Of a stretch of 64,000 bases of DNA, positions 1 through 64,000 are shown piece after piece. How positions within the stretch are numbered: position 1 is the stretch's first letter; every line of letters begins with the position of its first letter. The notes beneath the pieces are model-generated. The model did not search any database, had not been told where the DNA came from, and saw only the letters and a program-made list of their open reading frames with translations. The stretch comes from Neisseria leonii (GTDB lineage Bacteria; Pseudomonadota; Gammaproteobacteria; Burkholderiales; Neisseriaceae): assembly GCF_028776105.2 (NCBI RefSeq), contig NZ_CP145606.1:558001-622000 (forward strand). The letters run 5' to 3'. The position numbers and the translations under genes were made by a program.

Positions 1-368
1 GTTTGGACGATTTCGCCGATGATTTTGGCACTGTCGGCCGCATCGAGAATGGAAAAGTTTTTTTTCAGCCCGGCATATTCGGCATCTTCGCGCAGCATTT
101 TCATGCCCAGCGAATGAAAGGTGCAGACGGTGAGGCCGCGTGTCTGCTTTTTGTTCAGCATCCGGCCGATGCGTTCCTGCATTTCTTTGGCCGCTTTGTT
201 GGTGAACGTGATGGCGGCGACGGTGTGCGGCAGGTAGCCCGCCTGTGTAATCATATAGGCGATTTTTTCGGTGATGACGCGGGTTTTGCCGCTGCCCGCA
301 CCGGCCAGAACGAAAAGCGGCCCGCCCAAATAGTGGACGGCCTGCTGCTGTTGGGGATTGAGTTTCAT
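1..368 (-). CDS. rep: ATP-dependent DNA helicase Rep, N-terminal part (gene runs off the window start)
   Basis: UvrD/Rep family superfamily 1 helicase that unwinds DNA 3' to 5' and helps replication forks restart. Only the first 122 codons are present, because the gene continues leftward beyond the window. The start ATG is at 366-368. The N-terminus MKLNPQQQQAV is the Q-motif region of this family, and Walker A GAGSGKT lies at residues 23-29, followed by the motif Ia segment AAITFTNKAAKEM. The gene stands between an uptake-sequence hairpin and the window edge. UvrD is the alternative paralogue, but the N-terminal sequence reads more like Rep. Confidence 0.85.
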   Translation of the reverse strand, partial: MKLNPQQQQAVHYLGGPLFVLAGAGSGKTRVITEKIAYMITQAGYLPHTVAAITFTNKAAKEMQERIGRMLNKKQTRGLTVCTFHSLGMKMLREDAEYAGLKKNFSILDAADSAKIIGEIVQ

Positions 369-379
369 AAGTCGGAAAA

Positions 380-425
380 AGGCCGTCTGAAAACAGGATG
401 GAATGATACGGTTTTCAGACGGCCT
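380..425. terminator. inverted DUS pair, probable grxD terminator
   Basis: AGGCCGTCTGAAAAC and its reverse complement form a 15-bp stem with a 16-base loop. The hairpin lies just after the grxD stop and upstream of rep. Paired DUS acting as terminators are well established in Neisseria. Confidence 0.7.
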
Positions 426-448
426 GTGCAGGAACGGTGTGGCGGGAA

Positions 449-757
449 TCAGGCGTTGAGCAGGGTTTGCAGCTCGCCCGCTTCGTACATTTCCATCATG
501 ATGTCGGAACCGCCGACAAATTCGCCGTTGACATAAAGTTGCGGAATGGTCGGCCAGTCGGAATATTCTTTGATGCCTTGGCGCACTTCGTCGTGTTCCA
601 AAACATTGACGGTCACAAAATCTTCGCAACCGGCCGCTTTTAAAAGCTGTACCGCGCGGGAAGAAAAGCCGCATTGCGGAAACTGTTTGTCGCCTTTCAT
701 AAACAGCACGACGCGGTGGGCGGTAACGACTTCTTTAATCTGTTCTTGAATGCTCAT
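449..757 (-). CDS. grxD: monothiol glutaredoxin, Grx4 family
   Basis: A 102-residue cytoplasmic monothiol glutaredoxin. The family binds a glutathione-ligated [2Fe-2S] cluster with BolA-type partners and takes part in iron-sulfur cluster delivery. The active-site motif CGFS is at residues 29-32, preceded by the family segment VVLFMKGDKQFPQ. The glutathione-binding WPTIPQLYVNGEFVGGSDI region follows. Length is typical (about 105). It is transcribed alone on the minus strand and ends at a DUS hairpin. A possible -10 (CATAAT on the minus strand) lies near position 797. Confidence 0.95.
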   Translation of the reverse strand: MSIQEQIKEVVTAHRVVLFMKGDKQFPQCGFSSRAVQLLKAAGCEDFVTVNVLEHDEVRQGIKEYSDWPTIPQLYVNGEFVGGSDIMMEMYEAGELQTLLNA

Positions 758-832
758 GGTGTTCTTTCTGGTTTGCGGTAAAGAAATAAGCGGGCGTTAT
801 TATGGCACGCCCCACCGGCAGCGGCAATGTGT

Positions 833-1717
833 TTACGGTGCTGTCCGGCTGCTGAGCAGGATGCCGGCGAAAATGGCACCGATGCCGAGCAAATGGTAGG
901 CATACAGGGTTTCACCCAGCAGGCCGACAGCCATCAGCGTGCCGAATACCGGCATCAGATGAATGCTCAAACCGGCGCGCACGGGGCCGAAGTGGGCGAT
1001 GGCCGCGTTGTAGCACAAATAGGCCACTACCGAGGGCAGCAGCCCGACATAGGCCAGCGCGAGCAGCGCATCGGGCGAGGGCTGAGGCAGGCCGTATCGG
1101 GCGGTTTCCCACAGCCAGAACGGCAGCAGTACGGCAAGGGCGATGACAATCTGCACGGCAGTCAGGCCGGTGCGGTTGACGGCGGGGTCGATGCGCTTCA
1201 TCCACAGGGTATAGAGTGCCCAGCAGACGACGGCGGCCAGCACCCACAAATCGCCGGGGTTGAATTGCAGGCGCACCAGATTCTGCCAGTCGGCACGCAG
1301 GATAATCAGTGCCACGCCGGTCAGCGAAACGGCCAAACCGGCAATTCGGCGGCCGTGCAGCGGCTGGCGGTAAAACAGCGCACCGAACAGCAGAATCAGT
1401 ACGGGAATGCAGGAGTTGAGCAGAATGGCATTGGTGCCGGTGGTGCTGTGCAGGCCGGTGTAAACCAACGTGTTGAACGCTGCGCAGCCCGTTACGGCGG
1501 TGGCGGCAATCAGCGGCCACTGACTGCGGTAGTGCGGCAGGTCGCGGCGGATATGGGGCAGGGCGAAAGGCAGCAGTACCAACAGGGCGATGACCCAGCG
1601 GCCGAATGAAAGCGACAGCGGCAGAATATCGTCGCGCACGGCGCGTCCGACCAGCATATTGCCCGCCCACAGCAGGGGCGGGGTTACCAGGAAAAAATAA
1701 GGTTTGAAAACAGTCAT
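833..1717 (-). CDS. EamA/DMT family transporter
   Basis: A 294-residue inner-membrane protein of the drug/metabolite transporter superfamily, with two EamA repeats and about ten predicted hydrophobic helices. The substrate cannot be told from sequence; relatives export amino acids, purines or other metabolites. The frame is open further upstream, but the start at 1715-1717 (MTVFKPYFFLVTPP) begins directly before the first membrane helix and matches family length. The upstream extension is polar and overlaps a DUS pair and the fbp 3' end, so it is not used. Confidence 0.85.
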   Translation of the reverse strand: MTVFKPYFFLVTPPLLWAGNMLVGRAVRDDILPLSLSFGRWVIALLVLLPFALPHIRRDLPHYRSQWPLIAATAVTGCAAFNTLVYTGLHSTTGTNAILLNSCIPVLILLFGALFYRQPLHGRRIAGLAVSLTGVALIILRADWQNLVRLQFNPGDLWVLAAVVCWALYTLWMKRIDPAVNRTGLTAVQIVIALAVLLPFWLWETARYGLPQPSPDALLALAYVGLLPSVVAYLCYNAAIAHFGPVRAGLSIHLMPVFGTLMAVGLLGETLYAYHLLGIGAIFAGILLSSRTAP

Positions 1718-1737
1718 GATGAGTGCAGTCGCGTTTG

Positions 1738-1816
1738 AGGCCGTCTGAAAACGGATGCGGGCGGTTTTAGGCAGTATCCGCTGCCCGTTTCCGCAGGCCG
1801 TATTTTCAGACGGCCT
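1738..1816. repeat. inverted DUS pair between fbp and the EamA gene
   Basis: AGGCCGTCTGAAAACGG at 1738-1754 faces TATTTTCAGACGGCCT ending at 1816. The loop is about 50 bases, longer than in a usual terminator. It follows the fbp stop, so it may terminate fbp and also gives the region uptake signals. Confidence 0.6.
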
Positions 1817-1823
1817 TTGCCGT

Positions 1824-2792
1824 TCAGCCGTGCAGACGGACGAGCTGATCCACTTCTTCGCGGCTGCCCAAAACCACGGGTACGCGCTGGTGCAGTTTTT
1901 CCGGTACGACATCGAGCATGGGCAGGCGCGTATCGCTGCACGCGCCGCCTGCCTGTTCGATTAACAGTGCCATCGGATTGGCTTCGTACATCAGGCGCAG
2001 TTTGCCCGGTTTGTCGGGATCGCGCGCGTCCTGCGGGTAAAGGAAAACGCCGCCGCGCATCAGAATGCGGTGCACTTCGGCCACCATGCTCGCCACCCAG
2101 CGCATATTGTAGTTTTTGCCCCGGCAGCCGGTGTCGCCGGCCAGCAGTTCGTCGATGTACTGGCGCACCGGCGCGAACCAGTGGCGGCGGTTGGACGCAT
2201 TGACGGCAAATTCCTGTGTGTGCGGCGCAATCTGCGGCCGTTCGCGGGTGAGGACAAATTCACCGGTTTCGTCCAGCGTGAAAACGAACACGCCGTGTTT
2301 GACGGTCAGCACCAATTGGGTTTGCGGGCCGTACAGCACATAGCCCGATGCCAGCTGGCTGCGGCCGTTTTGCAGGAAGGCGGCGGTATTCAGGCGGCCT
2401 TCGGGTTGGGCGAGTATGGAGAAAATGGTACCCACGGAAATATTGACATCGATATTGGACGAACCGTCCAGCGGGTCGAACAAAACCAGATAGCCGCGGC
2501 CGCCACAGGCGACAAAATCATCTTCTTCCTCGCTGGCCAAGCCGCCGACAAAGGGATGGGATTTCAGTGCTGCAACCAGCATGTCGTTGGCGATGACATC
2601 CAGTTTTTTCTGTGCCTCGCCCTGAACATTGCCGCTGCCCGCTTCGCCCAATACACCGGCCAGCGCGCCCAGACGGACCTTGCCGCTGATGTCGCGGCAG
2701 GCGGAAACCAGGGAAAATAAAACGCTGCCCAAACTCTCCGGCAGGCGGTGCTCGGCCAGATGCTGCGGCAGGAAACGGGTAAAATTCGTCAT
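1824..2792 (-). CDS. fbp: fructose-1,6-bisphosphatase, class 1
   Basis: A 322-residue cytosolic enzyme that hydrolyses fructose 1,6-bisphosphate to fructose 6-phosphate, the committed step of gluconeogenesis. The class 1 metal site is visible: acidic cluster SEEED at 87-91 and the signature [11 protein letters not shown] at 105-115. The C-terminus retains the sugar-phosphate segment with [12 protein letters not shown] and the GGVFLYP loop. Length is in the usual class 1 range. It is a single minus-strand gene; a minus-strand -10-like TACAAT is near 2835. Confidence 0.95.
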
Positions 2793-2905
2793 GATTTCGC
2801 TTTCTCACAAAGGTGGGCACAGACCCGCCGATTGTAGTGGAAAAGCGGGGTAAAGTGAATGTGCGGCACAGGCCATCTGCCCGAATCCGATAGGGCCGGC
2901 ACGGC

Positions 2906-2935
2906 TTGTCCGGCATGATGCTGTTCGCGTAGAAT
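2906..2935 (+). promoter_or_regulatory. candidate sigma-70 promoter for the MBL/SDR operon
   Basis: TTGTCC (2906-2911) and TAGAAT (2930-2935) are separated by 18 bases. They sit about 140 bases upstream of the MBL start, in a stretch with no other gene. Confidence 0.45.
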
Positions 2936-3072
2936 GAAGCGGCATCTCAAAAGGACGCATTCCGTTTCCGTATACGGTTTTGCACCATTTCAGACGGCCT
3001 ACGGCCTTGTCCGCTGCGGCGGAGACGGAAAGTCCAAAAAAAACCATAACCGTCATACAAAGGAGCAACTTC

Positions 3073-4158
3073 ATGTCCATTTTTACCCCGTTCGGCCATT
3101 TCGGCGGAACACGCGAGGCGGCCGCCCCCATGCAGCGCGTAGATAATGTCAAAGAAGCGGCCAAGGATTTCCGCCATACCATGCTGGGGCACCCCAAAGT
3201 TTTGTTTTATAAAAGCATAGAGCTTATCCGCATTCCGTATCCTTCCAAATACGCTTATCTGAATGCCTTCCGCCTGCCCGTGCCGTATATCCATATCTGC
3301 AACCGTCTGTTTGTGATCCAGTTCGACAGCAGCGAGGGCGTGAAAACACTGCTGGTCAGCCCGTCCGACTGGGAAAACCAGCGGGAAACGCCGTTTTTCG
3401 ACCGCCTGCTCAAAAGTGGCGGCCCGTTGGCGGGAGCGGTGGAAAAGATGGTGGTTGATCCCAAAAATACGGTGCCTCAGGCACTGGCTGCCCTCGGCAT
3501 CCGCCCCGAAGACATCGACTACATTACTTACGACCACCTGCATACGCAGAATCTGACCCGCTGGCTGGGCGGGGTATCGCCGCTGTTTCCGAACGCGAAA
3601 CTGCTGGTGATGCGCAAAGAGTGGGAAAGTGCACGCGCCCTGCTGCCGTGGCAGAACCAGTGGTATTGTCCGGACGGCCTGGCCGGTATCGACGAAGCAC
3701 GGGTCGAACTGATCGACGGCGATGTTTTTCTCGGCGACGGGTCGGTGGCACTGATGCAGACCAAAGGGCATACCGAAGGCAACCATTCCATTATCGCGCA
3801 TACCGATCAGGGTCTGCTGGTTACCTCGGAAAACGGTGTCAGTCTGGACGCTTATTCGCCCGCGTATTCCAAAATTCCCGGGTTGGCCGCTTATGCCGCC
3901 GCCACGCAGGCAGAGGTAGTGCTGAACGGCAATACGCTGGAATTCGGTATCGACCAGTATATTTCGATGGTGCAGGAAAAAGCGGTGGCCGGCCCCTGTC
4001 CGGCAGATGAGCGTTTCTGCAATATGGCTCTGTCTTCCGAATCGGCAGGTTTTTATCTGTTTCCCGGCACCAGGCCGACGGCCGTGATGGGCGATCTGCA
4101 TTTCGGCCGTTTCAGACGGCCTGAACGGGGCGGGCAGACAGCGGGGAGGGCGGTATGA
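3073..4158 (+). CDS. metallo-beta-lactamase-fold protein
   Basis: A 361-residue probably cytosolic protein with MBL-fold signatures: a TYDHLHTQ segment at the place of the first metal motif and TKGHTEGNHS like the GHTxG metal-ligand loop. The canonical HxHxDH is only partly kept (DHLHTQN), so catalytic ability is uncertain. The start at 3073 is set by an AAGGAG ribosome site about seven bases upstream; the open frame before it is not protein-like. The last codons contain a DUS (encoding FRRP). The stop overlaps the next ATG (ATGA), so translation with the SDR gene is coupled. Substrate unknown. Confidence 0.75.
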   Translation: MSIFTPFGHFGGTREAAAPMQRVDNVKEAAKDFRHTMLGHPKVLFYKSIELIRIPYPSKYAYLNAFRLPVPYIHICNRLFVIQFDSSEGVKTLLVSPSDWENQRETPFFDRLLKSGGPLAGAVEKMVVDPKNTVPQALAALGIRPEDIDYITYDHLHTQNLTRWLGGVSPLFPNAKLLVMRKEWESARALLPWQNQWYCPDGLAGIDEARVELIDGDVFLGDGSVALMQTKGHTEGNHSIIAHTDQGLLVTSENGVSLDAYSPAYSKIPGLAAYAAATQAEVVLNGNTLEFGIDQYISMVQEKAVAGPCPADERFCNMALSSESAGFYLFPGTRPTAVMGDLHFGRFRRPERGGQTAGRAV

Positions 4159-4979
4159 CGGCACAGGCGTTTTTGCAGCAGAGGGTGTTCATCGTAACCG
4201 GTGCGGCATCGGGCATCGGGCGGGCATTGAGCCGCCGCCTGCTGGACGCGGGGCATTGCGTGTGTGCCTGCGATATTGATGCAGAAACCTTGGCAGCCGT
4301 ATATCCGGACAGTGCGCACTGCCTGGCCATACCGCTCGATGTGCGTATGTACAGCGCATGGCAGGCAGCCGTGGAGCAGGTAGTCGGCCGCTGGGGGCGG
4401 GTGGATGTTTTGTGCAATATTGCCGGTATTTTGCAGGACAACTGGGTGGTAGATGTACAGCCCGGGGAAATCGACCGCCATTTGGACATCAATACCAAAG
4501 GCGTGATGCTCGGTATGCACAGTGTTCTGCCGCACATGACGGCGCAGGGCGGCGGGCATATTGTCAATATGGCTTCGATGGCGGGCATCGCCGCCATTCC
4601 GGGGCTGGCACTGTACAGCGCGAGCAAGTTTGCCGTACGCGCCTATTCGCTGGCCGCAGCCGTCGAGCTGGCACCGAAGGGGATCGTGGTCAGCGTGGTG
4701 TGCCCCGATGCCGTGCAGACGCCGATGCTGGACAGGCAGAGGGGCCGTCTGCAAACCGCGCTGACTTTTTCGGGCGGCCGTATTCTGACGGCGGACGACA
4801 TCGCCGAAGCACTGATGACGCGGGTGTTTCCCCATCGCCCCGTCGAGCTGGCACTGCCGTCCGCCCGGGGGTGGCTGGCCAAACTGTCCAACACATTTGT
4901 CGGACTGACGGCGTACCTGGTGCCGAAATTGCAGCAAAAGGGTCTGAGGCGGCAGCACACGCATCCGCATCAGGAATAA
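4155..4979 (+). CDS. short-chain dehydrogenase/reductase
   Basis: A 274-residue classical SDR oxidoreductase using NAD(H) or NADP(H). The Rossmann glycine motif TGAASGIG is at 15-22, NIAG at 88-91, and the catalytic residues are Ser141, Tyr154 and Lys158 (YSASK). The tail after about residue 210 is less conserved and probably gives substrate specificity, which cannot be named here. The start overlaps the MBL stop by four bases (ATGA), implying one operon and possibly one pathway. A lone DUS follows the stop near 4996. Confidence 0.88.
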   Translation: MTAQAFLQQRVFIVTGAASGIGRALSRRLLDAGHCVCACDIDAETLAAVYPDSAHCLAIPLDVRMYSAWQAAVEQVVGRWGRVDVLCNIAGILQDNWVVDVQPGEIDRHLDINTKGVMLGMHSVLPHMTAQGGGHIVNMASMAGIAAIPGLALYSASKFAVRAYSLAAAVELAPKGIVVSVVCPDAVQTPMLDRQRGRLQTALTFSGGRILTADDIAEALMTRVFPHRPVELALPSARGWLAKLSNTFVGLTAYLVPKLQQKGLRRQHTHPHQE

Positions 4980-5037
4980 GGGGAAGCCGGGGCCGTTTTC
5001 AGACGGCCACCGTTTCACGGGTAGGAAAACAACTTGA

Positions 5038-5046
5038 TGCTATAAT
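5038..5046 (+). promoter_or_regulatory. extended -10 promoter for gcr
   Basis: TGCTATAAT is a perfect extended -10 element. No clear -35 box is visible, as expected for this promoter class. The gcr ATG begins 30 bases downstream. Confidence 0.6.
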
Positions 5047-5075
5047 GCCCCGTTTTCAGTATTTGACGGAACAGT

Positions 5076-7076
5076 ATGCCCGCTCGTTTGACGGAAAAAA
5101 AGCTGCCTCAGTTTGTGGCGGAAAAAGTGGCGGCCAATCAGGCTTTTGAACTGCTGTACGGCGTGAGCGGCTGGCTGCGGCGGGGCGGCCGCAGGCACGC
5201 TTCCGCCCGTTTGGCGGCGGTAACGGCACTGCTGGCGGACGATCCGCAGCTGGCGCGCAAAACTGCCGTACTGCTGTGCCAATGGCTGTGCAGTGTGCGC
5301 CTGTATCCGCTCTTGATCAGCAGCGGTATTTTCTCGCGCAACGGTTTCGGCCGCGAAATGCGCGAGCGGCTTTATGAGCGCATCAATCCTTCGTTTAAGG
5401 ATGTCAAAGACCTGCGCGGTGTCTTCGCGCTGATTTTCCACCGCCCCGACGATACGGTCTGGCTCGATGCTATCGCCCTGCGCGACTGGCTTGCGCTGCT
5501 GGATCTGCTGCGCTGCCATCTGACCGAACACGAGCGAAATACGGCGGCCAATTATGTGCGGCTGGAAGGGCTGTATGCGGTGGAAATGTTGTCGATTTGG
5601 GTGGCGGCCGAAGAATTGGATCCCGATTTGATCCGTTTGGACAACAGCCTGCTGGACGTGGATTCGCCGTTTGTCGCACTCAAACGCGAAGTGGTGTATT
5701 GGGTGGAGGCACTGCGGCGGAGCGAAGTATATGATGTGGCGCATCTGAATGTGATGCTCGATCAGTGCCGCACGCAGGTGGAGCGTCTGCGCCGTCGCGG
5801 GACGGGAGCGGGGACGGGGTCGTCGCTCAATGTCGCCCACCTTTTGGAGCGGCTTGATCAGACGCTGGCGCGGCTGACGATGCTGATGGCGGTTTTCGGC
5901 AAAAAACAACTGCCCCCGCGCCGCATACTGCTGCTGACTACTGTGCTGGCACGTGCTACGGCCGAGCAGAACAGCATTTCGCGCCTGTGGGCGGGCAGCG
6001 TGCGTATGCTCTCGCGATCGATTACCCACAATACGGGCGATCACGGCGAGCATTACATCACGCGCAATCAGAAAGAATACCTGAGCATGCTGTATTCGGC
6101 GGCAGGCGGCGGGGTATTGATTGCGCTGATGTCGCTCAACAAAATTTATCTGGGCGGCATTATCGACAACCGCTTCTGGCTGGGTATGGCCGAAGGCTTG
6201 AACTACGGCTTGGGCTTCGCGCTGATTTTTATGCTCGGTTTCACGGTGGCCACCAAGCAGCCCGCGATGACGGCTGCCCATTTCGCTGCTGTGGTCGAGA
6301 GCAAAGACCAGAGCAGGGGGGTGGATATGAAACTGGCGCAGCTTCTGGTGGACGTATTGCGTTCTCAGAGTGTGGCAGTATTCGGCAATGTTTTTGTGGC
6401 GGTCAGTGTGGCCGCGCTGATTGCCGCCGGTTTTGCCTACCGTACCGGTATGCCGCTGCTGGATACGGCCGAAGTGGCATACCAGCTCAAAGCGGTCGAT
6501 ATTTTCCAGCCGACTTTGTGGTATGCCGCCATTGCCGGCGTATGGCTGTTCTGTTCCGGTATTATTTCCGGCTTTTTCGACAACCGCTGCGACTATCTCA
6601 ATCTGAGAATGCGGCTGCGCGAGCACCCGCTGCTCAAACTGCTGCTGCCTGCCGGTTGGCGCGCCAAATTTGCCGATTATGCGCATGAAAACTACGGTTC
6701 GATTATGGGGAATATCGGCTTCGGTATGCTGCTGGGGCTGACCGGTGCCGTCGGCCACGCCACCGGCCTGCCGCTGGACATCCGCCATGTGGCTTTTTCT
6801 TCGGCCAACGTGGGTTATGCCGCTGTCAGCGGCAGCCTGCCGTGGTATATTTTTCTGCAAAGTCTGCTGTTTGTTTTGGCCATCGGCGCGGTCAATCTGT
6901 GGGTCAGTTTTTCGATTACGCTGTGGGTGGCACTGCGTTCGCGCGAAACCAAAATGATCAGTTGGTGGCGCGTTTTGCGCAATGTCGGCCAGATTGCCCG
7001 CCAGCGGCCGCTCAGCCTGTTTCTGCCCTTGCAGTTGGAAGAAGAAAAAGGCGCGGCGAAAAAAACGGAAGATTGA
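5076..7076 (+). CDS. gcr: site-specific recombinase, Gcr family (SpecificRecomb domain)
   Basis: A 666-residue protein matching the beta-proteobacterial family annotated as site-specific recombinase (gcr in gonococcus). The N-terminal half is soluble and helical. From about residue 340 there are several hydrophobic segments (GGGVLIALMSL, GLGFALIFMLGF, VFVAVSVAALIAAGF and more) that look like membrane helices. That is odd for a recombinase, and no tyrosine- or serine-recombinase catalytic set can be recognised, so the functional name is traditional rather than shown by sequence. The gene has its own extended -10 promoter and ends at a DUS terminator. Confidence 0.8.
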   Translation: MPARLTEKKLPQFVAEKVAANQAFELLYGVSGWLRRGGRRHASARLAAVTALLADDPQLARKTAVLLCQWLCSVRLYPLLISSGIFSRNGFGREMRERLYERINPSFKDVKDLRGVFALIFHRPDDTVWLDAIALRDWLALLDLLRCHLTEHERNTAANYVRLEGLYAVEMLSIWVAAEELDPDLIRLDNSLLDVDSPFVALKREVVYWVEALRRSEVYDVAHLNVMLDQCRTQVERLRRRGTGAGTGSSLNVAHLLERLDQTLARLTMLMAVFGKKQLPPRRILLLTTVLARATAEQNSISRLWAGSVRMLSRSITHNTGDHGEHYITRNQKEYLSMLYSAAGGGVLIALMSLNKIYLGGIIDNRFWLGMAEGLNYGLGFALIFMLGFTVATKQPAMTAAHFAAVVESKDQSRGVDMKLAQLLVDVLRSQSVAVFGNVFVAVSVAALIAAGFAYRTGMPLLDTAEVAYQLKAVDIFQPTLWYAAIAGVWLFCSGIISGFFDNRCDYLNLRMRLREHPLLKLLLPAGWRAKFADYAHENYGSIMGNIGFGMLLGLTGAVGHATGLPLDIRHVAFSSANVGYAAVSGSLPWYIFLQSLLFVLAIGAVNLWVSFSITLWVALRSRETKMISWWRVLRNVGQIARQRPLSLFLPLQLEEEKGAAKKTED

Positions 7077-7127
7077 TTAAGAAAGGTAAATTTGATTTTT
7101 CGTTAAATGATTGAAGCATGTCCTATC

Positions 7128-7166
7128 AGGCCGTCTGAAAACGCCGTGTCCGTTTTCAGACGGCCT
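7128..7166. terminator. inverted DUS pair, bidirectional terminator between gcr and truC
   Basis: AGGCCGTCTGAAAACG is paired with its complement around a seven-base loop. It lies between the convergent 3' ends of gcr and truC and could serve both. Confidence 0.75.
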
Positions 7167-7186
7167 CTGTATGTGGGAGGCGGGAT

Positions 7187-7915
7187 TCAGCCGTCGGCCG
7201 GCCAGCCGAACGACTGCATCAGATCCCGCCAGGCGTTATCGGGCGGGGCGGTGATGGTGCAGGGGCAGCCGTTGTCCGGCCGGTTGAATTGCAGGCTGCG
7301 GGCGTGCAGCATCAGGCGGCGGATACCGGTATGGCAGACAACGGCATGGTTTTGGCGCAAATCGCCGTAATTGGTGTCGCCGACAATGGGGTGGAAAATA
7401 TGTTTGAGGTGGCGGCGCAACTGATGTTTGCGGCCGGTATGCGGTGTCAGTTCCAGCCAGGCATAGCGCGAAGTGGGATAACGCAGGGCGGATTGGAACG
7501 GCTGTTCAGTACGGGCAAGCACACGCCAGTCGGTTACGGCGGTTTGCGGGATTTTGTCCGGCGCGGCATGAATATCGGCGATTTTGTCCAAAATGACGGT
7601 GAGCGGATAATCGATGCGGCCGCTGTCTTCGCGCGGCCAGCCGCGAACCACCGCCCAATAGCGTTTGACGGTTTCGTGCCGCTCGAATTGCAGGCTCAAA
7701 TACCGTGCGGCGGAGCTGTTTAGGGCGAACAGCAGAACGCCGGAAGTGGGGCGGTCGAGGCGGTGGACGGGAAAAACGTGCTGCCCGATTTGATCGCGCA
7801 GGGTCTGCATGACAAAAACGCTTTCGCCGCTGCTGATCCAACTGCGGTGCACCAGCATACCGGCGGGTTTATTGACGGCGATGCAGTCATCGTCGCGGTA
7901 CAGAATATCAAGCAT
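7187..7915 (-). CDS. truC: tRNA pseudouridine synthase, RluA family (TruC-like)
   Basis: A 242-residue pseudouridine synthase; TruC makes pseudouridine-65 in tRNA. The catalytic motif HRLDRPTSG carries Asp54, and the N-terminus (LYRDDDCIAVNKPAGMLVH) fits the short family members that lack an S4 domain. The start at 7913-7915 overlaps the recN stop by eight bases, so the two genes are likely co-transcribed and coupled. An in-frame ATG at 7930 is possible but adds only five residues. Other RluA members with different RNA targets remain possible. Confidence 0.8.
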   Translation of the reverse strand: MLDILYRDDDCIAVNKPAGMLVHRSWISSGESVFVMQTLRDQIGQHVFPVHRLDRPTSGVLLFALNSSAARYLSLQFERHETVKRYWAVVRGWPREDSGRIDYPLTVILDKIADIHAAPDKIPQTAVTDWRVLARTEQPFQSALRYPTSRYAWLELTPHTGRKHQLRRHLKHIFHPIVGDTNYGDLRQNHAVVCHTGIRRLMLHARSLQFNRPDNGCPCTITAPPDNAWRDLMQSFGWPADG

Positions 7916-9578
7916 GGCCGCTTCCGGCATGATCCAGCAGCTCTGCCGCATGATGGCGCGACAATTCCGTGATGACTTCGCCGCCGAGCATACGGGCGAT
8001 TTCTTCGACGCGCTCACCGCGGTTCAGGGTGCGGATTCGGCTGACGGTTTGGCCGTCCTGTACCGCTTTGCTGACCTGCCAGTGGTTTTCGCCGCAGGCG
8101 GCCACTTGCGGCAGATGGGTAACCGCCAACACCTGATGGCGGCTGCCCAAAGCACGCAGGGCTTTGCCCACTATTTCGGCGACACCGCCGCCGATGCCGG
8201 TATCCACTTCGTCGAAAATCAGAGTCGGCACACGGGTATATTGGCTGGCGACCACCTGCAAGGCCAGACTGATGCGCGCCAACTCGCCGCCGGAAGCGAC
8301 CTTGTTCAGCGGGCGCAGCGGCGAACCGGGGTTGGCGGCCACTCGGTATTGAACCTGTTCCAATCCGGCAGCGGACGGCTCGACAGGCAGCAGCGCGATT
8401 TCAAACTGTGCGCCGTTCATGGCCAGATGCTGCATTTGGGCGGCGGTTTCGCGGCCGAGACGTTCGGCCGCATCGCGGCGCAGGCGGGAAAGGGCTTCGG
8501 CCTGTGCTGTATATTCGGTACGGCATTGGGCGGCGCGGGCGGCCAAAGCTTCCGTATCGGCACCGGCTTCCAGCAGGGCGAGGGCATCGGCAATTTCCTG
8601 CTGTTTGGCAGGCAGGTTTTCCGGCTGAACCCGATATTTGCGCGCCACCGCCATCAGCTCGGACAAGCGCGCTTCCTGAGCGGCCAATTCGGCGGGGTCA
8701 AGGTCGGTATTGCCCGATACGGCGCGCATATTGGCGGCGGCTTCGCCCAATTCCGCTTCGACGGCCGAGAGCAGATTCAGGCTTTCTTCAAAGCGCGGCT
8801 CGATATGGCTCAAAGCCTGTAAGGATTTTTGGCAGCGGTAAACCATATCCTGCAAACCGTTGTCGCCGTTAATCAGATTTTCAACGGCTTCTGCCGTCTG
8901 AATCAGATCGGCGGCGTGCGCCAGCGTATCGTGGCGGCTGCCGAGCTCTTCCCATTCTCCCGCTTGAAGATTGAGTGATGACAGTTCGTCTGCCTGCCAT
9001 TGCAGCCGTTCGCGTTCGACTTCCACACTCTCCTGCCGCGACTGTGCGTCGGCCAAGGCTTTTTCGGCCTGCTTCCAGTGATGATAGGCGGTTTTGACCG
9101 TTTCGGCCTGCGTTTCAGCACCGGCAAACGCATCGAGCAGGGTGCGTTGGGTGTGTTCCTGATTGAGGGACTGATGGGCGTTTTGACCGTGAATATCGAT
9201 CAGGCGGCTGCCGATGCTTTTGAGCTGGGCGAGTGTCGCCGCCTGATGGTTGATAAAACTGCGGCTTTTGCCTTTGGCATCAATCAGGCGGCGGATCGAT
9301 AATTCTTCCGCCCCTTCCTCCAACAGCCCGGCAGCGTACAGCTCCTGCTGTAAATCGGGCAGGCCGCTGATGTCGAATACGGCGGAGAGACGCGCTTCCG
9401 CCGCGCCGCTGCGGACTTGGCCGAAATCGGCCTTATCGCCCAGCAGCAGGCCGATGGCATCGAGCGTAATCGATTTGCCCGCACCGGTTTCGCCGGTCAG
9501 TACGGTAAAGCCGCTGTCGAAATCCAGATCAAGTTGATCGACGATAACGAAATCGCGTAGGGAAAGGGCTTGCAGCAT
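7908..9578 (-). CDS. recN: DNA repair protein RecN
   Basis: A 556-residue SMC-like ATPase that holds DNA ends during recombinational repair of double-strand breaks. Walker A GETGAGKS is at 29-36 and the C-terminal Walker B region reads LIFDEVDTGIGGGVAE. Between them is a long coiled coil rich in Glu, Ala and Leu. Full family length. A good ribosome site (AAGGAGC) lies upstream of the ATG. It overlaps truC at its 3' end. Neisseria transform naturally, and RecN is known to matter there for double-strand-break repair. Confidence 0.96.
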   Translation of the reverse strand: MLQALSLRDFVIVDQLDLDFDSGFTVLTGETGAGKSITLDAIGLLLGDKADFGQVRSGAAEARLSAVFDISGLPDLQQELYAAGLLEEGAEELSIRRLIDAKGKSRSFINHQAATLAQLKSIGSRLIDIHGQNAHQSLNQEHTQRTLLDAFAGAETQAETVKTAYHHWKQAEKALADAQSRQESVEVERERLQWQADELSSLNLQAGEWEELGSRHDTLAHAADLIQTAEAVENLINGDNGLQDMVYRCQKSLQALSHIEPRFEESLNLLSAVEAELGEAAANMRAVSGNTDLDPAELAAQEARLSELMAVARKYRVQPENLPAKQQEIADALALLEAGADTEALAARAAQCRTEYTAQAEALSRLRRDAAERLGRETAAQMQHLAMNGAQFEIALLPVEPSAAGLEQVQYRVAANPGSPLRPLNKVASGGELARISLALQVVASQYTRVPTLIFDEVDTGIGGGVAEIVGKALRALGSRHQVLAVTHLPQVAACGENHWQVSKAVQDGQTVSRIRTLNRGERVEEIARMLGGEVITELSRHHAAELLDHAGSGHA

Positions 9579-9673
9579 GATGCTCCTTTGAAATTCCTGC
9601 GGAAGTGAGATTTTTCGAATTATAGCTAAGTTTTTTTTAAGTTGTGAAGAGATTTTCCTTAGTCTCTCTCACC

Positions 9674-9706
9674 AAGGCCGTCTGAAAACCGTTTCAGACG
9701 GCCTTT
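9674..9706. repeat. inverted DUS pair upstream of recN
   Basis: AAGGCCGTCTGAAAC pairs with GTTTCAGACGGCCTT around a very short loop. It is the first element in the 460-base gap (9579-10039) between the recN start and the xerD end. The gap otherwise holds one REPIN-like element and a single DUS near 10003. Confidence 0.6.
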
Positions 9707-9810
9707 GCGGTGTTTTTTGTGCAGTACGGCAGACTTCAAACACTGCGCGGGCATTTCAATCGCATCAAGCCGGTCGCAATGGCAGGTTTCGGATTCAACT
9801 TTGGCTTTTC

Positions 9811-9918
9811 GTAGGTTGGATACCCGTATCCGACAAACTTATTTGCCATAGTTTTGCCCGCACCCAATCCGTTATGCCGCTCCGCCATTATGGTGTCGGA
9901 TTCGAGAATCCGACCTAC
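9811..9918. repeat. REPIN-like element (copy 1)
   Basis: The left arm is GTAGGTTGGATAC followed by GTATCCGAC; the right arm is TGTCGGATTC then GAATCCGACCTAC. The arms are inverted relative to each other and about 55 bases apart. The GTAG tetranucleotide next to a short palindrome is the hallmark of REP sequences. Confidence 0.65.
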
Positions 9919-10039
9919 GGCGGCTTGGACAGGAAGTTGTTCGTTTTTCCAAGGGGATTGCAGCAGTGTGAAATCGAAATCGGAAACCGGATTCAGACGG
10001 CCTGAAAACAGTATGGTTCATGCAAAGAGCACCGTGCAT

Positions 10040-10915
10040 CTAGCCGCGCGGGTGGTGTTCGGCGACGATGTGTTTGAGCCGTTCGTTGGCGACATGGGTA
10101 TAGATTTGGGTGGTACCGATATCGGCATGGCCGAGCAGCATCTGCACCACGCGCAGGTCGGCACCGTTATTGACCAGATGGGTGGCAAACGCATGGCGCA
10201 GCCCGTGCGGACTCAGGCGGGCGATACCGGCGGCGGCGGCGTATTTTTCCACAATCAGCCACGCAAGCTGGCGGCTGACGGCACATTTTTTCTGGCTGAC
10301 AAACACCGCATCGCAGCGGCTGCCTTTGAGCAGGGCGGGGCGCGCTTCGTTCAGGTAGCGGGTCAGCCAGTAAACGGCTTCCGCCCCCATCGGCACCAGC
10401 CGCTGTTTATTGCCTTTGCCGACGGTATTGACCAAACCTTTTTCCAGATTGATTTCGTTCAGAGAAAGTTTGACGGCTTCGCTGACACGCAGCCCGGTGG
10501 CGTACATGACTTCGAGCAGGGCTTTGTCGCGCAGGCCGTGCGCCGTTGCCGTATCGGGGGCATTGAGCAGGGTGTCGATTTGGCTTTCGCTGATGATGTC
10601 CGGCAGTTTGTCATGGTGTTTGGGCGCGCGCAGACGGGCGGTGGGCGGCTTGTCGCAGCGGCCGGTGTCGGCCAGCCAGCGGTAGAGCCGCTTGCAGGCG
10701 GATAAGGCGCGTGCCTGCGAGCGCGGCGACTCTTCTGCATGATAAACCGCAGCGGCCAAAGCGGTTTCGTCGGCACTCAGCCAATCGAAACCGTTTGCGG
10801 CCAGACGGCGCGCCACTTTTTCCAAATCGCGCCGGTAGCCGTTCAACGTATTTTCACTTAATCGCTCCTGCAACCAGAGATGTTCGAGCAGGCGTTCGAT
10901 CAGCGTATTCATCAT
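10040..10915 (-). CDS. xerD: tyrosine recombinase XerD
   Basis: A 291-residue site-specific recombinase that, with XerC, resolves chromosome dimers at dif. All catalytic residues align with the E. coli enzyme at the right spacing: Arg143 (GLRVSE), Lys167 (GKGNK), His237 and Arg240 (HGLRH), His263 (LGH), and nucleophile Tyr272 (QIYTH). The N-terminal SAM-like core-binding domain covers about residues 1-90. The start ATG overlaps the ogt stop as ATGA. It is the last gene of the DUF456-ogt-xerD operon. XerC is the alternative, but length and motif spacing favour XerD. Confidence 0.92.
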   Translation of the reverse strand: MMNTLIERLLEHLWLQERLSENTLNGYRRDLEKVARRLAANGFDWLSADETALAAAVYHAEESPRSQARALSACKRLYRWLADTGRCDKPPTARLRAPKHHDKLPDIISESQIDTLLNAPDTATAHGLRDKALLEVMYATGLRVSEAVKLSLNEINLEKGLVNTVGKGNKQRLVPMGAEAVYWLTRYLNEARPALLKGSRCDAVFVSQKKCAVSRQLAWLIVEKYAAAAGIARLSPHGLRHAFATHLVNNGADLRVVQMLLGHADIGTTQIYTHVANERLKHIVAEHHPRG

Positions 10916-11382
10916 TCGTCCGCCAAGATGATACCCTCATGCCTCAGCAGCCAGCGTTTGACGGCCAATGCCCGGCTGCCGCCGCTGGAAAAACCGCCCA
11001 AGCCGTTTTTCGCGATCACACGGTGGCACGGCACCACCAGCGCCAGCGGATTTTTGCCGCAGGCCGCCCCCACCGCGCGCGGGTGGCTGCCGATTTCGCA
11101 AGCGATGTCCTGATAAGTTCGGACACTGCCGTAGGGAATGGCGGCAATGGCCTGCCACACACGGCGCTGAAACGGCGTGCCGTCCGAAGAAGGCGGGCAG
11201 TCGAAAGATTTCAGACGGCCTGAAAAATAACCGTCCAGCCTCTGCCGCCAGCATTCGGGCAAAGGATAGGGTGCATCGGCCTCATGACCGTGCAGATCCA
11301 GCGCAGTCAGCAAACCGCTGCGGTCGAACGTCAGGGTCATAGGGCCGAACGGGGCGGCATAAAGGGCGGGGTAAAACATCAT
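10912..11382 (-). CDS. ogt: methylated-DNA-protein cysteine methyltransferase
   Basis: A 156-residue suicide repair enzyme that moves the alkyl group of O6-alkylguanine to its own cysteine. The acceptor is in PCHRV near residue 119; the helix-turn-helix and arginine finger lie in TYQDIACEIGSHPRAVG, and the asparagine-hinge equivalent is GKNPLAL. Two tandem ATG codons at 11377-11382 give the start; an upstream TTG is less likely. A DUS within the gene encodes GRLKS, and another follows the DUF456 stop. It overlaps xerD by four bases. Confidence 0.92.
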   Translation of the reverse strand: MMFYPALYAAPFGPMTLTFDRSGLLTALDLHGHEADAPYPLPECWRQRLDGYFSGRLKSFDCPPSSDGTPFQRRVWQAIAAIPYGSVRTYQDIACEIGSHPRAVGAACGKNPLALVVPCHRVIAKNGLGGFSSGGSRALAVKRWLLRHEGIILADE

Positions 11383-11397
11383 CAAGGCCGTCTGAAA

Positions 11398-11877
11398 TCA
11401 GAAAAACGCGCTGAACACCAGCGTCATCAAAATCGCAAAAGCACAGCCGACCTTGGCCGCCGTGCCGACAACAAAGCCGATAAACGTACCGATTCCGGCC
11501 TTGCCCGCCCGCAAAATATCGGGCTGCGACCACAACTGTCCGGCCGCCGCGCCGACAGGCGGCCCCAACAGCAGGCCGGGCAGGGCGAAAAACGCCCCGA
11601 CAATCCCGCCGGCAAACGCGCCCCATACCGCCGCACGGCCTGCGCCGCTGAATTTTGCCCCCAGCATACCGGCCGCATAATCGGCCAGCATACCCAGCGC
11701 CGCCACCACAGCCAAAGCCATCACCGTATTGCCGCCGATGATCCGGTAATCGCCGCTGTAAGCCAGCAGCCACGCCCCCGCAAACATCAACCCCAACCCC
11801 GGCAAAGCCGGATAAACCGTCCCCAGCAATCCGGCCAGCAGAGCCATCAGGCCGAGAATAAACAGCAGTACCGTCAT
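11398..11877 (-). CDS. DUF456 family inner-membrane protein
   Basis: A 159-residue hydrophobic protein with about four to five membrane helices and the glycine-rich repeats (GLLGTVYPALPGLGLMFAG, GIVGAFFALPGLLLGP) typical of DUF456. Function unknown. The start at 11875-11877 (MTVLLFILGLMALLAG) begins the first helix; the longer open frame adds a polar stretch and is rejected. A minus-strand -10 box (TATAAT, 11940-11945) precedes it. It leads an operon with ogt and xerD, separated from ogt by a DUS. Confidence 0.85.
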   Translation of the reverse strand: MTVLLFILGLMALLAGLLGTVYPALPGLGLMFAGAWLLAYSGDYRIIGGNTVMALAVVAALGMLADYAAGMLGAKFSGAGRAAVWGAFAGGIVGAFFALPGLLLGPPVGAAAGQLWSQPDILRAGKAGIGTFIGFVVGTAAKVGCAFAILMTLVFSAFF

Positions 11878-11939
11878 AGCACTTTCCCCCAAATCCGTCT
11901 CCCAAAAGACCGGCTGCCCGTCAGGCAGTCGCACCCGGC

Positions 11940-11945
11940 ATTATA
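11940..11945 (-). promoter_or_regulatory. -10 box for the DUF456-ogt-xerD operon
   Basis: Perfect TATAAT on the minus strand about 63 bases before the DUF456 ATG. No convincing -35 box was found. Confidence 0.45.
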
Positions 11946-11990
11946 GCGGTTTTTACCGGCAGCCCTGAGTGTAAATTTTTGATAAAAACA

Positions 11991-12017
11991 TTGATTTTTT
12001 GTTATGGGGGGTAAATT
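11991..12017 (+). promoter_or_regulatory. candidate adhesin promoter with a G6 spacer tract
   Basis: TTGATT (11991-11996) and TAAATT (12012-12017) are 15 bases apart, and the spacer ends in six G residues (12006-12011). The layout recalls the poly-G spacer of the meningococcal porA promoter, but the tract is short. About 95 bases precede the start codon. Confidence 0.35.
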
Positions 12018-12111
12018 CTGAAAGCCTGAATTTTCATGATGTTGCAGAAATATGAAAACGGATTCGGGCTGCCTGTTGTTTAAATTTAATGACGAAAATC
12101 TAGGAAGGAAA

Positions 12112-13818
12112 ATGATGAAACTCAAAAAAACCACCTTGCTTGTCAGCGGCGTATTGACGGCATGTATGGCTTCGGGCGCATTGGCGGCCACTCCCGAAGA
12201 AAACCGGAGGGATATTGACACCATCACTGAAATTTTGGGCTATACCCACCAGATTTTAACCGCACAAAACCAGAAATCCGACGAACTCCTTGCGGACATT
12301 GCATCCAATTCCGAACAGATTTTAGACAATGAAGGGAACATCGAACGGAATAGTGCAGCCATCGAAACCAATAAGGCCAATATCGATCTTCTGACACAAG
12401 CAGCCTTGGAAAACAAAGTAAGTGTTGAAGCCACCCAAGCCGCCGTTGAAGAGAACCAGAAGGACATCGGCACCATCACCGAAATTCTGGGCATGACCGA
12501 ACAGATTTTAACTGCCCAGAAACAAAAAGTTGCAGAACTGGATATGAACAAAGCCGATAAATCGGCGGTTGAAGAGAACCAGAGAGACATCGGTACCATC
12601 ACCGAAATTCTGGGCATGACCGAACAGATTTTAACTGCCCAGAAACAAAAAGTTGCAGAACTGGATACAAACAAAGCCAATGCGGCTGATGTTTACACCA
12701 AAGCAGAGGCAGACGGCAAGTTTGCCGAGAAAGCGGCTGTTGCCGGCAACCGTAAGGATATTGATACCATTACTGATATTCTGACTGTTAATGAGCAGAT
12801 TTTAACCTTGCAGCATCAAAAAGTTACCGCCAATAAGGAGGGTATCGAAGAGCTGAAACTCAATAAAGCCGATAAATCGGCGGTTGAAAAGAATGAAAGA
12901 GACATCGGTACCATTACGCAAATTCTGGGTGTAACCGAGCAGATTTTAACTGCGCAGAACCAGAAATCTGACGAAATCCTTGCGGACGTTGCAGCCAATT
13001 CCGAACAGATTTTAGAAAATGAAGGGAATATCGAACGCAATGCCGCAGCCATTGAAACCAATAAGGCCAATATCGATCTTCTAACACCGGCGGTTCTGGA
13101 AAACACAGTAGGTGTCGAAACCAATAAAGCTGCCGTTGAAACCGTGAAGCAGGAATTGGCAGGTAAAGCCAACGTTGCCGACGTTTATGCCAAAGCCGAG
13201 GTCTACAATAAAACCGAAGCGGACGGCAAATTTGCCGAGAAGGCTGCCGTTGAAACCGTGAAACAGGAGCTGGCAGGCAAAGCCAATGCGGCCGATGTTT
13301 ATGCCAAAGCCGAGGTTTACAATAAAACCGAAGCAGACGGCAAATTTGCCGAGAAGGCCGCCGTTGAAACCGTGAAGCAGGAATTGGCAGGTAAAGCCAA
13401 CGCTGCCGACGTTTACACCAAAGCCGAGGTCTATAATAAAACCGAAGCGGATAATCTGTTTGCTTTAAAAGCCAGTGTCCAAGATGTATCGGGTCTGACA
13501 AAACGTGTCGATACGGTGGAAACCGCCTTGGCAGGCAAAGCGGATAAGGCGCAGGTAGATGCTTTGTCCAACCGTGTCGGCAAGCTGGAAAAAGACACCC
13601 GGCGCGGTTTGGCTACCCAGGCAGCGTTGGCCGGACTGTTCCAGCCTTACAAAGTCGGCAAAGTCAATATTTCGGCTGCCGTGGGCGGTTATAAATCGGA
13701 ATCTGCCGTGGCCGTCGGTGCGGGCTACCGTTTCAGCGAACAGTTCGCGGCGAAGCTGGGCGTTGCCGCCAACAGCGGCGGTACGGCTTATAACTTCGGC
13801 GTGAATTATGAGTTTTAA
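12112..13818 (+). CDS. trimeric autotransporter adhesin with YadA-type anchor
   Basis: A 568-residue secreted surface protein. The signal peptide is about 26 residues ([13 protein letters not shown] start, ALAA cleavage end). Residues 27-500 are a repetitive coiled-coil stalk: units of the type [26 protein letters not shown] recur about five times, and a 38-residue unit containing KQELAGKAN and [15 protein letters not shown] recurs nearly three times. The last 60 residues form the four-strand YadA anchor and end in Phe (NYEF). The start follows an AAGGAAA site; ATG 12115 is equally possible. It resembles NadA/UspA-type adhesins, but the receptor is unknown. Homologous repeats could recombine. 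Confidence 0.9.
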
Positions 13819-13848
13819 TCCGCCTGTTTCAGGCCGGTGTTAACGGCT

Positions 13849-13913
13849 TAGGCCGTCTGAAAAAGGGTTGCTTCTGCTTTCGGCAGACCGGCAGCCCTTT
13901 TTTCAGACGGCCG
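13849..13913 (+). terminator. extended DUS terminator of the adhesin gene
   Basis: AGGCCGTCTGAAAAAGGGTTGC pairs over about 22 bases with GCAGCCCTTTTTTCAGACGGCC, one of the longest hairpins in the window. It lies 30 bases after the adhesin stop and opens the 644-base gap to ctp, which also holds two REPIN-like elements and another DUS pair. Confidence 0.8.
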
Positions 13914-13950
13914 TTTTATGGCATGGATATGGATGGTACGCAGCCATTCC

Positions 13951-14074
13951 GTAGGTCGGACTCTTGAATCCGACATTTCATGAAATCCGGCAGGAGTATG
14001 ATGGATTTTGCAGTTGATGGTTTGGCGGAATGTGCGGCGGATTCATGAGTGTCGGATTCGAGAATCCGACCTAC
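13951..14074. repeat. REPIN-like element (copy 2, 124 bp)
   Basis: Begins GTAGGTCGGACTC then GAATCCGACAT and ends TGTCGGATTC then GAATCCGACCTAC in inverted orientation. The interior contains TATGATGGATTTTGCAGTTG and TTTGGCGGAATG, shared with copy 3, so the two are the same element rather than chance palindromes. Confidence 0.75.
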
Positions 14075-14100
14075 GGAATTGTTGCTTCCATAACTTAATC

Positions 14101-14130
14101 AGGCCGTCTGAACCGCTTTTCAGACGGCCT
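14101..14130. repeat. inverted DUS pair between REPIN copies 2 and 3
   Basis: AGGCCGTCTGAA and TTCAGACGGCCT with a six-base loop (CCGCTT). It lies between the two REPIN-like elements. Confidence 0.6.
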
Positions 14131-14193
14131 GTTTGTTGAAGGAAACCTGTTTGCCGACATGGGGAGGTTTCCCGTAGAAATCTGCTTGATCAA

Positions 14194-14306
14194 GTAGGTC
14201 GGATTCTTGAATCCGACATTTCTTGAATCGGGCAAGGGTATGATGGATTTTGCAGTTGATGTTGATGATTTGGCGGAATGGGTGTCGGATTCGAGAATCC
14301 GACCTA
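14194..14306. repeat. REPIN-like element (copy 3, 113 bp)
   Basis: Begins GTAGGTCGGATTC then GAATCCGACAT; ends TGTCGGATTCGAGAATCC then GACCTAC. Its interior matches copy 2 with a small length difference. A plus-strand frame of 119 codons runs through it, but that is not a credible gene. Confidence 0.75.
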
Positions 14307-14462
14307 CGGAAAGGTTGTCCGAAAAGGTATTAAAAACCGCGCGGTTTTATCAGGCCGATAAAAAGCGCCATTTTCTATATGGAATGACCGGCCGTATCGG
14401 ACGGAAATACCGCCGGCAGGCCGTTTTTTCGGTCTGCCGGCGGTGCCGGTTTTCAGGCGGCC

Positions 14463-15953
14463 TTATTGGCCGGTTTCCGCTTCTTTGTCTTTTTCTTTCT
14501 CTTTTTTCGGTGCCGGTTTTTTGGCAGCCAGGCCGAGCGACTGCTGCCACTGCGCGGGTTCTTTGATTAAATCCAATGCGGCTTTGAGTTGCGCATCTTT
14601 GGCCGGGTTGGGAATGCGGCGGGCGGCGATGTCTTCTTTCTCCTCTTTTCCGTCCGCTGCATCTTTGGATACGCCGTCCTGATCTTTTTGATCGGCTTCG
14701 TCCTCATCGTCGATGATGCGGCCGGTAACTTCTCTGCCGCCTGAGGGGTTGCCGATGTGCCCGGCCAAGTCGGCTTCGCGGCTTTCAAACAGGCGTTTTT
14801 TGTCTTTGACTTCCACGTCCGGCACGATGCCCTGTGCCTGAATCGAACGGTCGTTCGGAGTGTAGTAGAGTGCGGTGGTCAGTTTGACCGCGCTGCCGTT
14901 GGAGAGCGGCAGGACGGTCTGCACTGAGCCTTTGCCGAAACTCTGCGAACCGACAATCACGGCGCGTTTGTGGTCTTGCAGCGCACCGGCGACAATTTCA
15001 GAAGCGGATGCCGAGCCGGAATTGATCAGGACGGTGAGCGGTATGTTTTTGATTTCGGGCGGCAGTTTGTACAGCGGGTCGGTACCGGGGCCGAACATAT
15101 AGTCGTCGGGCAGGGCGGACAGGCTCATGCCGTCGCGGCCGTCGCGGCCTTTGGTGCTGACAACTTTCACGCCTTCGGGCAGGAAGGCTGCCGATACGCC
15201 CACCGCGCCGTTGAGCAGGCCGCCGGGGTCGTCGCGCAGGTCAAGTACCAAGCCTTTCAGCGCGCCGCCGTTTTCTTTTCTCAACTGCTGTACTGCTTCG
15301 TTCAGCGCGCCGATGGTACGTTCTTGGAATTGGGTGATGCGCACATAGCCGTAGCCCGGTTCCAATAGATGCTGGCGTACGCTGTTGACTTTGATGATGG
15401 CGCGGGTAAGTTTGACGCTGATCGGTTTGGGGCTGTCTTTGCGCGTGATGGTCAGCGAAATTTGCGTTCCCGGCTCGCCGCGCATTTTTTTCACCGCTTC
15501 GCTGACGGTGATGCCGCGTGTGGAAACGCCGTTGATTTGGGTGATGTAGTCGCCGCTTTTGATGCCGGCACGCTCGGCGGGGGTGTCCTCAATCGGCGCG
15601 ACAACTTTGATAAAGCCGTCTTCCGCACCGACTTCCATACCCAAGCCGCCGAATTCGCCTTTGGTGGATTCGCGCAGGTCGGCATAGTCTTTCTTGTTCA
15701 TGTATTCCGAATGCGGATCCAGACCGGAAACCATGCCTTTCATGGCGTTTTCCAGCAGGTCTTCGTCTTTTTTGTTTTCGTAATAATTGGCTTTGATCTG
15801 GCTGTACACTTCGGCCATGGTGCGTATCGACTGTACCGGCAGGGCCCGGCTGTCTGTTTTGTCGGCGGCGTAACTTTGGAGGCTGAAACTCAGTGCTATG
15901 CCGCTGAGTGCGCCTGCGGTATAGAGGGCGATTTTTTTCAGAGTGTTGGCCAT
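14463..15953 (-). CDS. ctp: C-terminal processing peptidase, S41 family
   Basis: A 496-residue periplasmic serine protease. An N-terminal signal or anchor helix (about residues 8-29) ends in SYAA. A PDZ domain spans roughly 95-185 and the S41 catalytic core about 195-380. The Ser-Lys dyad is visible: serine in GSASASEI (residues 313-320) and Lys341 in SFGKGSVQ. The C-terminal 100 residues are low-complexity and rich in Lys, Glu and Asp. Homologues trim C-termini of periplasmic proteins and affect cell-wall enzymes. Its neighbour envC also acts on the wall, and the two are about 105 bases apart on the same strand. Confidence 0.92.
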   Translation of the reverse strand: MANTLKKIALYTAGALSGIALSFSLQSYAADKTDSRALPVQSIRTMAEVYSQIKANYYENKKDEDLLENAMKGMVSGLDPHSEYMNKKDYADLRESTKGEFGGLGMEVGAEDGFIKVVAPIEDTPAERAGIKSGDYITQINGVSTRGITVSEAVKKMRGEPGTQISLTITRKDSPKPISVKLTRAIIKVNSVRQHLLEPGYGYVRITQFQERTIGALNEAVQQLRKENGGALKGLVLDLRDDPGGLLNGAVGVSAAFLPEGVKVVSTKGRDGRDGMSLSALPDDYMFGPGTDPLYKLPPEIKNIPLTVLINSGSASASEIVAGALQDHKRAVIVGSQSFGKGSVQTVLPLSNGSAVKLTTALYYTPNDRSIQAQGIVPDVEVKDKKRLFESREADLAGHIGNPSGGREVTGRIIDDEDEADQKDQDGVSKDAADGKEEKEDIAARRIPNPAKDAQLKAALDLIKEPAQWQQSLGLAAKKPAPKKEKEKDKEAETGQ

Positions 15954-16059
15954 ACAACTGCTTTCTGTTCTTTTGAATTGAATGGGGCAAACGGTAAAAC
16001 TTTATTGGATTTGAATCTGTCAGGCAATAGGCGGGGCGTTAAATCACGCTAAGCCGCAT

Positions 16060-17382
16060 TCAGCGCAGCCAGGAGGCGGGGTTAATCGGCGTACCTTTAT
16101 AACTGATGGCAAAGTACAGACCGCTGCCCGCATCGGGCAGGCTGCCGCTGCTGCCCAAACTGCTGCCGGCCGATACGCTGCTGCCGCTGCCGACGGAAAT
16201 GGCAGACAAGCCTGCATAGACGCTGGTATAGCCGCCGCCGTGATCGACGATGACCGTATTGCCGTATCCGCCCAGGCTGCCGGTGTAGGCCACGGTACCG
16301 GCGGCTACGCTGCGCACGGCGGCAGTGCCGGTACTGAAAAACAGGCCGCGCCAACTGCCGCCGCCGGGACGCGGGCTGCCGAAGCGGCCGGTCATGCTGC
16401 CGCCGGACGGGCGGTTCAGACGGCCTTGCAGGCGGGCAAAACCGCTGCTGTTTTCATACGGAGCCTGTAAGGCTCTGTCTTCTGCGGTCAGTGTGGATTT
16501 CGGTACGGCCGGGGTTGTTTTCGGTGCAGCGGCGGTCTGTTTGGTTTTCGGTTCGGACTTGGCGGGGGCGGGTCGGGTGCGGTTCCGGGCCTGGCGGGCT
16601 TTTTCCGCCGCCAGCCGTTCTTGTGCCGCTTTGGCGCGTGCCTGTGCTTCTTGGCGGCGCTGTTGCGCATGGCGGCGCGCAATGTCGGCCAATACGCGGT
16701 TCAGGCGTGCTTCGTCGGCGCGCAGGGCGGTAATACGTTTGGCCTGACTGTCGATTTGTGCCGTCAATTTGCGGCTTTCGGCCTGCGCCTCGCTGCTGTT
16801 GCGGCTCAGGCGGCCCAAGGCATTCTGTTTTTGTGTTTTCAGGCGGTTGAGGCGTGCCAGTTCGGCATCGATGGCCGCTTCGCGCTCTTCCAGTTTTTTT
16901 TGCTGACCGGCCAGATCGGCAATCATGCGGCTGTTGGCCTGACTGATGCGGCGGGCGTATTCCAGATAGCGTGTTTTTTGGCCGGACTCGGCGTTTTTCA
17001 GAAACAGGACAACGGCATGGGGCTGGCGGTTTTTGTACTGGCTGCCCAGCAGGCGGGCAACTTGGGCTTTGGCGGCGGCCGCTTCGGTTTTCAGGCTTTC
17101 CAGTTCGTTTTGCAGGGTTTGCAGTTTCTGCCACGCATCGCGCTGGCGGCGGGTAACGGTATCCAGCTCGCGGCGGGCTTTGTCCAAAGCGGCACGGGAA
17201 CGGTTCAGCGTCTGCTCGGCCTGCTGTCTGGCGGCCTGTTTCTGCCGCAGGTCGGCATCGGCGGCGCTGATGGCCGCACGGACATCCTGTAACTGTTCGG
17301 CAGGGGCGGCATCGGGATTGGCCGATGCGGGGGCGGCAAAAACGGCGGACAGGACGGTAAAAGTGAGGGTGCGGAGCAGCAT
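16060..17382 (-). CDS. envC: murein hydrolase activator, EnvC/NlpD-like, degenerate LytM domain
   Basis: A 440-residue periplasmic protein. The signal peptide ends in FAAPASA (about residue 20). A long coiled coil (about 25-250) is followed by a Pro/Lys-rich linker and a C-terminal LytM/M23 domain from about 320. The zinc ligands of active M23 peptidases are lost: the first-histidine position reads WRGLFF and the usual YAH is YAG. This is the pattern of EnvC, which activates amidases at the septum instead of cutting peptidoglycan itself. The start at 17380-17382 begins the signal peptide; the longer upstream frame overlaps divergent yqgE and is not real. Confidence 0.88.
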   Translation of the reverse strand: MLLRTLTFTVLSAVFAAPASANPDAAPAEQLQDVRAAISAADADLRQKQAARQQAEQTLNRSRAALDKARRELDTVTRRQRDAWQKLQTLQNELESLKTEAAAAKAQVARLLGSQYKNRQPHAVVLFLKNAESGQKTRYLEYARRISQANSRMIADLAGQQKKLEEREAAIDAELARLNRLKTQKQNALGRLSRNSSEAQAESRKLTAQIDSQAKRITALRADEARLNRVLADIARRHAQQRRQEAQARAKAAQERLAAEKARQARNRTRPAPAKSEPKTKQTAAAPKTTPAVPKSTLTAEDRALQAPYENSSGFARLQGRLNRPSGGSMTGRFGSPRPGGGSWRGLFFSTGTAAVRSVAAGTVAYTGSLGGYGNTVIVDHGGGYTSVYAGLSAISVGSGSSVSAGSSLGSSGSLPDAGSGLYFAISYKGTPINPASWLR

Positions 17383-17410
17383 GGCGGATCGGAGAAAAAA
17401 CAATGGCGCG

Positions 17411-17416
17411 ATTATA
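17411..17416 (-). promoter_or_regulatory. -10 box for envC
   Basis: TATAAT on the minus strand, 29 bases before the envC ATG, in the gap between divergent envC and yqgE. Confidence 0.45.
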
Positions 17417-17527
17417 ACGGATTTGGGCGGCAGGGATAACTGTCCTGCCCGGTGCGGTTCAGACGGCCTCTTGTTTTTTGCCGCACGGGGCGTTATATAG
17501 GCCGCCTGAATGCGAATGGGGATACAG

Positions 17528-18076
17528 ATGAATTTGAGCGACCATTTTCTGATTGCGATGCCGCAGGTGGAAGACCCGTTTTTCGGCGGCAGCGTGGTGT
17601 ATATGTGCCGCCATGACGGAGACGGGGCGATGGGGGTGGTAGTCAATAAACCGTCGCCGGTAATGATGGAACTGGTGTTTGAAGCAGCCGCATCGGCTAC
17701 GCCGGAACGCTTTGCCGGGCAGTCGGTGATGATGGGCGGACCGGTGCAGATCGATCGCGGTTTTGTGCTGCATTCGCCGCCGGGCAACTGGCAGAGCAGC
17801 CTGCTGGTCAGTGATGAAGTGGCACTGACCAGCTCGCGCGATATTATCGAGCAGTTTACGGAAACGGGTGCGGTGCGGCAGGCATTGGTGAGCATCGGCT
17901 ATGCCGCATGGCAGGCGGGGCAGCTGGAACGCGAGCTGGCAGACAATGCCTGGCTGACGGTAGCGGCCGACCGGGAAATTCTGTTTGAACTGCCCTACGG
18001 AGCGCGTTATCAGGCGGCATTGGACAAATTGGGGGTCAATGCGGCTTTTCTGATGAAAAGGGCAGGCCATGCCTGA
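17528..18076 (+). CDS. yqgE: YqgE/AlgH family protein (UPF0301)
   Basis: A 182-residue conserved cytosolic protein of unknown biochemical role. Family hallmarks are the N-terminal [23 protein letters not shown] and GVVVNKPSP, and the central [15 protein letters not shown]. The start at 17528 follows ACAG; an in-frame ATG six codons earlier is weaker. It overlaps ruvX by eight bases, the same yqgE-yqgF order seen widely in proteobacteria, so co-expression is expected. Confidence 0.92.
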
Positions 18077-18575
18077 GCATTATCCCGCACCGCAGGGCTG
18101 CGGTTTGGCTTTCGACTTCGGCGAAGTACGAATCGGCGTGGCGCAGGGCGATGTGCAGGTCGGTACGGCGCATCCGATTGCCACGGTTACCGGCCGCAGC
18201 AATGAGGCGAAATTTGCGGCACTGGAACAGTTAATCCGCGAATGGCAGCCGGTTTATCTGGCCGTCGGGCTGCCGGTACATGCCGACGGTACGCCGCACG
18301 AGATGACCCGTCTGGCACAAAAATTCGGACGCCGCCTGTACGGGCGGTTCGGCCTGCCGGTGTACTGGGTGGACGAACGTTTGTCGTCGGTTTATGCCGA
18401 AAGCCTGTTGGCCGAGGCGGGCGTATTCGGACGCAAACGCAAGGCGGTACTCGACCGGGTGGCCGCACAGGCGATTTTGCAGGGCTTTTTCGACGGCGGT
18501 GCGGCCGATTATTTTAACGGGCGGGACAATGATGAAAGCGGTACGCATCAGGAAGACGGCACGGGCGTTCCGTAA
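18069..18575 (+). CDS. ruvX: YqgF/RuvX RNase H-fold nuclease
   Basis: A 168-residue protein of the YqgF family, first proposed as a Holliday junction resolvase and later linked to 16S rRNA 5' processing. The RNase H fold is shown by [14 protein letters not shown] near the N-terminus, [12 protein letters not shown] in the middle, and the acidic [12 protein letters not shown] and [15 protein letters not shown]-terminal motifs. The start overlaps yqgE by eight bases. Its own 3' end overlaps the DUF1294 gene by 47 bases. Confidence 0.9.
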
Positions 18576-18942
18576 CGGCGGCAGTCTGCGTATGCCGCTG
18601 GCGGCAGCAGCCGTGTGGCCGGGCGTTTGGGCATATCCGGTACCGTGGTGGGCGGCGTGTCTGGCCGCCTTATCGCTTTGGTGCTACCTGCTTTATGCTT
18701 GGGACAAGCGGGCGGCACGGCTGGGCAAGCGGCGCGTTGCCGAAAAACGGCTGCTGCTGGCCGCGCTGCTCGGCGGCTGGCCGGGTGCTTGGATCGCACG
18801 GCGGCAGTGGTGCCATAAAACGGCCAAACAGCCGTTTGTCCGTTTGTTTTGGTGCTGCGTGCTGCTGCATACGGCAGGCAGCATCGGACTGTATCTTTAT
18901 TGGCGTGCCGCCGCAGTGAATACAGACGGCCTTTTCCTGTAA
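18529..18942 (+). CDS. DUF1294 membrane protein
   Basis: A 137-residue protein with three to four hydrophobic segments and the DUF1294 signature: [15 protein letters not shown], then [19 protein letters not shown]. Many relatives carry an N-terminal cold-shock domain; it is absent here. Function unknown. Two tandem ATGs at 18529-18534 lie within the end of ruvX, so translation is probably coupled. This frame differs from the ruvX frame, and the DUF1294 similarity supports it as real. Confidence 0.75.
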
Positions 18943-18957
18943 AAGGTACGGATTTAA

Positions 18958-18966
18958 TGCTACAAT
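18958..18966 (+). promoter_or_regulatory. extended -10 promoter for ybiT
   Basis: TGCTACAAT, an extended -10 element, 38 bases before the ybiT ATG. No clear -35 box. Confidence 0.5.
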
Positions 18967-19004
18967 CCGCCGATTTTGATTCTTGGAACGGAAAGGTTAG
19001 ACAG

Positions 19005-20633
19005 ATGATTTCCACCAACGGCATCACCATGCAGTTCGGCGCCAAGCCGCTGTTTGAAAATGTGTCCGTCAAGTTCGGCGAAGGCAACCGCTACGGCCTG
19101 ATCGGTGCCAACGGATCGGGCAAGTCCACCTTTATGAAAATTCTGGGCGGCGATTTGGAGCAGACTTCGGGCGAGGTGGCCATCGAACACGGCGTGCGGC
19201 TGGGCAAACTGCGCCAGGACCAGTTTGCCTACGAAGATATGCGCGTGCTGGACGTGGTTCTGATGGGCCACAGCGAAATGTGGGCGGCGATGACCGAGCG
19301 CGACGCGATTTATGCCAACCCCGATGCCACCGAAGACGATTACATGCGCGCGGCCGATTTGGAAGCCAAGTTTGCCGAATACGACGGCTACACCGCCGAA
19401 GCGCGCGCGGCCGAATTATTAAGCGGCGTGGGCATCGAAGAGGGTTTGCACAATGCGACAATGAGCGAGGTCGCTCCCGGTTTCAAACTGCGCGTGCTGC
19501 TGGCACAGGCACTGTTTTCCAAACCCGACGTGCTGCTTTTGGACGAGCCGACCAACAACCTCGATATCAATACCATCCGCTGGCTGGAAGGCGTGTTGAA
19601 CGAATACGACTCGACCATGATTATCATCAGCCACGACCGCCACTTTTTGAACGAAGTGTGCACCCATATGGCCGATTTGGACTACAACACCATCACCATC
19701 TACCCCGGCAACTACGACGACTACATGCTGGCTTCCGCCCAATCGCGCGAACGGGCGATGAAGGACAACGCCAAAGCCAAAGAAAAACTGCAAGAACTGC
19801 AAGAGTTTGTCGCACGTTTCTCGGCCAACAAATCCAAAGCCCGCCAGGCCACCAGCCGTCTGAAACAGGCCGATAAAATCAAAGCCGAAATGGTGGAAGT
19901 CAAACCGTCCACCCGCCAGAACCCCTATATCCGTTTTGAAACCGACGAAAAAGCCAAGCTGCACCGTCAGGCGGTGGAAGTGGACAATCTGGCCAAATCT
20001 TTCGACAAACCCCTGTTTGAAAACCTGTCCTGCATCTTGGAAGCGGGGCAGCGGCTGGCGGTTATCGGCCCCAACGGCGCGGGCAAATCCACCCTGCTCA
20101 AACTTTTGGCCGGTGCGTTCGATGCGCAATATTCAGACGGCCTCGCGCCCGATGCGGGCAGCATCAAATGGGCAGAAAAAGCCACCGTCGGCTATTATCC
20201 GCAAGACCATGAAAACGATTTCGATGTCGATATGGACTTGGCCGAATGGATGCGCCAATGGGGGCAGGAAGGCGACGACGAACAGGCCATTCGCGGCACA
20301 CTCGGCCGACTGCTGTTCGGCAGCAACGATGTGGTAAAAAAAGTCAAAGTCCTGTCGGGCGGCGAAAAAGGCCGTATGCTCTACGGCAAACTGCTGCTGC
20401 TCAAACCGAACGTGCTGATTATGGACGAGCCGACCAACCATATGGACATGGAAAGCATCGAATCGCTGAATATGGCCTTGGAAAAATACAAAGGCACGCT
20501 GATTTTTGTGTCGCACGACCGCCAGTTTGTCTCTTCGCTGGCCACCCAGATTATTGAGTTGGACGGCAAAGGCGGCTACGAACACTATCTGGGCGACTAC
20601 GAAAGCTATCTGGAGAAAAAAGGCTTGGCCTGA
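19005..20633 (+). CDS. ybiT: ABC-F family ATPase, YbiT-like
   Basis: A 542-residue soluble protein with two ABC ATPase domains and no membrane segments. ABC-F proteins act on ribosomes. Walker A motifs are GANGSGKS and GPNGAGKS, signature sequences [16 protein letters not shown] and [10 protein letters not shown], and Walker [13 protein letters not shown] and [12 protein letters not shown]. Near the start, [17 protein letters not shown] and [17 protein letters not shown] match E. coli YbiT closely. The start at 19005 follows GAAAGG; the earlier open frame runs back into DUF1294 and is not used. A DUS encodes SDGL inside the second domain. Monocistronic, with its own promoter and terminator. 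Confidence 0.93.
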
Positions 20634-20655
20634 GTCCGGCCCGATTCGCTGCATC

Positions 20656-20697
20656 AGGCCGTCTGAAAACGCGGAAAGCCGTTTTCAGACGGCCTTT
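20656..20697 (+). terminator. DUS terminator of ybiT
   Basis: AGGCCGTCTGAAAACG pairs with CGTTTTCAGACGGCCT-like sequence and is followed by TTTCTG. It lies 22 bases after the stop. Confidence 0.75.
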
Positions 20698-20786
20698 CTG
20701 CATTTTCTGTATATGGCTGCCAAATGGTACGGAAATACGCAACAGATATTTTCAGACGGCCTGAATCTGCCGCCGGCACGGCTTTC

Positions 20787-20795
20787 TGCTATGAT
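20787..20795 (+). promoter_or_regulatory. extended -10 promoter for yejEF
   Basis: TGCTATGAT sits 31 bases before the yejE ATG. The upstream sequence is G+C-rich without an obvious -35 box. A half-DUS at 20752 precedes it. Confidence 0.5.
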
Positions 20796-20825
20796 GCGGT
20801 ATTTCGGACTGCGGCAGAAACTGCG

Positions 20826-21842
20826 ATGGGCATCTCTTCTTCACACTGGCAGGCATTCAAACGGCACCGGCGCGGCTTTGCCGCCCTGCGCCTCTTGCTG
20901 CTGCTGTTTGTTCTGGCCTTGGCCGCACCGTTGTGGAGCAACGACAAACCCTTGTGGATACAGTATGAAGGCCGCCATTATTTTCCGCTGTTTGCCACTT
21001 ATTACGACCGCGACTTCGGCGGCAGTTTCGATACGCCTGCCGATTACCTCGACCCCTTAATCCGTCGGAACATCACACAAAACGGCAACCGTGCACTGTT
21101 TGCCCCCAATCCTTACTCTGCCGCCACGCTCAACGATTTCGATACCCGCCCCGACCCCGCGCCGCCTTCGGCCGCCCATCTGCTCGGCACCGACGACCGC
21201 GGCCGCGATGTGCTGGCACGGCTGGTTTACGGTTTCCGCGATTCTCTGCTGTTTGCCTTGGTGCTCACGGCCGTTACTACCGCCATCGGTTTGGCCGCCG
21301 GTGCGGTACAGGGCTATTTCGGCGGCAGGGTCGATTTGCTGATGCAGCGTTTTCTCGAAATTTGGAGCGGCCTGCCCGAACTGTATCTGCTGATTATCCT
21401 GTCGTCGTTTTTCAGTCCCGGCCTGACGGTTTTGCTGGTGATTCTGTCGCTGTTCGGCTGGATGGGACTGTCGGATTATGTGCGTGCCGAATTCCTGAAA
21501 AACCGACAGGCCGATTATGTGCTGGCCGCCCGCAGCATGGGCGTTTCTGACCGGCAGATTATTTGGCGGCACATTCTGCCCAACAGTCTCACGCCGGTGT
21601 TTGCCTTTCTGCCGTTCCGCATTTCCGGCGCGGTACTGGCTCTGACCAGTCTGGATTTTCTGGGTTTGGGCGTACCGGCGGCGCAGGCCAGTTTGGGCGA
21701 ACTGCTGGCGCAGGGCAAAGACAACCTCGATGCCTGGTGGATCGGCCTGTCGGCGTTCGGCACGCTGACGCTGATGTTGCTGCTGCTGGTGCTGGTCGGC
21801 GAGGGAGCCAGGCAGGCGTTTGATGTCCGCGCGCGCACTTAG
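20826..21842 (+). CDS. yejE: peptide ABC transporter permease, YejE-like
   Basis: A 338-residue inner-membrane permease. It shares the YejE N-terminal family features (a WxxFKRHRRGFAAL start, first helix, then a large periplasmic segment with LWSNDKPLWIQYEGRHYFP and HLLGTDDRGRDVLARLVYG), followed by five membrane helices and the EAA loop (YVLAARSMGVSDRQIIWRH). In E. coli, YejABEF imports peptides such as microcin C. Here only E and F are present; no yejA or yejB lies next to them. The start at 20826 follows an extended -10 promoter. The earlier open frame overlaps a DUS. Confidence 0.88.
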   Translation: MGISSSHWQAFKRHRRGFAALRLLLLLFVLALAAPLWSNDKPLWIQYEGRHYFPLFATYYDRDFGGSFDTPADYLDPLIRRNITQNGNRALFAPNPYSAATLNDFDTRPDPAPPSAAHLLGTDDRGRDVLARLVYGFRDSLLFALVLTAVTTAIGLAAGAVQGYFGGRVDLLMQRFLEIWSGLPELYLLIILSSFFSPGLTVLLVILSLFGWMGLSDYVRAEFLKNRQADYVLAARSMGVSDRQIIWRHILPNSLTPVFAFLPFRISGAVLALTSLDFLGLGVPAAQASLGELLAQGKDNLDAWWIGLSAFGTLTLMLLLLVLVGEGARQAFDVRART

Positions 21843-21863
21843 GCCGTCTGAAAAGGGATTTTG

Positions 21864-23408
21864 ATGGCGATTCTGACAATAGAAAATCTGAATGCGGCGT
21901 TTGACGGCAAACCGGTGCTGCACGACATCAGCCTGAGCTTGCCGGCCGGGCGGAAAATGGCATTGGTGGGCGAAAGCGGCAGCGGCAAAACCGTATTGGC
22001 GCAAAGCATCATGCGGCTCAATCCGGCCGTTTCGCTCAACGGCACCCTGCGGTTTGACGGTACGGATATATTGGCACTCGGTCCGCGCGCACTGCAAAGC
22101 CTGCGCGGACGGCGCATCGGCATGGTGTTTCAGGAACCGATGAGCGCACTCAATCCCGTTATGCGGGTAGGGCAGCAGATTGCCGAAGTGCTGACGCTGC
22201 ATTTGGGATTGGACAAAAAGCAGGCTTGGCATACGGCGGTGGCATGGTTGGACAAAACCGGCCTGCACGATGCCGGACAGAAAGCACACGCCTATCCTTT
22301 CCAACTTTCCGGCGGCGAGCGGCAGCGGGCAATGATTGCCATGGCGGTGGCGGCCGAACCGCAGCTGTTGATTGCCGACGAGCCGACTACCGCATTGGAC
22401 GCTTCGGTTCGGATACAGATACTCGATTTGTTGGAACGCTTGCAGGCCGAACGGCAGATGGCACTGCTGTACATCACGCACGATTTGAATCTGGTGCGCC
22501 GCTTTGCCGACGACGTGGCGGTCATGCGGCAGGGGTGCATTGTCGAACAGGGACGGATGCAGGACGTTTTCAGCCGCCCCCGACATGCTTATACGCGCCT
22601 GCTCATCGATACCGTGCCGCAGCGGCTGGCACAGGCAGTACCCGAAACCGCAGATCCGCCTGTTTTGGCCGCGGAAAACCTGAGCGTGGCCGTCAGTGAA
22701 AAGCAGGGCTGGTTTGCCCGACGGCAAAAAACGCTGCTGCATCCGCTGTCGTTCGGGCTGGCGGCAGGGCAGACTTTGGGCATCATCGGCGGCAGCGGCA
22801 GCGGCAAAACCACGCTGGCCAAAGCCCTGCTGCGGCTGATGCATGCACAAGGCCGTCTGAAAATCCGCGGACGGGACTGGGACGGCAGCGTGCGGCGGCG
22901 GATTCAGATGGTGTTTCAAGACCCGTTCGGCGCATTTAACCCGCGCATGACGGTGTTGCAGATTGTGGCCGAAGGCCTGACGGTATATGAACCCGGCCTG
23001 CTCCGGAAAGAGGTGGAAATACGGGTGCGGCAGATACTGCAAAAAGTCGGCCTGCCCGACGATATACTGGCACGTTATCCGCACCAGTTTTCCGGCGGCC
23101 AGCGGCAGCGTCTGGCCATTGCGCGCGCATTGATTGTGCGCCCCGATGTGCTGGTGCTGGATGAGCCGACCAGCGCGCTGGACGTGCAGCGGCAGCATCA
23201 GATTCTGACGCTGCTGGCCGGTTTGCAGCAGACCGAAGGTACCGCCTATATTCTGATCAGCCACGATTTGGCCGTCATCCGCGCACTGGCACACCGCGTG
23301 ATGGTGCTGCATAACGGGCGTGTGGTGGAAGAGGGCGATTGCGGAACGGTTTTTGCCGCCCCCAATCACGCCTATACGAAAAAGCTATTGTCGCACGATG
23401 CCCCTTGA
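21864..23408 (+). CDS. yejF: peptide ABC transporter ATP-binding protein, YejF-like (two ATPase domains)
   Basis: A 514-residue cytoplasmic ATPase with two fused ABC domains. Domain 1 has [23 protein letters not shown] and [14 protein letters not shown]. Domain 2 has [23 protein letters not shown] and [12 protein letters not shown]. This double arrangement is typical of YejF. It follows yejE after 21 bases that contain a DUS. It should power the YejE permease, probably together with a YejB-like permease encoded elsewhere. Confidence 0.9.
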
Positions 23409-23489
23409 AATTTTTCCCGTCCGCCCCTATCCTGCCCGACAGAGCGCAGGCGGCCGGCCGGCCGTCTGAAACCACACATAAAGGAAACG

Positions 23490-23825
23490 ATGATGAGCAG
23501 CGAATTGATTGTACACGCCACCGATGCGAGCTTCGAGCAGGACGTTTTGCAGGCCGATGTGCCGGTATTGCTGGATTTCTGGGCACCGTGGTGCGGCCCC
23601 TGCAAAATGATTGCCCCGGTTTTGGACGAAGTGGCCGCCGATTTTGCCGGCCGTCTGAAAGTCGTCAAAATCAATATCGACGAAAATGAACAGACACCTG
23701 CCCGCTTCGGCGTGCGCGGCATTCCGACCCTGATGGTGTTTAAAAACGGCGAAAGCACGGCCACCAAAGTCGGCGCGCTTGCCAAAAGCCAGCTGGTGGC
23801 TTTTGTCGAAGCATCGATTGCCTGA
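23490..23825 (+). CDS. trxA: thioredoxin 1
   Basis: A 111-residue cytosolic thioredoxin that reduces protein disulfides using thioredoxin reductase. The active site WCGPC has Cys35 and Cys38, within [14 protein letters not shown]. The cis-proline is in RGIPTLMVF. Length is standard. The start follows AAGGAAACG; ATG 23493 is equally possible. A DUS precedes the gene and one occurs inside it (encoding GRLKV). Confidence 0.97.
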
Positions 23826-23956
23826 CCGGCAAGATGCGGACAGCTGCGGTATGCCTGCGGGCATACCGTTTTCGTTTGCCGGCTTCCGGCAGAAAAAACA
23901 GTCAACCCGCTTTTTCAGACGGCCTTGACAGCACAGCATACGGGTAACGGGAAAAG

Positions 23957-24481
23957 ATGAAAAAAGACTGGCTGTACAGCAAACTGCCCGACCGCAGGCA
24001 GATTTTTGCGTCGCGTTGGCTCAAACCTTTGGCACCGGCATTCGACAAACCGCATTTTTGGGCGGTAAACCGCCGCAGTGTAGCACTTTCGGCGGCAATC
24101 GGCCTGTTTTGCGGCCTGATGCCGGGGCCGTCGCAAATGCTCAGTGCGCTGCTGGCGGCGTATCTGCTGCGTACCAACCTGCCCGTGGCCGTTTTCACCA
24201 CACTTTACACCAACCCCCTGACCTATATGCCGCTTTATTATCTGGCCTACCGTCTGGGCTGTGCCGTGCTCGGCATACCGGCCGATACCGCCTGGCAGCT
24301 GCCCGATACCGATTCCGGCCTGTTTTGGCATGAAGCGGCCGTGTGGCTGGGCGAGAAGGGGAAACCGCTTTTGGCCGGTGTACCGCTTTTGGGTACGGTA
24401 CTGGCCGCTTCGGGCTATATGGCCGTACGCCTGCTGTGGCGCATCAACAGTATCCGCCGCTGGCGGCAGCGGAGCAGCTGA
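23957..24481 (+). CDS. DUF2062 membrane protein
   Basis: A 174-residue inner-membrane protein with the DUF2062 pattern: basic N-terminus, SAAIGLFCGLMPGPSQMLSALLAAYL first helix region, then TLYTNPLTYMPLYYLAYRLG and a last helix near residue 145. Function unknown. Its stop overlaps the start of the following HExxH gene (TGATG), so the two are probably one operon. A ribosome site GGGAAAAG precedes the ATG. Confidence 0.88.
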   Translation: MKKDWLYSKLPDRRQIFASRWLKPLAPAFDKPHFWAVNRRSVALSAAIGLFCGLMPGPSQMLSALLAAYLLRTNLPVAVFTTLYTNPLTYMPLYYLAYRLGCAVLGIPADTAWQLPDTDSGLFWHEAAVWLGEKGKPLLAGVPLLGTVLAASGYMAVRLLWRINSIRRWRQRSS

Positions 24482-24993
24482 TGCGCCGCCGTTTGACAGC
24501 AGGCGAAAAATCCGCAGCCGCCTTACTGTTCGGCGGCAGTCTGGATACGGATGCCGTCTGGATTTACTGCGGCCTGCCGTTTTGGCCGTGGCACCGCACT
24601 GCCGTTTCGCCCAACGGACATATTTATTTTCCCCGCCGCGCTTTCCGCGATGATTTCACACAAGAACCGCACGCCCTGAAATGGCTGGTACACGAGCTGG
24701 TACACGTCTGGCAGTGGCAGAACGGCTTCCATACGTTTCTCGGCGGCTTATTGTTGGCCTGCCGGGGCGGCTACTTCCGAGGCCGTGCCTACCGTTGCCC
24801 GCCGTTGGAACAGATTGACTGTCTGTCTCAGTTGAATATGGAGCAGCAGGCGGAAATTTTGGCAGACTATTTTATGCACCGTTATACCGCTGCAAACAGT
24901 GTGCAGGCCATACCGCCGTATTTGGATGGATTTTGCCGGAATCCGGCAGACCGCAGCCTGATGCCCCGTTATCGGGCAAAAATGACAAAATAA
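24481..24993 (+). CDS. HExxH-motif protein, possible zinc metallopeptidase
   Basis: A 170-residue protein not firmly assigned to a family. The segment KWLVHELVHVWQWQNGFHTF contains HELVH, a zinc-binding HExxH motif. A later EQQAEILADYFMHRY (about residues 120-134) holds a Glu that could be the third ligand. No signal peptide is clear. The start at 24481 overlaps the DUF2062 stop by one base. Similar HELVHVWQ proteins have been annotated as Vgr-related, but no effector context is seen here. Peptidase activity is inference. Confidence 0.65.
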   Translation: MRRRLTAGEKSAAALLFGGSLDTDAVWIYCGLPFWPWHRTAVSPNGHIYFPRRAFRDDFTQEPHALKWLVHELVHVWQWQNGFHTFLGGLLLACRGGYFRGRAYRCPPLEQIDCLSQLNMEQQAEILADYFMHRYTAANSVQAIPPYLDGFCRNPADRSLMPRYRAKMTK

Positions 24994-25049
24994 ATTCCGA
25001 TATAATTCATCAAATTGAACCTTCCGGAAAAGAATTTCCGCATCATGCC

Positions 25050-25077
25050 TTGACCACCCGCCGAGATCCGCTATAAT
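25050..25077 (+). promoter_or_regulatory. sigma-70 promoter of tRNA-Asn
   Basis: TTGACC (25050-25055), a 16-base spacer, and TATAAT (25072-25077), 11 bases before the tRNA 5' end. This is the best -35/-10 pair in the window. Confidence 0.8.
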
Positions 25078-25088
25078 GCACGCTTCTT

Positions 25089-25164
25089 TCCCCGATAGCT
25101 CAGTCGGTAGAGCGACGGACTGTTAATCCGCAGGTCCCTGGTTCGAGCCCAGGTCGGGGAGCCA
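25089..25164 (+). tRNA. tRNA-Asn (GTT anticodon)
   Basis: A 76-base tRNA with encoded CCA. The acceptor stem pairs TCCCCGA with TCGGGGA and the discriminator is G. The D-arm contains AGCTCAGTCGGTAGAGC, the anticodon loop CTGTTAA carries GTT at 25122-25124, and the T-arm contains GGTTCGAGCC. All stems pair. Confidence 0.97.
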
Positions 25165-25171
25165 GATATGA

Positions 25172-25198
25172 AACCCAAGCATTTCTGCTTGGGTTTTT
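25172..25198 (+). terminator. rho-independent terminator of tRNA-Asn
   Basis: AACCCAAGC, loop ATTTCT, GCTTGGGTT, then T residues. It starts seven bases after the tRNA and is not a DUS-type terminator. Confidence 0.9.
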
Positions 25199-25243
25199 TG
25201 CATTTGACAGAGCGGCATATAGCGTTACAGCGCAACAACCGGA

Positions 25244-25312
25244 GTAGGTCGGATTCTTGAATCCGACATGGGTAATCAATGAGATAAAGTCGGATACAAG
25301 TATCCGGCCTAC
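25244..25312. repeat. REPIN-like element (copy 4, 69 bp)
   Basis: Starts GTAGGTCGGATTC then GAATCCGACAT; ends GTCGGATAC then GTATCCGGCCTAC, inverted. The interior is only about 20 bases, so this is the shortest copy. It lies in the gap between tRNA-Asn and ppiB. Confidence 0.7.
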
Positions 25313-25343
25313 GGTTAAGTCTGTAATGGGCTAATGGAAAAGG

Positions 25344-25375
25344 AGGCCGTCTGAAAACAGGATTTCAGACGGCCT
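25344..25375. terminator. inverted DUS pair
   Basis: AGGCCGTCTGAAA and TTTCAGACGGCCT with a six-base loop, between two REPIN-like elements. It may terminate ppiB transcription. Confidence 0.6.
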
Positions 25376-25388
25376 TGTGATAGCACAG

Positions 25389-25466
25389 ATAGCCGGATTC
25401 TCAAATCCGACATAAATGGATAATACGATATATTGGCAGTAGATCGGATACCGGTATCCGGCCTAC
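25389..25466. repeat. REPIN-like element (copy 5, diverged)
   Basis: The left arm is degraded (ATAGCCGGATTC, AAATCCGACAT). The right arm is intact with GTAG at 25439 and GATCGGATACCGGTATCCGG ending CCTAC, and it stops two bases before the ppiB stop codon. Confidence 0.55.
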
Positions 25467-25468
25467 TG

Positions 25469-25960
25469 TTATACCAACTCGGCTTTTTCGATGATGACAG
25501 CTTCAACCGGTACATCGTCGTGCATACCGCGGCGGCCGGTTTGAACCTGCTCGATGGCATCGACGACATCAAAACCGTCGGTTACTTTGCCGAAAACGGC
25601 ATAGCCCCAGCCGTGCATACTGGGCGAGGTATGGTTGAGGAAATCGTTGTCTTTGGTGTTGATGAAAAATTGTGCCGAAGCGGAATGCGGTGCCATGGTG
25701 CGTGCCATGGCGATGGTGTATTTGTCGTTTTTCAGGCCGTTTTGCGCTTCGTTCTGAATCGGATCGCGGGTGGTTTTTTCGTTCATGTCGGGGGTCATGC
25801 CGCCGCCCTGAATCATAAAGTTTTTAATCACTCGGTGGAAAATCACGCCGTCGTAAAAGCCGTCTTTGACGTATTGCTCGAAGTTGGCGGCGGTTTGCGG
25901 GGCTTTTTCGTGATCCAGTTCCAGTGTGATCACGCCTTTGCTGGTGTGCAGTTTAATCAT
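25469..25960 (-). CDS. ppiB: peptidyl-prolyl cis-trans isomerase B (cyclophilin)
   Basis: A 163-residue cytosolic cyclophilin that speeds proline isomerisation during folding. The family core is visible: [28 protein letters not shown] with the catalytic Arg in FHRV, then [19 protein letters not shown]. The size is that of PpiB, and no signal peptide is present, so it is not the periplasmic PpiA. The ribosome site AAGGAAAACC precedes the ATG. Monocistronic. Confidence 0.96.
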
Positions 25961-26064
25961 CGGTTTTCCTTGGTGGGTAAAAAATCGGTGGATAAAAAAT
26001 CGGCCTGCGCGGGCGGGCGTGCTGCGTGATATAAGGGTGGTGGCGGAAAATTCAAGAGGCTGTT

Positions 26065-26092
26065 TTGCCGCGCATCGGGCAGGGGGTATAAT
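26065..26092 (+). promoter_or_regulatory. promoter of the BPSS1780-like gene
   Basis: TTGCCG (26065-26070), a 16-base spacer, and TATAAT (26087-26092), 30 bases before the ATG. Confidence 0.6.
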
Positions 26093-26121
26093 CGCAGGGT
26101 TGATAAAACGAAAGGGACGTT

Positions 26122-26955
26122 ATGAAGGATTTTACTTTCTTGCCGCCACAGGGCAATGCACCCAAATTGCTGCCGCAGCCGCGCAAGGCAACGATGGGCG
26201 AAGGGGCGGCTTGGTTCGGCCAGTCGTTCCGTCTGTTTAAACGCCGCCCGCTGATGTGGCTGGCGATGTTTGCGGTGATGCTGCTGATCACGACGGTGCT
26301 GTCTATGGTGCCGGTATTGGGTGTGGTGGCGAATTTCACTTCGCTGCTGTTTGCGGGCGGGCTGATGATGTCGGCCGATGCGTTAAGCGAAGGCGACCAG
26401 TTGGAATTCGGTTATCTGTTTGCCGGATTTAAGTATAAATTTGCCGCGCTGTTGCGCTGTACGCTGCTGTATATGGGCGTTTTTATCCTGCTGATGCTGG
26501 TCATGGCGGCCGTGTTTGCGCTGACGGGCGGTTCGGAAAGCAGTATTGCCGATTTGGGGCGGACGCTGGAAGATCCGACAGCGGTTTCCAAACAGACCGA
26601 CAGCCGTCTGTATCTGCTGATTCTGCTGGTGGTGTTTTTCGGCATTCCCGCCACCATGATGGTGTGGTTTGCCCCCGCGCTGATTACTTTGAACGATATG
26701 AAGGCATGGTCTGCCATGAAGTTGAGCCTGCGGGCCTGTTTGCAGAATATTCCCGCTTTTTTCAGCTATTTGGCCGTATTGGTCGGTTTATTGCTGCTGT
26801 GCATCGTGCCGTTGGGGATATTGATGAGCGTGGACTCCATGGCGATGGTTGCCCTTTTTCTGATGGTATTGCTGATTTGGCTGTATTCCGTACTGGCGGT
26901 ATTGGGTCAATATGCAGCCTACCGCACGGTTTTTACGGATAAGCCCTTGCCGTAA
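26122..26955 (+). CDS. BPSS1780-family membrane protein
   Basis: A 277-residue inner-membrane protein with about six hydrophobic helices. The N-terminus (GEGAAWFGQSFRLFKRRPLMWLAMF) and FTSLLFAGGLMMSADALSEG match the BPSS1780 family, known in beta-proteobacteria and of unknown function. It has its own promoter and a DUS terminator shared with convergent galK. Nothing suggests it belongs to the galactose locus. Confidence 0.75.
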   Translation: MKDFTFLPPQGNAPKLLPQPRKATMGEGAAWFGQSFRLFKRRPLMWLAMFAVMLLITTVLSMVPVLGVVANFTSLLFAGGLMMSADALSEGDQLEFGYLFAGFKYKFAALLRCTLLYMGVFILLMLVMAAVFALTGGSESSIADLGRTLEDPTAVSKQTDSRLYLLILLVVFFGIPATMMVWFAPALITLNDMKAWSAMKLSLRACLQNIPAFFSYLAVLVGLLLLCIVPLGILMSVDSMAMVALFLMVLLIWLYSVLAVLGQYAAYRTVFTDKPLP

Positions 26956-26972
26956 AACGATAATAACCGAAA

Positions 26973-27014
26973 AAGGCCGTCTGAAAAACCGTGTTCAGGC
27001 TTTTCAGACGGCCT
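26973..27014. terminator. bidirectional DUS terminator between the BPSS1780-like gene and galK
   Basis: AAGGCCGTCTGAAAA and TTTTCAGACGGCCTT around a short loop, placed between two convergent genes. Confidence 0.8.
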
Positions 27015-27026
27015 TGATATTCTGTT

Positions 27027-28178
27027 TTACAGATGGTGGATGCTGACACCGTCCTGCGCACGGCAGACGAAGATTTCTTCTTTCAAACCCGTCTCAGCCT
27101 GATAATGCGCGGCCAGATGGCTGCGGACGGCTTCCACCATATCATGCGGCACCAATGCCACCACACAGCCGCCGAAGCCGCCGCCCGTCATACGCACGCC
27201 GCCGCGTGTCCCGACAATGTCATTGACCAGCTCGACCAGCGTATCTACTGCGGGGTGGGTAATGTCAAATTCATCACGCATACCGGCATGACTCTCGGCC
27301 ATCAGGCGGCTCAATGCGGCAGTGTCGTTGCGGCGCAGGGCAGCGGCAGCGGCCAGCGTGCGCGTATTTTCTTCAATAATATAGCGTGCGCGGCGCGCGA
27401 CAGTAGGATCCAATCCCGCTTTGCCCGCTTCAAAGGCCGCCAAATCCAAATCTCGTAAAGCAGGCACGCCGAAATGGGCGGCCGCTTCTTCGCATTGGCG
27501 GCGGCGGGTGTTGTATTCGCTGTCCACCAGACCGCGCTTGACGTGCGAGTGGATAATCATCACCGTCAAACCGTCCGGCATCGGAACCGCTTCGCATTCC
27601 AGCGTGCGGCAGTCGATTAAGACGGCATGGCCTGCCTGTCCGCGCGCGCTGACCAGCTGGTCCATGATGCCGCATTGGCAGCCGACAAAACGGTTTTCCG
27701 CATATTGGGCGATTTTCGCCAAATCGGTTTCACTCAATTTCCAGCCGGACAGAGCTTGCAGGGTTCGGGCAACGGCCACTTCCAAAGCCGCCGACGAACT
27801 CAATCCCGCGCCTTGCGGCACATTGCCGCCGACGGCCATATCCAGCCCGTGCGGCAATATGTAGCCGTGTTCTGCCATCGCCCACACCACGCCGCGGATA
27901 TAGTTCGCCCACTGTTTGCTGCTTTTGCCGATTGGCGCGTCCAAATCAAATTCGTCCTGCTCACCGTAATCGGCAGCAAACACGCGCACTTTACCCAAAC
28001 GGTTCGGAGCCGCAACGATATGGGCGGAAAAATCAATCGCGCAGGGCAGCACAAAGCCGTCGTTGTAATCGGTATGCTCGCCGATTAAATTGACCCTGCC
28101 GGGTGCGCGCACGGCAATTTCGGGTTTATTCGCAAACAGCGTTTCAAATCGGGCGGATAAATCGGTTTTTATCGTCAT
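27027..28178 (-). CDS. galK: galactokinase
   Basis: A 383-residue cytosolic GHMP-family kinase that phosphorylates galactose at C1, the first Leloir step. The galactokinase signature GRVNLIGEHTDY is at 27-38 and the ATP loop is GNVPQGAGLSSSAALEVA. The C-terminal motif is RMTGGGFGGCVVAL. The start ATG at 28176-28178 has an AGAGA ribosome site at the right distance; an in-frame TTG two codons earlier is less likely. It is divergent from the small open frame and lysE-type gene, with galT beyond. No galE or galM is seen nearby. Confidence 0.96.
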   Translation of the reverse strand: MTIKTDLSARFETLFANKPEIAVRAPGRVNLIGEHTDYNDGFVLPCAIDFSAHIVAAPNRLGKVRVFAADYGEQDEFDLDAPIGKSSKQWANYIRGVVWAMAEHGYILPHGLDMAVGGNVPQGAGLSSSAALEVAVARTLQALSGWKLSETDLAKIAQYAENRFVGCQCGIMDQLVSARGQAGHAVLIDCRTLECEAVPMPDGLTVMIIHSHVKRGLVDSEYNTRRRQCEEAAAHFGVPALRDLDLAAFEAGKAGLDPTVARRARYIIEENTRTLAAAAALRRNDTAALSRLMAESHAGMRDEFDITHPAVDTLVELVNDIVGTRGGVRMTGGGFGGCVVALVPHDMVEAVRSHLAAHYQAETGLKEEIFVCRAQDGVSIHHL

Positions 28179-28193
28179 ATTCAATTCTCTTTT

Positions 28194-28484
28194 GTGTCAG
28201 GCCGGATGGTTCTGTCAATAAGAAAAGTGTTGGTTATAGAGGTTGACATCGTAAAAGCACAGGCTTACATTATTTTACCGAATAGCCGGAAAATGTTGAG
28301 ATGGAAATTTAATCATGAACAAGAATTAAGCCACTTTCTCAGTTTACTATTAGGTATCAATCATCGTGTTTCCGAATCAGGTATTGTAGATGCCGCTAAG
28401 GATTATTTGGGCATTTACCAATTGAATAATCAGATATGTTTAAACTGGGAAATGACCTTAATGCTGAGTCGGGCAGGAGAATAA
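28194..28484 (+). CDS. small AT-rich hypothetical protein
   Basis: An open frame of up to 96 codons not recognised as any family. The likely product is soluble and mixed alpha/beta, with VIEVDIVKAQAYIILPNS and LSHFLSLLLGINHRV segments. G+C is about 38% by eye, far below its neighbours. The stop precedes the next gene's ATG by one base, and the AGGAGA ribosome site of that gene lies inside its last codons, suggesting coupling. The start is uncertain (28194 or the ATG at 28206). It may be a transferred gene, or only the AT-rich divergent promoter region of galK. Confidence 0.4.
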   Translation: MSGRMVLSIRKVLVIEVDIVKAQAYIILPNSRKMLRWKFNHEQELSHFLSLLLGINHRVSESGIVDAAKDYLGIYQLNNQICLNWEMTLMLSRAGE

Positions 28485-28485
28485 A

Positions 28486-29187
28486 ATGTCTCAGCAAACC
28501 TTATTCACCTATGTCCTGACCTGTATCATCGCCGCCGCCACGCCGGGACCGGGCACAATGAGCGTAGTGGTTTATGCGGCTACCGCCGGTTGGCGCAAAA
28601 CCCTGCCGGTGATTTTCGGTGTGCAGGCAGGTATGCTTGCCATGGCGTTATTGGCTTTGTCCGGCGTTACCGCCGCGCTGCTTGCCTCGCCGCAATGGTT
28701 TGCTGCATTGCAGTATTTCGGCGCGGCCTATATTGCCTGGTTGGGGGTGATGAGCCTTCTGGCCGCACGGCGGGCGGCGTATGTCGAATCTGCCGTGCAG
28801 GACAGGGGAGCTTGGCGCAATTTCCGCCACGGTATGACGGTAACGTTTGCCGGATCGAAAACCCTGCTCTTTTTTACCTCGTTTTTTCCCTTATTCATCG
28901 ACCATACACAGGCAGTGCCGCCGCAAATGGCCGTACTGCTGTTTATTCTGCTGTTTTGTACTTTGGCGGTACATCTGATTTACTGTTTCTGTATGAATAA
29001 AATCAGCCGCATTTTCCGGCAATATAACCGGCAGTTTCACTTCGGGGTCGGTATGGTTTTTCTGCTGATGGCCGTTTATATGGCCGGGAATATTAAGTAC
29101 GGCACCGGCGGCAGGAATTCAGACGGCCTCGCGGTAGTGGGTGTCGGGCAGGGCGGCGAGGCGTCCGGCGGCCTGCTCGGGAGTTAA
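28486..29187 (+). CDS. LysE/RhtB family amino-acid exporter
   Basis: A 233-residue inner-membrane protein with six predicted helices and the family start: [17 protein letters not shown], then [15 protein letters not shown]. Relatives export lysine, homoserine, threonine or similar; the substrate here is unknown. A strong AGGAGA site precedes the ATG. The last 25 residues ([11 protein letters not shown] onward) read through a DUS and the antisense of the galT 3' end and are unlike family members, so the natural stop may have been lost. It overlaps galT tail-to-tail by 69 bases. Confidence 0.85.
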
Positions 29188-30156
29188 GTCGCGCTGGGCT
29201 TCGGCCAGCATTTCGTAGCCGACCATAAATTTGCGTACGGTGGCCGAGCGCAGCAGGGGCGGGTAGAAATGGGCGTGCAGCTGCCATTCGGGGTGGTTCC
29301 GGCCGTCAAACGGTGCGCCGTGAAAGCCCATCGAGTAGGGGAAGGCCGTCTGAAAAAGATTGTCGTAGCGGGCGGTCAGTTTTTTGAGCGCGGCGGCCAG
29401 ATCGCGGCGTTGCGTGCCGTTTAAATCGGTGATGCGCTGTAAGGGGATTTTGGGCAGCAGCAGGGTTTCAAACGGCCATGCGGCCCAATACGGTACGACG
29501 GCGATCCAATCGTCGGTTTCGACCACCACCCGTTCGCGCCGTGCGGCTTCTTCGGCAGCATAATCGGCGAGCAGGGCGCGGCCGTGGCGTTGGAAATAGG
29601 CCTGTTGGCTCTGATGGGCTTTGGCGGGCAAATCGGGCAGAAAGTCGCCCGCCCAGATTTGGCCGTGCGGGTGCGGATTGGAGCAGCCCATGGCCGCGCC
29701 TTTGTTCTCGAAAATCTGCACCCACGGATATTGCGCGCCCAATTCGCGGCATTGCGCCTGCCACAGTTCAATCAGGGCTTCAATCTGTTCTGCCGCCAGT
29801 TCGGGCAGGGTTTTGCTGTGGTCGGGCGAAAAGCAGATGACGCGGCTGATGCCGCGCACGCTTTGGCTTTGAAACAGCTCGTGGGCGTTTTCCCGATGCG
29901 GCGGCGTATCGGGCAACAGGGCGGAAAAGTCGTTGGTAAACACATACGGGCCGGTATAGGCCGGATTGGATTCGCCGTTGATCCGTGTATTGCCGGGACA
30001 AAGATAGCAGGCGGGATCGTAGGCGGGCGGCTGTGCGGTATCGGCTGTTTCCTGCTGCCCCTGCCAAGGGCGTTTGGCACGGTGCGGCGAAACCAAAACC
30101 CATTGGTCGGCAAGGGGATTGTAACGGCGGTGGGGGTGGTCGGCGGGGTGGAACAT
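29119..30156 (-). CDS. galT: galactose-1-phosphate uridylyltransferase
   Basis: A 345-residue cytosolic enzyme that exchanges UMP between UDP-glucose and galactose 1-phosphate, the second Leloir step. The catalytic His triad motif is in [12 protein letters not shown], and the structural segment [12 protein letters not shown] with its Cys is near the N-terminus. The C-terminus has [17 protein letters not shown]. The start at 30154-30156 ([15 protein letters not shown]) fits the family; the upstream open frame includes a DUS. Its promoter faces away from mglB, so galT and mglBAC form a divergon. Confidence 0.95.
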
Positions 30157-30234
30157 GGCAGAATCGGGCAGCCGTTCTTGTGCTGCATGGAGGGTTTTCG
30201 GGAAAAACGGCCGTTTCAGACGGCCTTTTGCCGC

Positions 30235-30263
30235 ATTATAGGTCAAGCAGCAGGCAAATTGAA
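30235..30263 (-). promoter_or_regulatory. galT promoter
   Basis: On the minus strand, TATAAT (30235-30240) follows TTCAAT (30258-30263) with a 17-base spacer. A DUS lies between it and the galT start. The AT-rich 30241-30330 segment could also hold an operator, but no clear dyad was identified. Confidence 0.5.
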
Positions 30264-30429
30264 TAAATTTACCGTCAATTGTGTGTCGGGTAATTTACAA
30301 AAGTTTTATTTTGATTCAAACTGCGCGCTGTTTTCAAGGCTGTACGGCAGGAAACGGATTGCCGTTTTTCCGTTGTGCGCCTGATTATTCAGGTGGAATG
30401 AAACCCAAAATAAAACTCAGGAGATGAAT

Positions 30430-31452
30430 ATGAAGTTCAAGAAAACGCTGACAGCTGCCGCATTGGCGGCTGCATTGGGTCTGTCGGCCTGCGGCGGTTC
30501 GGACAAAGCTGCGGCTCCGGCTGCGGAAGGTGTGCCGGCCGTCGGTGTAACCATTTATAAATACGACGACAACTTTATGTCGTTGATGCGCAAAGCACTG
30601 GAAGCGGAATCGGCAGCGAAAAACGACGCGCAATTGTTGCTGAACGATTCGCAAAACAACCAATCGACGCAAAACGACCAAGTTGACGTACTGATTGCCA
30701 AGGGTGTGAAAGCACTGGCCATCAATCTGGTGGATCCCGCTGCGGCCGGTACGGTCATCGACAAAGCCAAAGCCGCAGGTATTCCGGTGGTGTTCTTCAA
30801 TAAAGACCCCGGCGAAGCCGCGCTGGCTTCTTACGACAAAGCCTACTATGTCGGTGCGGATCCCAAGCAGTCCGGCGAAATTCAGGGCGAGCTGATTGCC
30901 AAAATGTGGAAAGAAAATCCGGAATGGGATTTGAATAAAGACGGCGTACTGGATTTTGTTTTGCTCAAAGGCGAACCCGGCCATGCCGATGCCGAAGCGC
31001 GTACCAAATACGTGATTGAAAAACTGAATGCCGACGGTGTGCAGACCAAGCAGCTGCAACTGGATACCGGCATGTGGGACGCAGCCAAAGCCAAAGACGT
31101 GATGCAGGCATGGCTGTCCGGCCCGACCGGCAAACAAATCGAAGTGGTGATTACCAATAACGATGCGATGGCGATGGGTGCGGTTGAGGCCATGAAAGCG
31201 CAGGGTGCGGTACTGCCGACTTTCGGTGTGGACGCTTTGCCCGAAGCGCTGCAAATGATTAAAGCCGATACGCTCAAAGGCACCGTGCTGAACGACGGTG
31301 AGGGACAGGCCAAAGCGGTTTATGCACTGGCAGTGGACTTGGCCAACGGCAAAGACCCGAAAGCCAACACCGCCATCACGCTGGACGGCAACAATATACG
31401 CATTCCGTATGTGGGCGTGGAAAAAGGCAATCTGGATCAATTCCTGAAATAA
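30430..31452 (+). CDS. mglB: galactose/glucose-binding lipoprotein MglB
   Basis: A 340-residue solute-binding protein of the galactose/methyl-galactoside ABC importer. It has a type II signal: [17 protein letters not shown] then LSACGG, with lipobox LSAC and acylated Cys19. The enteric MglB is a free periplasmic protein, so the tether is a difference. The ligand region [13 protein letters not shown] and [10 protein letters not shown] match MglB. The start at 30430 is placed seven bases after CAGGAG; the ATG at 30424 is too close to it. First gene of mglBAC. Confidence 0.94.
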
Positions 31453-31469
31453 TCCATGCCGATTTTGGA

Positions 31470-31502
31470 AACCGATTGGCCGGTTTGCGGCCGGTCGGTT
31501 TT
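31470..31502 (+). terminator. leaky hairpin between mglB and mglA
   Basis: AACCGATTGGCCGG and CGGCCGGTCGGTT form a stem followed by TTTTCG. Placed between binding-protein and ATPase genes, it probably lowers mglAC relative to mglB, a common arrangement in binding-protein operons. The attenuation role is inference. Confidence 0.55.
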
Positions 31503-31608
31503 CGCTATATGAAATATCCGCCCGCCAACGGCCGTCCGCGGCACCATGCTCCGGCAACCTGTTTTCAGACGGCCTTGCGGCGGGCGGTAACATTCAAGGA
31601 AACGAGTG

Positions 31609-33123
31609 ATGACAGCTGGGTCTTCAACCGACGGCAACATTCTGCTGACTATGACCGATGTCCACAAAGCCTTTCCCGGCGTGAAAGCCTTGGACGGTGT
31701 CAATCTGCAGGTAAAAGCACATTCCGTCCATGCACTGATGGGGGAAAACGGCGCGGGCAAATCTACTCTGCTCAAATGTCTGTTCGGCATTTATGCCAAA
31801 GATTCGGGCAGCATTACCTTTCTGGGCAAGGAAGTCAATTTCAGCAATGCCAAAGAAGCATTGGAAAACGGGATTTCCATGGTTCATCAGGAACTCAATC
31901 TGGTGAAACAGCGCACCGTGATGGACAATCTGTGGCTGGGCCGCTATCCGACCAAAGGCCTGTTTGTCGATCAAAAGAAAATGTACAGCGACACCAAAGC
32001 CATTTTCGACGAATTGGGCATCGACATCGACCCTAAAGAAAAAGTCGCCAAGCTGACGGTATCGGAAATGCAGATGATCGAAATCGCGAAAGCATTTTCA
32101 TACGATGCCAAAATCGTGATTATGGACGAGCCGACTTCGTCTTTATCGGAAAAAGAAGTCAATCATCTGTTCAATATCATTGCCAAGCTGAAAGCGCGCG
32201 GCTGCGGCATCATCTATATTTCGCACAAAATGGAAGAAATTTTCAAAATTTGTGATGAAATTACCATTTTGCGCGACGGAAAATGGATTGACACGGTGGC
32301 CGCCAAAGACACCAATATGGACGAACTGGTGGCAAAAATGGTCGGCCGCAGCCTGACACAGCGTTTCCCCGAAAAGAACAATAAGCCGGGAGAAGTGGTG
32401 TTGCAGGTCCGCCACCTGACGGCCAAGAACCAACCCTCCATTCAGGATGTCGGCTTCGAGCTGCGCAAGGGCGAAGTCTTGGGTATCGGCGGTTTAGTCG
32501 GTGCCAAGCGCACCGACATCGTGGAAACCCTGTTCGGCATCCGCGAACGCAGCGGCGGCGAAATTCTCGTCCACGGCAAAGCCGTTCAAAACAAAACACC
32601 GGTAGAGGCCATTAAAAACGGCTTTGCACTGGTGACGGAAGAGCGGCGCAGCACGGGGATTTTCGGCGGTCTGGACATCAGTTTCAACTCGCTGATTTCC
32701 AATATGCGCCAGTACGAAACCGCAGGCTGGCTCAATACCAAAAGTATGCGCGAAGATACGCAGTGGGTCATCGACTCCATGCGCGTGAAAACGCCCGGCC
32801 AGAAAACCCGCATCGGTACACTTTCCGGCGGCAACCAGCAAAAAGTGATTCTCGGCCGCTGGCTTCTGACCGGCCCGGAAATCCTCATGCTGGACGAACC
32901 GACGCGCGGCATCGATGTGGGTGCCAAATTTGAGATTTACCAACTGATTGCCGATTTGGCCAACCGCGACAAAGCCGTCATCATGATCTCGTCGGAAATG
33001 CCCGAGCTGCTGGGCGTTACCGACCGCATTCTGGTAATGAGTGCCGGCAAAGTGGCCGGTATCGTTGAAACCGCGCAGACCAGTCAGGAAGAAATCCTGC
33101 AACTGTCTGCAAAATATTTATAA
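31609..33123 (+). CDS. mglA: galactose/methyl-galactoside import ATP-binding protein MglA
   Basis: A 504-residue cytoplasmic ATPase with two ABC domains, as in all sugar CUT2 importers. Domain 1: Walker A GENGAGKS, Walker [14 protein letters not shown]. Domain 2: a degenerate Walker A ([10 protein letters not shown]), signature [15 protein letters not shown], Walker [14 protein letters not shown]. The degenerate second site is usual for this family. The start ATG at 31609 follows AAGGAAA; a GTG one codon earlier is possible. It lies between mglB and mglC. Confidence 0.95.
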
Positions 33124-33137
33124 ACGAAGGACAAAAT

Positions 33138-34148
33138 ATGCGTTCTGCCTCTTCCCAAAAAACGCTGAATTTCATGAAAGACTATGCACTGTATTTTGTG
33201 CTGCTGCTGTTGCTGATAGTCATTATTTCGCGCGATACCAGCTTTTTGAGCCTGACCAATTTCAGTAATATCCTGACTCAGTCTTCCGTACGCATCATCA
33301 TCGCGCTCGGCGTGGCCGGCCTGATTGTGACACAAGGCACCGATTTATCGGTCGGCCGTCAGGTCGGCTTGGCGGCGGTCATCTCCGCCACCCTGCTGCA
33401 ATCGATGGGCAATGTAAATAAAGTCTTTCCCGCGCTGGATGTCGTGCCGATTCCGTTTGTGATTCTGCTCGTGTGTGCCATCGGCGCCGTTTTGGGACTG
33501 ATTAACGGCGTGATTGTTACCGTACTGAACGTTACGCCGTTTATCGCCACACTGGGTACCATGCTGGTCATTTACGGTGTCAATTCGCTGTATTACGACT
33601 CGGTCGGTTCCGCACCGATTGCGGGCTTCGATGCCGGCTATTCGGCATTCACCCAAGGCTTTATCGATCTCGGCGGCTTCCGTCTGTCCTACATTACCAT
33701 TTATGCCGCCATCGCCGTGGCACTGGTCTGGGTAATTTGGAATAAAACCCGTTTCGGCAAAAACCTGTTTGCCATCGGCGGCAACCCCGAAGCGGCCAAA
33801 GTATCGGGTGTGAACGTTACGCTCAACCTGTTGGGTATTTATACTTTGTCGGGTATTTTCTATGCTTTCGGCGGCTTTCTCGAAGCAGGGCGCATCGGTT
33901 CGGCCACCAACAACTTGGGCTTTATGTACGAGTTGGACGCCATTGCGGCCTGCGTCATCGGCGGCGTGTCGTTCAGCGGCGGCGTGGGTACCGTTATCGG
34001 CGTGGTCATCGGCGTGATTATTTTCACCCTGATTAACTACGGCCTGAGCTATATCGGCGTCAACCCTTACTGGCAATACATCATCAAGGGCAGCATCATC
34101 GTGCTGGCCGTAGCCATCGACTCACTGAAATACGCCAAGAAAAAATAA
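33138..34148 (+). CDS. mglC: galactose/methyl-galactoside permease MglC
   Basis: A 336-residue inner-membrane permease of the CUT2 (RbsC/MglC) family with about ten helices. Family segments include GVAGLIVTQGTDLSVGRQVG, then INGVIVTVLNVTPFIATLGTM, AIGGNPEAAKVSGVNV and ACVIGGVSFSGGVGT. It starts 14 bases after mglA with an AAGGAC ribosome site and ends the operon at a DUS terminator. With MglA and MglB it imports galactose, which galK and galT next door convert. Confidence 0.95.
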   Translation: MRSASSQKTLNFMKDYALYFVLLLLLIVIISRDTSFLSLTNFSNILTQSSVRIIIALGVAGLIVTQGTDLSVGRQVGLAAVISATLLQSMGNVNKVFPALDVVPIPFVILLVCAIGAVLGLINGVIVTVLNVTPFIATLGTMLVIYGVNSLYYDSVGSAPIAGFDAGYSAFTQGFIDLGGFRLSYITIYAAIAVALVWVIWNKTRFGKNLFAIGGNPEAAKVSGVNVTLNLLGIYTLSGIFYAFGGFLEAGRIGSATNNLGFMYELDAIAACVIGGVSFSGGVGTVIGVVIGVIIFTLINYGLSYIGVNPYWQYIIKGSIIVLAVAIDSLKYAKKK

Positions 34149-34172
34149 CCGCAGCCCTGTGCCTCGGCTGTC

Positions 34173-34213
34173 AGGCCGTCTGAAAACCGCGTCACCTTGT
34201 TTTCAGACGGCCT
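34173..34213 (+). terminator. DUS terminator of mglBAC
   Basis: AGGCCGTCTGAAAACC and GTTTTCAGACGGCCT pair around about 11 bases, 25 bases after the mglC stop. Confidence 0.8.
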
Positions 34214-34391
34214 CAACCGCATTCGGACGGCCATTCTGCACACCTTCCCCAAACCGGGTGTAGGCATCAGTAGTCAGGCTGCAAAAGAGCAGGTAGAATA
34301 GAGTAAATCCACAAACCGCTTTCCGGGAAAAGCTGAAAACGCAGCGCAAACCGTAGCGAGCAATCCACCCAACATCAACCGAGGCCGTGCC

Positions 34392-37220
34392 ATGATGGAC
34401 GAACAACAAAGCTTTTCTTATCTGTTTGGCTCCAACGCTCCCTATATCGAGGAGCTTTATGAGGAGTTTCTCAACGATCCCTATTCGGTAGACGATTACT
34501 GGCGTGCATATTTTACCGACTTGGCCGCCCAGCCCGGTGCCGCCCCGCGCGATGTCGCACACCGGCCGATTCAGGAATCGTTTGCCAATCTGGCCAAATC
34601 CCGTCCTGCACCGGCCGGTGCGGTAGATGAAAACCTGCTCAAAAAACAAGTGGCCGTCCTGCGCCTGATTTCCGCCTACCGCATCCAAGGTTCGACCGCC
34701 GCCGATCTCGACCCGCTCAAACGCAAACCGCCCGTCCACATCGAAGGCCTGGATCCCCGCCATCACGGCCTGTCCGATGCCGATATGGCGGTAAAATTCA
34801 ATGTGGGCGAGGGCGACTTCGGCAGCAGCGAAAAACTGACGCTGGCCGACATTGTAGGCCGTCTGAAACAGACTTACTGCGGCCATATCGGTGTCGAATA
34901 TATGTATATTCCCGACCGTGCCGAACGCCGCTGGATCCGCGATTATTTTGAAAAATCCCTGTCCACTCCGTCTTACAGCGCCGATCAGAAACGCTATATC
35001 CTCAAACAGATGACGGCCACCGAAACACTGGAACGCTATCTGCATACAAAATACGTCGGCCAGAAACGCTTCGGTGTGGAAGGCGGCGAAAGCGCAATTG
35101 TCGGCCTGAACCATCTGATTCAAAATGCCGGCAAAGACGGCGTGGAAGAAGTCATTATCGGCATGGCGCACCGAGGCCGTCTGAATGTGCTGGTCAATAC
35201 GCTGGGCAAACTGCCGCGCGATCTGTTTGCCGAATTTGAAGGCAAGGCCGAAATTACCCTGCCCAGCGGCGATGTCAAATACCACAACGGCTTCTCCTCC
35301 GACATTGCCACACCCAACGGCCCGATGCACGTTACGCTGGCATTCAACCCCTCGCATCTGGAAATCGTCAATGCCGTGGTCGAAGGTTCCACCCGTGCCA
35401 AGCAGCGCCGCCGGGGAGCCAACGCCACCAACGAAGTACTGCCGGTACTGATTCACGGCGACTCGGCATTAATCGGCTTGGGTGTCAATCAGGCCGTCTT
35501 CAATATGTCGCAAACCCGCGGTTACGGCGTGGGCGGCACCATCCACATCGTCATCAACAACCAAATCGGTTTTACTACCTCCGACGTGCGCGATATGCGT
35601 TCCACCCAACACAGCACAGACATTGCCAAAATGGTTGATGCGCCGGTATTCCACATCAACGGCGACGATCCCGAAGCGGTATGTTTTGCTGTCGATGCCG
35701 CACTGGCTTACCGCAAAGAATTTAAAAAAGATGTCGTGATTGATGTCGTCTGCTACCGCAAACTCGGCCATAACGAGGGCGACGATCCCACGCTGACCCA
35801 ACCGATGATGTACAAAGCCGTTGCCAAGCACCCGGGGGCACGCGCCATCTACGCCGAAAAACTGGCAAAAGAAGGCGTAATCAGCGCAGAAGAAGCCGAA
35901 AAATTCATTGCCGACTACCGTGCGGCACTGGATAAGGGCGAGCATGTCGAGCAAACCCGCCTGACCGATTACGAAAGCAAGCACCGCATCAATTGGAGCC
36001 TGTACCAAGGCCAAGACTGGCGCGAAAAAGTGGAAAGCGGCCTGCCCGCGCAGGATATTGCGCGCTTGGCCGATAAATTTACCGCCGTACCGGAAGGTTT
36101 CGCCCTGCACAATACTGCCAAGCGTGTTTTGGAAGGCCGCAAAGCCATGGCGGCAGGCGAACAAGATATGGACTGGGGTATGGCCGAGACGCTGGCTTAT
36201 GCGAGCCTGGTCAGCAACGGAGTCGGTGTACGCATTTCCGGCGAAGATTCCGGACGCGGCACATTCTCCCACCGCCACGCCGTTTTGCACGACCAAAAAC
36301 GCGAAAAATGGGACGACGGCGCCTATATTCCGCTGGAGCACATCAGCGAAGGCCAGGCCCCGTTTGTCGTCATCGATTCGATTCTGAATGAAGAAGCCGT
36401 TATGGCTTACGAATACGGCTTTGCCTGCTCGGCACCCGACAAGCTGACCATCTGGGAAGCCCAGTTCGGCGACTTTGCCAACGGTGCGCAAGTAGCGATT
36501 GACCAGTTCCTCTCATCGGGCGAGACCAAATGGGGACGCCTGTGCGGCCTGACCACCATTCTGCCGCACGGTTACGACGGTCAGGGGCCGGAACACTCTT
36601 CCGCCCGCTTGGAGCGTTGGCTGCAACTGTGTGCCGAACACAATATGCAGATTGTCATGCCGTCTGAAGCCTCGCAAATGTTCCATATCCTGCGCCGTCA
36701 GGCCTTACGCTCCTACCGCAAACCGCTGGTTGTTTTCATGAGCAAACGCCTGCTGCGCTTCAAAGACTCCATGAGTCCGCTGGCCAATTTCCTGGAAGGC
36801 CAGACTTTCCGTCCGGTCATCGGCGACCAATTGGCGCGCGACGATAAAGGCAGCGTAAAACGTGTCATTATGTGTGCAGGCCAAGTGTATTACGATCTGG
36901 CCAAAGCCTGCGAAGAGCGCGGTTTGACCTCGGACATCGCCATCGTCCGCGTGGAACAACTCTACCCGTTCCCCTACACCGAAGCCGAAGCCGCCTTGGC
37001 CGAGTTTCCGAATGCCGCAGAAATCATGTGGGTACAGGAAGAACCGAAAAACCAGGGAGCATGGTATCAAACCCGTCACCGCTTGGAACGTCTGGCGAAA
37101 AACGGGCAGAAAGTACGGTACGCCGGCCGGCCGGCCAGCGCATCACCGGCAGTGGGCTACCTGAGCAAACATGTTGCCCAACTGAAACAGCTGATTGACG
37201 ATGCTTTGGATTTAAATTGA
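34392..37220 (+). CDS. sucA: 2-oxoglutarate dehydrogenase E1 component
   Basis: A 942-residue thiamine-diphosphate enzyme that decarboxylates 2-oxoglutarate and passes the succinyl group to E2 in the TCA cycle. The N-terminus (FLNDPYSVDDYWRAYF) is the E1o E2-binding region. The active-site segments are visible: GMAHRGRLNVLVN, FNPSHLEIVN, and the ThDP/Mg loop VINNQIGFTTSD. Full length for the family. Two tandem ATGs start the gene. It opens the sucA-sucB-lipoprotein-lpdA run. Confidence 0.97.
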   Translation: MMDEQQSFSYLFGSNAPYIEELYEEFLNDPYSVDDYWRAYFTDLAAQPGAAPRDVAHRPIQESFANLAKSRPAPAGAVDENLLKKQVAVLRLISAYRIQGSTAADLDPLKRKPPVHIEGLDPRHHGLSDADMAVKFNVGEGDFGSSEKLTLADIVGRLKQTYCGHIGVEYMYIPDRAERRWIRDYFEKSLSTPSYSADQKRYILKQMTATETLERYLHTKYVGQKRFGVEGGESAIVGLNHLIQNAGKDGVEEVIIGMAHRGRLNVLVNTLGKLPRDLFAEFEGKAEITLPSGDVKYHNGFSSDIATPNGPMHVTLAFNPSHLEIVNAVVEGSTRAKQRRRGANATNEVLPVLIHGDSALIGLGVNQAVFNMSQTRGYGVGGTIHIVINNQIGFTTSDVRDMRSTQHSTDIAKMVDAPVFHINGDDPEAVCFAVDAALAYRKEFKKDVVIDVVCYRKLGHNEGDDPTLTQPMMYKAVAKHPGARAIYAEKLAKEGVISAEEAEKFIADYRAALDKGEHVEQTRLTDYESKHRINWSLYQGQDWREKVESGLPAQDIARLADKFTAVPEGFALHNTAKRVLEGRKAMAAGEQDMDWGMAETLAYASLVSNGVGVRISGEDSGRGTFSHRHAVLHDQKREKWDDGAYIPLEHISEGQAPFVVIDSILNEEAVMAYEYGFACSAPDKLTIWEAQFGDFANGAQVAIDQFLSSGETKWGRLCGLTTILPHGYDGQGPEHSSARLERWLQLCAEHNMQIVMPSEASQMFHILRRQALRSYRKPLVVFMSKRLLRFKDSMSPLANFLEGQTFRPVIGDQLARDDKGSVKRVIMCAGQVYYDLAKACEERGLTSDIAIVRVEQLYPFPYTEAEAALAEFPNAAEIMWVQEEPKNQGAWYQTRHRLERLAKNGQKVRYAGRPASASPAVGYLSKHVAQLKQLIDDALDLN

Positions 37221-37232
37221 AACAACTGAGAT

Positions 37233-37280
37233 ATGCCGTCTGAAAACACTAAGGCCGAACACGCTTTTTCAGACGGCCTG
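37233..37280 (+). repeat. mixed-dialect DUS pair between sucA and sucB
   Basis: ATGCCGTCTGAAAAC (37233 onward, the AT-DUS form) faces TTTTCAGACGGCCT (AG-DUS form). The hairpin may partly reduce transcription into sucB. Confidence 0.6.
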
Positions 37281-37306
37281 ACACTTTCCCACTTGGAGAC
37301 TGCAAG

Positions 37307-38500
37307 ATGATTATTGAAGTAAATGTTCCCGTATTCGCAGAAAGCGTTACCGAAGGCACGCTGGTCGAATGGCATAAAAAAACCGGCGAAGCCGTTGCCC
37401 GCGACGAAGTATTGGTCGATATCGAAACCGACAAAGTAGTATTGGAAGTACCCGCCCCGCAAGCCGGTGTTTTGGTCGAAATTATTGTACAGAACGGTGA
37501 AACGGTTGAGTCGCAGCAAGTGATTGCCAAAATCGATACCGAAGCGGCCGCCTCAGCCGGTACCTCAGAAGAAAAAACGGCCTCTGCCGCGCCGCAGCAG
37601 GAAGAAAACAAACCCGCCGGCAACAACAGCCAAGCCGGTGTCGCCATGCCTGCGGCTGCCAAACTGGCCGCCGAAAAAGGCGTGGACATCAACAGCGTTC
37701 AGGGTTCCGGCCGCGACGGCCGTGTGCTGAAAGAAGACGTTGCCAACGCACAAGCTGCCCCCAAAGCCGCCGCACCGGCTGCGGCAGTTGCGCAAGGTGC
37801 ACGCCCCGAAGAACGCGTACCGATGAGCCGCCTGCGTGCCCGTGTTGCCGAGCGCCTGCTGGCTTCCCAGCAGGAAAACGCCATTCTCACCACATTCAAT
37901 GAAGTCAATATGAAGCCGGTGATGGATCTGCGCAACAAATACAAAGAAAAATTCGAAAAAGAGCATGGCGTCAAATTGGGCTTTATGTCCTTCTTCGTCA
38001 AAGCCGCCGTAGCTGCATTGAAAAAATTCCCGGTTGTCAATGCGTCCGTAGACGGAAAAGACATCGTTTACCACGGCTATTTCGACATCGGTATCGCCAT
38101 CGGCAGCCCGCGCGGCCTGGTCGTACCGATTCTGCGCGATGCCGATCAAATGAGTATTGCCGACATTGAAAAAGCCATCGTGGATTACGCTGTCAAAGCC
38201 AAAGACGGTAAAATCTCCTTGGACGATCTCACCGGCGGCACATTCTCCATTACCAACGGCGGTACATTCGGCTCCATGATGTCCACGCCCATCATCAACC
38301 CGCCGCAATCGGCCATTCTGGGTATGCACGCCACCAAAGAGCGCGCCGTAGTCGAAAACGGCCAAGTGGTTGTCCGTCCGATGATGTATCTGGCTCTGTC
38401 ATACGACCACCGCATCATCGACGGCCGCGAAGCCGTATTGACACTGGTTACCATCAAAGACCTGCTGGAAGATCCGGCCCGTTTGCTGCTGGATCTGTAA
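37307..38500 (+). CDS. sucB: dihydrolipoyllysine-residue succinyltransferase (E2)
   Basis: A 397-residue core enzyme of the 2-oxoglutarate dehydrogenase complex. The lipoyl domain covers residues 1-77 with the modified Lys43 in [10 protein letters not shown] Glu/Ala/Pro linker follows, then the peripheral subunit-binding domain ([20 protein letters not shown]) and the catalytic domain, with [12 protein letters not shown] carrying the catalytic His. There is a single lipoyl domain, as in E. coli SucB. A GGAG ribosome site precedes the ATG. Confidence 0.97.
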
Positions 38501-38508
38501 AACCCTGC

Positions 38509-38533
38509 GGACGGTGTAACTCAAACACCGTCC
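38509..38533 (+). terminator. hairpin after sucB
   Basis: GGACGGTGT and ACACCGTCC pair around a seven-base loop, followed by GGCCTTTATC. The weak T run suggests partial termination or mRNA protection. Confidence 0.5.
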
Positions 38534-38567
38534 GGCCTTTATCTGGCAAGCCGCCTCAGGAGGGCAG

Positions 38568-39323
38568 ATGAAAAAATTATGGACGGCAGCGGCTGTTTTG
38601 CTGGCGTTATCCGGCTGCGCCGCACCGCAGCAGCCGGTCAGCTATGAAGCTGCCGTACAGGCTGCTTCCGCTCCAATCGCCCGTACGAAAACGCAGCGTT
38701 ATGATTACGATGCCGCCAGCCGCCGCAGCGACCGTCCGGTTTCAGACGGCTTTTACCGTTTGGTAAAAGGCAGAACCATTACCGGCCGCCTGGCGGTACA
38801 GGATTTTTACGCATCGGGTCAGGCTCAAACTTCGCCTTTTATCTTGGCCGAAGGAGAATCGGCTGATAATTTTGTCGATACCCGTGCCGAAGGTTCGGTC
38901 AATTTCTATCTGCCGGACGGCACTTTGGTCCGTCATGCACGCTTCAAACAGGGCGAAGAAATCAGCAGCAACTATTACCGCAAAAAGCGGCTTTATCTGC
39001 ATACCGCAGGCCGCAGGAACGGTTATGTGCTGCTGTACAACACAGAAGGCGGCAAAGAGTTGGAAATCAGCGACTTGAAAGGCAGCGGACAGCATACCCG
39101 TTTTTACCACGATAACGGCCGTTTGGCCTTAGAGCAGAAAAACGGTGGCGAAGCCCGGGTATGGGACGAAAACGGCGAACCGATCAGTGAGGCCAGCCAC
39201 CCATACGAATATACCAAAATCCTCATGCGGATGCAGATTGCCACACGCCTGTTGTCGCTCTATACGGACGATTTGGACAAGGTCTTTACCGTTCCTGCCC
39301 AATCGGCCGAAGCCGTAAAATAG
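38568..39323 (+). CDS. hypothetical lipoprotein within the sucAB-lpdA run
   Basis: A 251-residue exported protein. The lipobox LSGC gives an acylated Cys17 after MKKLWTAAAVLLA. The mature part has short Tyr/Gly-rich repeats (GTLVRHARFKQGE, GQHTRFYHDNGRLALEQ, EARVWDENGEPISEA) that resemble MORN-like antitoxin/phospho-repeat proteins. Family not firmly recognised. A strong AGGAGG ribosome site precedes the start. Its place between E2 and E3 genes is unusual; it may simply use that transcript. A DUS encodes SDGF near residue 61. Confidence 0.8.
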   Translation: MKKLWTAAAVLLALSGCAAPQQPVSYEAAVQAASAPIARTKTQRYDYDAASRRSDRPVSDGFYRLVKGRTITGRLAVQDFYASGQAQTSPFILAEGESADNFVDTRAEGSVNFYLPDGTLVRHARFKQGEEISSNYYRKKRLYLHTAGRRNGYVLLYNTEGGKELEISDLKGSGQHTRFYHDNGRLALEQKNGGEARVWDENGEPISEASHPYEYTKILMRMQIATRLLSLYTDDLDKVFTVPAQSAEAVK

Positions 39324-39399
39324 GCGCACCCTTTTCAGACGGCCTGTCTCGCTTTCCTGCGTGCTCAGGCTTGGGATTTCATCGTTTTAAGGAAAAACT

Positions 39400-40833
39400 A
39401 TGTCTCAATTTGATGTTGTTGTCATCGGTGCCGGCCCCGGCGGCTATGTTGCCGCCATTCGTGCCGCACAACTGGGTTTCAAAACCGCCTGTATCGATGC
39501 AGGTGTCAATAAAGCGGGCGATGCGCCCGCACTCGGCGGTACCTGCCTGAATGTCGGCTGTATCCCGTCCAAAGCCTTGCTGCAATCAAGCGAACACTTC
39601 CATGCCGCACAGCATGATTTTGCCGAACACGGCATCAACTTGGGCGGGTTGTCGTTCGACGCGGCCAAAATGATTGTGCGCAAAGACGAAATCGTTACCA
39701 AACTCACCGGCGGTATCGGCTTTCTGTTCAAGAAAAACAAAGTGGAAAGCCTGCACGGCAGAGGTTCGTTTGCCGGTAAAAACGGCGATTTCTATCAAAT
39801 CGAAATCGACAACCAAGGCCAAAAAAACGTGGTGGAAGCCAAGCACGTGATTGTGGCCACCGGCTCCGTACCGCGTCCTCTGCCGCAGATTGCCATCGAC
39901 AATCAAAATGTTCTGGATAACGAAGGTGCGCTGAATCTGACTGCCGTACCGAAAAAACTCGGCATCATCGGCGCGGGCGTTATCGGTTTGGAAATGGGTT
40001 CGGTATGGAAGCGCGTCGGTTCGGACGTTACCATTCTGGAAGCCGCTCCGGCATTTTTGGCTGCGGCCGACCAGCAGATCGCCAAAGAGGCCTTGAAATA
40101 TTTCACAAAAGAGCAGGGGCTGGCTATTGAGCTGGGCGTGAAAATCGGCGACATCAAAAATGAAGGCAACGGCGTGAGCGTGGCTTTTGAAACAGCCACA
40201 GGCGAAGCCAAAACCGAAGTATTCGACAAACTGATTGTCGCCATCGGCCGTATTCCGAACACTCAAGGCCTGAATGCCGAAGCAGTAGGCCTGGAAAAAG
40301 ACGAACGCGGCTTTATCAAAGTAGACGGCGACTGCAAAACCAACCTGCCCAATGTGTGGGCAGTCGGCGACGTGGTACGCGGCCCGATGCTGGCGCACAA
40401 AGCGAGCGATGAGGGCGTGGCCGTAGCCGAACGCATTGCCGGTCAGAAGCCGCATATCGACTTCAACAATGTGCCGTTTGTGATTTATACCGACCCCGAA
40501 ATCGCATGGGTGGGCAAAACCGAAGAACAGTTGAAAGCCGAAGGTGTCGAGTACAAAAAAGGCACATCGGGTTTCGGTGCCAACGGCCGCGCGCTGGCTT
40601 TGGGCAAAGCCAAAGGCACGGTTAAAGTTCTGGCCGATGCCAAAACCGACCGTATCTTAGGCGTGCACATGATCGGTCCCGTCGTCAGCGAACTGATTTC
40701 CGAAGGCGTGATGAGCTTGGAATTTTCTGCCAGCAGCGAAGACATCGCCCGCATTATCCATGCCCATCCGACTCTGGCCGAAGTGGTACACGAAGCCGCG
40801 CTGGCTGCCGATAAGCGCGCGCTGCACGGCTAA
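39400..40833 (+). CDS. lpdA: dihydrolipoyl dehydrogenase (E3)
   Basis: A 477-residue FAD enzyme that reoxidises dihydrolipoamide with NAD+ for the 2-oxo acid dehydrogenases. The FAD motif GAGPGG starts at residue 10. The redox disulfide is [13 protein letters not shown] with Cys49 and Cys54, and the NAD motif is [13 protein letters not shown]. The active-site His-Glu pair is in [13 protein letters not shown] near the C-terminus. No N-terminal lipoyl domain, unlike some neisserial E3 proteins. Ends at a DUS terminator. Confidence 0.97.
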
Positions 40834-40852
40834 GCGGCTCCCGCCATTCATC

Positions 40853-40900
40853 AGGCCGTCTGAAAACACCGTTCCTAACGGTTTTCAGACGGCCTTTTTT
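40853..40900 (+). terminator. DUS terminator of the sucAB-lpdA run
   Basis: AGGCCGTCTGAAAACACCG pairs with CGGTTTTCAGACGGCCT, then six T residues. It has all the parts of a rho-independent terminator. Confidence 0.85.
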
Positions 40901-40954
40901 CACGATTTCAACCATCGATTGAAATCTCATGGCTGAACGCAGTTTCTATGTTAC

Positions 40955-40978
40955 CTTTAACGTGATTTTATGTTAAAG
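40955..40978. promoter_or_regulatory. perfect dyad upstream of hisZ, possible operator
   Basis: CTTTAAC, ten bases, then GTTAAAG. The AT-rich dyad sits about 70 bases before the hisZ start. It could be a repressor site or part of the promoter. Confidence 0.35.
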
Positions 40979-41049
40979 TCTGGCTTTAAAAACTCAACAG
41001 AATGTTTAAGCGCAGCCTGACTGCCTTGATACATTCGCCAAATCCGCCC

Positions 41050-42198
41050 ATGCAGTCTTGGCAGCTCCCAGAATACATCGCCGACATCCTGCCCAACAGC
41101 GCACGCCATTTGGAAAGCGCGAAAGAGCAGTTGCTGGCACTTTTCCGCTCGCACGGCTTCGAACTCGTACATCCGCCGCTGATGGAGTACAGCGCATCGC
41201 TGCTGACCCATATTGATGCGGGTCTGTCGCTCAAAACCATTCGGATTGTCGATCAAATCAGCGGCCGCCAGCTCGGTATCCGTGCCGATATAACGCCGCA
41301 GGTGGCGCGTATCGATGCCCATCTGCTGTCGGCCAACCGTGGCATCAACCGTTTGTGTTATGCCGGTTCCGTGCTGCACGCGCGGCCGGAAGGTTTTTTG
41401 AATACGCGCGAGCCGTTGCAGGTGGGGGCAGAACTGTACGGCTATGAAGGCATTGCGGCCGACATCGAATTAATCGGCCTGATGCTGGACAGCCTGAAAA
41501 TCGGCAGCCCGGACGATTTGCTGTTATCTTTGGGGCATTTGGGCATCTTCCGTGCGCTGGCCGCCGCCGCCGGTTTGGATTCGGAACAGTCCGCCGCACT
41601 TTTACCGCTTATGCAGGATAAGGACACCGAAGCCGTTGCCGCACTTACGGCACAGTGGCCGGTAGGCAGTGTATGGCAGAAAGCATTTGCATTACTGCCC
41701 AAACTGTACGGCGGGCGCGAAATATTGTCCCGGGCGCGGACGCAGCTGCCCGATCTGCCTGCCGTCGCCCATGCACTGGACGCTTTGGAGGCCGTCTGCA
41801 CTGCCTTCCCGCAACAGCCGGTACACATCGACTTGTCCGAGTTGCGCGCCGACAGCTACCATACCGGCCTGCTGTACGCCGCTTACGGCAGTCATGCACA
41901 TGACGCGCTGGCGCGCGGCGGCCGTTACGACGGCTTGGGCAAATACTTCGGCACAGCACGCCCCGCCACCGGATTCAGCTTCGATTTGCGCAAATTTCTG
42001 GGCAAGCTGCCCAAAGCCGAACGCGGGCAGGCCATTGCTGTGGCACAGCGCGATGTCCGGCGGGCAGCCGCAGAAATCGAACGGCTGCGTGCCCAGGGGG
42101 AAACCGTCGTTATCGACTACGGTTTGCCGTGCAATCAGACGCAAAACAGCAGCCGGCGGCTGATCGAGCAAGACGGACAGTGGTTGGTCTGCGAATAA
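41050..42198 (+). CDS. hisZ: ATP phosphoribosyltransferase regulatory subunit HisZ
   Basis: A 382-residue catalytically inactive HisRS-like protein. In bacteria with short-form HisG it joins HisG to make the first enzyme of histidine synthesis and gives feedback control. The class II synthetase-like motifs are visible: motif 1 region FELVHPPLMEYSASL, motif 2 LGIRADITPQVARIDAH, and RGGRYDGLGKYFG. It lacks the C-terminal anticodon domain of HisRS. The start at 41050 (MQSWQLPEYIADILP) fits the family; a 16-residue extension is possible. hisG is not in the window. purA follows. Confidence 0.9.
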   Translation: MQSWQLPEYIADILPNSARHLESAKEQLLALFRSHGFELVHPPLMEYSASLLTHIDAGLSLKTIRIVDQISGRQLGIRADITPQVARIDAHLLSANRGINRLCYAGSVLHARPEGFLNTREPLQVGAELYGYEGIAADIELIGLMLDSLKIGSPDDLLLSLGHLGIFRALAAAAGLDSEQSAALLPLMQDKDTEAVAALTAQWPVGSVWQKAFALLPKLYGGREILSRARTQLPDLPAVAHALDALEAVCTAFPQQPVHIDLSELRADSYHTGLLYAAYGSHAHDALARGGRYDGLGKYFGTARPATGFSFDLRKFLGKLPKAERGQAIAVAQRDVRRAAAEIERLRAQGETVVIDYGLPCNQTQNSSRRLIEQDGQWLVCE

Positions 42199-42272
42199 TT
42201 TCTCCGGCAAACCGGCGGTATTTCAGACGGCCTCCCGGAATGCCGAACCTTTTCAACATCAGCATTAGGTAA

Positions 42273-43577
<1,305 letters not shown>

Positions 43578-43600
43578 GCAATCAGCACCAACCCGATACA

Positions 43601-43628
43601 AACCGGCCGTTACGGCCGGTTTTCTTTT
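43601..43628 (+). terminator. rho-independent terminator of purA
   Basis: AACCGGCCGT and ACGGCCGGTT with almost no loop, then TTCTTTT. Not a DUS hairpin. Confidence 0.85.
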
Positions 43629-43963
43629 CTCATCAACGTATTTCCATTTCAGAGACCTGCCTGATCCGCTCAATTTCTGATTTGAGTATGGTTCGGCGGC
43701 TAGAAAAGGGCATCAGGCATCATCAATACAGCAAAACCGGCCGGAGTGGAAACGTATTGAACCGGGCAGGGGCTTTCCATCTTTTTGAAATTCAGACGGC
43801 CTTTATGTGCCGATATGGTTTCCCGATACTGGTCTAACCCTCCCGGCGTGAAAACCTGGAGGGGAGGGCAGCCGTTTGAAATTGTGCAGGATTCCTGTCA
43901 AGTTTCAGCAGATATGCCTGTATCCATCGGCTTTTTGGCCGTCTGAATATCAAGATTTAAAAT
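43629..43963. other. intergenic stretch without a gene
   Basis: About 335 bases between the purA terminator and the terminator of the amino-acid-binding gene. It holds a half-DUS near 43795 and another near 43938. Both strands were read and no plausible coding frame, tRNA or known repeat was found. Confidence 0.5.
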
Positions 43964-43993
43964 AAAAAAACCAACCCGAATCGGGTTGGTTTC
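43964..43993 (-). terminator. rho-independent terminator of the amino-acid-binding protein gene
   Basis: On the minus strand, AACCAACCCGA and TCGGGTTGGTT form an 11-bp stem followed by a T run (seen as A7 on the plus strand). It is 15 bases beyond the stop. Confidence 0.9.
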
Positions 43994-44007
43994 TATAGGC
44001 AGCCGGT

Positions 44008-44799
44008 TTATTTGGCAAAGTATTTCGCGGCAACCGCATCATATTCGCCTGATTCACGTACTGCTTTCAAGGCATTGTTCAGCATTTCCAAAGTCGCCGT
44101 ATCGCCTTTGCGCACCGCAAAACCGTAGTTTTCCACCTCGAAATCCGGTACGGTAATCATGCTGAAACCTTTGTTTTCATTGTTTTTGACATAGTTTGCA
44201 ATCACTGCGCTGTCGCTGATGACCGCATCCAAGCCGCCGTTTTCCAACTCTTTGATCACCAAGGGCAGGCTCTCGAAGCGGGCGATTTTACTGCTGTCGT
44301 TCCCCAAAATCTTGCCAGCGGCAAAATCACCGGTTTGGCCGGTAACGACACCGACTCGGTTGGCCTGTTTCAAATCTTCAACCGATTGAATATTTTTACC
44401 TTGCGGTACCAAAATCACTTGGGTAATTTCAAAGTAGGGGGTAGAGAAATCCATAGACTGCTTACGCTCGTCGGTAATCGTTACGGCAGAGGCCAGAATA
44501 TCCACATCACCGTTACCCAAAGCAGCAAACAGGCTGTCCCACGGCTGATGTTTGAATTCGACTTGGAAATTGCCTGCCTTAGCCATGGCATTCACCAAAT
44601 CCACATCGAAACCTTCGATATTATTGTTAGCGTCCATGGATTCAAAAGGGGCAAATTCCGCATTCATCGCCACCCGGTAAACTTTACCTTCTGCCGCAGC
44701 AGGTGCAGAAGCCTGCTGCGAAGCCGATTGACCGCCGCAGCCGGCCATAAACAGTACAGAACAGGCCAAGGCACCCGCCAACCATTTTTTCATATTCAT
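44008..44799 (-). CDS. polar amino-acid ABC transporter substrate-binding lipoprotein
   Basis: A 263-residue family 3 solute-binding protein. The lipobox MAGC gives acylated Cys21, then a Gln/Ser/Ala-rich spacer. The fold markers are FAPFESMDANNNIEGFDVDL, then LFAALGNGDVDILASAVTIT and the C-terminal YGFAVRKGD. Homologues bind glutamine, cystine, arginine or related amino acids; the ligand cannot be fixed here. No permease or ATPase gene is adjacent, so the partner complex is encoded elsewhere. The ribosome site AAGGAACAC precedes the first of two ATGs. Confidence 0.88.
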   Translation of the reverse strand: MNMKKWLAGALACSVLFMAGCGGQSASQQASAPAAAEGKVYRVAMNAEFAPFESMDANNNIEGFDVDLVNAMAKAGNFQVEFKHQPWDSLFAALGNGDVDILASAVTITDERKQSMDFSTPYFEITQVILVPQGKNIQSVEDLKQANRVGVVTGQTGDFAAGKILGNDSSKIARFESLPLVIKELENGGLDAVISDSAVIANYVKNNENKGFSMITVPDFEVENYGFAVRKGDTATLEMLNNALKAVRESGEYDAVAAKYFAK

Positions 44800-44871
44800 G
44801 TTCAGTGTTCCTTACAATCAGAAAGAATCAGTCGTGAAGTTTAACACGTTTTTCAGTAAACTCGGAAAATC

Positions 44872-45120
44872 TTACGATTGCTCGCGAAAAAAAGCATAGG
44901 TAACATCGTGGAACAAGTCTGTTTGCGGATGCTCTTCATAGCTCAGACGTGCCAGCTCATCTTCAAACGCCAATTGCACCGCCTCGACCACATCGGCAGC
45001 CGTATCCGCGGGCAGGCCGCGTATCATGCCTTTCAACGCTGTCGCCAAGACACGGTTCTGCATACGCAGTACATCATTGGCTTCTTCCAAATATTCCAAA
45101 CGTTCATCAATATTGTGCAT
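44872..45120 (-). CDS. small hypothetical protein, acidic and helical
   Basis: An 82-residue protein of unknown family. The N-terminus (MHNIDERLEYLEEANDVLRMQN) is a strong short coiled coil, followed by a second helix pair (ALKGMIRGLP, VVEAVQLAFEDELARL). No signal peptide or membrane segment. The start ATG at 45118-45120 has GGGAAAG upstream; a TTG just before it is less likely. It is divergent from the gene at 45197, and both may be neisserial conserved hypotheticals. Confidence 0.6.
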   Translation of the reverse strand: MHNIDERLEYLEEANDVLRMQNRVLATALKGMIRGLPADTAADVVEAVQLAFEDELARLSYEEHPQTDLFHDVTYAFFREQS

Positions 45121-45196
45121 CAATCTTTCCCTGAATTTCTGTTAAAATAAACAGTTATTATATGTCTAATACATTGAAAAAAGAAAGAACACAGCC

Positions 45197-45916
45197 ATGA
45201 TCCACCCCGACAAAACCACAAACCGGCCGGCCGATGAAAGCAGCGATTGGGAAACATCCCTGCAACAATTACGCGCCAACCGCACCCGTCGGCCGCAAGC
45301 AGAACCTGCTGTTTCTATCCGCAACCATACTGCCCACAGCCAAAACGCCGATCACCGCCGTGTCTTGCAGGAATATTTACAGCAGTGGCAGCAACAGCAC
45401 AACAGCAAGATCCCAGATCCGGAAAGTAGTGAACACGATGCTGCTGTGTTATTACAGGAAGATTGGCTGGCTGCACAAAATGCTATTCAAGGCGAAGTAC
45501 CGCCGCAGGCCGTGCTGAACACGCAAACAGTTTGGATCAATCCCAAGCGGCACACACCGCCGGAAGAAAATCTACCGAAAACAGAAGAGACCGTTGCTAC
45601 TGACGAACCGCAATGGGAAGCACTGCCGGTCAGCGTCAATGTACTGGATCCGAAAGCCGTAGCACAAAATCAACCCGTATTCTGCCTGTCGGAACAGGAA
45701 TTGATGCAGCGGCTGACCCAACGCCTGCTGCCGCACTTGACCGATGCAGTAAACGGTATGGTGCGCACTGCTATCCAAAAACAGGCCGCCACTCTGACTT
45801 ATCAATTACAAAAAAATCTGAGCGAAGAAACCCCGTCATTGGTTCAGGAAATCTTGGATTACAATTTGAAAGCGACCTTGGCCGAAATTAAATATCATCT
45901 AAAACTCAAACGCTGA
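45197..45916 (+). CDS. hypothetical protein, Gln-rich with helical C-terminus
   Basis: A 239-residue soluble protein not recognised. Residues 1-130 are polar and low-complexity (rich in Gln, Asn, Pro, Arg) and likely disordered. Residues 150-239 are helical, with SEQELMQRLTQRLLPHL and LVQEILDYNLKATLAEIKYH. No signal peptide. It has an AAGAAAGAAC ribosome site. G+C is a little below that of neighbouring genes. Function cannot be inferred. Confidence 0.6.
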   Translation: MIHPDKTTNRPADESSDWETSLQQLRANRTRRPQAEPAVSIRNHTAHSQNADHRRVLQEYLQQWQQQHNSKIPDPESSEHDAAVLLQEDWLAAQNAIQGEVPPQAVLNTQTVWINPKRHTPPEENLPKTEETVATDEPQWEALPVSVNVLDPKAVAQNQPVFCLSEQELMQRLTQRLLPHLTDAVNGMVRTAIQKQAATLTYQLQKNLSEETPSLVQEILDYNLKATLAEIKYHLKLKR

Positions 45917-46072
45917 AACCAACACAGAATTATTGATAAGTGCAAAAATATCGGCAGTGTTGGCGGCGGTTTGCAGAGTGGTTTTGCCGCCTAGGTATTA
46001 CGTCCGTCAGGCGGATGTAAGTCTAGCATAAAATTTTACATAATATACATTATACGAACTTGAATTTGCACC

Positions 46073-46186
46073 TTAATTACCCACCGTCTTGGCCAGCGCA
46101 TCAAAATACAGATCCTTGATAAAGTCCCGGCCACAATCCCTTGCTCTTGGAAATTCAAGTGCGGCATCAAGATTGGGAACATGCAT
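46073..46186 (-). pseudogene. 37-codon frame, possible remnant of a lost gene
   Basis: A minus-strand frame starting at ATG 46184-46186 reads MHVPNLDAALEFPRARDCG and ends YFDALAKTVGN. The composition looks protein-like, but it has no ribosome site and starts beside a DUS. It is the only sign of coding in the 326-base gap 45917-46242, whose other part (45917-46060) is AT-rich with nothing recognised. Confidence 0.25.
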
Positions 46187-46190
46187 AAAA

Positions 46191-46218
46191 GCCGTCTGAA
46201 TGGGGAATTTCAGACGGC
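46191..46218. terminator. DUS hairpin downstream of bamD
   Basis: GCCGTCTGAA and TTCAGACGGC with an eight-base loop, 25 bases past the bamD stop. Confidence 0.65.
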
Positions 46219-46242
46219 CTCGGTGTTCCTAGTGCGGCATGT

Positions 46243-47046
46243 TTATTTCCAGTAACGCCACCACGGAATGATTTCCGACGACCATTCTTTTTCCAAGAAC
46301 GGGCTTTGCGGGAAGTTTTTCGCCAGAATACGGCGGGTGTCGTCAGCCAATTGGGTACGTCCCATTTTTTGATACGAAAACACCATAATTGCCAGCGACT
46401 CTTCGACAAAACGGGTATTGCGGAAGTTCTGCAGGATGTTTTGAGCGCGTTTGGCTGCTGCCAGATAGGCTCCGCGACGGGCATAATAGCGGGCAATCGA
46501 GATTTCGTTACCGGCCAGGGCATCGACCAGTTTGCCCATGCGTTCGGTGGCATCGGGAACGTATCTGCTGTCGGGATAACGCTGGATCAGCTCGGCAAAC
46601 GCACGGTAGGCATCGCGGTTGGCCTGCGGGTCGCGGTCGGACCAGTCCTGAGAGGCCAGACGGTTTAAGAAAGACTGATCCTCATTGAACAATACCAAGC
46701 CTTTGAGATACAAAGCATAATCCATGCTCGGGTGTTGCGGGTGCAGACGCTGGAAACGTTCGATGGCGGCCAAGGCTTTGGCTTGTTCTTCATCTTTATA
46801 ATACGCATAAGCGGTATCCAGCTGGGCCTGCTGGGCAAAGCGGCCTTGCGGGAAGCGCGATTCCAGCAGTTCATATAACTTGATGGCTCGCGTATAATTG
46901 TTACTGTTCAGCTCGTCTTGCGCTTCGGCGTACAGGCGTTCCACAGGCCAGTCTTGGGTAATCTGCGCATCTTTATCGGCTGTACCGGTATTGGCGCAAC
47001 CGCCCAAAATCACGCTTAATGCGGCAACTAAAAGAATTTTTTTCAT
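46243..47046 (-). CDS. bamD: outer membrane assembly lipoprotein BamD (ComL)
   Basis: A 267-residue lipoprotein of the BAM complex, which inserts beta-barrel proteins into the outer membrane. The neisserial homologue was named ComL for its role in transformation. Signal peptide MKKILLVAALSVI ends in lipobox LGGC, with acylated Cys17. The rest is built of five TPR-like helical repeats, including RLYAEAQDELNSNNYTRAI and ALAAIERFQRLHPQHP. Start codon at 47044-47046. Its ATG shares three bases with the divergent rluD ATG. Confidence 0.95.
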   Translation of the reverse strand: MKKILLVAALSVILGGCANTGTADKDAQITQDWPVERLYAEAQDELNSNNYTRAIKLYELLESRFPQGRFAQQAQLDTAYAYYKDEEQAKALAAIERFQRLHPQHPSMDYALYLKGLVLFNEDQSFLNRLASQDWSDRDPQANRDAYRAFAELIQRYPDSRYVPDATERMGKLVDALAGNEISIARYYARRGAYLAAAKRAQNILQNFRNTRFVEESLAIMVFSYQKMGRTQLADDTRRILAKNFPQSPFLEKEWSSEIIPWWRYWK

Positions 47047-48166
47047 GCAGAACACTTCCTTTGAAAATTTGGCTGATTATAACGATGATTTCGAATTTTC
47101 GTCAGCCCCCGATGCAGAAAGTTGCATAAATTTAACCGTTCCGGTGGATTTGGCGGGTTGGCGGTTGGATGCGGCATTGGCCAAGCTGCTGCCGGATTAT
47201 TCGCGCAGCCGCTTGAGCGACTGGATTAAAGACGGCGCGGTTCAGATGGACGGTCAAGCCGCCAAGCCCAAAGATAAATTAATCGGCGGCGAAAAACTGG
47301 CGGTAACGGTACGTTTAAGCGATGAAGCATTGGCTTTTACGCCCGAAGAGATGGATTTGGCTATCGTTTATGAAGACGATGCGGTTTTGGTGGTCAATAA
47401 ACCGGCCGGGTTGGTGGTACACCCTGCCGCGGGCAATTGGACAGGAACGCTGCTCAACGGCCTGTTGGCGCACTGCCCTGCTCTGGCACAGATTCCGCGT
47501 GCGGGGATTGTGCACCGTCTGGACAAGGATACCAGCGGTTTGATGGTGGTCGCCAAAACACTGCCGGCACAAAATCATTTGGTACAGCAGCTTCAAGCGC
47601 GTACGGTGAAGCGGATTTACCGTGCGGTGGCTATCGGCATTGTGCCGTTTGACGGCAAAATCGACAGTCCGATCGGCCGCGACCCGCACAACCGCCTGAA
47701 AATGGCCGTTGTCAAATTCGGCGGCAAAGAGGCGGTTACCCACGTCAAGGTTTTGGAACGCTATCAGGCGCACAGCTATATAGAATGCACATTGGAAACC
47801 GGCCGCACCCACCAGATACGCGTGCATATGCGCGAAGCCAATCACTCCCTGGCCGGCGATCCGGTTTACGGCAATCCGCGCCACGCCTGTTCGGAAACGG
47901 TGAAAACCGTTGTCAAGCAGCTGGGCAGGCAGGCACTCCATGCCTACCGTCTGAGCTTTGTCCACCCGAAAACGGGCGGGACGGTCAGTTTTGAAGCCCC
48001 GCTGCCGGAAGATATTTATCATCTGCTGTCGGTTTTGCGTTTGGAAAGCGGCATGGATTCGCCGCTCAACCATGAAGACGAATGGCGGGCGAAATTTGAA
48101 AATGAAGACGATGACGATTGGAACGAAGACGATTACGATGTGGAAACCGTATATGTCAGAGAGTAG
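47045..48166 (+). CDS. rluD: 23S rRNA pseudouridine synthase RluD
   Basis: A 373-residue enzyme that makes pseudouridines in helix 69 of 23S rRNA. An S4 RNA-binding domain spans about 35-95, followed by the catalytic domain with HRLDKDTSG (Asp160). The C-terminus is an unusual acidic tail (EDEWRAKFENEDDDDWNEDD). The start at 47045 overlaps the divergent bamD start in the palindrome CATG. Its ribosome site (AAAAGAA) therefore lies inside the bamD signal-peptide codons. Confidence 0.9.
   Translation: MQNTSFENLADYNDDFEFSSAPDAESCINLTVPVDLAGWRLDAALAKLLPDYSRSRLSDWIKDGAVQMDGQAAKPKDKLIGGEKLAVTVRLSDEALAFTPEEMDLAIVYEDDAVLVVNKPAGLVVHPAAGNWTGTLLNGLLAHCPALAQIPRAGIVHRLDKDTSGLMVVAKTLPAQNHLVQQLQARTVKRIYRAVAIGIVPFDGKIDSPIGRDPHNRLKMAVVKFGGKEAVTHVKVLERYQAHSYIECTLETGRTHQIRVHMREANHSLAGDPVYGNPRHACSETVKTVVKQLGRQALHAYRLSFVHPKTGGTVSFEAPLPEDIYHLLSVLRLESGMDSPLNHEDEWRAKFENEDDDDWNEDDYDVETVYVRE
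47076..47081 (-). promoter_or_regulatory. -10 box of bamD inside the rluD coding region
   Basis: TATAAT on the minus strand 30 bases before the bamD ATG, within about codon 11-13 of rluD. No perfect -35. Confidence 0.45.
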
Positions 48167-48191
48167 ATAATCAAAAATGGTCAAAATAGGC

Positions 48192-48234
48192 CGAGGCCGT
48201 CTGAAATCCGGTTTTCCGTTTTCAGACGGCCTCG
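48192..48234. terminator. bidirectional DUS terminator between rluD and greB
   Basis: CGAGGCCGTCTGAAA and TTTCAGACGGCCTCG form a 15-bp stem with a 13-base loop, between convergent rluD and greB. Confidence 0.8.
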
Positions 48235-48249
48235 ACTGCCAAGTCGCCC

Positions 48250-48738
48250 TCAGTCGATGCGTTCGTAACGCACGGCCAGAACCTCAATCACTTCCCTGCC
48301 CTCCGGCCCGTTGAGCACCACTTCGTCGCCCTCCGCCGCTTTAATCAGGCAGCGTGCCAATGGCGAAATCCACGAAATTTTATTTTGCGCGGTATCGATT
48401 TCGTCGATGCCGACAATGCGCACGGTCTGTTCGCTGCCATCGCCGCGCAGAATATCGACGGTGGCACCGAAATACACGCGCTCGCTCGCTTCGCGGGTTT
48501 CGGGATCGACCACCTGTGCGGCTTCCAAACGTTTGGTGAGAAAGCGGATGCGGCGGTCGATTTCGCGCATTCTCCGTTTGCCGTACAGATAATCGCCGTT
48601 TTCGCTGCGGTCGCCGTTGCCCGCCGCCCAATTGACCACCTGCACAATCTCCGGCCGCTCTTTATGCACCAAATGATACAGCTCGTCTTTCAAACGCTGC
48701 CAGCCTTGCGGCGTGATGTAGTTCGGCGTTTCGCTCAT
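48250..48738 (-). CDS. greB: transcription elongation factor GreB
   Basis: A 162-residue factor that rescues backtracked RNA polymerase by stimulating transcript cleavage. The N-terminal coiled coil carries the acidic tip in NGDRSENGDYLYGKRRMREID, which separates GreB from GreA. The C-terminal FKBP-like domain includes YFGATVDI and ISWISPLARCLIKAAEGDEV. It starts three bases after the prfA stop and is likely co-transcribed with it. Confidence 0.95.
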   Translation of the reverse strand: MSETPNYITPQGWQRLKDELYHLVHKERPEIVQVVNWAAGNGDRSENGDYLYGKRRMREIDRRIRFLTKRLEAAQVVDPETREASERVYFGATVDILRGDGSEQTVRIVGIDEIDTAQNKISWISPLARCLIKAAEGDEVVLNGPEGREVIEVLAVRYERID

Positions 48739-48741
48739 CGC

Positions 48742-49818
48742 TTATTCCCCCATTTCGGCCAGCAGCTGCGCCTGATGTTCGGCCGTCAGCGCGTCGGTAA
48801 TTTCCGCCATATCGCCGTCCATCACAAAATCCAGTTTGTGCAGGGTTAAATTGATGCGGTGGTCGGTAACGCGGCCTTGCGGATAGTTGTACGTGCGCAC
48901 GCGTTCGCTGCGGTCACCGCTGCCGATTAAGGATTTGCGTTCCGCCGCTTCTTTGGCCTGCACTTCACGTTTCTGTGCATCGTTCAAACGCGCGGCCAGC
49001 ACTTTCATCGCCTGTGCCTTGTTGGCATGCTGGCTGCGGCCGTCCTGACATTCGACCACCACGCCGCTGGGCAGATGGGTGATGCGGACGGCCGAATCGG
49101 TTTTGTTGATGTGCTGGCCGCCTGCACCCGAGGCGCGGAACGTGTCGATGCGTAAATCGGCAGGATTGATTTGGATTTCCTCCAATTCGTCCGCTTCGGG
49201 CATCACGGCCACCGTACAGGCCGAGGTGTGGATACGCCCCTGGCTTTCCGTGGCGGGAACCCGCTGCACGCGGTGCCCGCCTGACTCGAATTTCAGACGG
49301 CTGTACGCACCCAAGCCGATAATGCGCGCAATCACCTCTTTATAACCACCCAAATCGCTTTCATTGGCCGAAACGATTTCCACCTGCCAGCCGCTGCGTT
49401 CGGCATAACGGCTGTACATACGCAGCAGATCTCCGGCAAACAGTGCCGCTTCGTCGCCGCCCGTGCCAGCGCGGATTTCGACAAAAATATTCTTGTCGTC
49501 GTCGGCATCTTTGGGCAGCAGCAGTTTTTGCAGCTCACTTTCCAAAGTTTCGATTTGCGCTTTGGCCGTCTGAATTTCTTCTTCCGCAAAAAGCCTCATT
49601 TCCGGGTCGCCCAGCATCGCTTCGGCTTCGGCCATATCGCTTTGCGCACGACGGTAGTTCAGATAAGTTTCGACCACCGGCGTGATTTCCGCGTGTTCGC
49701 GGGTCAATTTGCGGAAATGGTCCATATCGGCGGTGGCCTCCGGCGTACCCAATAAATGGGTTACCTCTTCCAACCGTTCGCTCAATTGTTGCAGTTTATC
49801 CAAAACAGACGGTTTCAT
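48742..49818 (-). CDS. prfA: peptide chain release factor 1
   Basis: A 358-residue factor that ends translation at UAA and UAG. The GGQ peptidyl-hydrolysis motif is at 233-235 ([11 protein letters not shown]), the same numbering as E. coli RF1. The codon-recognition motif is PAT at 188-190. The start at 49816-49818 ([12 protein letters not shown]) gives exact family length; a six-residue extension is unlikely. The usual partner gene prmC is not adjacent; greB follows instead. Confidence 0.97.
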
Positions 49819-49839
49819 GCTTGCGTATCCTGTCAAGAT

Positions 49840-49880
49840 AGGCCGTCTGAAAAACGGAAACCCGCAAATTCAGACGGCCT
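49840..49880. repeat. DUS pair upstream of prfA
   Basis: AGGCCGTCTGAA and TTCAGACGGCCT, 17 bases apart. It separates the prfA start from the clpB regulatory region. Confidence 0.6.
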
Positions 49881-49931
49881 GTCATATGCAGCCGCCATTA
49901 TACCCGTGAAGCCCTGCCGCTGAAAGTGAAG

Positions 49932-49940
49932 TTATCCACA
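49932..49940 (+). promoter_or_regulatory. DnaA box 1 upstream of clpB
   Basis: TTATCCACA matches the strong DnaA-binding box exactly. It lies within a 14-base perfect direct repeat (TGAAGTTATCCACA) starting at 49927 and 49961. Confidence 0.6.
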
Positions 49941-49959
49941 ACTTAACCTGTCTTAACCA

Positions 49960-49987
49960 TTGAAGTTATCCACAGAAGCCTTATATA
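49960..49987 (+). promoter_or_regulatory. clpB promoter
   Basis: TTGAAG (49960-49965), a 16-base spacer, and TATATA (49982-49987), 37 bases before the clpB ATG. A sigma-32 type -10 (CCCCAT) is not seen, so heat-shock control by RpoH is not evident from the sequence. Confidence 0.5.
49966..49974 (+). promoter_or_regulatory. DnaA box 2 within the clpB promoter spacer
   Basis: The second perfect TTATCCACA, in the same orientation and 34 bases from the first, directly after the candidate -35 box. A protein bound here would block or shape clpB transcription. Confidence 0.6.
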
Positions 49988-50023
49988 GCGTCGCAGGACA
50001 ACTTTCCCAAAAGGAGCTTATTT

Positions 50024-52600
50024 ATGAGATTCGACAAATTAACGGCAAAATTCCAACAGGCTCTGGCAGACGGCCAAAGCTTGGCTCTGGCCGCAGACCA
50101 TGCCTATCTGGAAGCCGCACACGTTTTAAAAGCCCTGCTGGACGACCATGACAACAGCACCGCCGCCCTGCTCGCCCATGCCGGTGTCCATGTGGCGCAA
50201 GTGAAGCAGCAGTTGCAGCAGACCTTGGACAGTCTGCCCAAAATTGCCGGACAAGGCGGCGAAATCCTGCCCGGGCGCGAATTGCAGGCGGTGCTGAATC
50301 TGACGGACAAAGCCGCCGCAAAACGCGGCGATACCTATATCGCTGCCGAACTGTTTTTACTGGCACTGGTTCAGCAAAACGATACTGTCGGCAAAATTCT
50401 GAAAGCCGCCGGTGCCACCGAATCCAATATCAACGCCGCCATCGATGCGGTCAGAGGAGGCCGGACTGTGGACAACCCCAATGCAGAAGAGCAACGCGAA
50501 GCCCTGAAAAAATACACGCTCGATTTAACCCAACGCGCCCGCGAAGGCAAGCTCGACCCCGTTATCGGCCGCGATGACGAAATCCGCCGCGCCGTTCAGG
50601 TATTGCAGCGGCGTACCAAAAACAATCCGGTCTTAATCGGCGAACCGGGCGTGGGCAAAACCGCGATTGTCGAAGGCTTGGCACAACGCATCGTGGACGG
50701 CGAAGTGCCGGAAAGCCTGCGCAACAAGCGTCTGCTGGTGCTGGATTTGGCCGCGCTGATTGCCGGTGCGAAATACCGAGGCGAATTTGAAGAACGCTTG
50801 AAGGCCGTCTTAAACGACTTGGCGAAAGACGACGGCAATACGCTGATTTTCATCGATGAAATCCACACTTTGGTGGGCGCGGGCAAAAGCGACGGCGCAA
50901 TGGACGCGGGCAATATGCTCAAACCTGCCCTGGCGCGCGGCGAGCTGCACTGCATCGGTGCCACCACCTTGGACGAATACCGCCAATACATCGAAAAAGA
51001 TGCCGCATTGGAACGGCGTTTCCAGAAAGTGCTGGTGGGCGAACCGAGCGTGGAAGACACGGTAGCCATTCTGCGCGGTTTGCAGGAGCGGTATGAAATC
51101 CACCACGGCATCGACATTACCGACCCCGCGATTGTCGCGGCGGCGGAACTGTCCAACCGCTACATCACCGACCGTTTCCTGCCCGACAAAGCGATTGATT
51201 TGATTGACGAAGCCGCCAGCCGCATCAAAATGGAGCTGGATTCCAAACCCGAACAGATGGACAAACTCGACCGCCGCATTATCCAATTGAAAATGGAAAA
51301 AATGCACGTTGAAAAGGAAAGCGACGAGGCGAGTAAAAAGCGTTTGGAACTGATTGACGGCGAAATCGCGGAATTGTCCAAAGAATACGCCGATTTGGAC
51401 GAAATCTGGAAAGCGGAAAAAGCCGCCAGCGCAGGTACGGCCGATATTAAAAAGCAGATTGACGAAATTAAAGTAAAAATCGAGCAGGCCAAACGTCAGG
51501 GCGATTTCGGCCGCGCCTCCGAGTTGGAATACGGCGAGCTGCCCAAGCTGACCCAACAATTGCAGGCGGTGGAAAGCCATTCAGACGGCCAAAAACAGAG
51601 CAACAAGCTGTTCCGCACGAAAGTCGGCGCCGACGAAGTGGCCGAAATCGTATCGCGTATGACCGGGATTCCGGTGGCCAAAATGATGGAAGGCGAACGC
51701 GACAAACTGTTGAAAATGGAAGAAGTACTGCATCACCGCGTGGTCGGCCAAGACCAAGCCGTGCGCGCCGTATCCGATGCCATCCGCCGCAGCCGCAGCG
51801 GTTTGGCCGACCCGAACAAACCCTACGGCAGCTTTCTGTTTTTAGGCCCCACGGGGGTGGGTAAAACCGAATTGTGCAAGGCACTGGCGTCGTTTCTGTT
51901 TGACAGCGAAGACCATTTAATCCGCATCGATATGTCGGAATATATGGAAAAACACGCCGTCGCACGCTTAATCGGTGCGCCGCCGGGCTATGTCGGCTAT
52001 GAAGAAGGCGGCTATCTCACGGAGCAGGTGCGCCGCAAACCTTACAGCGTGATTCTGCTCGACGAAGTGGAAAAAGCTCACCCCGACGTGTTCAATATCC
52101 TGTTGCAGGTGTTGGACGACGGCCGTCTGACCGACGGACAAGGCCGCACGGTGGACTTCAAAAATACCGTGATTGTGATGACTTCCAATATCGGCAGCCG
52201 CCATATCCAGCAAATGGGCACGGCCGATTATGATGCGGTGAAAGAAGTGGTGATGGAAGATGTGAAAGAACATTTCCGTCCCGAAATGATTAACCGCATT
52301 GATGAAGTGGTGGTATTCCACGGCTTGGATCAGGCCGCGATCCGTAATATTGCCAAAATCCAGCTGTCCGGCCTGACCCGCCGCCTTGCGGCAATGAGCC
52401 TGTATCTGGACGTAGAAGAGGCCGCGCTCGACGTGATTGCCCAAGCCGGTTTCGACCCTGTGTACGGCGCACGCCCGCTCAAACGTGCCATTCAGGCGGA
52501 AATCGAAAATCCACTGGCCAAAGCCTTGCTGGAAGGCCGTTATGCGCCCGAAAGTACGATACGGATCCGTGCCGACGGCAGCCGGTTGAAGTTTGATTAA
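50024..52600 (+). CDS. clpB: ATP-dependent chaperone ClpB
   Basis: An 858-residue AAA+ disaggregase that works with DnaK to resolubilise aggregated proteins. The N-domain covers residues 1-145. NBD1 has Walker A GEPGVGKT (206-213) and [14 protein letters not shown] coiled-coil middle domain spans about 400-525. NBD2 has GPTGVGKT and the pore loop [11 protein letters not shown]. Length and middle domain separate it from ClpA and ClpC. The ribosome site AAAGGAGC precedes the ATG. The promoter region carries two DnaA boxes. Confidence 0.97.
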
Positions 52601-52642
52601 TGGCGTTACACGGCCGGAAAACAGAAAGGCCGTCTGAAAAGA

Positions 52643-52710
52643 GAAAGGTCGGATACAGAGTATCCGACCTTTCTTCGTTTATGCCGTGTCGGATTCAAGA
52701 ATCCGATTAC
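52643..52710. repeat. REPIN-like element (copy 6, diverged)
   Basis: The first arm is a perfect hairpin, GAAAGGTCGGATAC, AGA, GTATCCGACCTTTC. The second arm TGTCGGATTCAAGAATCC is intact except for its outer CCTAC end. It lies just after a DUS and before the ppiD stop, between convergent clpB and ppiD. Confidence 0.55.
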
Positions 52711-52717
52711 GCAAAAG

Positions 52718-54547
52718 TTACGAACCGAGCTTTTGCGCGCCCTGCTCTTTTTTGATTTTGGCCTGCCAATACGCCGACACCCGATTGAATACGCTGTCGC
52801 TTTCACGCTGTTGCAGCAGCATTTTGGCATCGGGCAGCCCGGCTTGGGTATTGCCGGGCAGCGTGACCGCCTGCACTTCCACCAGCACCGGTACAGGCAG
52901 ATCCGACAACAGCACATACGCGGGCTTTCCGTCTTTCGGACGCGCTTTGATTAATTCGTTAAACGCCTGCGGCGGCAAAACTTCGCGGGCTTTATCGGCC
53001 GACAATTTTTCCACGGGCGACCACGGCAGCTTCACCGCCTCACCGCCCTTCAAATCCAGCAAAGCCTGTTCGGCTTTTTCCTGTGCGTTTTTTTGTGCTT
53101 GCGCCATCACATAAGCCGCCCGTACGTCTTCCTTGACTTCTTCATACGGTACTTGCTTTTCCTGACGCACATCACTGACGCGCACCACCTGAACCGTATC
53201 ATTGCCGATATTGACCGGCTCGGAATTGCGCCTGTTTTTCAGTGATTCCTCACTGAAAAGCGCAGCGGCCAGTGCTTCGGGCATACCCAGCTTCAAGGCT
53301 TCACTGCGGCTGAGCCATACATCGTTTTTTTCCAGTTTCAATCCCATTTTCTGTGCTACTACCGCCAAATTGTCGTTGCCGTTGAACGCTTCTTCGGCCA
53401 GTTTTTCGCGTGCTTGGGCAAACTGCTGCTGTGCTTTCTGCCGTTTCAGCTGCTCAATCAGACCTGCCCGCTCCTGCGCAAAATCCGCAGCAGCAGCCCC
53501 CTCGATTTTGACAATGTGCAGTGCACCGCTGCTCGGCACCAAGGCAATGTCGCCGCTGTTCAGCTTCAAAACAGCATTTTTAAAATCTTCCGGCAACGGA
53601 CTGTCTTTACCCACCGCCCCCAGACTGCCGCCGGTTGCCGCCGAACCTTCGTCTTGTGATTTTGTGCGTGCCAGCTCGGCAAAGCGGGCAGGCTGTGCTT
53701 TAAGCTGTTCCAGCAGCTGTTCGGCTTCGGCACGCACTTTGGCCGCTTCTGCGGCATCGGCAGGCAGGTTCAGCATAATATGCGCCACCTGTTTTTTACC
53801 TGCCCCGCTGCTGTTTTGCGCCTCAAATGCTTTTTTTGCTTCTTCCTCACTGACCTGCTGTTTGGCCGCCAAATCGGCCAATGACAGAGAAACGTATTCG
53901 AATTTCACGGCCTGAGGCAGGGTATAATTGGCTTTTTCGGCCTCGTAATACGCTTTCAGTGCGGCATCATCAGTTTTAACGGCGGCAAGGTAGGCGCGGG
54001 GATCAAAGCTGGCGGAACGGACGGTGCGTTCGGCCTGCATCAGATTCACCAGCTGCTTGGCCTGTGCATCGCTGACCAGATTGCCCGCCTGCATCAGATT
54101 GGTCAGATTTTGGAGCATAAACTGGCGGCGGATGTCTTCTACCAGCTGGTCTTCGCTCAAACCGGCCGAAGCCAGATACTGATTGAGCTTCTCCTGACTG
54201 AAACGCCCCTGCTCATCATGAAAAAACGGCTCATCGACAATGGTCTGCTTAATCTGATCCAAAGAAACAGTGATGCCCAAATCTTTTGCCCCTTCAATCA
54301 GATACGCGCGCTGAACCAGGCCTTGGAATACGCTGTCTTCGGTCAAATCGGCCGCCTGCCCGCCCGACTGGGCATTGCGCAAGGCCTGCTGTACATCTTG
54401 CTGGCTGATTTTGCTGTCGCCCACTTTAACCACATAATCGGAACCGGGCGCGGCCACGGTGCTGACACCGAAGCCGACAAAAGTTAAAGCAATCAGCCCC
54501 AACAGAACTTTCGCCGGGCCGCTGTATTTTTCTACGGATGCAAACAT
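52718..54547 (-). CDS. ppiD: periplasmic folding chaperone PpiD
   Basis: A 609-residue inner-membrane-anchored protein that handles newly exported polypeptides near the Sec translocon. One membrane helix at about residues 13-33 (VLLGLIALTFVGFGVSTVA) is followed by a SurA_N-like chaperone domain, a parvulin-type PPIase domain (about 255-365, with AHIMLNL and GGSLGAVGKDSPLPEDF), and a C-terminal helical part. SurA is excluded because it has a cleaved signal and shorter length. The gene ends beside a REPIN-like repeat. Confidence 0.9.
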   Translation of the reverse strand: MFASVEKYSGPAKVLLGLIALTFVGFGVSTVAAPGSDYVVKVGDSKISQQDVQQALRNAQSGGQAADLTEDSVFQGLVQRAYLIEGAKDLGITVSLDQIKQTIVDEPFFHDEQGRFSQEKLNQYLASAGLSEDQLVEDIRRQFMLQNLTNLMQAGNLVSDAQAKQLVNLMQAERTVRSASFDPRAYLAAVKTDDAALKAYYEAEKANYTLPQAVKFEYVSLSLADLAAKQQVSEEEAKKAFEAQNSSGAGKKQVAHIMLNLPADAAEAAKVRAEAEQLLEQLKAQPARFAELARTKSQDEGSAATGGSLGAVGKDSPLPEDFKNAVLKLNSGDIALVPSSGALHIVKIEGAAAADFAQERAGLIEQLKRQKAQQQFAQAREKLAEEAFNGNDNLAVVAQKMGLKLEKNDVWLSRSEALKLGMPEALAAALFSEESLKNRRNSEPVNIGNDTVQVVRVSDVRQEKQVPYEEVKEDVRAAYVMAQAQKNAQEKAEQALLDLKGGEAVKLPWSPVEKLSADKAREVLPPQAFNELIKARPKDGKPAYVLLSDLPVPVLVEVQAVTLPGNTQAGLPDAKMLLQQRESDSVFNRVSAYWQAKIKKEQGAQKLGS

Positions 54548-54600
54548 AGGGAATCTGTTTCAAAAAGAAAATAAAATTTAAGCGCGCATTGTAACCGATT

Positions 54601-55689
54601 TTAAAAGGCTTCGCCCACTTTGACGCCGCCTGCCGTATCCTGCGGTGAAGCGAGACGGCGGCATACCGCAACGGCCGTCTGAAAATCACTGCTCTGCATA
54701 ACGGTTTTCGCGGCTTCGGCCGTCAGCGTACCGGCCATCGCCTGCCAGCGGGCGGCCAATGCGGGATTGTCAGGCGCGGAAAAACCGGCGCGCAGCTCAT
54801 CGACCAAGTCGGGACGGTTGCAGACCAGCACAATATCGCAGCCTGCCGCCAACGCCGAATGCGCCCGCTCGGCAATACTGCCCGCACCGACTGCTCCTTC
54901 CATGGTTAAATCGTCGGAAAAAATCACGCCGTCAAAACCGATGCGGCCACGTAAAACCTCTTTCAACCATACCGGCGAAAAACCGGCCGGTTGGTCGTCC
55001 ACCGCCGGATAAACCACATGCGCGGGCATCACGGCAGCCATGCCCGCAGCCGACAAAGCGGCAAACGGCCGCAGGTCGTGCGCTTCCAATTCCGCCAAGG
55101 GACGGGGATCCACCGGCAGGGTCAAATGGCTGTCTCCCTCGACAAAACCGTGTCCCGGAAAATGCTTGCCGCAGGCTTTCATACCGCCGCGCGCCAAGCC
55201 TTTCTGCAAAGCCAGTGCCAATTCTGTTACCACGGCCTCATCGGCATGGAAACTGCGGTTGCCGATGACGGCGCATTGTCCCCAATCCAGATCCAAAACC
55301 GGTGTAAACGACAAATCCACGTCGCAGGCGGCCAATTCCACCGCCAACACCCAGCCCACCGCTTCGGCCTGCTGTTTGGCCGCTTCGCTGCCTTCGCGCG
55401 CCCACATTTCGCCCAAAGTGCGCATGGCGGGCAGACGGGTAAACCCTTCGATAAAACGTTGGACGCGCCCTCCCTCGTGATCGACGGCCACCAGCAGCGG
55501 CGGCTGACGCAGCTGTTTGATTTCGGCCACCAGCGTGCTCAACTGCTCACGGCTGTGAAAATTGCGTCGGAACAGAATCACGCCGCCGACGGCCGGATCC
55601 GACAGACGCTGTTTTTCTTCCGCACTTAATGCCAGCGCGGCCACATCGGCCATAATCGGGCCGCGTTCGATACGCGGTACAGCATTCAT
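54601..55689 (-). CDS. nagZ: beta-N-acetylhexosaminidase NagZ
   Basis: A 362-residue cytosolic family 3 glycosidase that removes N-acetylglucosamine from anhydromuropeptides in cell-wall recycling. The signature KHFPGHGFVEGDSH holds the catalytic His of this subfamily, and GFDGVIFSDDLTMEGA holds the nucleophile Asp. Length is typical. A TGGAG ribosome site supports the ATG at 55689; an internal ATG 12 codons later (MADVAAL) is also near the family start. ppiD lies 53 bases downstream. Confidence 0.94.
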   Translation of the reverse strand: MNAVPRIERGPIMADVAALALSAEEKQRLSDPAVGGVILFRRNFHSREQLSTLVAEIKQLRQPPLLVAVDHEGGRVQRFIEGFTRLPAMRTLGEMWAREGSEAAKQQAEAVGWVLAVELAACDVDLSFTPVLDLDWGQCAVIGNRSFHADEAVVTELALALQKGLARGGMKACGKHFPGHGFVEGDSHLTLPVDPRPLAELEAHDLRPFAALSAAGMAAVMPAHVVYPAVDDQPAGFSPVWLKEVLRGRIGFDGVIFSDDLTMEGAVGAGSIAERAHSALAAGCDIVLVCNRPDLVDELRAGFSAPDNPALAARWQAMAGTLTAEAAKTVMQSSDFQTAVAVCRRLASPQDTAGGVKVGEAF

Positions 55690-55755
55690 GGCAACACTCC
55701 ATTCGTTCGGGTAAACAAAAAGCCGTTATACAACGGCGGAATCGGAACAAAATGC

Positions 55756-55793
55756 TTTTCAGACGGCCTATACCGCAGCAGGCCGTCTGAAAA
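55756..55793. terminator. DUS hairpin after degP
   Basis: TTTTCAGACGGCCT and AGGCCGTCTGAAAA form a perfect 14-bp stem with a 10-base loop. Arm order is reversed compared with most pairs in the window. Confidence 0.7.
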
Positions 55794-55802
55794 CGGCATA
55801 AC

Positions 55803-57275
55803 TCAGGGGCGGCTCAGCGCCAAGAAGACCGTATTGCCGCCGCGCTCCACCAGCAGCGGTACGCTGGCACCGGCCGATTGCAGCGCATTGCGGAATGTAG
55901 CTTCGTCGCTGACACGTTCCTGGCCGACCGACAAGATATAATCGCCGCGCCGCAATCCGGCCTGTACCGCCGCGCCTTCGACACGAACCACCATCAGACG
56001 GCGTTCGCCGCCGACCGTCTGGCCGATCAGTTCCAAGCCCACATCATCAATCCGGAACGCGGAACCCGTGCTGTCCGCACCGTCGTCCGGGCGGCTGCCG
56101 CTGCTGCTCATGCGGTTATTGTCGTCGGCATTGCCCAGCGTGAGACGCTGCTCGATTTCCTGCCCCTGCCGCCAAATGCCCAGCATAATTTCTTTGCCCG
56201 GCGCAATCGCACCGACCATCACCGGCAAATCGCTGGATGCGCGGACTTCCTCGCCGTTCACACTGCGCACAATATCGCCCACCTGCAAACCGGCACGCTC
56301 GGCCGGGCTGCCGGGCATTACCCGTGCAATCAGCGCACCCGCCGGTTTGTCGAGTTGGAACGATTTGGCCAGATCATAAGATACTTCCTGAATAATCACG
56401 CCCAATTGGCCGCGCTGTACTTTGCCGCTGGTTTTCAGCTGGTCGGCCACATTCATCGCCACATCAATCGGAATGGCAAACGAAATGCCCATAAAGCCGC
56501 CGCTGCGGCTGTAAATCTGCGAGTTGATGCCCACCACTTCCCCGTTCAGATTAAACAGCGGGCCGCCCGAATTGCCGGGATTGATAGCGACATCGGTTTG
56601 GATAAACGGCGTGTAATTTTCGTTCGGCAGGCTGCGGCCTTTGGCCGATACAATACCTGCGGTTATGCTGTTGTTGAAACCGAACGGCGCACCGATGGCG
56701 GCTACCCATTCGCCCGGCTTCAGGGCTTTGGCATCGCCGATTTTCACCGCAGGCAGTCCTTCGGCATCGATTTTCAGCAAAGCCACGTCCGACTGGCGGT
56801 CTGATCCGATCAGGCGCGCGGTATATTCGCGTTTGTCGTTAAGCGTAACCTTGATATTGTTCATGCCGCTCAAAACATGGGTATTGGTCAGAATATAACC
56901 GTCGGCACTGATAATGAAACCGGAGCCGAAATTCTGCTCGTTTTCCTCTTCCGGCTCCTGCAACTGCGGTGCATTGGGCACCAGCCGTCTGAAAAAGTCG
57001 TAAAACGGATCATTGTCTGCAAACGGCCCGGTATCACGTTCGCTGCGGCTGTCGGCAGAAGGCAGTTTGGCAGCCTGAATATTGACCACACTCGCCCCTT
57101 CCTGCGCCACCAGCTTGGTAAAGTCGGGCAGCAGCATCGTAACCGTGCTGCCGTTGCCAGTCGTCGCTTCAATCTGCTTGACCAATGCACCCGCTTCTTG
57201 ATCTTTTTTACCGCAGGCAGAAACGGCCAACACGGCTGCGACAGCCAGAGCCAGAGATTTGGAAGGGAAATTCAC
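55803..57275 (-). CDS. HtrA/DegP-family serine protease, lipoprotein form
   Basis: A 490-residue envelope protease of the DegP/MucD family. The catalytic triad is His133 (NTHV), Asp163 (QSDVALLKID) and Ser236 (PGNSGGPLF). Two PDZ domains follow, at about 275-370 and 400-490. The start is a GTG at 57273-57275 with AAGGAA upstream, giving MNFPSKSLALAVAAVLAVSA then Cys21; the lipobox AVSAC suggests a lipid anchor rather than free periplasmic DegP. Longer frames start in unlikely sequence. It follows nth with 97 bases between. Confidence 0.9.
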   Translation of the reverse strand: MNFPSKSLALAVAAVLAVSACGKKDQEAGALVKQIEATTGNGSTVTMLLPDFTKLVAQEGASVVNIQAAKLPSADSRSERDTGPFADNDPFYDFFRRLVPNAPQLQEPEEENEQNFGSGFIISADGYILTNTHVLSGMNNIKVTLNDKREYTARLIGSDRQSDVALLKIDAEGLPAVKIGDAKALKPGEWVAAIGAPFGFNNSITAGIVSAKGRSLPNENYTPFIQTDVAINPGNSGGPLFNLNGEVVGINSQIYSRSGGFMGISFAIPIDVAMNVADQLKTSGKVQRGQLGVIIQEVSYDLAKSFQLDKPAGALIARVMPGSPAERAGLQVGDIVRSVNGEEVRASSDLPVMVGAIAPGKEIMLGIWRQGQEIEQRLTLGNADDNNRMSSSGSRPDDGADSTGSAFRIDDVGLELIGQTVGGERRLMVVRVEGAAVQAGLRRGDYILSVGQERVSDEATFRNALQSAGASVPLLVERGGNTVFLALSRP

Positions 57276-57372
57276 GTTTTTTCCTTTTTTGAAAACAGTT
57301 GTCGGGAAAGACAAAACACCCGCTATTGTAAACAAAATCCGCCGCACCTGAACAGATGCGGCGGCGGGCGGT

Positions 57373-58014
57373 TTAAGCCATTTGCACGGTTTTACCCTTG
57401 AAGCCGCACAAATCGTTTACCGGACAGGCGGCACATTGCGGTTTTTGCGCTTTACACACATAACGCCCGTGCAGAATCAGCCAGTGGTGGGCATCGAGCA
57501 GGAATTCTTTGGGAATCACTTTCATCAGTTTGTCTTCTACTGCGCGTACCGTTTTGCCCGGCGCCAGCCCCGTACGGTTGGACACACGGAAAATATGGGT
57601 GTCCACCGCCATCACAGGCTGGCCGAAAGCTGTATTGAGCACCACATTGGCGGTTTTGCGTCCCACACCGGGCAGGGCTTCGAGGGCTTCGCGCATTTGC
57701 GGCACTTCGCCGCCGTGCTGCTCAATCAAAATGCGGCAGGTTTCGATAATGTGTTTGGATTTGGTTTGGTACAGGCCGATGGTTTTGGTGTATGCCTTCA
57801 CGCCGTCCAAGCCCAAATCCAGCATGGCCTGCGGCGTATCCGCCACCGGAAACAGCTTGGCAGTGGCCTTGTTCACACCCACATCGGTGGCCTGCGCCGA
57901 GAGCAGCACCGCAATCAGCAATTCAAACGGCGAAGCATAGTTCAGTTCGGTTTGCGGGTGCGGATTGGCCGTCTGAAAACGGCGGAACATTTCATAACGT
58001 TTGGCGGCATTCAT
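57373..58014 (-). CDS. nth: endonuclease III
   Basis: A 213-residue DNA glycosylase/AP lyase that removes oxidised pyrimidines. The helix-hairpin-helix LPGVGRKTANVVL holds Lys120, and Asp138 is in MAVDTHIFRV; both match E. coli numbering when translation starts at 58014, which settles the start. The [4Fe-4S] cluster cysteines are in CKAQKPQCAACPVNDLC. It begins five bases after the prfC stop, so the two genes are likely one transcript. A DUS encodes FQTAN near the N-terminus. Confidence 0.96.
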   Translation of the reverse strand: MNAAKRYEMFRRFQTANPHPQTELNYASPFELLIAVLLSAQATDVGVNKATAKLFPVADTPQAMLDLGLDGVKAYTKTIGLYQTKSKHIIETCRILIEQHGGEVPQMREALEALPGVGRKTANVVLNTAFGQPVMAVDTHIFRVSNRTGLAPGKTVRAVEDKLMKVIPKEFLLDAHHWLILHGRYVCKAQKPQCAACPVNDLCGFKGKTVQMA

Positions 58015-58019
58015 CGCAA

Positions 58020-59618
58020 TCAACCGTTCAGACTGGCCGAATGCTCGCGCGTTTCGTGGAATACGATGTCCGGCCAGCGTTCCTGCGTCAAACTCAAATT
58101 CACGCGGTTGGGCGCGAGATAGGCCAGATTGCCGCCCGCATCCACCGACAGATTCACTGCATTGGCTTTTTCAAATTCGGCCAGCTTTTTCTTGTCGTCG
58201 CACGACACCCAGCGCGCCGACCAAATCGAAGCGTTGTCGAACACCGCTTCCACGCCGTATTCCGCCGCCAGCCGCGACGTTACCACTTCAAACTGCAACA
58301 CGCCCACCGCGCCCAAAATCAAATCGCCGCCCGAATGCGGTTTGAACACCTGCACCGCGCCTTCTTCGCCAAGCTGCTGCAAACCTTTTTGCAGCTGCTT
58401 GATTTTCAGCGGGTTTTTAATGCGCACGCTGCGGAACAGCTCGGGCGCGAAAAACGGGATACCGGTAAACGCCAGCGGTTCGCCTTCGGAAAAACTGTCG
58501 CCGATTTGGATATTGCCGTGGTTGGGAATGCCGATGATGTCGCCAGCGTAGGCTTCTTCCACCAATTCGCGGTCGTGCGACATAAACGTTACCACGCTGG
58601 AAGCGGCGATTTCGCGGTTGATGCGCAGATGCTTCATCTTCATGCCGCGTTCGAATTTGCCGGAACACACACGCAGAAAGGCGATGCGGTCGCGGTGTTT
58701 TGGATCCATATTCGCTTGTATTTTAAACACAAATCCCGAAAACTTCTCTTCAGACGGCATCACCTCGCGCACGGTGGCATCGCGGCCTTGCGGTGCAGGC
58801 GCCCAGTCGATTAGGGAATTCAAGATTTCCTGAATACCGAAGTTGTTAATCGCCGAGCCGAAGAACACAGGCGTGAGTTCGCCTGCCAAAAATTCTTCCA
58901 AATCAAATTCGTTGGAAGCGGCCTGCACCAGCTCGATTTCGTCGCGCAGTTGTTGGATTTCCAAAGGAAAACGTTTTTCCAATTCCGGATTGTCAATGCC
59001 TTTAATCACGTCGAATTCATGCGGCAAACGCTCTCCGCCGGCTTCGAAGAGGTACACTTCGTCATTGAGAATGTGATAAACGCCTTTGAAATTTTTGCCC
59101 ATGCCTATCGGCCAGGTAACCGGCGCGCAGCGGATTTTTAAAATATTCTCCACTTCGTCGAGCAATTCCAGCGAATCGCGTACCTCGCGGTCGTATTTGT
59201 TCATAAACGTAACAATGGGCGTATTGCGCAGACGGCAAACGTTCAACAATTTGATTGTCTGCGCTTCCACGCCTTTGGCCGCGTCAATCACCATCAGCGC
59301 GCTGTCCACAGCGGTGAGTACGCGGTAGGTGTCTTCCGAAAAGTCTTGGTGGCCGGGGGTGTCGAGCAGGTTGACGGTGTGGCCTTTATAGTCGAACTGC
59401 ATCACCGACGAGGCCACCGAAATCCCGCGCTGTTTCTCGATTTCCATCCAGTCGGAAGTGGCGAATTTGCCGCTTTTCTTGCCCTTTACCGTGCCCGCGC
59501 TCTGAATCGCACCCGAAAACAGCAGCAGCTTTTCGGTAAGCGTGGTTTTACCCGCATCGGGGTGGGAAATAATGGCAAACGTGCGGCGGCGGCGCACCTG
59601 ATCGGGAATATTCGACAT
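58020..59618 (-). CDS. prfC: peptide chain release factor 3
   Basis: A 532-residue GTPase that recycles RF1 and RF2 from the ribosome. G1 is [13 protein letters not shown] near residue 18, G3 is [14 protein letters not shown], and G4 is TFMNKYD. The rest follows EF-G-like domains II and III. Full length. An AT-form DUS (ATGCCGTCTGAA, minus strand, at 58749-58760) encodes MPSEE. First gene of the prfC-nth run. Confidence 0.97.
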
Positions 59619-59782
59619 AAGGCTTTCTTGGCAAAAAATTCAGGCCGCACCATGTTCAGACGGCCCGCACAAACAAAATGCTAAAACTTGGGAATTGTAC
59701 AAAAAAACACCTGCCGACTCAATGCAGACGGCACAGCCCGGCCGTCTGAAAAAGCGGCAGGCGCGTTTTCCGCCGCACAGGT

Positions 59783-59788
59783 ATAATC
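59783..59788 (+). promoter_or_regulatory. -10 box for the hsd operon
   Basis: TATAAT, 50 bases before the hsdM ATG. The -35 position is G+C-rich and poor. Confidence 0.45.
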
Positions 59789-59837
59789 CCCGCTGTTTAC
59801 ATATCCTTACCTCAACCCGAAACAGGAGCTTCCCGAA

Positions 59838-61376
59838 ATGACCGCCACACAACAACGCGCCGAACTGCACCGCCGTATCTGGCAGATTGCCAACGAAGTC
59901 CGAGGATCTGTGGACGGCTGGGACTTTAAACAATACGTTTTGGGTGCATTATTCTACCGTTCTATCAGCGAAAACTTCGCCGCCTATTTCAACGATGAAG
60001 AAACCGATTATGCCTCCCTGCCCGACAGCGTCATTACAGACGGCATCAAAGAAGATGCCGTCAAAACCAAGGGCTATTTCATCTATCCGAGCCAATTATT
60101 TGAAAACATCGTCAAAACCTCGCACCAGAACGACAACCTGAACACCGATTTAAAAGCCGTTTTCGACGCTATCGAATCCTCCGCCCAAGGCTACGAATCC
60201 GAGCGCGACATCAAAGGCCTGTTTGCCGATTTCGACACCACATCCAACCGCCTGGGCAATACGGTTGCCGAAAAAAGCCGCCGCCTGGCAGCCGTATTGA
60301 AAGGCGTGGCGGAATTGGATTTCGGCCGTTTTGAAGACAATCAGATTGATCTGTTCGGCGACGCCTACGAATTTTTGATTTCCAACTATGCGGCCAATGC
60401 AGGCAAATCGGGTGGCGAATTCTTCACACCGCAAAACGTTTCCAAACTCATCGCCAAACTCGCCACCCACGGACAGAGCGAAATCAACAAAATCTACGAT
60501 CCCGCCTGCGGCTCGGGCAGCCTGCTGCTGCAGGCAAAAAAACAGTTTGACAGCCATATTATCCAAGACGGCTTCTTCGGGCAGGAAATCAACCATACCA
60601 CCTATAACCTTGCCCGCATGAATATGTTCCTGCACAACATCAACTACGACAAATTCGACATCGCGCTCGGCGATACCCTGACCAGTCCGCAATTCGGCGA
60701 TGGCAAACCCTTTGATGCCATCGTCTCCAATCCACCCTATTCCATTAACTGGGTCGGCTCGGACGACCCGACACTAATCAATGATGAGCGTTTTGCCCCT
60801 GCCGGAGTATTGGCTCCGAAATCCAAAGCCGATTTCGCCTTTATCCTGCACGCATTAAACTATCTCTCCGCCCGCGGCCGCGCCGCCATCGTTACCTTTC
60901 CCGGTATTTTCTACCGCAGCGGTGCCGAGCAGAAAATCCGCAAATATCTGGTAGACAACAACTATATCGAAACTGTGATCGCCCTTGCACCCAATCTGTT
61001 TTTCGGTACATCGATTGCCGTCAATATTTTGGTGCTGGCAAAAAACAAACCCAACAACCACAGCATCCAGTTTATCGATGCAGGCAAGCTGTTCAAAAAA
61101 GAAACCAACAATAATATCTTAACCGACGAACATATCGATAAAATTGTGCAAACCTTCGCCGACAAAAGCGAAACCGCCCATTTCAGCCGCAATGTGGACA
61201 ATCATGAAATTGCCGAAAACGGCTATAATCTTGCCGTTTCCAGTTATGTAACCCCCGAAGACACCCGCGAAATCATCAATATTGACGAACTCAACGCAGA
61301 AATCCGCCACACCGTCGCCAAAATCGACACCCTGCGCCAAAGCATCGATAAAATCATCGCGGAGATTGAAGCGTGA
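59838..61376 (+). CDS. hsdM: type I restriction-modification methyltransferase subunit HsdM
   Basis: A 512-residue N6-adenine DNA methyltransferase subunit. The SAM-binding motif [10 protein letters not shown] is at 221-230 and the catalytic NPPY is at 298-301 (SNPPYSINW). The N-terminal helical domain (residues 1-160) matches EcoR124-type (IC) HsdM. The C-terminus is a coiled coil for contact with HsdS. AGGAG precedes the ATG. The stop overlaps the next gene's GTG start (GTGA). It should form an M2S complex with the HsdS forms downstream. Confidence 0.97.
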
Positions 61377-62374
61377 GCCTGATTTTATACACCACCTCAG
61401 ACGGTATCGCCCAAGTTGCTTTGCAGCAGTTTGACGAGCAAGTATGGCTGACGCAGGCAGATATGGCCGAACTTTATCAAACCAGCAAACAAAATATCAG
61501 TAAGCACATCAAAGCCATATTTACCGAGCAAGAGTTATCGGAAGCGGCAACTGTCAACCATCAGTTGACAGTTCAAAACGAAGGGGGGCGCAAGATTAAC
61601 CGCAAAATCGCCTACTATTCGCTTCCCCTGATTATTGCCGTGGGCTACCGTGTCCGTTCCGCACGCGGAACGCAATTCCGTCAATGGGCCACAGAACGCC
61701 TGAGCGAATACTTGCGCAAAGGCTTTACGCTGGATGACGAACGCCTGAAAGGAACGGGTGGCGGCGATTATTGGAAAGAGCTGCTTGACCGCATCCGCGA
61801 CATCCGCTCATCAGAAAAAGCCCTGTACCGCCAAGTGTTGGATTTATACGCAACCAGCCGCGATTACAATCCAAACAGCACAGAAAGCCGGCAATTTTTT
61901 GCCGCCGTGCAAAACAAACTGCATTACGCCGTCAGCGAACAAACTGCTCCCGAACTGATCTACCGCCGCGCCGACAGCAGCAAAGACTTTATGGGTTTAA
62001 CCACTTTTAAAGGCTCGCTGCCCACGCTGGACGAAGCCAAAATTGCCAAAAACTATCTGACCGAAGACGAACTCTTCCGCCTGAACCGGCTGGTATCCGC
62101 CTTCTTCGATCTTGCCGAAATCAAGGCACAAGAGAAAACCCCCATGTATATGCGCGACTGGCTGGCAGAATTGGACAAATTTGCAGGCATCTACGGCAAA
62201 GGCGTATTACAGGGCGCAGGCAGCATCAGACGTGAACAGGCAGATCAAAAAGCCGAACGCGAATACCGTGCCTATGAAGCGCGCACCTTGTCGCCAATAG
62301 AGCACAGCTATTTGGACAGCATCAAGGCATTAGAAAAAACAGCAGTCAAACACAGTAAAGCACAGAAAAAATAG
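61373..62374 (+). CDS. rhuM: RhuM-family protein
   Basis: A 333-residue protein of the RhuM family, first named from a Salmonella pathogenicity island. The family often sits inside type I restriction loci. The N-terminal part ([25 protein letters not shown]) is a helix-turn-helix-like KilA-N/ANT-type segment, followed by [20 protein letters not shown] and a long C-terminal helical region. Its biochemical role is unknown. The GTG start overlaps the hsdM stop by four bases, so it is translated with hsdM. A DUS hairpin lies immediately after it. Confidence 0.88.
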
Positions 62375-62375
62375 C

Positions 62376-62412
62376 GTTCAGGCCGTCTGAAAACGGTTCA
62401 GACGGCCTGAAC
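62376..62412. terminator. DUS hairpin between rhuM and hsdS
   Basis: GTTCAGGCCGTCTGAA and TTCAGACGGCCTGAAC with a five-base loop, starting one base after the rhuM stop. It could limit transcription into hsdS or mark a transferred cassette boundary. Confidence 0.65.
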
Positions 62413-62435
62413 ACAAAACCGACAGGAAACAGACA

Positions 62436-63050
62436 ATGAAACCCAATCCGATTATGGAAAAACTCATCAATACAGGCGTACTTGCCCGTCATGCCGAAAC
62501 GGTGAAATGGAAGACTTTGGGGGAAGTGGCGGATTATGAACAGCCAACAAAATATCTGGTCAGCTCAAACCATTATGATGATAAATATCCAATCCCAGTT
62601 TTAACCGCAGGCAAAACCTTTATTTTGGGTTATACCGACGAAACCTACGGCGTTTATCCCGCTTCACACAGTCCCGTGATTATTTTTGATGATTTCACAA
62701 CCGCGAATAAATGGGTGGATTTTGACTTTAAAGCCAAATCGTCAGCAATGAAGATGATCACAGCAAAAGATGAAAATGTCGCTTTATTGAAATATATTTA
62801 TTACTGGCTCAATACACTACCTAACGAGCAGACAGATAATGATCACAAACGGCAATGGATTAGCAATTATGCCAAAAAATTAATCCCCATTCCCCCACTG
62901 GAAGCGCAACGTGAAATTGTCCAAGTACTGGACAATTTCACGGAGCTTACAGCGGAGCTTACAGCGGAGCTTACAGCGCGTAAAAAACAATACGAATATT
63001 ACCGCAACCTTTTGTTAGATTTTGGCAATGGCATGGGGGGGGGGCAATAG
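62436..63050 (+). CDS. hsdS: type I specificity subunit HsdS, first half (TRD1), ended by the G10 tract
   Basis: A 204-residue half-length specificity subunit. It holds one target recognition domain (about 25-150), the conserved LIPIPPLEAQREIVQVLDNF segment, three ELTA repeats (170-181) and the helix RKKQYEYYRNLLLDF. The G10 tract (63035-63044) adds GMGGGQ and then a TAG stop. A full HsdS has two TRDs. With nine or twelve G, reading would continue into the second half to give 446 residues. Truncated HsdS of about this size is functional as a dimer in the gonococcal NgoAV system, so this form may be active with a palindromic site. Confidence 0.9.
   Translation: MKPNPIMEKLINTGVLARHAETVKWKTLGEVADYEQPTKYLVSSNHYDDKYPIPVLTAGKTFILGYTDETYGVYPASHSPVIIFDDFTTANKWVDFDFKAKSSAMKMITAKDENVALLKYIYYWLNTLPNEQTDNDHKRQWISNYAKKLIPIPPLEAQREIVQVLDNFTELTAELTAELTARKKQYEYYRNLLLDFGNGMGGGQ
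62943..62978 (+). repeat. three perfect 12-bp repeats in hsdS (ELTA units)
   Basis: GAGCTTACAGCG is repeated three times in frame and encodes ELTA-ELTA-ELTA. In the EcoR124/EcoDXXI family the same TAEL unit, present two or three times, changes the length of the non-specific spacer in the recognition sequence. Confidence 0.92.
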
Positions 63051-63777
63051 CCTTTTTCTTTCAGGCAGCCTGACAACAGGTAGGGTGGGCATCCCTCCCC
63101 ACCATCAAGCAGCAGAAGATATTGCCATGGAGGGCAAGCATGCCCGCCCTACCCGCAACCCGTTTTCAGACGGCATCGAAGTGGTTTGGAAGACGTTGGG
63201 GGAAGTGGGTAAACTTATTCGCGGAAACGGTATGCAGAAAAAAGACTTTACCGAAACAGGTGTTCCCGCCATTCATTACGGACAAATTTACACCTATTAC
63301 GGATTTGAAACCCATAAAACCCTTTCTTTTGTTTCGTCTGAATTGGCAAAGACCTTGAAAAAGGTCAATCACGGCGATGTTGTGATTACCAACACCAGCG
63401 AAAATCTTGAAGATGTGGGAAAAGCGGTACTCTATTTGGGAGAAAAACAAGCCGTAACAGGCGGTCATGCCACTATTTTCAAACCCAATCCTGAAATGAT
63501 TTTGGGCAAATATTTTGTTTACTGTACACAAAGTGCTTTTTTCGCAGCAGGAAAACGTAAATATGCCAAAGGGACAAAGGTGATTGATGTTTCTGCAACC
63601 GATATGGCGAAAATCAAAATCCCCATCCCCCCGCTCGAAACCCAAACCCGCATCGTCGCCATACTGGATAAATTCGACGCGCTTACCCATTCCATTTCAG
63701 ACGGCCTGCCACGCGAAATCGAATTGCGGCAAAAGCAGTATGAATACTACCGCGAGCGGCTGCTGACTTTTGCGTAA
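63028..63777 (+). CDS. hsdS: type I specificity subunit HsdS, second half (TRD2), out of frame with the first
   Basis: An open frame of 249 codons from ATG 63028 (another ATG at 63127). After a 50-residue linker it contains a full second TRD (VVWKTLGEVGKLIRGNG start), then KIPIPPLETQTRIVAILDKF and the C-terminal IELRQKQYEYYRERLL helix. It overlaps the first half by 23 bases and reads through the G10 tract in the +1 frame, so deleting one G joins the two. No good ribosome site precedes 63028, so in the present state it may be silent. The linker includes a REP-like repeat and two DUS. Confidence 0.85.
   Translation: MAWGGGNSLFLSGSLTTGRVGIPPHHQAAEDIAMEGKHARPTRNPFSDGIEVVWKTLGEVGKLIRGNGMQKKDFTETGVPAIHYGQIYTYYGFETHKTLSFVSSELAKTLKKVNHGDVVITNTSENLEDVGKAVLYLGEKQAVTGGHATIFKPNPEMILGKYFVYCTQSAFFAAGKRKYAKGTKVIDVSATDMAKIKIPIPPLETQTRIVAILDKFDALTHSISDGLPREIELRQKQYEYYRERLLTFA
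63035..63044 (+). repeat. G10 homopolymer, candidate phase-variation tract
   Basis: Ten consecutive G residues near the 3' end of the first hsdS half. G9 or G12 fuses the halves, G10 stops at TAG (63048-63050), and G11 would stop at the TGA within the downstream DUS-like site. Confidence 0.92.
63060..63071 (-). repeat. DUS of a different dialect (AGGCTGCCTGAA)
   Basis: On the minus strand this reads AGGCTGCCTGAA, the form reported for Simonsiella, differing at two bases from the AG-DUS used elsewhere in the window. The plus strand is 11/12 to the Kingella form. Confidence 0.55.
63080..63152. repeat. REP-like inverted pair inside the hsdS linker
   Basis: Starts GTAGGGTGGGCATCCC and ends GGGCAAGCATGCCCGCCCTAC cut into arms of about 24 and 21 bases, inverted, 73 bp in total. 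The GTAG...CTAC ends match the REP layout, but the palindrome differs from the GTCGGAT family. The frame through it has no stop codon. Confidence 0.6.
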
Positions 63778-63805
63778 ATATGGGAATAGCGAATGAGGAA
63801 TAAAT

Positions 63806-64000
63806 ATGGGCAGCACGCTGACCGAAATTGCAGAACAACTTAAGGATGCAAACAAAAAAGTCCATTTGATTTATGCGTTCAACGGCACGGGCAAAACACG
63901 TCTGTCGCGTGAGTTCAAACGGCTGATTTCCCCTAAAACGGACGACAACACAGAAAATAAGGATGGGGAAGATGCAAGCACTTTGACCCGGAAGAAAATT
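63806..64000 (+). CDS. prrC: PrrC-like anticodon nuclease, N-terminal part (gene runs off the window end)
   Basis: Only the first 65 codons are present. The start [14 protein letters not shown] and the Walker A segment [18 protein letters not shown] (GTGKT at 27-31) resemble the N-terminal NTPase domain of PrrC, recalled from family knowledge rather than checked. PrrC cuts tRNA-Lys at the anticodon when a phage disables the type IC enzyme that holds it silent, and prrC lies between hsdS and hsdR in the known loci. That is exactly this position. A GAGGAA ribosome site precedes the ATG. Another AAA ATPase is possible, since the nuclease domain is outside the window. Confidence 0.7.

Follow-up and report, generated by a model that had tools for sequence, protein, structure and literature searches.

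Does a run of ten Gs between two half-genes allow Neisseria leonii to retarget a type I restriction-modification enzyme, and what would such retargeting mean beside a gene for a suicide nuclease? We addressed this question in a window of 64,000 bases (G000:C1:558001-622000), drawn from a single-contig genome of 2,206,085 bases. Our main reading, to which we assign a probability of roughly three in four, is that the locus is a type IC operon whose specificity gene can be switched when a G tract at the junction of its two half-genes slips, the G10 state specifying a palindromic site and the fused state an asymmetric one.

A type IC operon with a divided specificity gene

The gene order, read from the window and the sequence beyond its end, is hsdM-rhuM-hsdS1/hsdS2-prrC-hsdR. 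hsdM (59838..61376, plus strand) encodes a type IC methyltransferase subunit of 512 residues (TIGR00497, 654.7 bits; PF02384 and PF12161) with DPACGSG and NPPY motifs. Its end is overlapped by the start of a rhuM-family gene of 333 codons (61373..62374, plus strand; PF13310, 348.6 bits; PADLOC candidate models PDC-S05). Downstream of hsdS, prrC starts at 63806 on the plus strand and continues past the window end at 64000 to G000:C1:622984, encoding a protein of 392 residues in the tRNA anticodon nuclease family (PADLOC PrrC, 460.6 bits, E 8.8e-139). It is followed by hsdR (L004 6977-10078; 1033 residues; PF12008, EcoR124_C). HsdM and HsdR belong to the EcoR124 (type IC) family and retain their motifs, and the TIGR00497 and EcoR124_C matches, the M-S-R order and the TAEL repeats in the S helix together place the operon in type IC.

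Two uptake-like sequences lie face to face between rhuM and hsdS, forming an inverted repeat at 62376..62412 (the fold of 62375-62435 has an energy of -31.4 kcal/mol, z -7.3). This strong hairpin is terminator-like on the minus strand and possibly an attenuator on the plus strand. Given its position between rhuM and hsdS, the hsdS-prrC-hsdR genes may be transcribed apart from hsdM. The uptake word AGGCCGTCTGAA occurs 55 times within the window; of the other markers considered in placing the species, Glyco_hydro_2_C gave no match.

The initial annotation described two half-genes, each with one target recognition domain (TRD) and one conserved helix, and both halves indeed pass the cut-off of 22 bits for Methylase_S (PF01420). 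Half 1 (62436..63050, plus strand; 204 residues; 42.1 bits; PDB 7bst, E 6.5e-90) contains TRD1, of the EcoR124I type, and the first conserved helix. Half 2 (63181..63777, plus strand; 61.7 bits) contains TRD2 and the second conserved helix and is read through only in the other phase. Between them, at 63035..63044 on the plus strand, we confirmed the tract of ten Gs, at the seam of half-S frames offset by one base as in an NgoAV-like gene. The TTG at 63022 listed as the start of half 2 is upstream of the tract and no more than an ORF-finder start.

At the current tract length of G10, half 1 is the complete product; half 2 lies in a frame shifted by one base that stays open as far as 63777. On the existing DNA, reading on from the tract meets a stop at 63048-63050 (the present phase), 63071-63073 or 63775-63777, depending on the frame. 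By arithmetic, the second of these again gives a half-length protein, of 212 residues, and the third one of 446 residues. These stop positions bear out the lengths of 204 residues at G10 and 446 in the other phase that had been proposed, and they imply that a half-length subunit (204 or 212 residues) is made in two of three phases and the 446-residue chain in one.

When the window was shuffled 100 times with its dinucleotides preserved, 15 of the shuffles contained a G10 tract, so the argument for a switch is the position of the tract and not its length. No other run of more than six Gs or Cs is present within the window. G runs stand at the same seam in eight of ten related Neisseria loci (this one included), six of them uninterrupted, which argues against chance. 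Across the whole genome, this tract included, a hand count over both strands gave 19 separate G tracts of at least nine; the published mean numbers of such tracts are close, at 18.2 in gonococci and 19.4 in N. lactamica.

The tract length is known from one assembly of the species, and variation was seen only between the loci of related species. Homopolymers are error-prone, and a miscount in the assembly would mean that the cells are actually in the fused phase. We consider this very unlikely: the remainder of the locus is open, and the gene would in any event keep its switchable design, as in its relatives.

The tract in related loci

With a threshold of E 1e-150 or better, the HsdM lineage was found in 10 of 46 genomes of the genus, and a search with half 1 returned the same ten. 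Counting a run as uninterrupted when at least seven Gs stand at the seam, six of the ten loci carry an uninterrupted tract, two an interrupted run and two none. Both states of the gene are represented. It is split in the present genome (G10), in G015 and G019 (both G8) and in G022 (G7), and fused in G011 (G10) and G040 (G9); G015, which shares the junction of N. gonorrhoeae DSM 9188, we take to be that species and its locus to be NgoAV. An interrupted run accompanies a split gene in G009 and a fused one in G037, and G029 and G044 are full length with no tract. A G7 run in L159 lies within TRD2, off the seam, and was left out of these counts. Since two of the ten loci are free of the tract and two more have it interrupted, the switch is dispensable.

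The wider set consisted of 80 HsdM relatives, kept from at least 579 confirmed in GTDB species genomes. A run of at least seven Gs follows a conserved helix in five of these 80 listed relatives (two from Haemophilus haemolyticus and one each from a gonococcus, a Prevotella MAG and Histophilus somni). Among the same 80 loci (of at least 579), the helix pattern had two sites in 44 and one in 26, and the remaining 10 had none; with a looser pattern, 75 of the 80 had a plus-strand helix and the five tract loci were the same. The two H. haemolyticus loci (L007 and L009) pair G10 with 10 TSEL units and G8 with 4, and they are 97.8% identical over a 632-base stretch that includes the tract, with lower identity elsewhere. 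This difference is a natural sign of slippage in both repeats.

Another pair, L143 and L144, agrees at 98.6% of positions as far as the tract region and at 99.6% past TRD2, with near-identical prrC genes and flanks. The two nevertheless carry different TRD2s, and one is split where the other is fused. A TRD2 that differs between otherwise near-identical loci suggests that the seam also serves as a point of TRD exchange. In the genome of N. leonii itself, S-domain searches gave three matches, namely the two halves described here and one fragment; no spare cassettes were seen, and we rejected a shuffling (recombination) system for this locus. The fragment, at L005 3751-5122 (G000:C1:187750-189121), encodes 111 residues and is followed by what by eye is a second rhuM-like gene. 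Together they appear to be what is left of another type I system.

The linker of this gene is unusually long. In the fused form an extra-long stretch (63045..63184, plus strand) places 163 nt between the conserved helix and TRD2, compared with 58-61 nt in six other Neisseria loci, 105 nt in G040 and 18 nt in three tract-free relatives. The fused protein would have a linker of 54 residues; the linker has approximately 20 residues in six Neisseria loci with a tract, 35 residues in G040 and 6 in the three relatives that lack one. As this exceeds every relative measured, the fused protein might work poorly. The linker holds a hairpin-forming inverted repeat of GGTAGGGYGGGCAT at 63079-63092 and 63140-63153, with no further copy of that word in the genome.

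We also asked whether the linker insert is a genomic repeat and rejected this idea; apart from the insert itself, the 40 of 561 candidates that were scored included just two short hits, 23 and 28 bases long, which match its uptake-like end. A word similar to GGTAGGGYGGGCAT sits 3' of hsdS2 in the Neisseria locus L090. The facing copies and the L090 word suggest a small mobile or repeat element.

Such an insert raises the alternative that the tract no longer switches, leaving the strain fixed in the half-length state with half 2 as a relic, perhaps because the insert has spoiled the fused form. The 163-nt linker with its unique hairpin-forming insert fits this explanation, as do the interrupted, perhaps locked, tracts in two of the ten Neisseria loci. 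The coding sequence points the other way, with an uninterrupted G10 and a half 2 that has no stop across TRD2 and its helix. TRD2 is moreover up to 80% identical to TRDs of relatives, some of them in uninterrupted full-length S genes, and fused forms persist among relatives. On balance we find a fixed state quite unlikely and favor a gene that can still switch; for this strain, we infer that the tract slips.

Predicted recognition sites of the two forms

TRD1 and the TRD1 of EcoR124I share 97 of 132 residues (73%), and from this identity TRD1 is predicted to read GAA. The conserved helix aligns to that of EcoR124I without gaps through two TAEL units and has equal length. Seven EcoR124I loop residues are absent ahead of the helix in half 1, and their loss could alter the spacing. 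The EcoR124I subunit itself differs in being a single chain with a short linker ahead of TRD2. Residues 1-215 of EcoR124I dimerize, recognize GAAN7TTC and are active both as methyltransferase and as endonuclease (PMC2877798, PMC3320862); this truncation is among the material reviewed in PMC3874165. Half 1 has the features of such a half-length S of the EcoR124INT type, with 204 residues, an N-terminal TRD followed by a helix, and a TRD of the GAA type as judged by identity. EcoR124INT itself is laboratory-made.

Given the identity of TRD1 to that of EcoR124I and the known motif of the half enzyme, we predict GAAN7TTC for the G10 state. In the G10 state and in the third frame, only the N-terminal half would be made. 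Two copies would dimerize, together with HsdM, and in the present state the enzyme would most likely methylate GAAN7TTC. This palindrome occurs 13 times within the window, a count that is neutral as to the predicted motif. In the other phase, a single chain carrying both TRDs would recognize an asymmetric site composed of GAA, a spacer of approximately 6 bases and the half-site of TRD2. TRD2 is 80% identical to the TRD of an uninterrupted full-length S gene (L034) and 58% identical to the one in G011, a Neisseria genome whose S is naturally fused.

The conserved helix also contains three exact 12-bp repeats of GAGCTTACAGCG (62943..62978, plus strand), which encode its TAEL-type ruler. Two and three copies of the corresponding repeat in EcoR124I and EcoR124II go with spacers of 6 and 7 (PMC3874165). 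Repeat copy number would tune the spacer of the recognition site. The proposal of a half-length dimer alternating with a fused subunit, also made in the initial annotation, is well supported by homology, by the common position of the tract and by what has been published on NgoAV and on truncated EcoR124I and EcoDXXI S subunits. The change in methylation, and with it a phasevarion in this strain, would follow from such alternation.

Both forms might instead be present in one cell with no change in the DNA, through transcriptional or ribosomal slippage on G10, or half 2 might be translated separately and pair in trans. Co-expressed halves of EcoDXXI are described as rebuilding wild-type activity (PMC3874165), and one gonococcal strain probably uses an elongated hsdS2, in the account of PMC9577141. 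An in-frame ATG at 63127 with a weak purine stretch upstream could serve as the start of half 2. This codon is, however, 76 nt beyond the stop of half 1 with no clear ribosome site seen, and the NgoAV hsdS2 of FA1090 is reported to encode no active protein (PMC9577141). We therefore regard coexistence of both forms as unlikely and continue with switching by a change in tract length.

Comparison with NgoAV and other Neisseria systems

The initial annotation likened the design to that of gonococcal NgoAV. The likeness stands for the design: the G tract follows the first conserved helix and marks the same seam, the phase decides between a half-length and a fused S, tetrapeptide repeats occur in the helix, and HsdM and HsdR are approximately 75-77% identical. 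It does not extend to the NgoAV locus itself, which has other flanking genes, other TRDs and LEAT repeats where TAEL repeats are found here. The window stretches that match the gonococcal locus are 68-77% identical. A different gene stands in the position of rhuM, and rhuM gave no match at that locus. PrrC gave no match in the gonococcal genome, either in the search that included G015 or in a second one, whose empty answer had no positive control of its own. Orthology with NgoAV was rejected on the differing flanks and TRDs; identity to the gonococcal counterpart is 36% for half 1 and approximately 75% for HsdM.

Published work on NgoAV shows what such a design can do. The half-length and fused forms have different motifs, and one added G was without apparent effect in vitro (PMC9577141). 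The same paper lists tract lengths for 92 gonococcal strains and presumes about half of them to be inactive; it also claims a phasevarion for M.NgoAV. In a set of 25 strains, the poly-G tract and the LEAT repeats jointly affect the motifs (PMC6789123). By description, the gene is also like the N. lactamica hsdS (NEIS2362, named NgoAV there), which has a G tract and a 12-bp repeat; its G9 tract changed to G10 or G11, and the 12-bp repeat changed as well (PMC6232127).

An anticodon nuclease beside the switch

The prrC gene is intact and encodes a putative anticodon nuclease, with an ABC ATPase domain, the catalytic triad and linkage to type IC genes. Its R304, E308 and H346 do not vary in any of the 31 aligned rows (one of them its own) and correspond to the Arg-x3-Glu...His triad described for E. 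coli PrrC and RloC (PMC2610378). The arrangement resembles EcoprrI-PrrC (prrABCD), in which prrC likewise stands between the hsdS and hsdR genes of a type IC operon and the triad is kept; the literature covered makes no mention of a slippage tract in EcoprrI.

How often do such tracts accompany PrrC? At a threshold of E 1e-60 or better, PrrC was found in 10 of 83 genomes of the family, and two of these ten loci, both in the genus Neisseria (G000 and G011), have a G tract at the seam. The other eight showed no coding-strand run of at least seven Gs in the sequence fetched, in some of which the first helix was unseen. In G042, the third Neisseria genome with a match, both the PrrC (E 2.6e-42) and the HsdM next to it (39%) are distant. 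Within the family of the H. haemolyticus genome G083, presumably the Pasteurellaceae, PrrC is present in 18 of 140 genomes, and six of these 18 loci have 8 or 9 Gs at the seam (L143, L144, L149, L151, L152 and L158). No tract was found in the 25 PrrC-bearing loci of the wider set (80 listed of at least 579 HsdM relatives). One prrC, in L128 (G056:C11), is a decayed gene with 13 internal stops in the match. We found no description joining a phase-variable S subunit to PrrC in the literature covered, and other sources could hold one.

An EcoprrI-type enzyme keeps PrrC latent (PMC3014915, PMC3710099), and E. coli PrrC is not activated unless the DNA also offers cognate sites that are unmodified (PMC3014915). 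In N. leonii, TRD1 and its helix precede the tract, which means that the half S survives any slip. Such a placement suits an operon in which the enzyme restrains PrrC. We infer that the enzyme controls PrrC here as well. TRD1 and the helix would be kept at every tract length, and the enzyme that restrains PrrC would never be lost; only its target would change. Because activation requires unmodified sites, a slip could transiently prime PrrC. A further proposal, that slips expose the unmodified new-specificity sites of the cell's own chromosome and thereby prime PrrC, and that the recurring combination of a G-tract HsdS with PrrC in Neisseria and in the family of Haemophilus is a selected design, we hold to be doubtful. 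If it is true, cells that have just switched would show hypersensitivity to the anti-restriction factors of phages.

With this locus, specificity switching of the gonococcal type gains a further Neisseria lineage, for which a definite motif, GAAN7TTC, is predicted. Its half-length HsdS would be a natural counterpart of the laboratory-made half enzyme. Such switches repeatedly adjoin PrrC, and this raises the question of how a cell retargets an enzyme whose disturbance can trigger a suicide nuclease.
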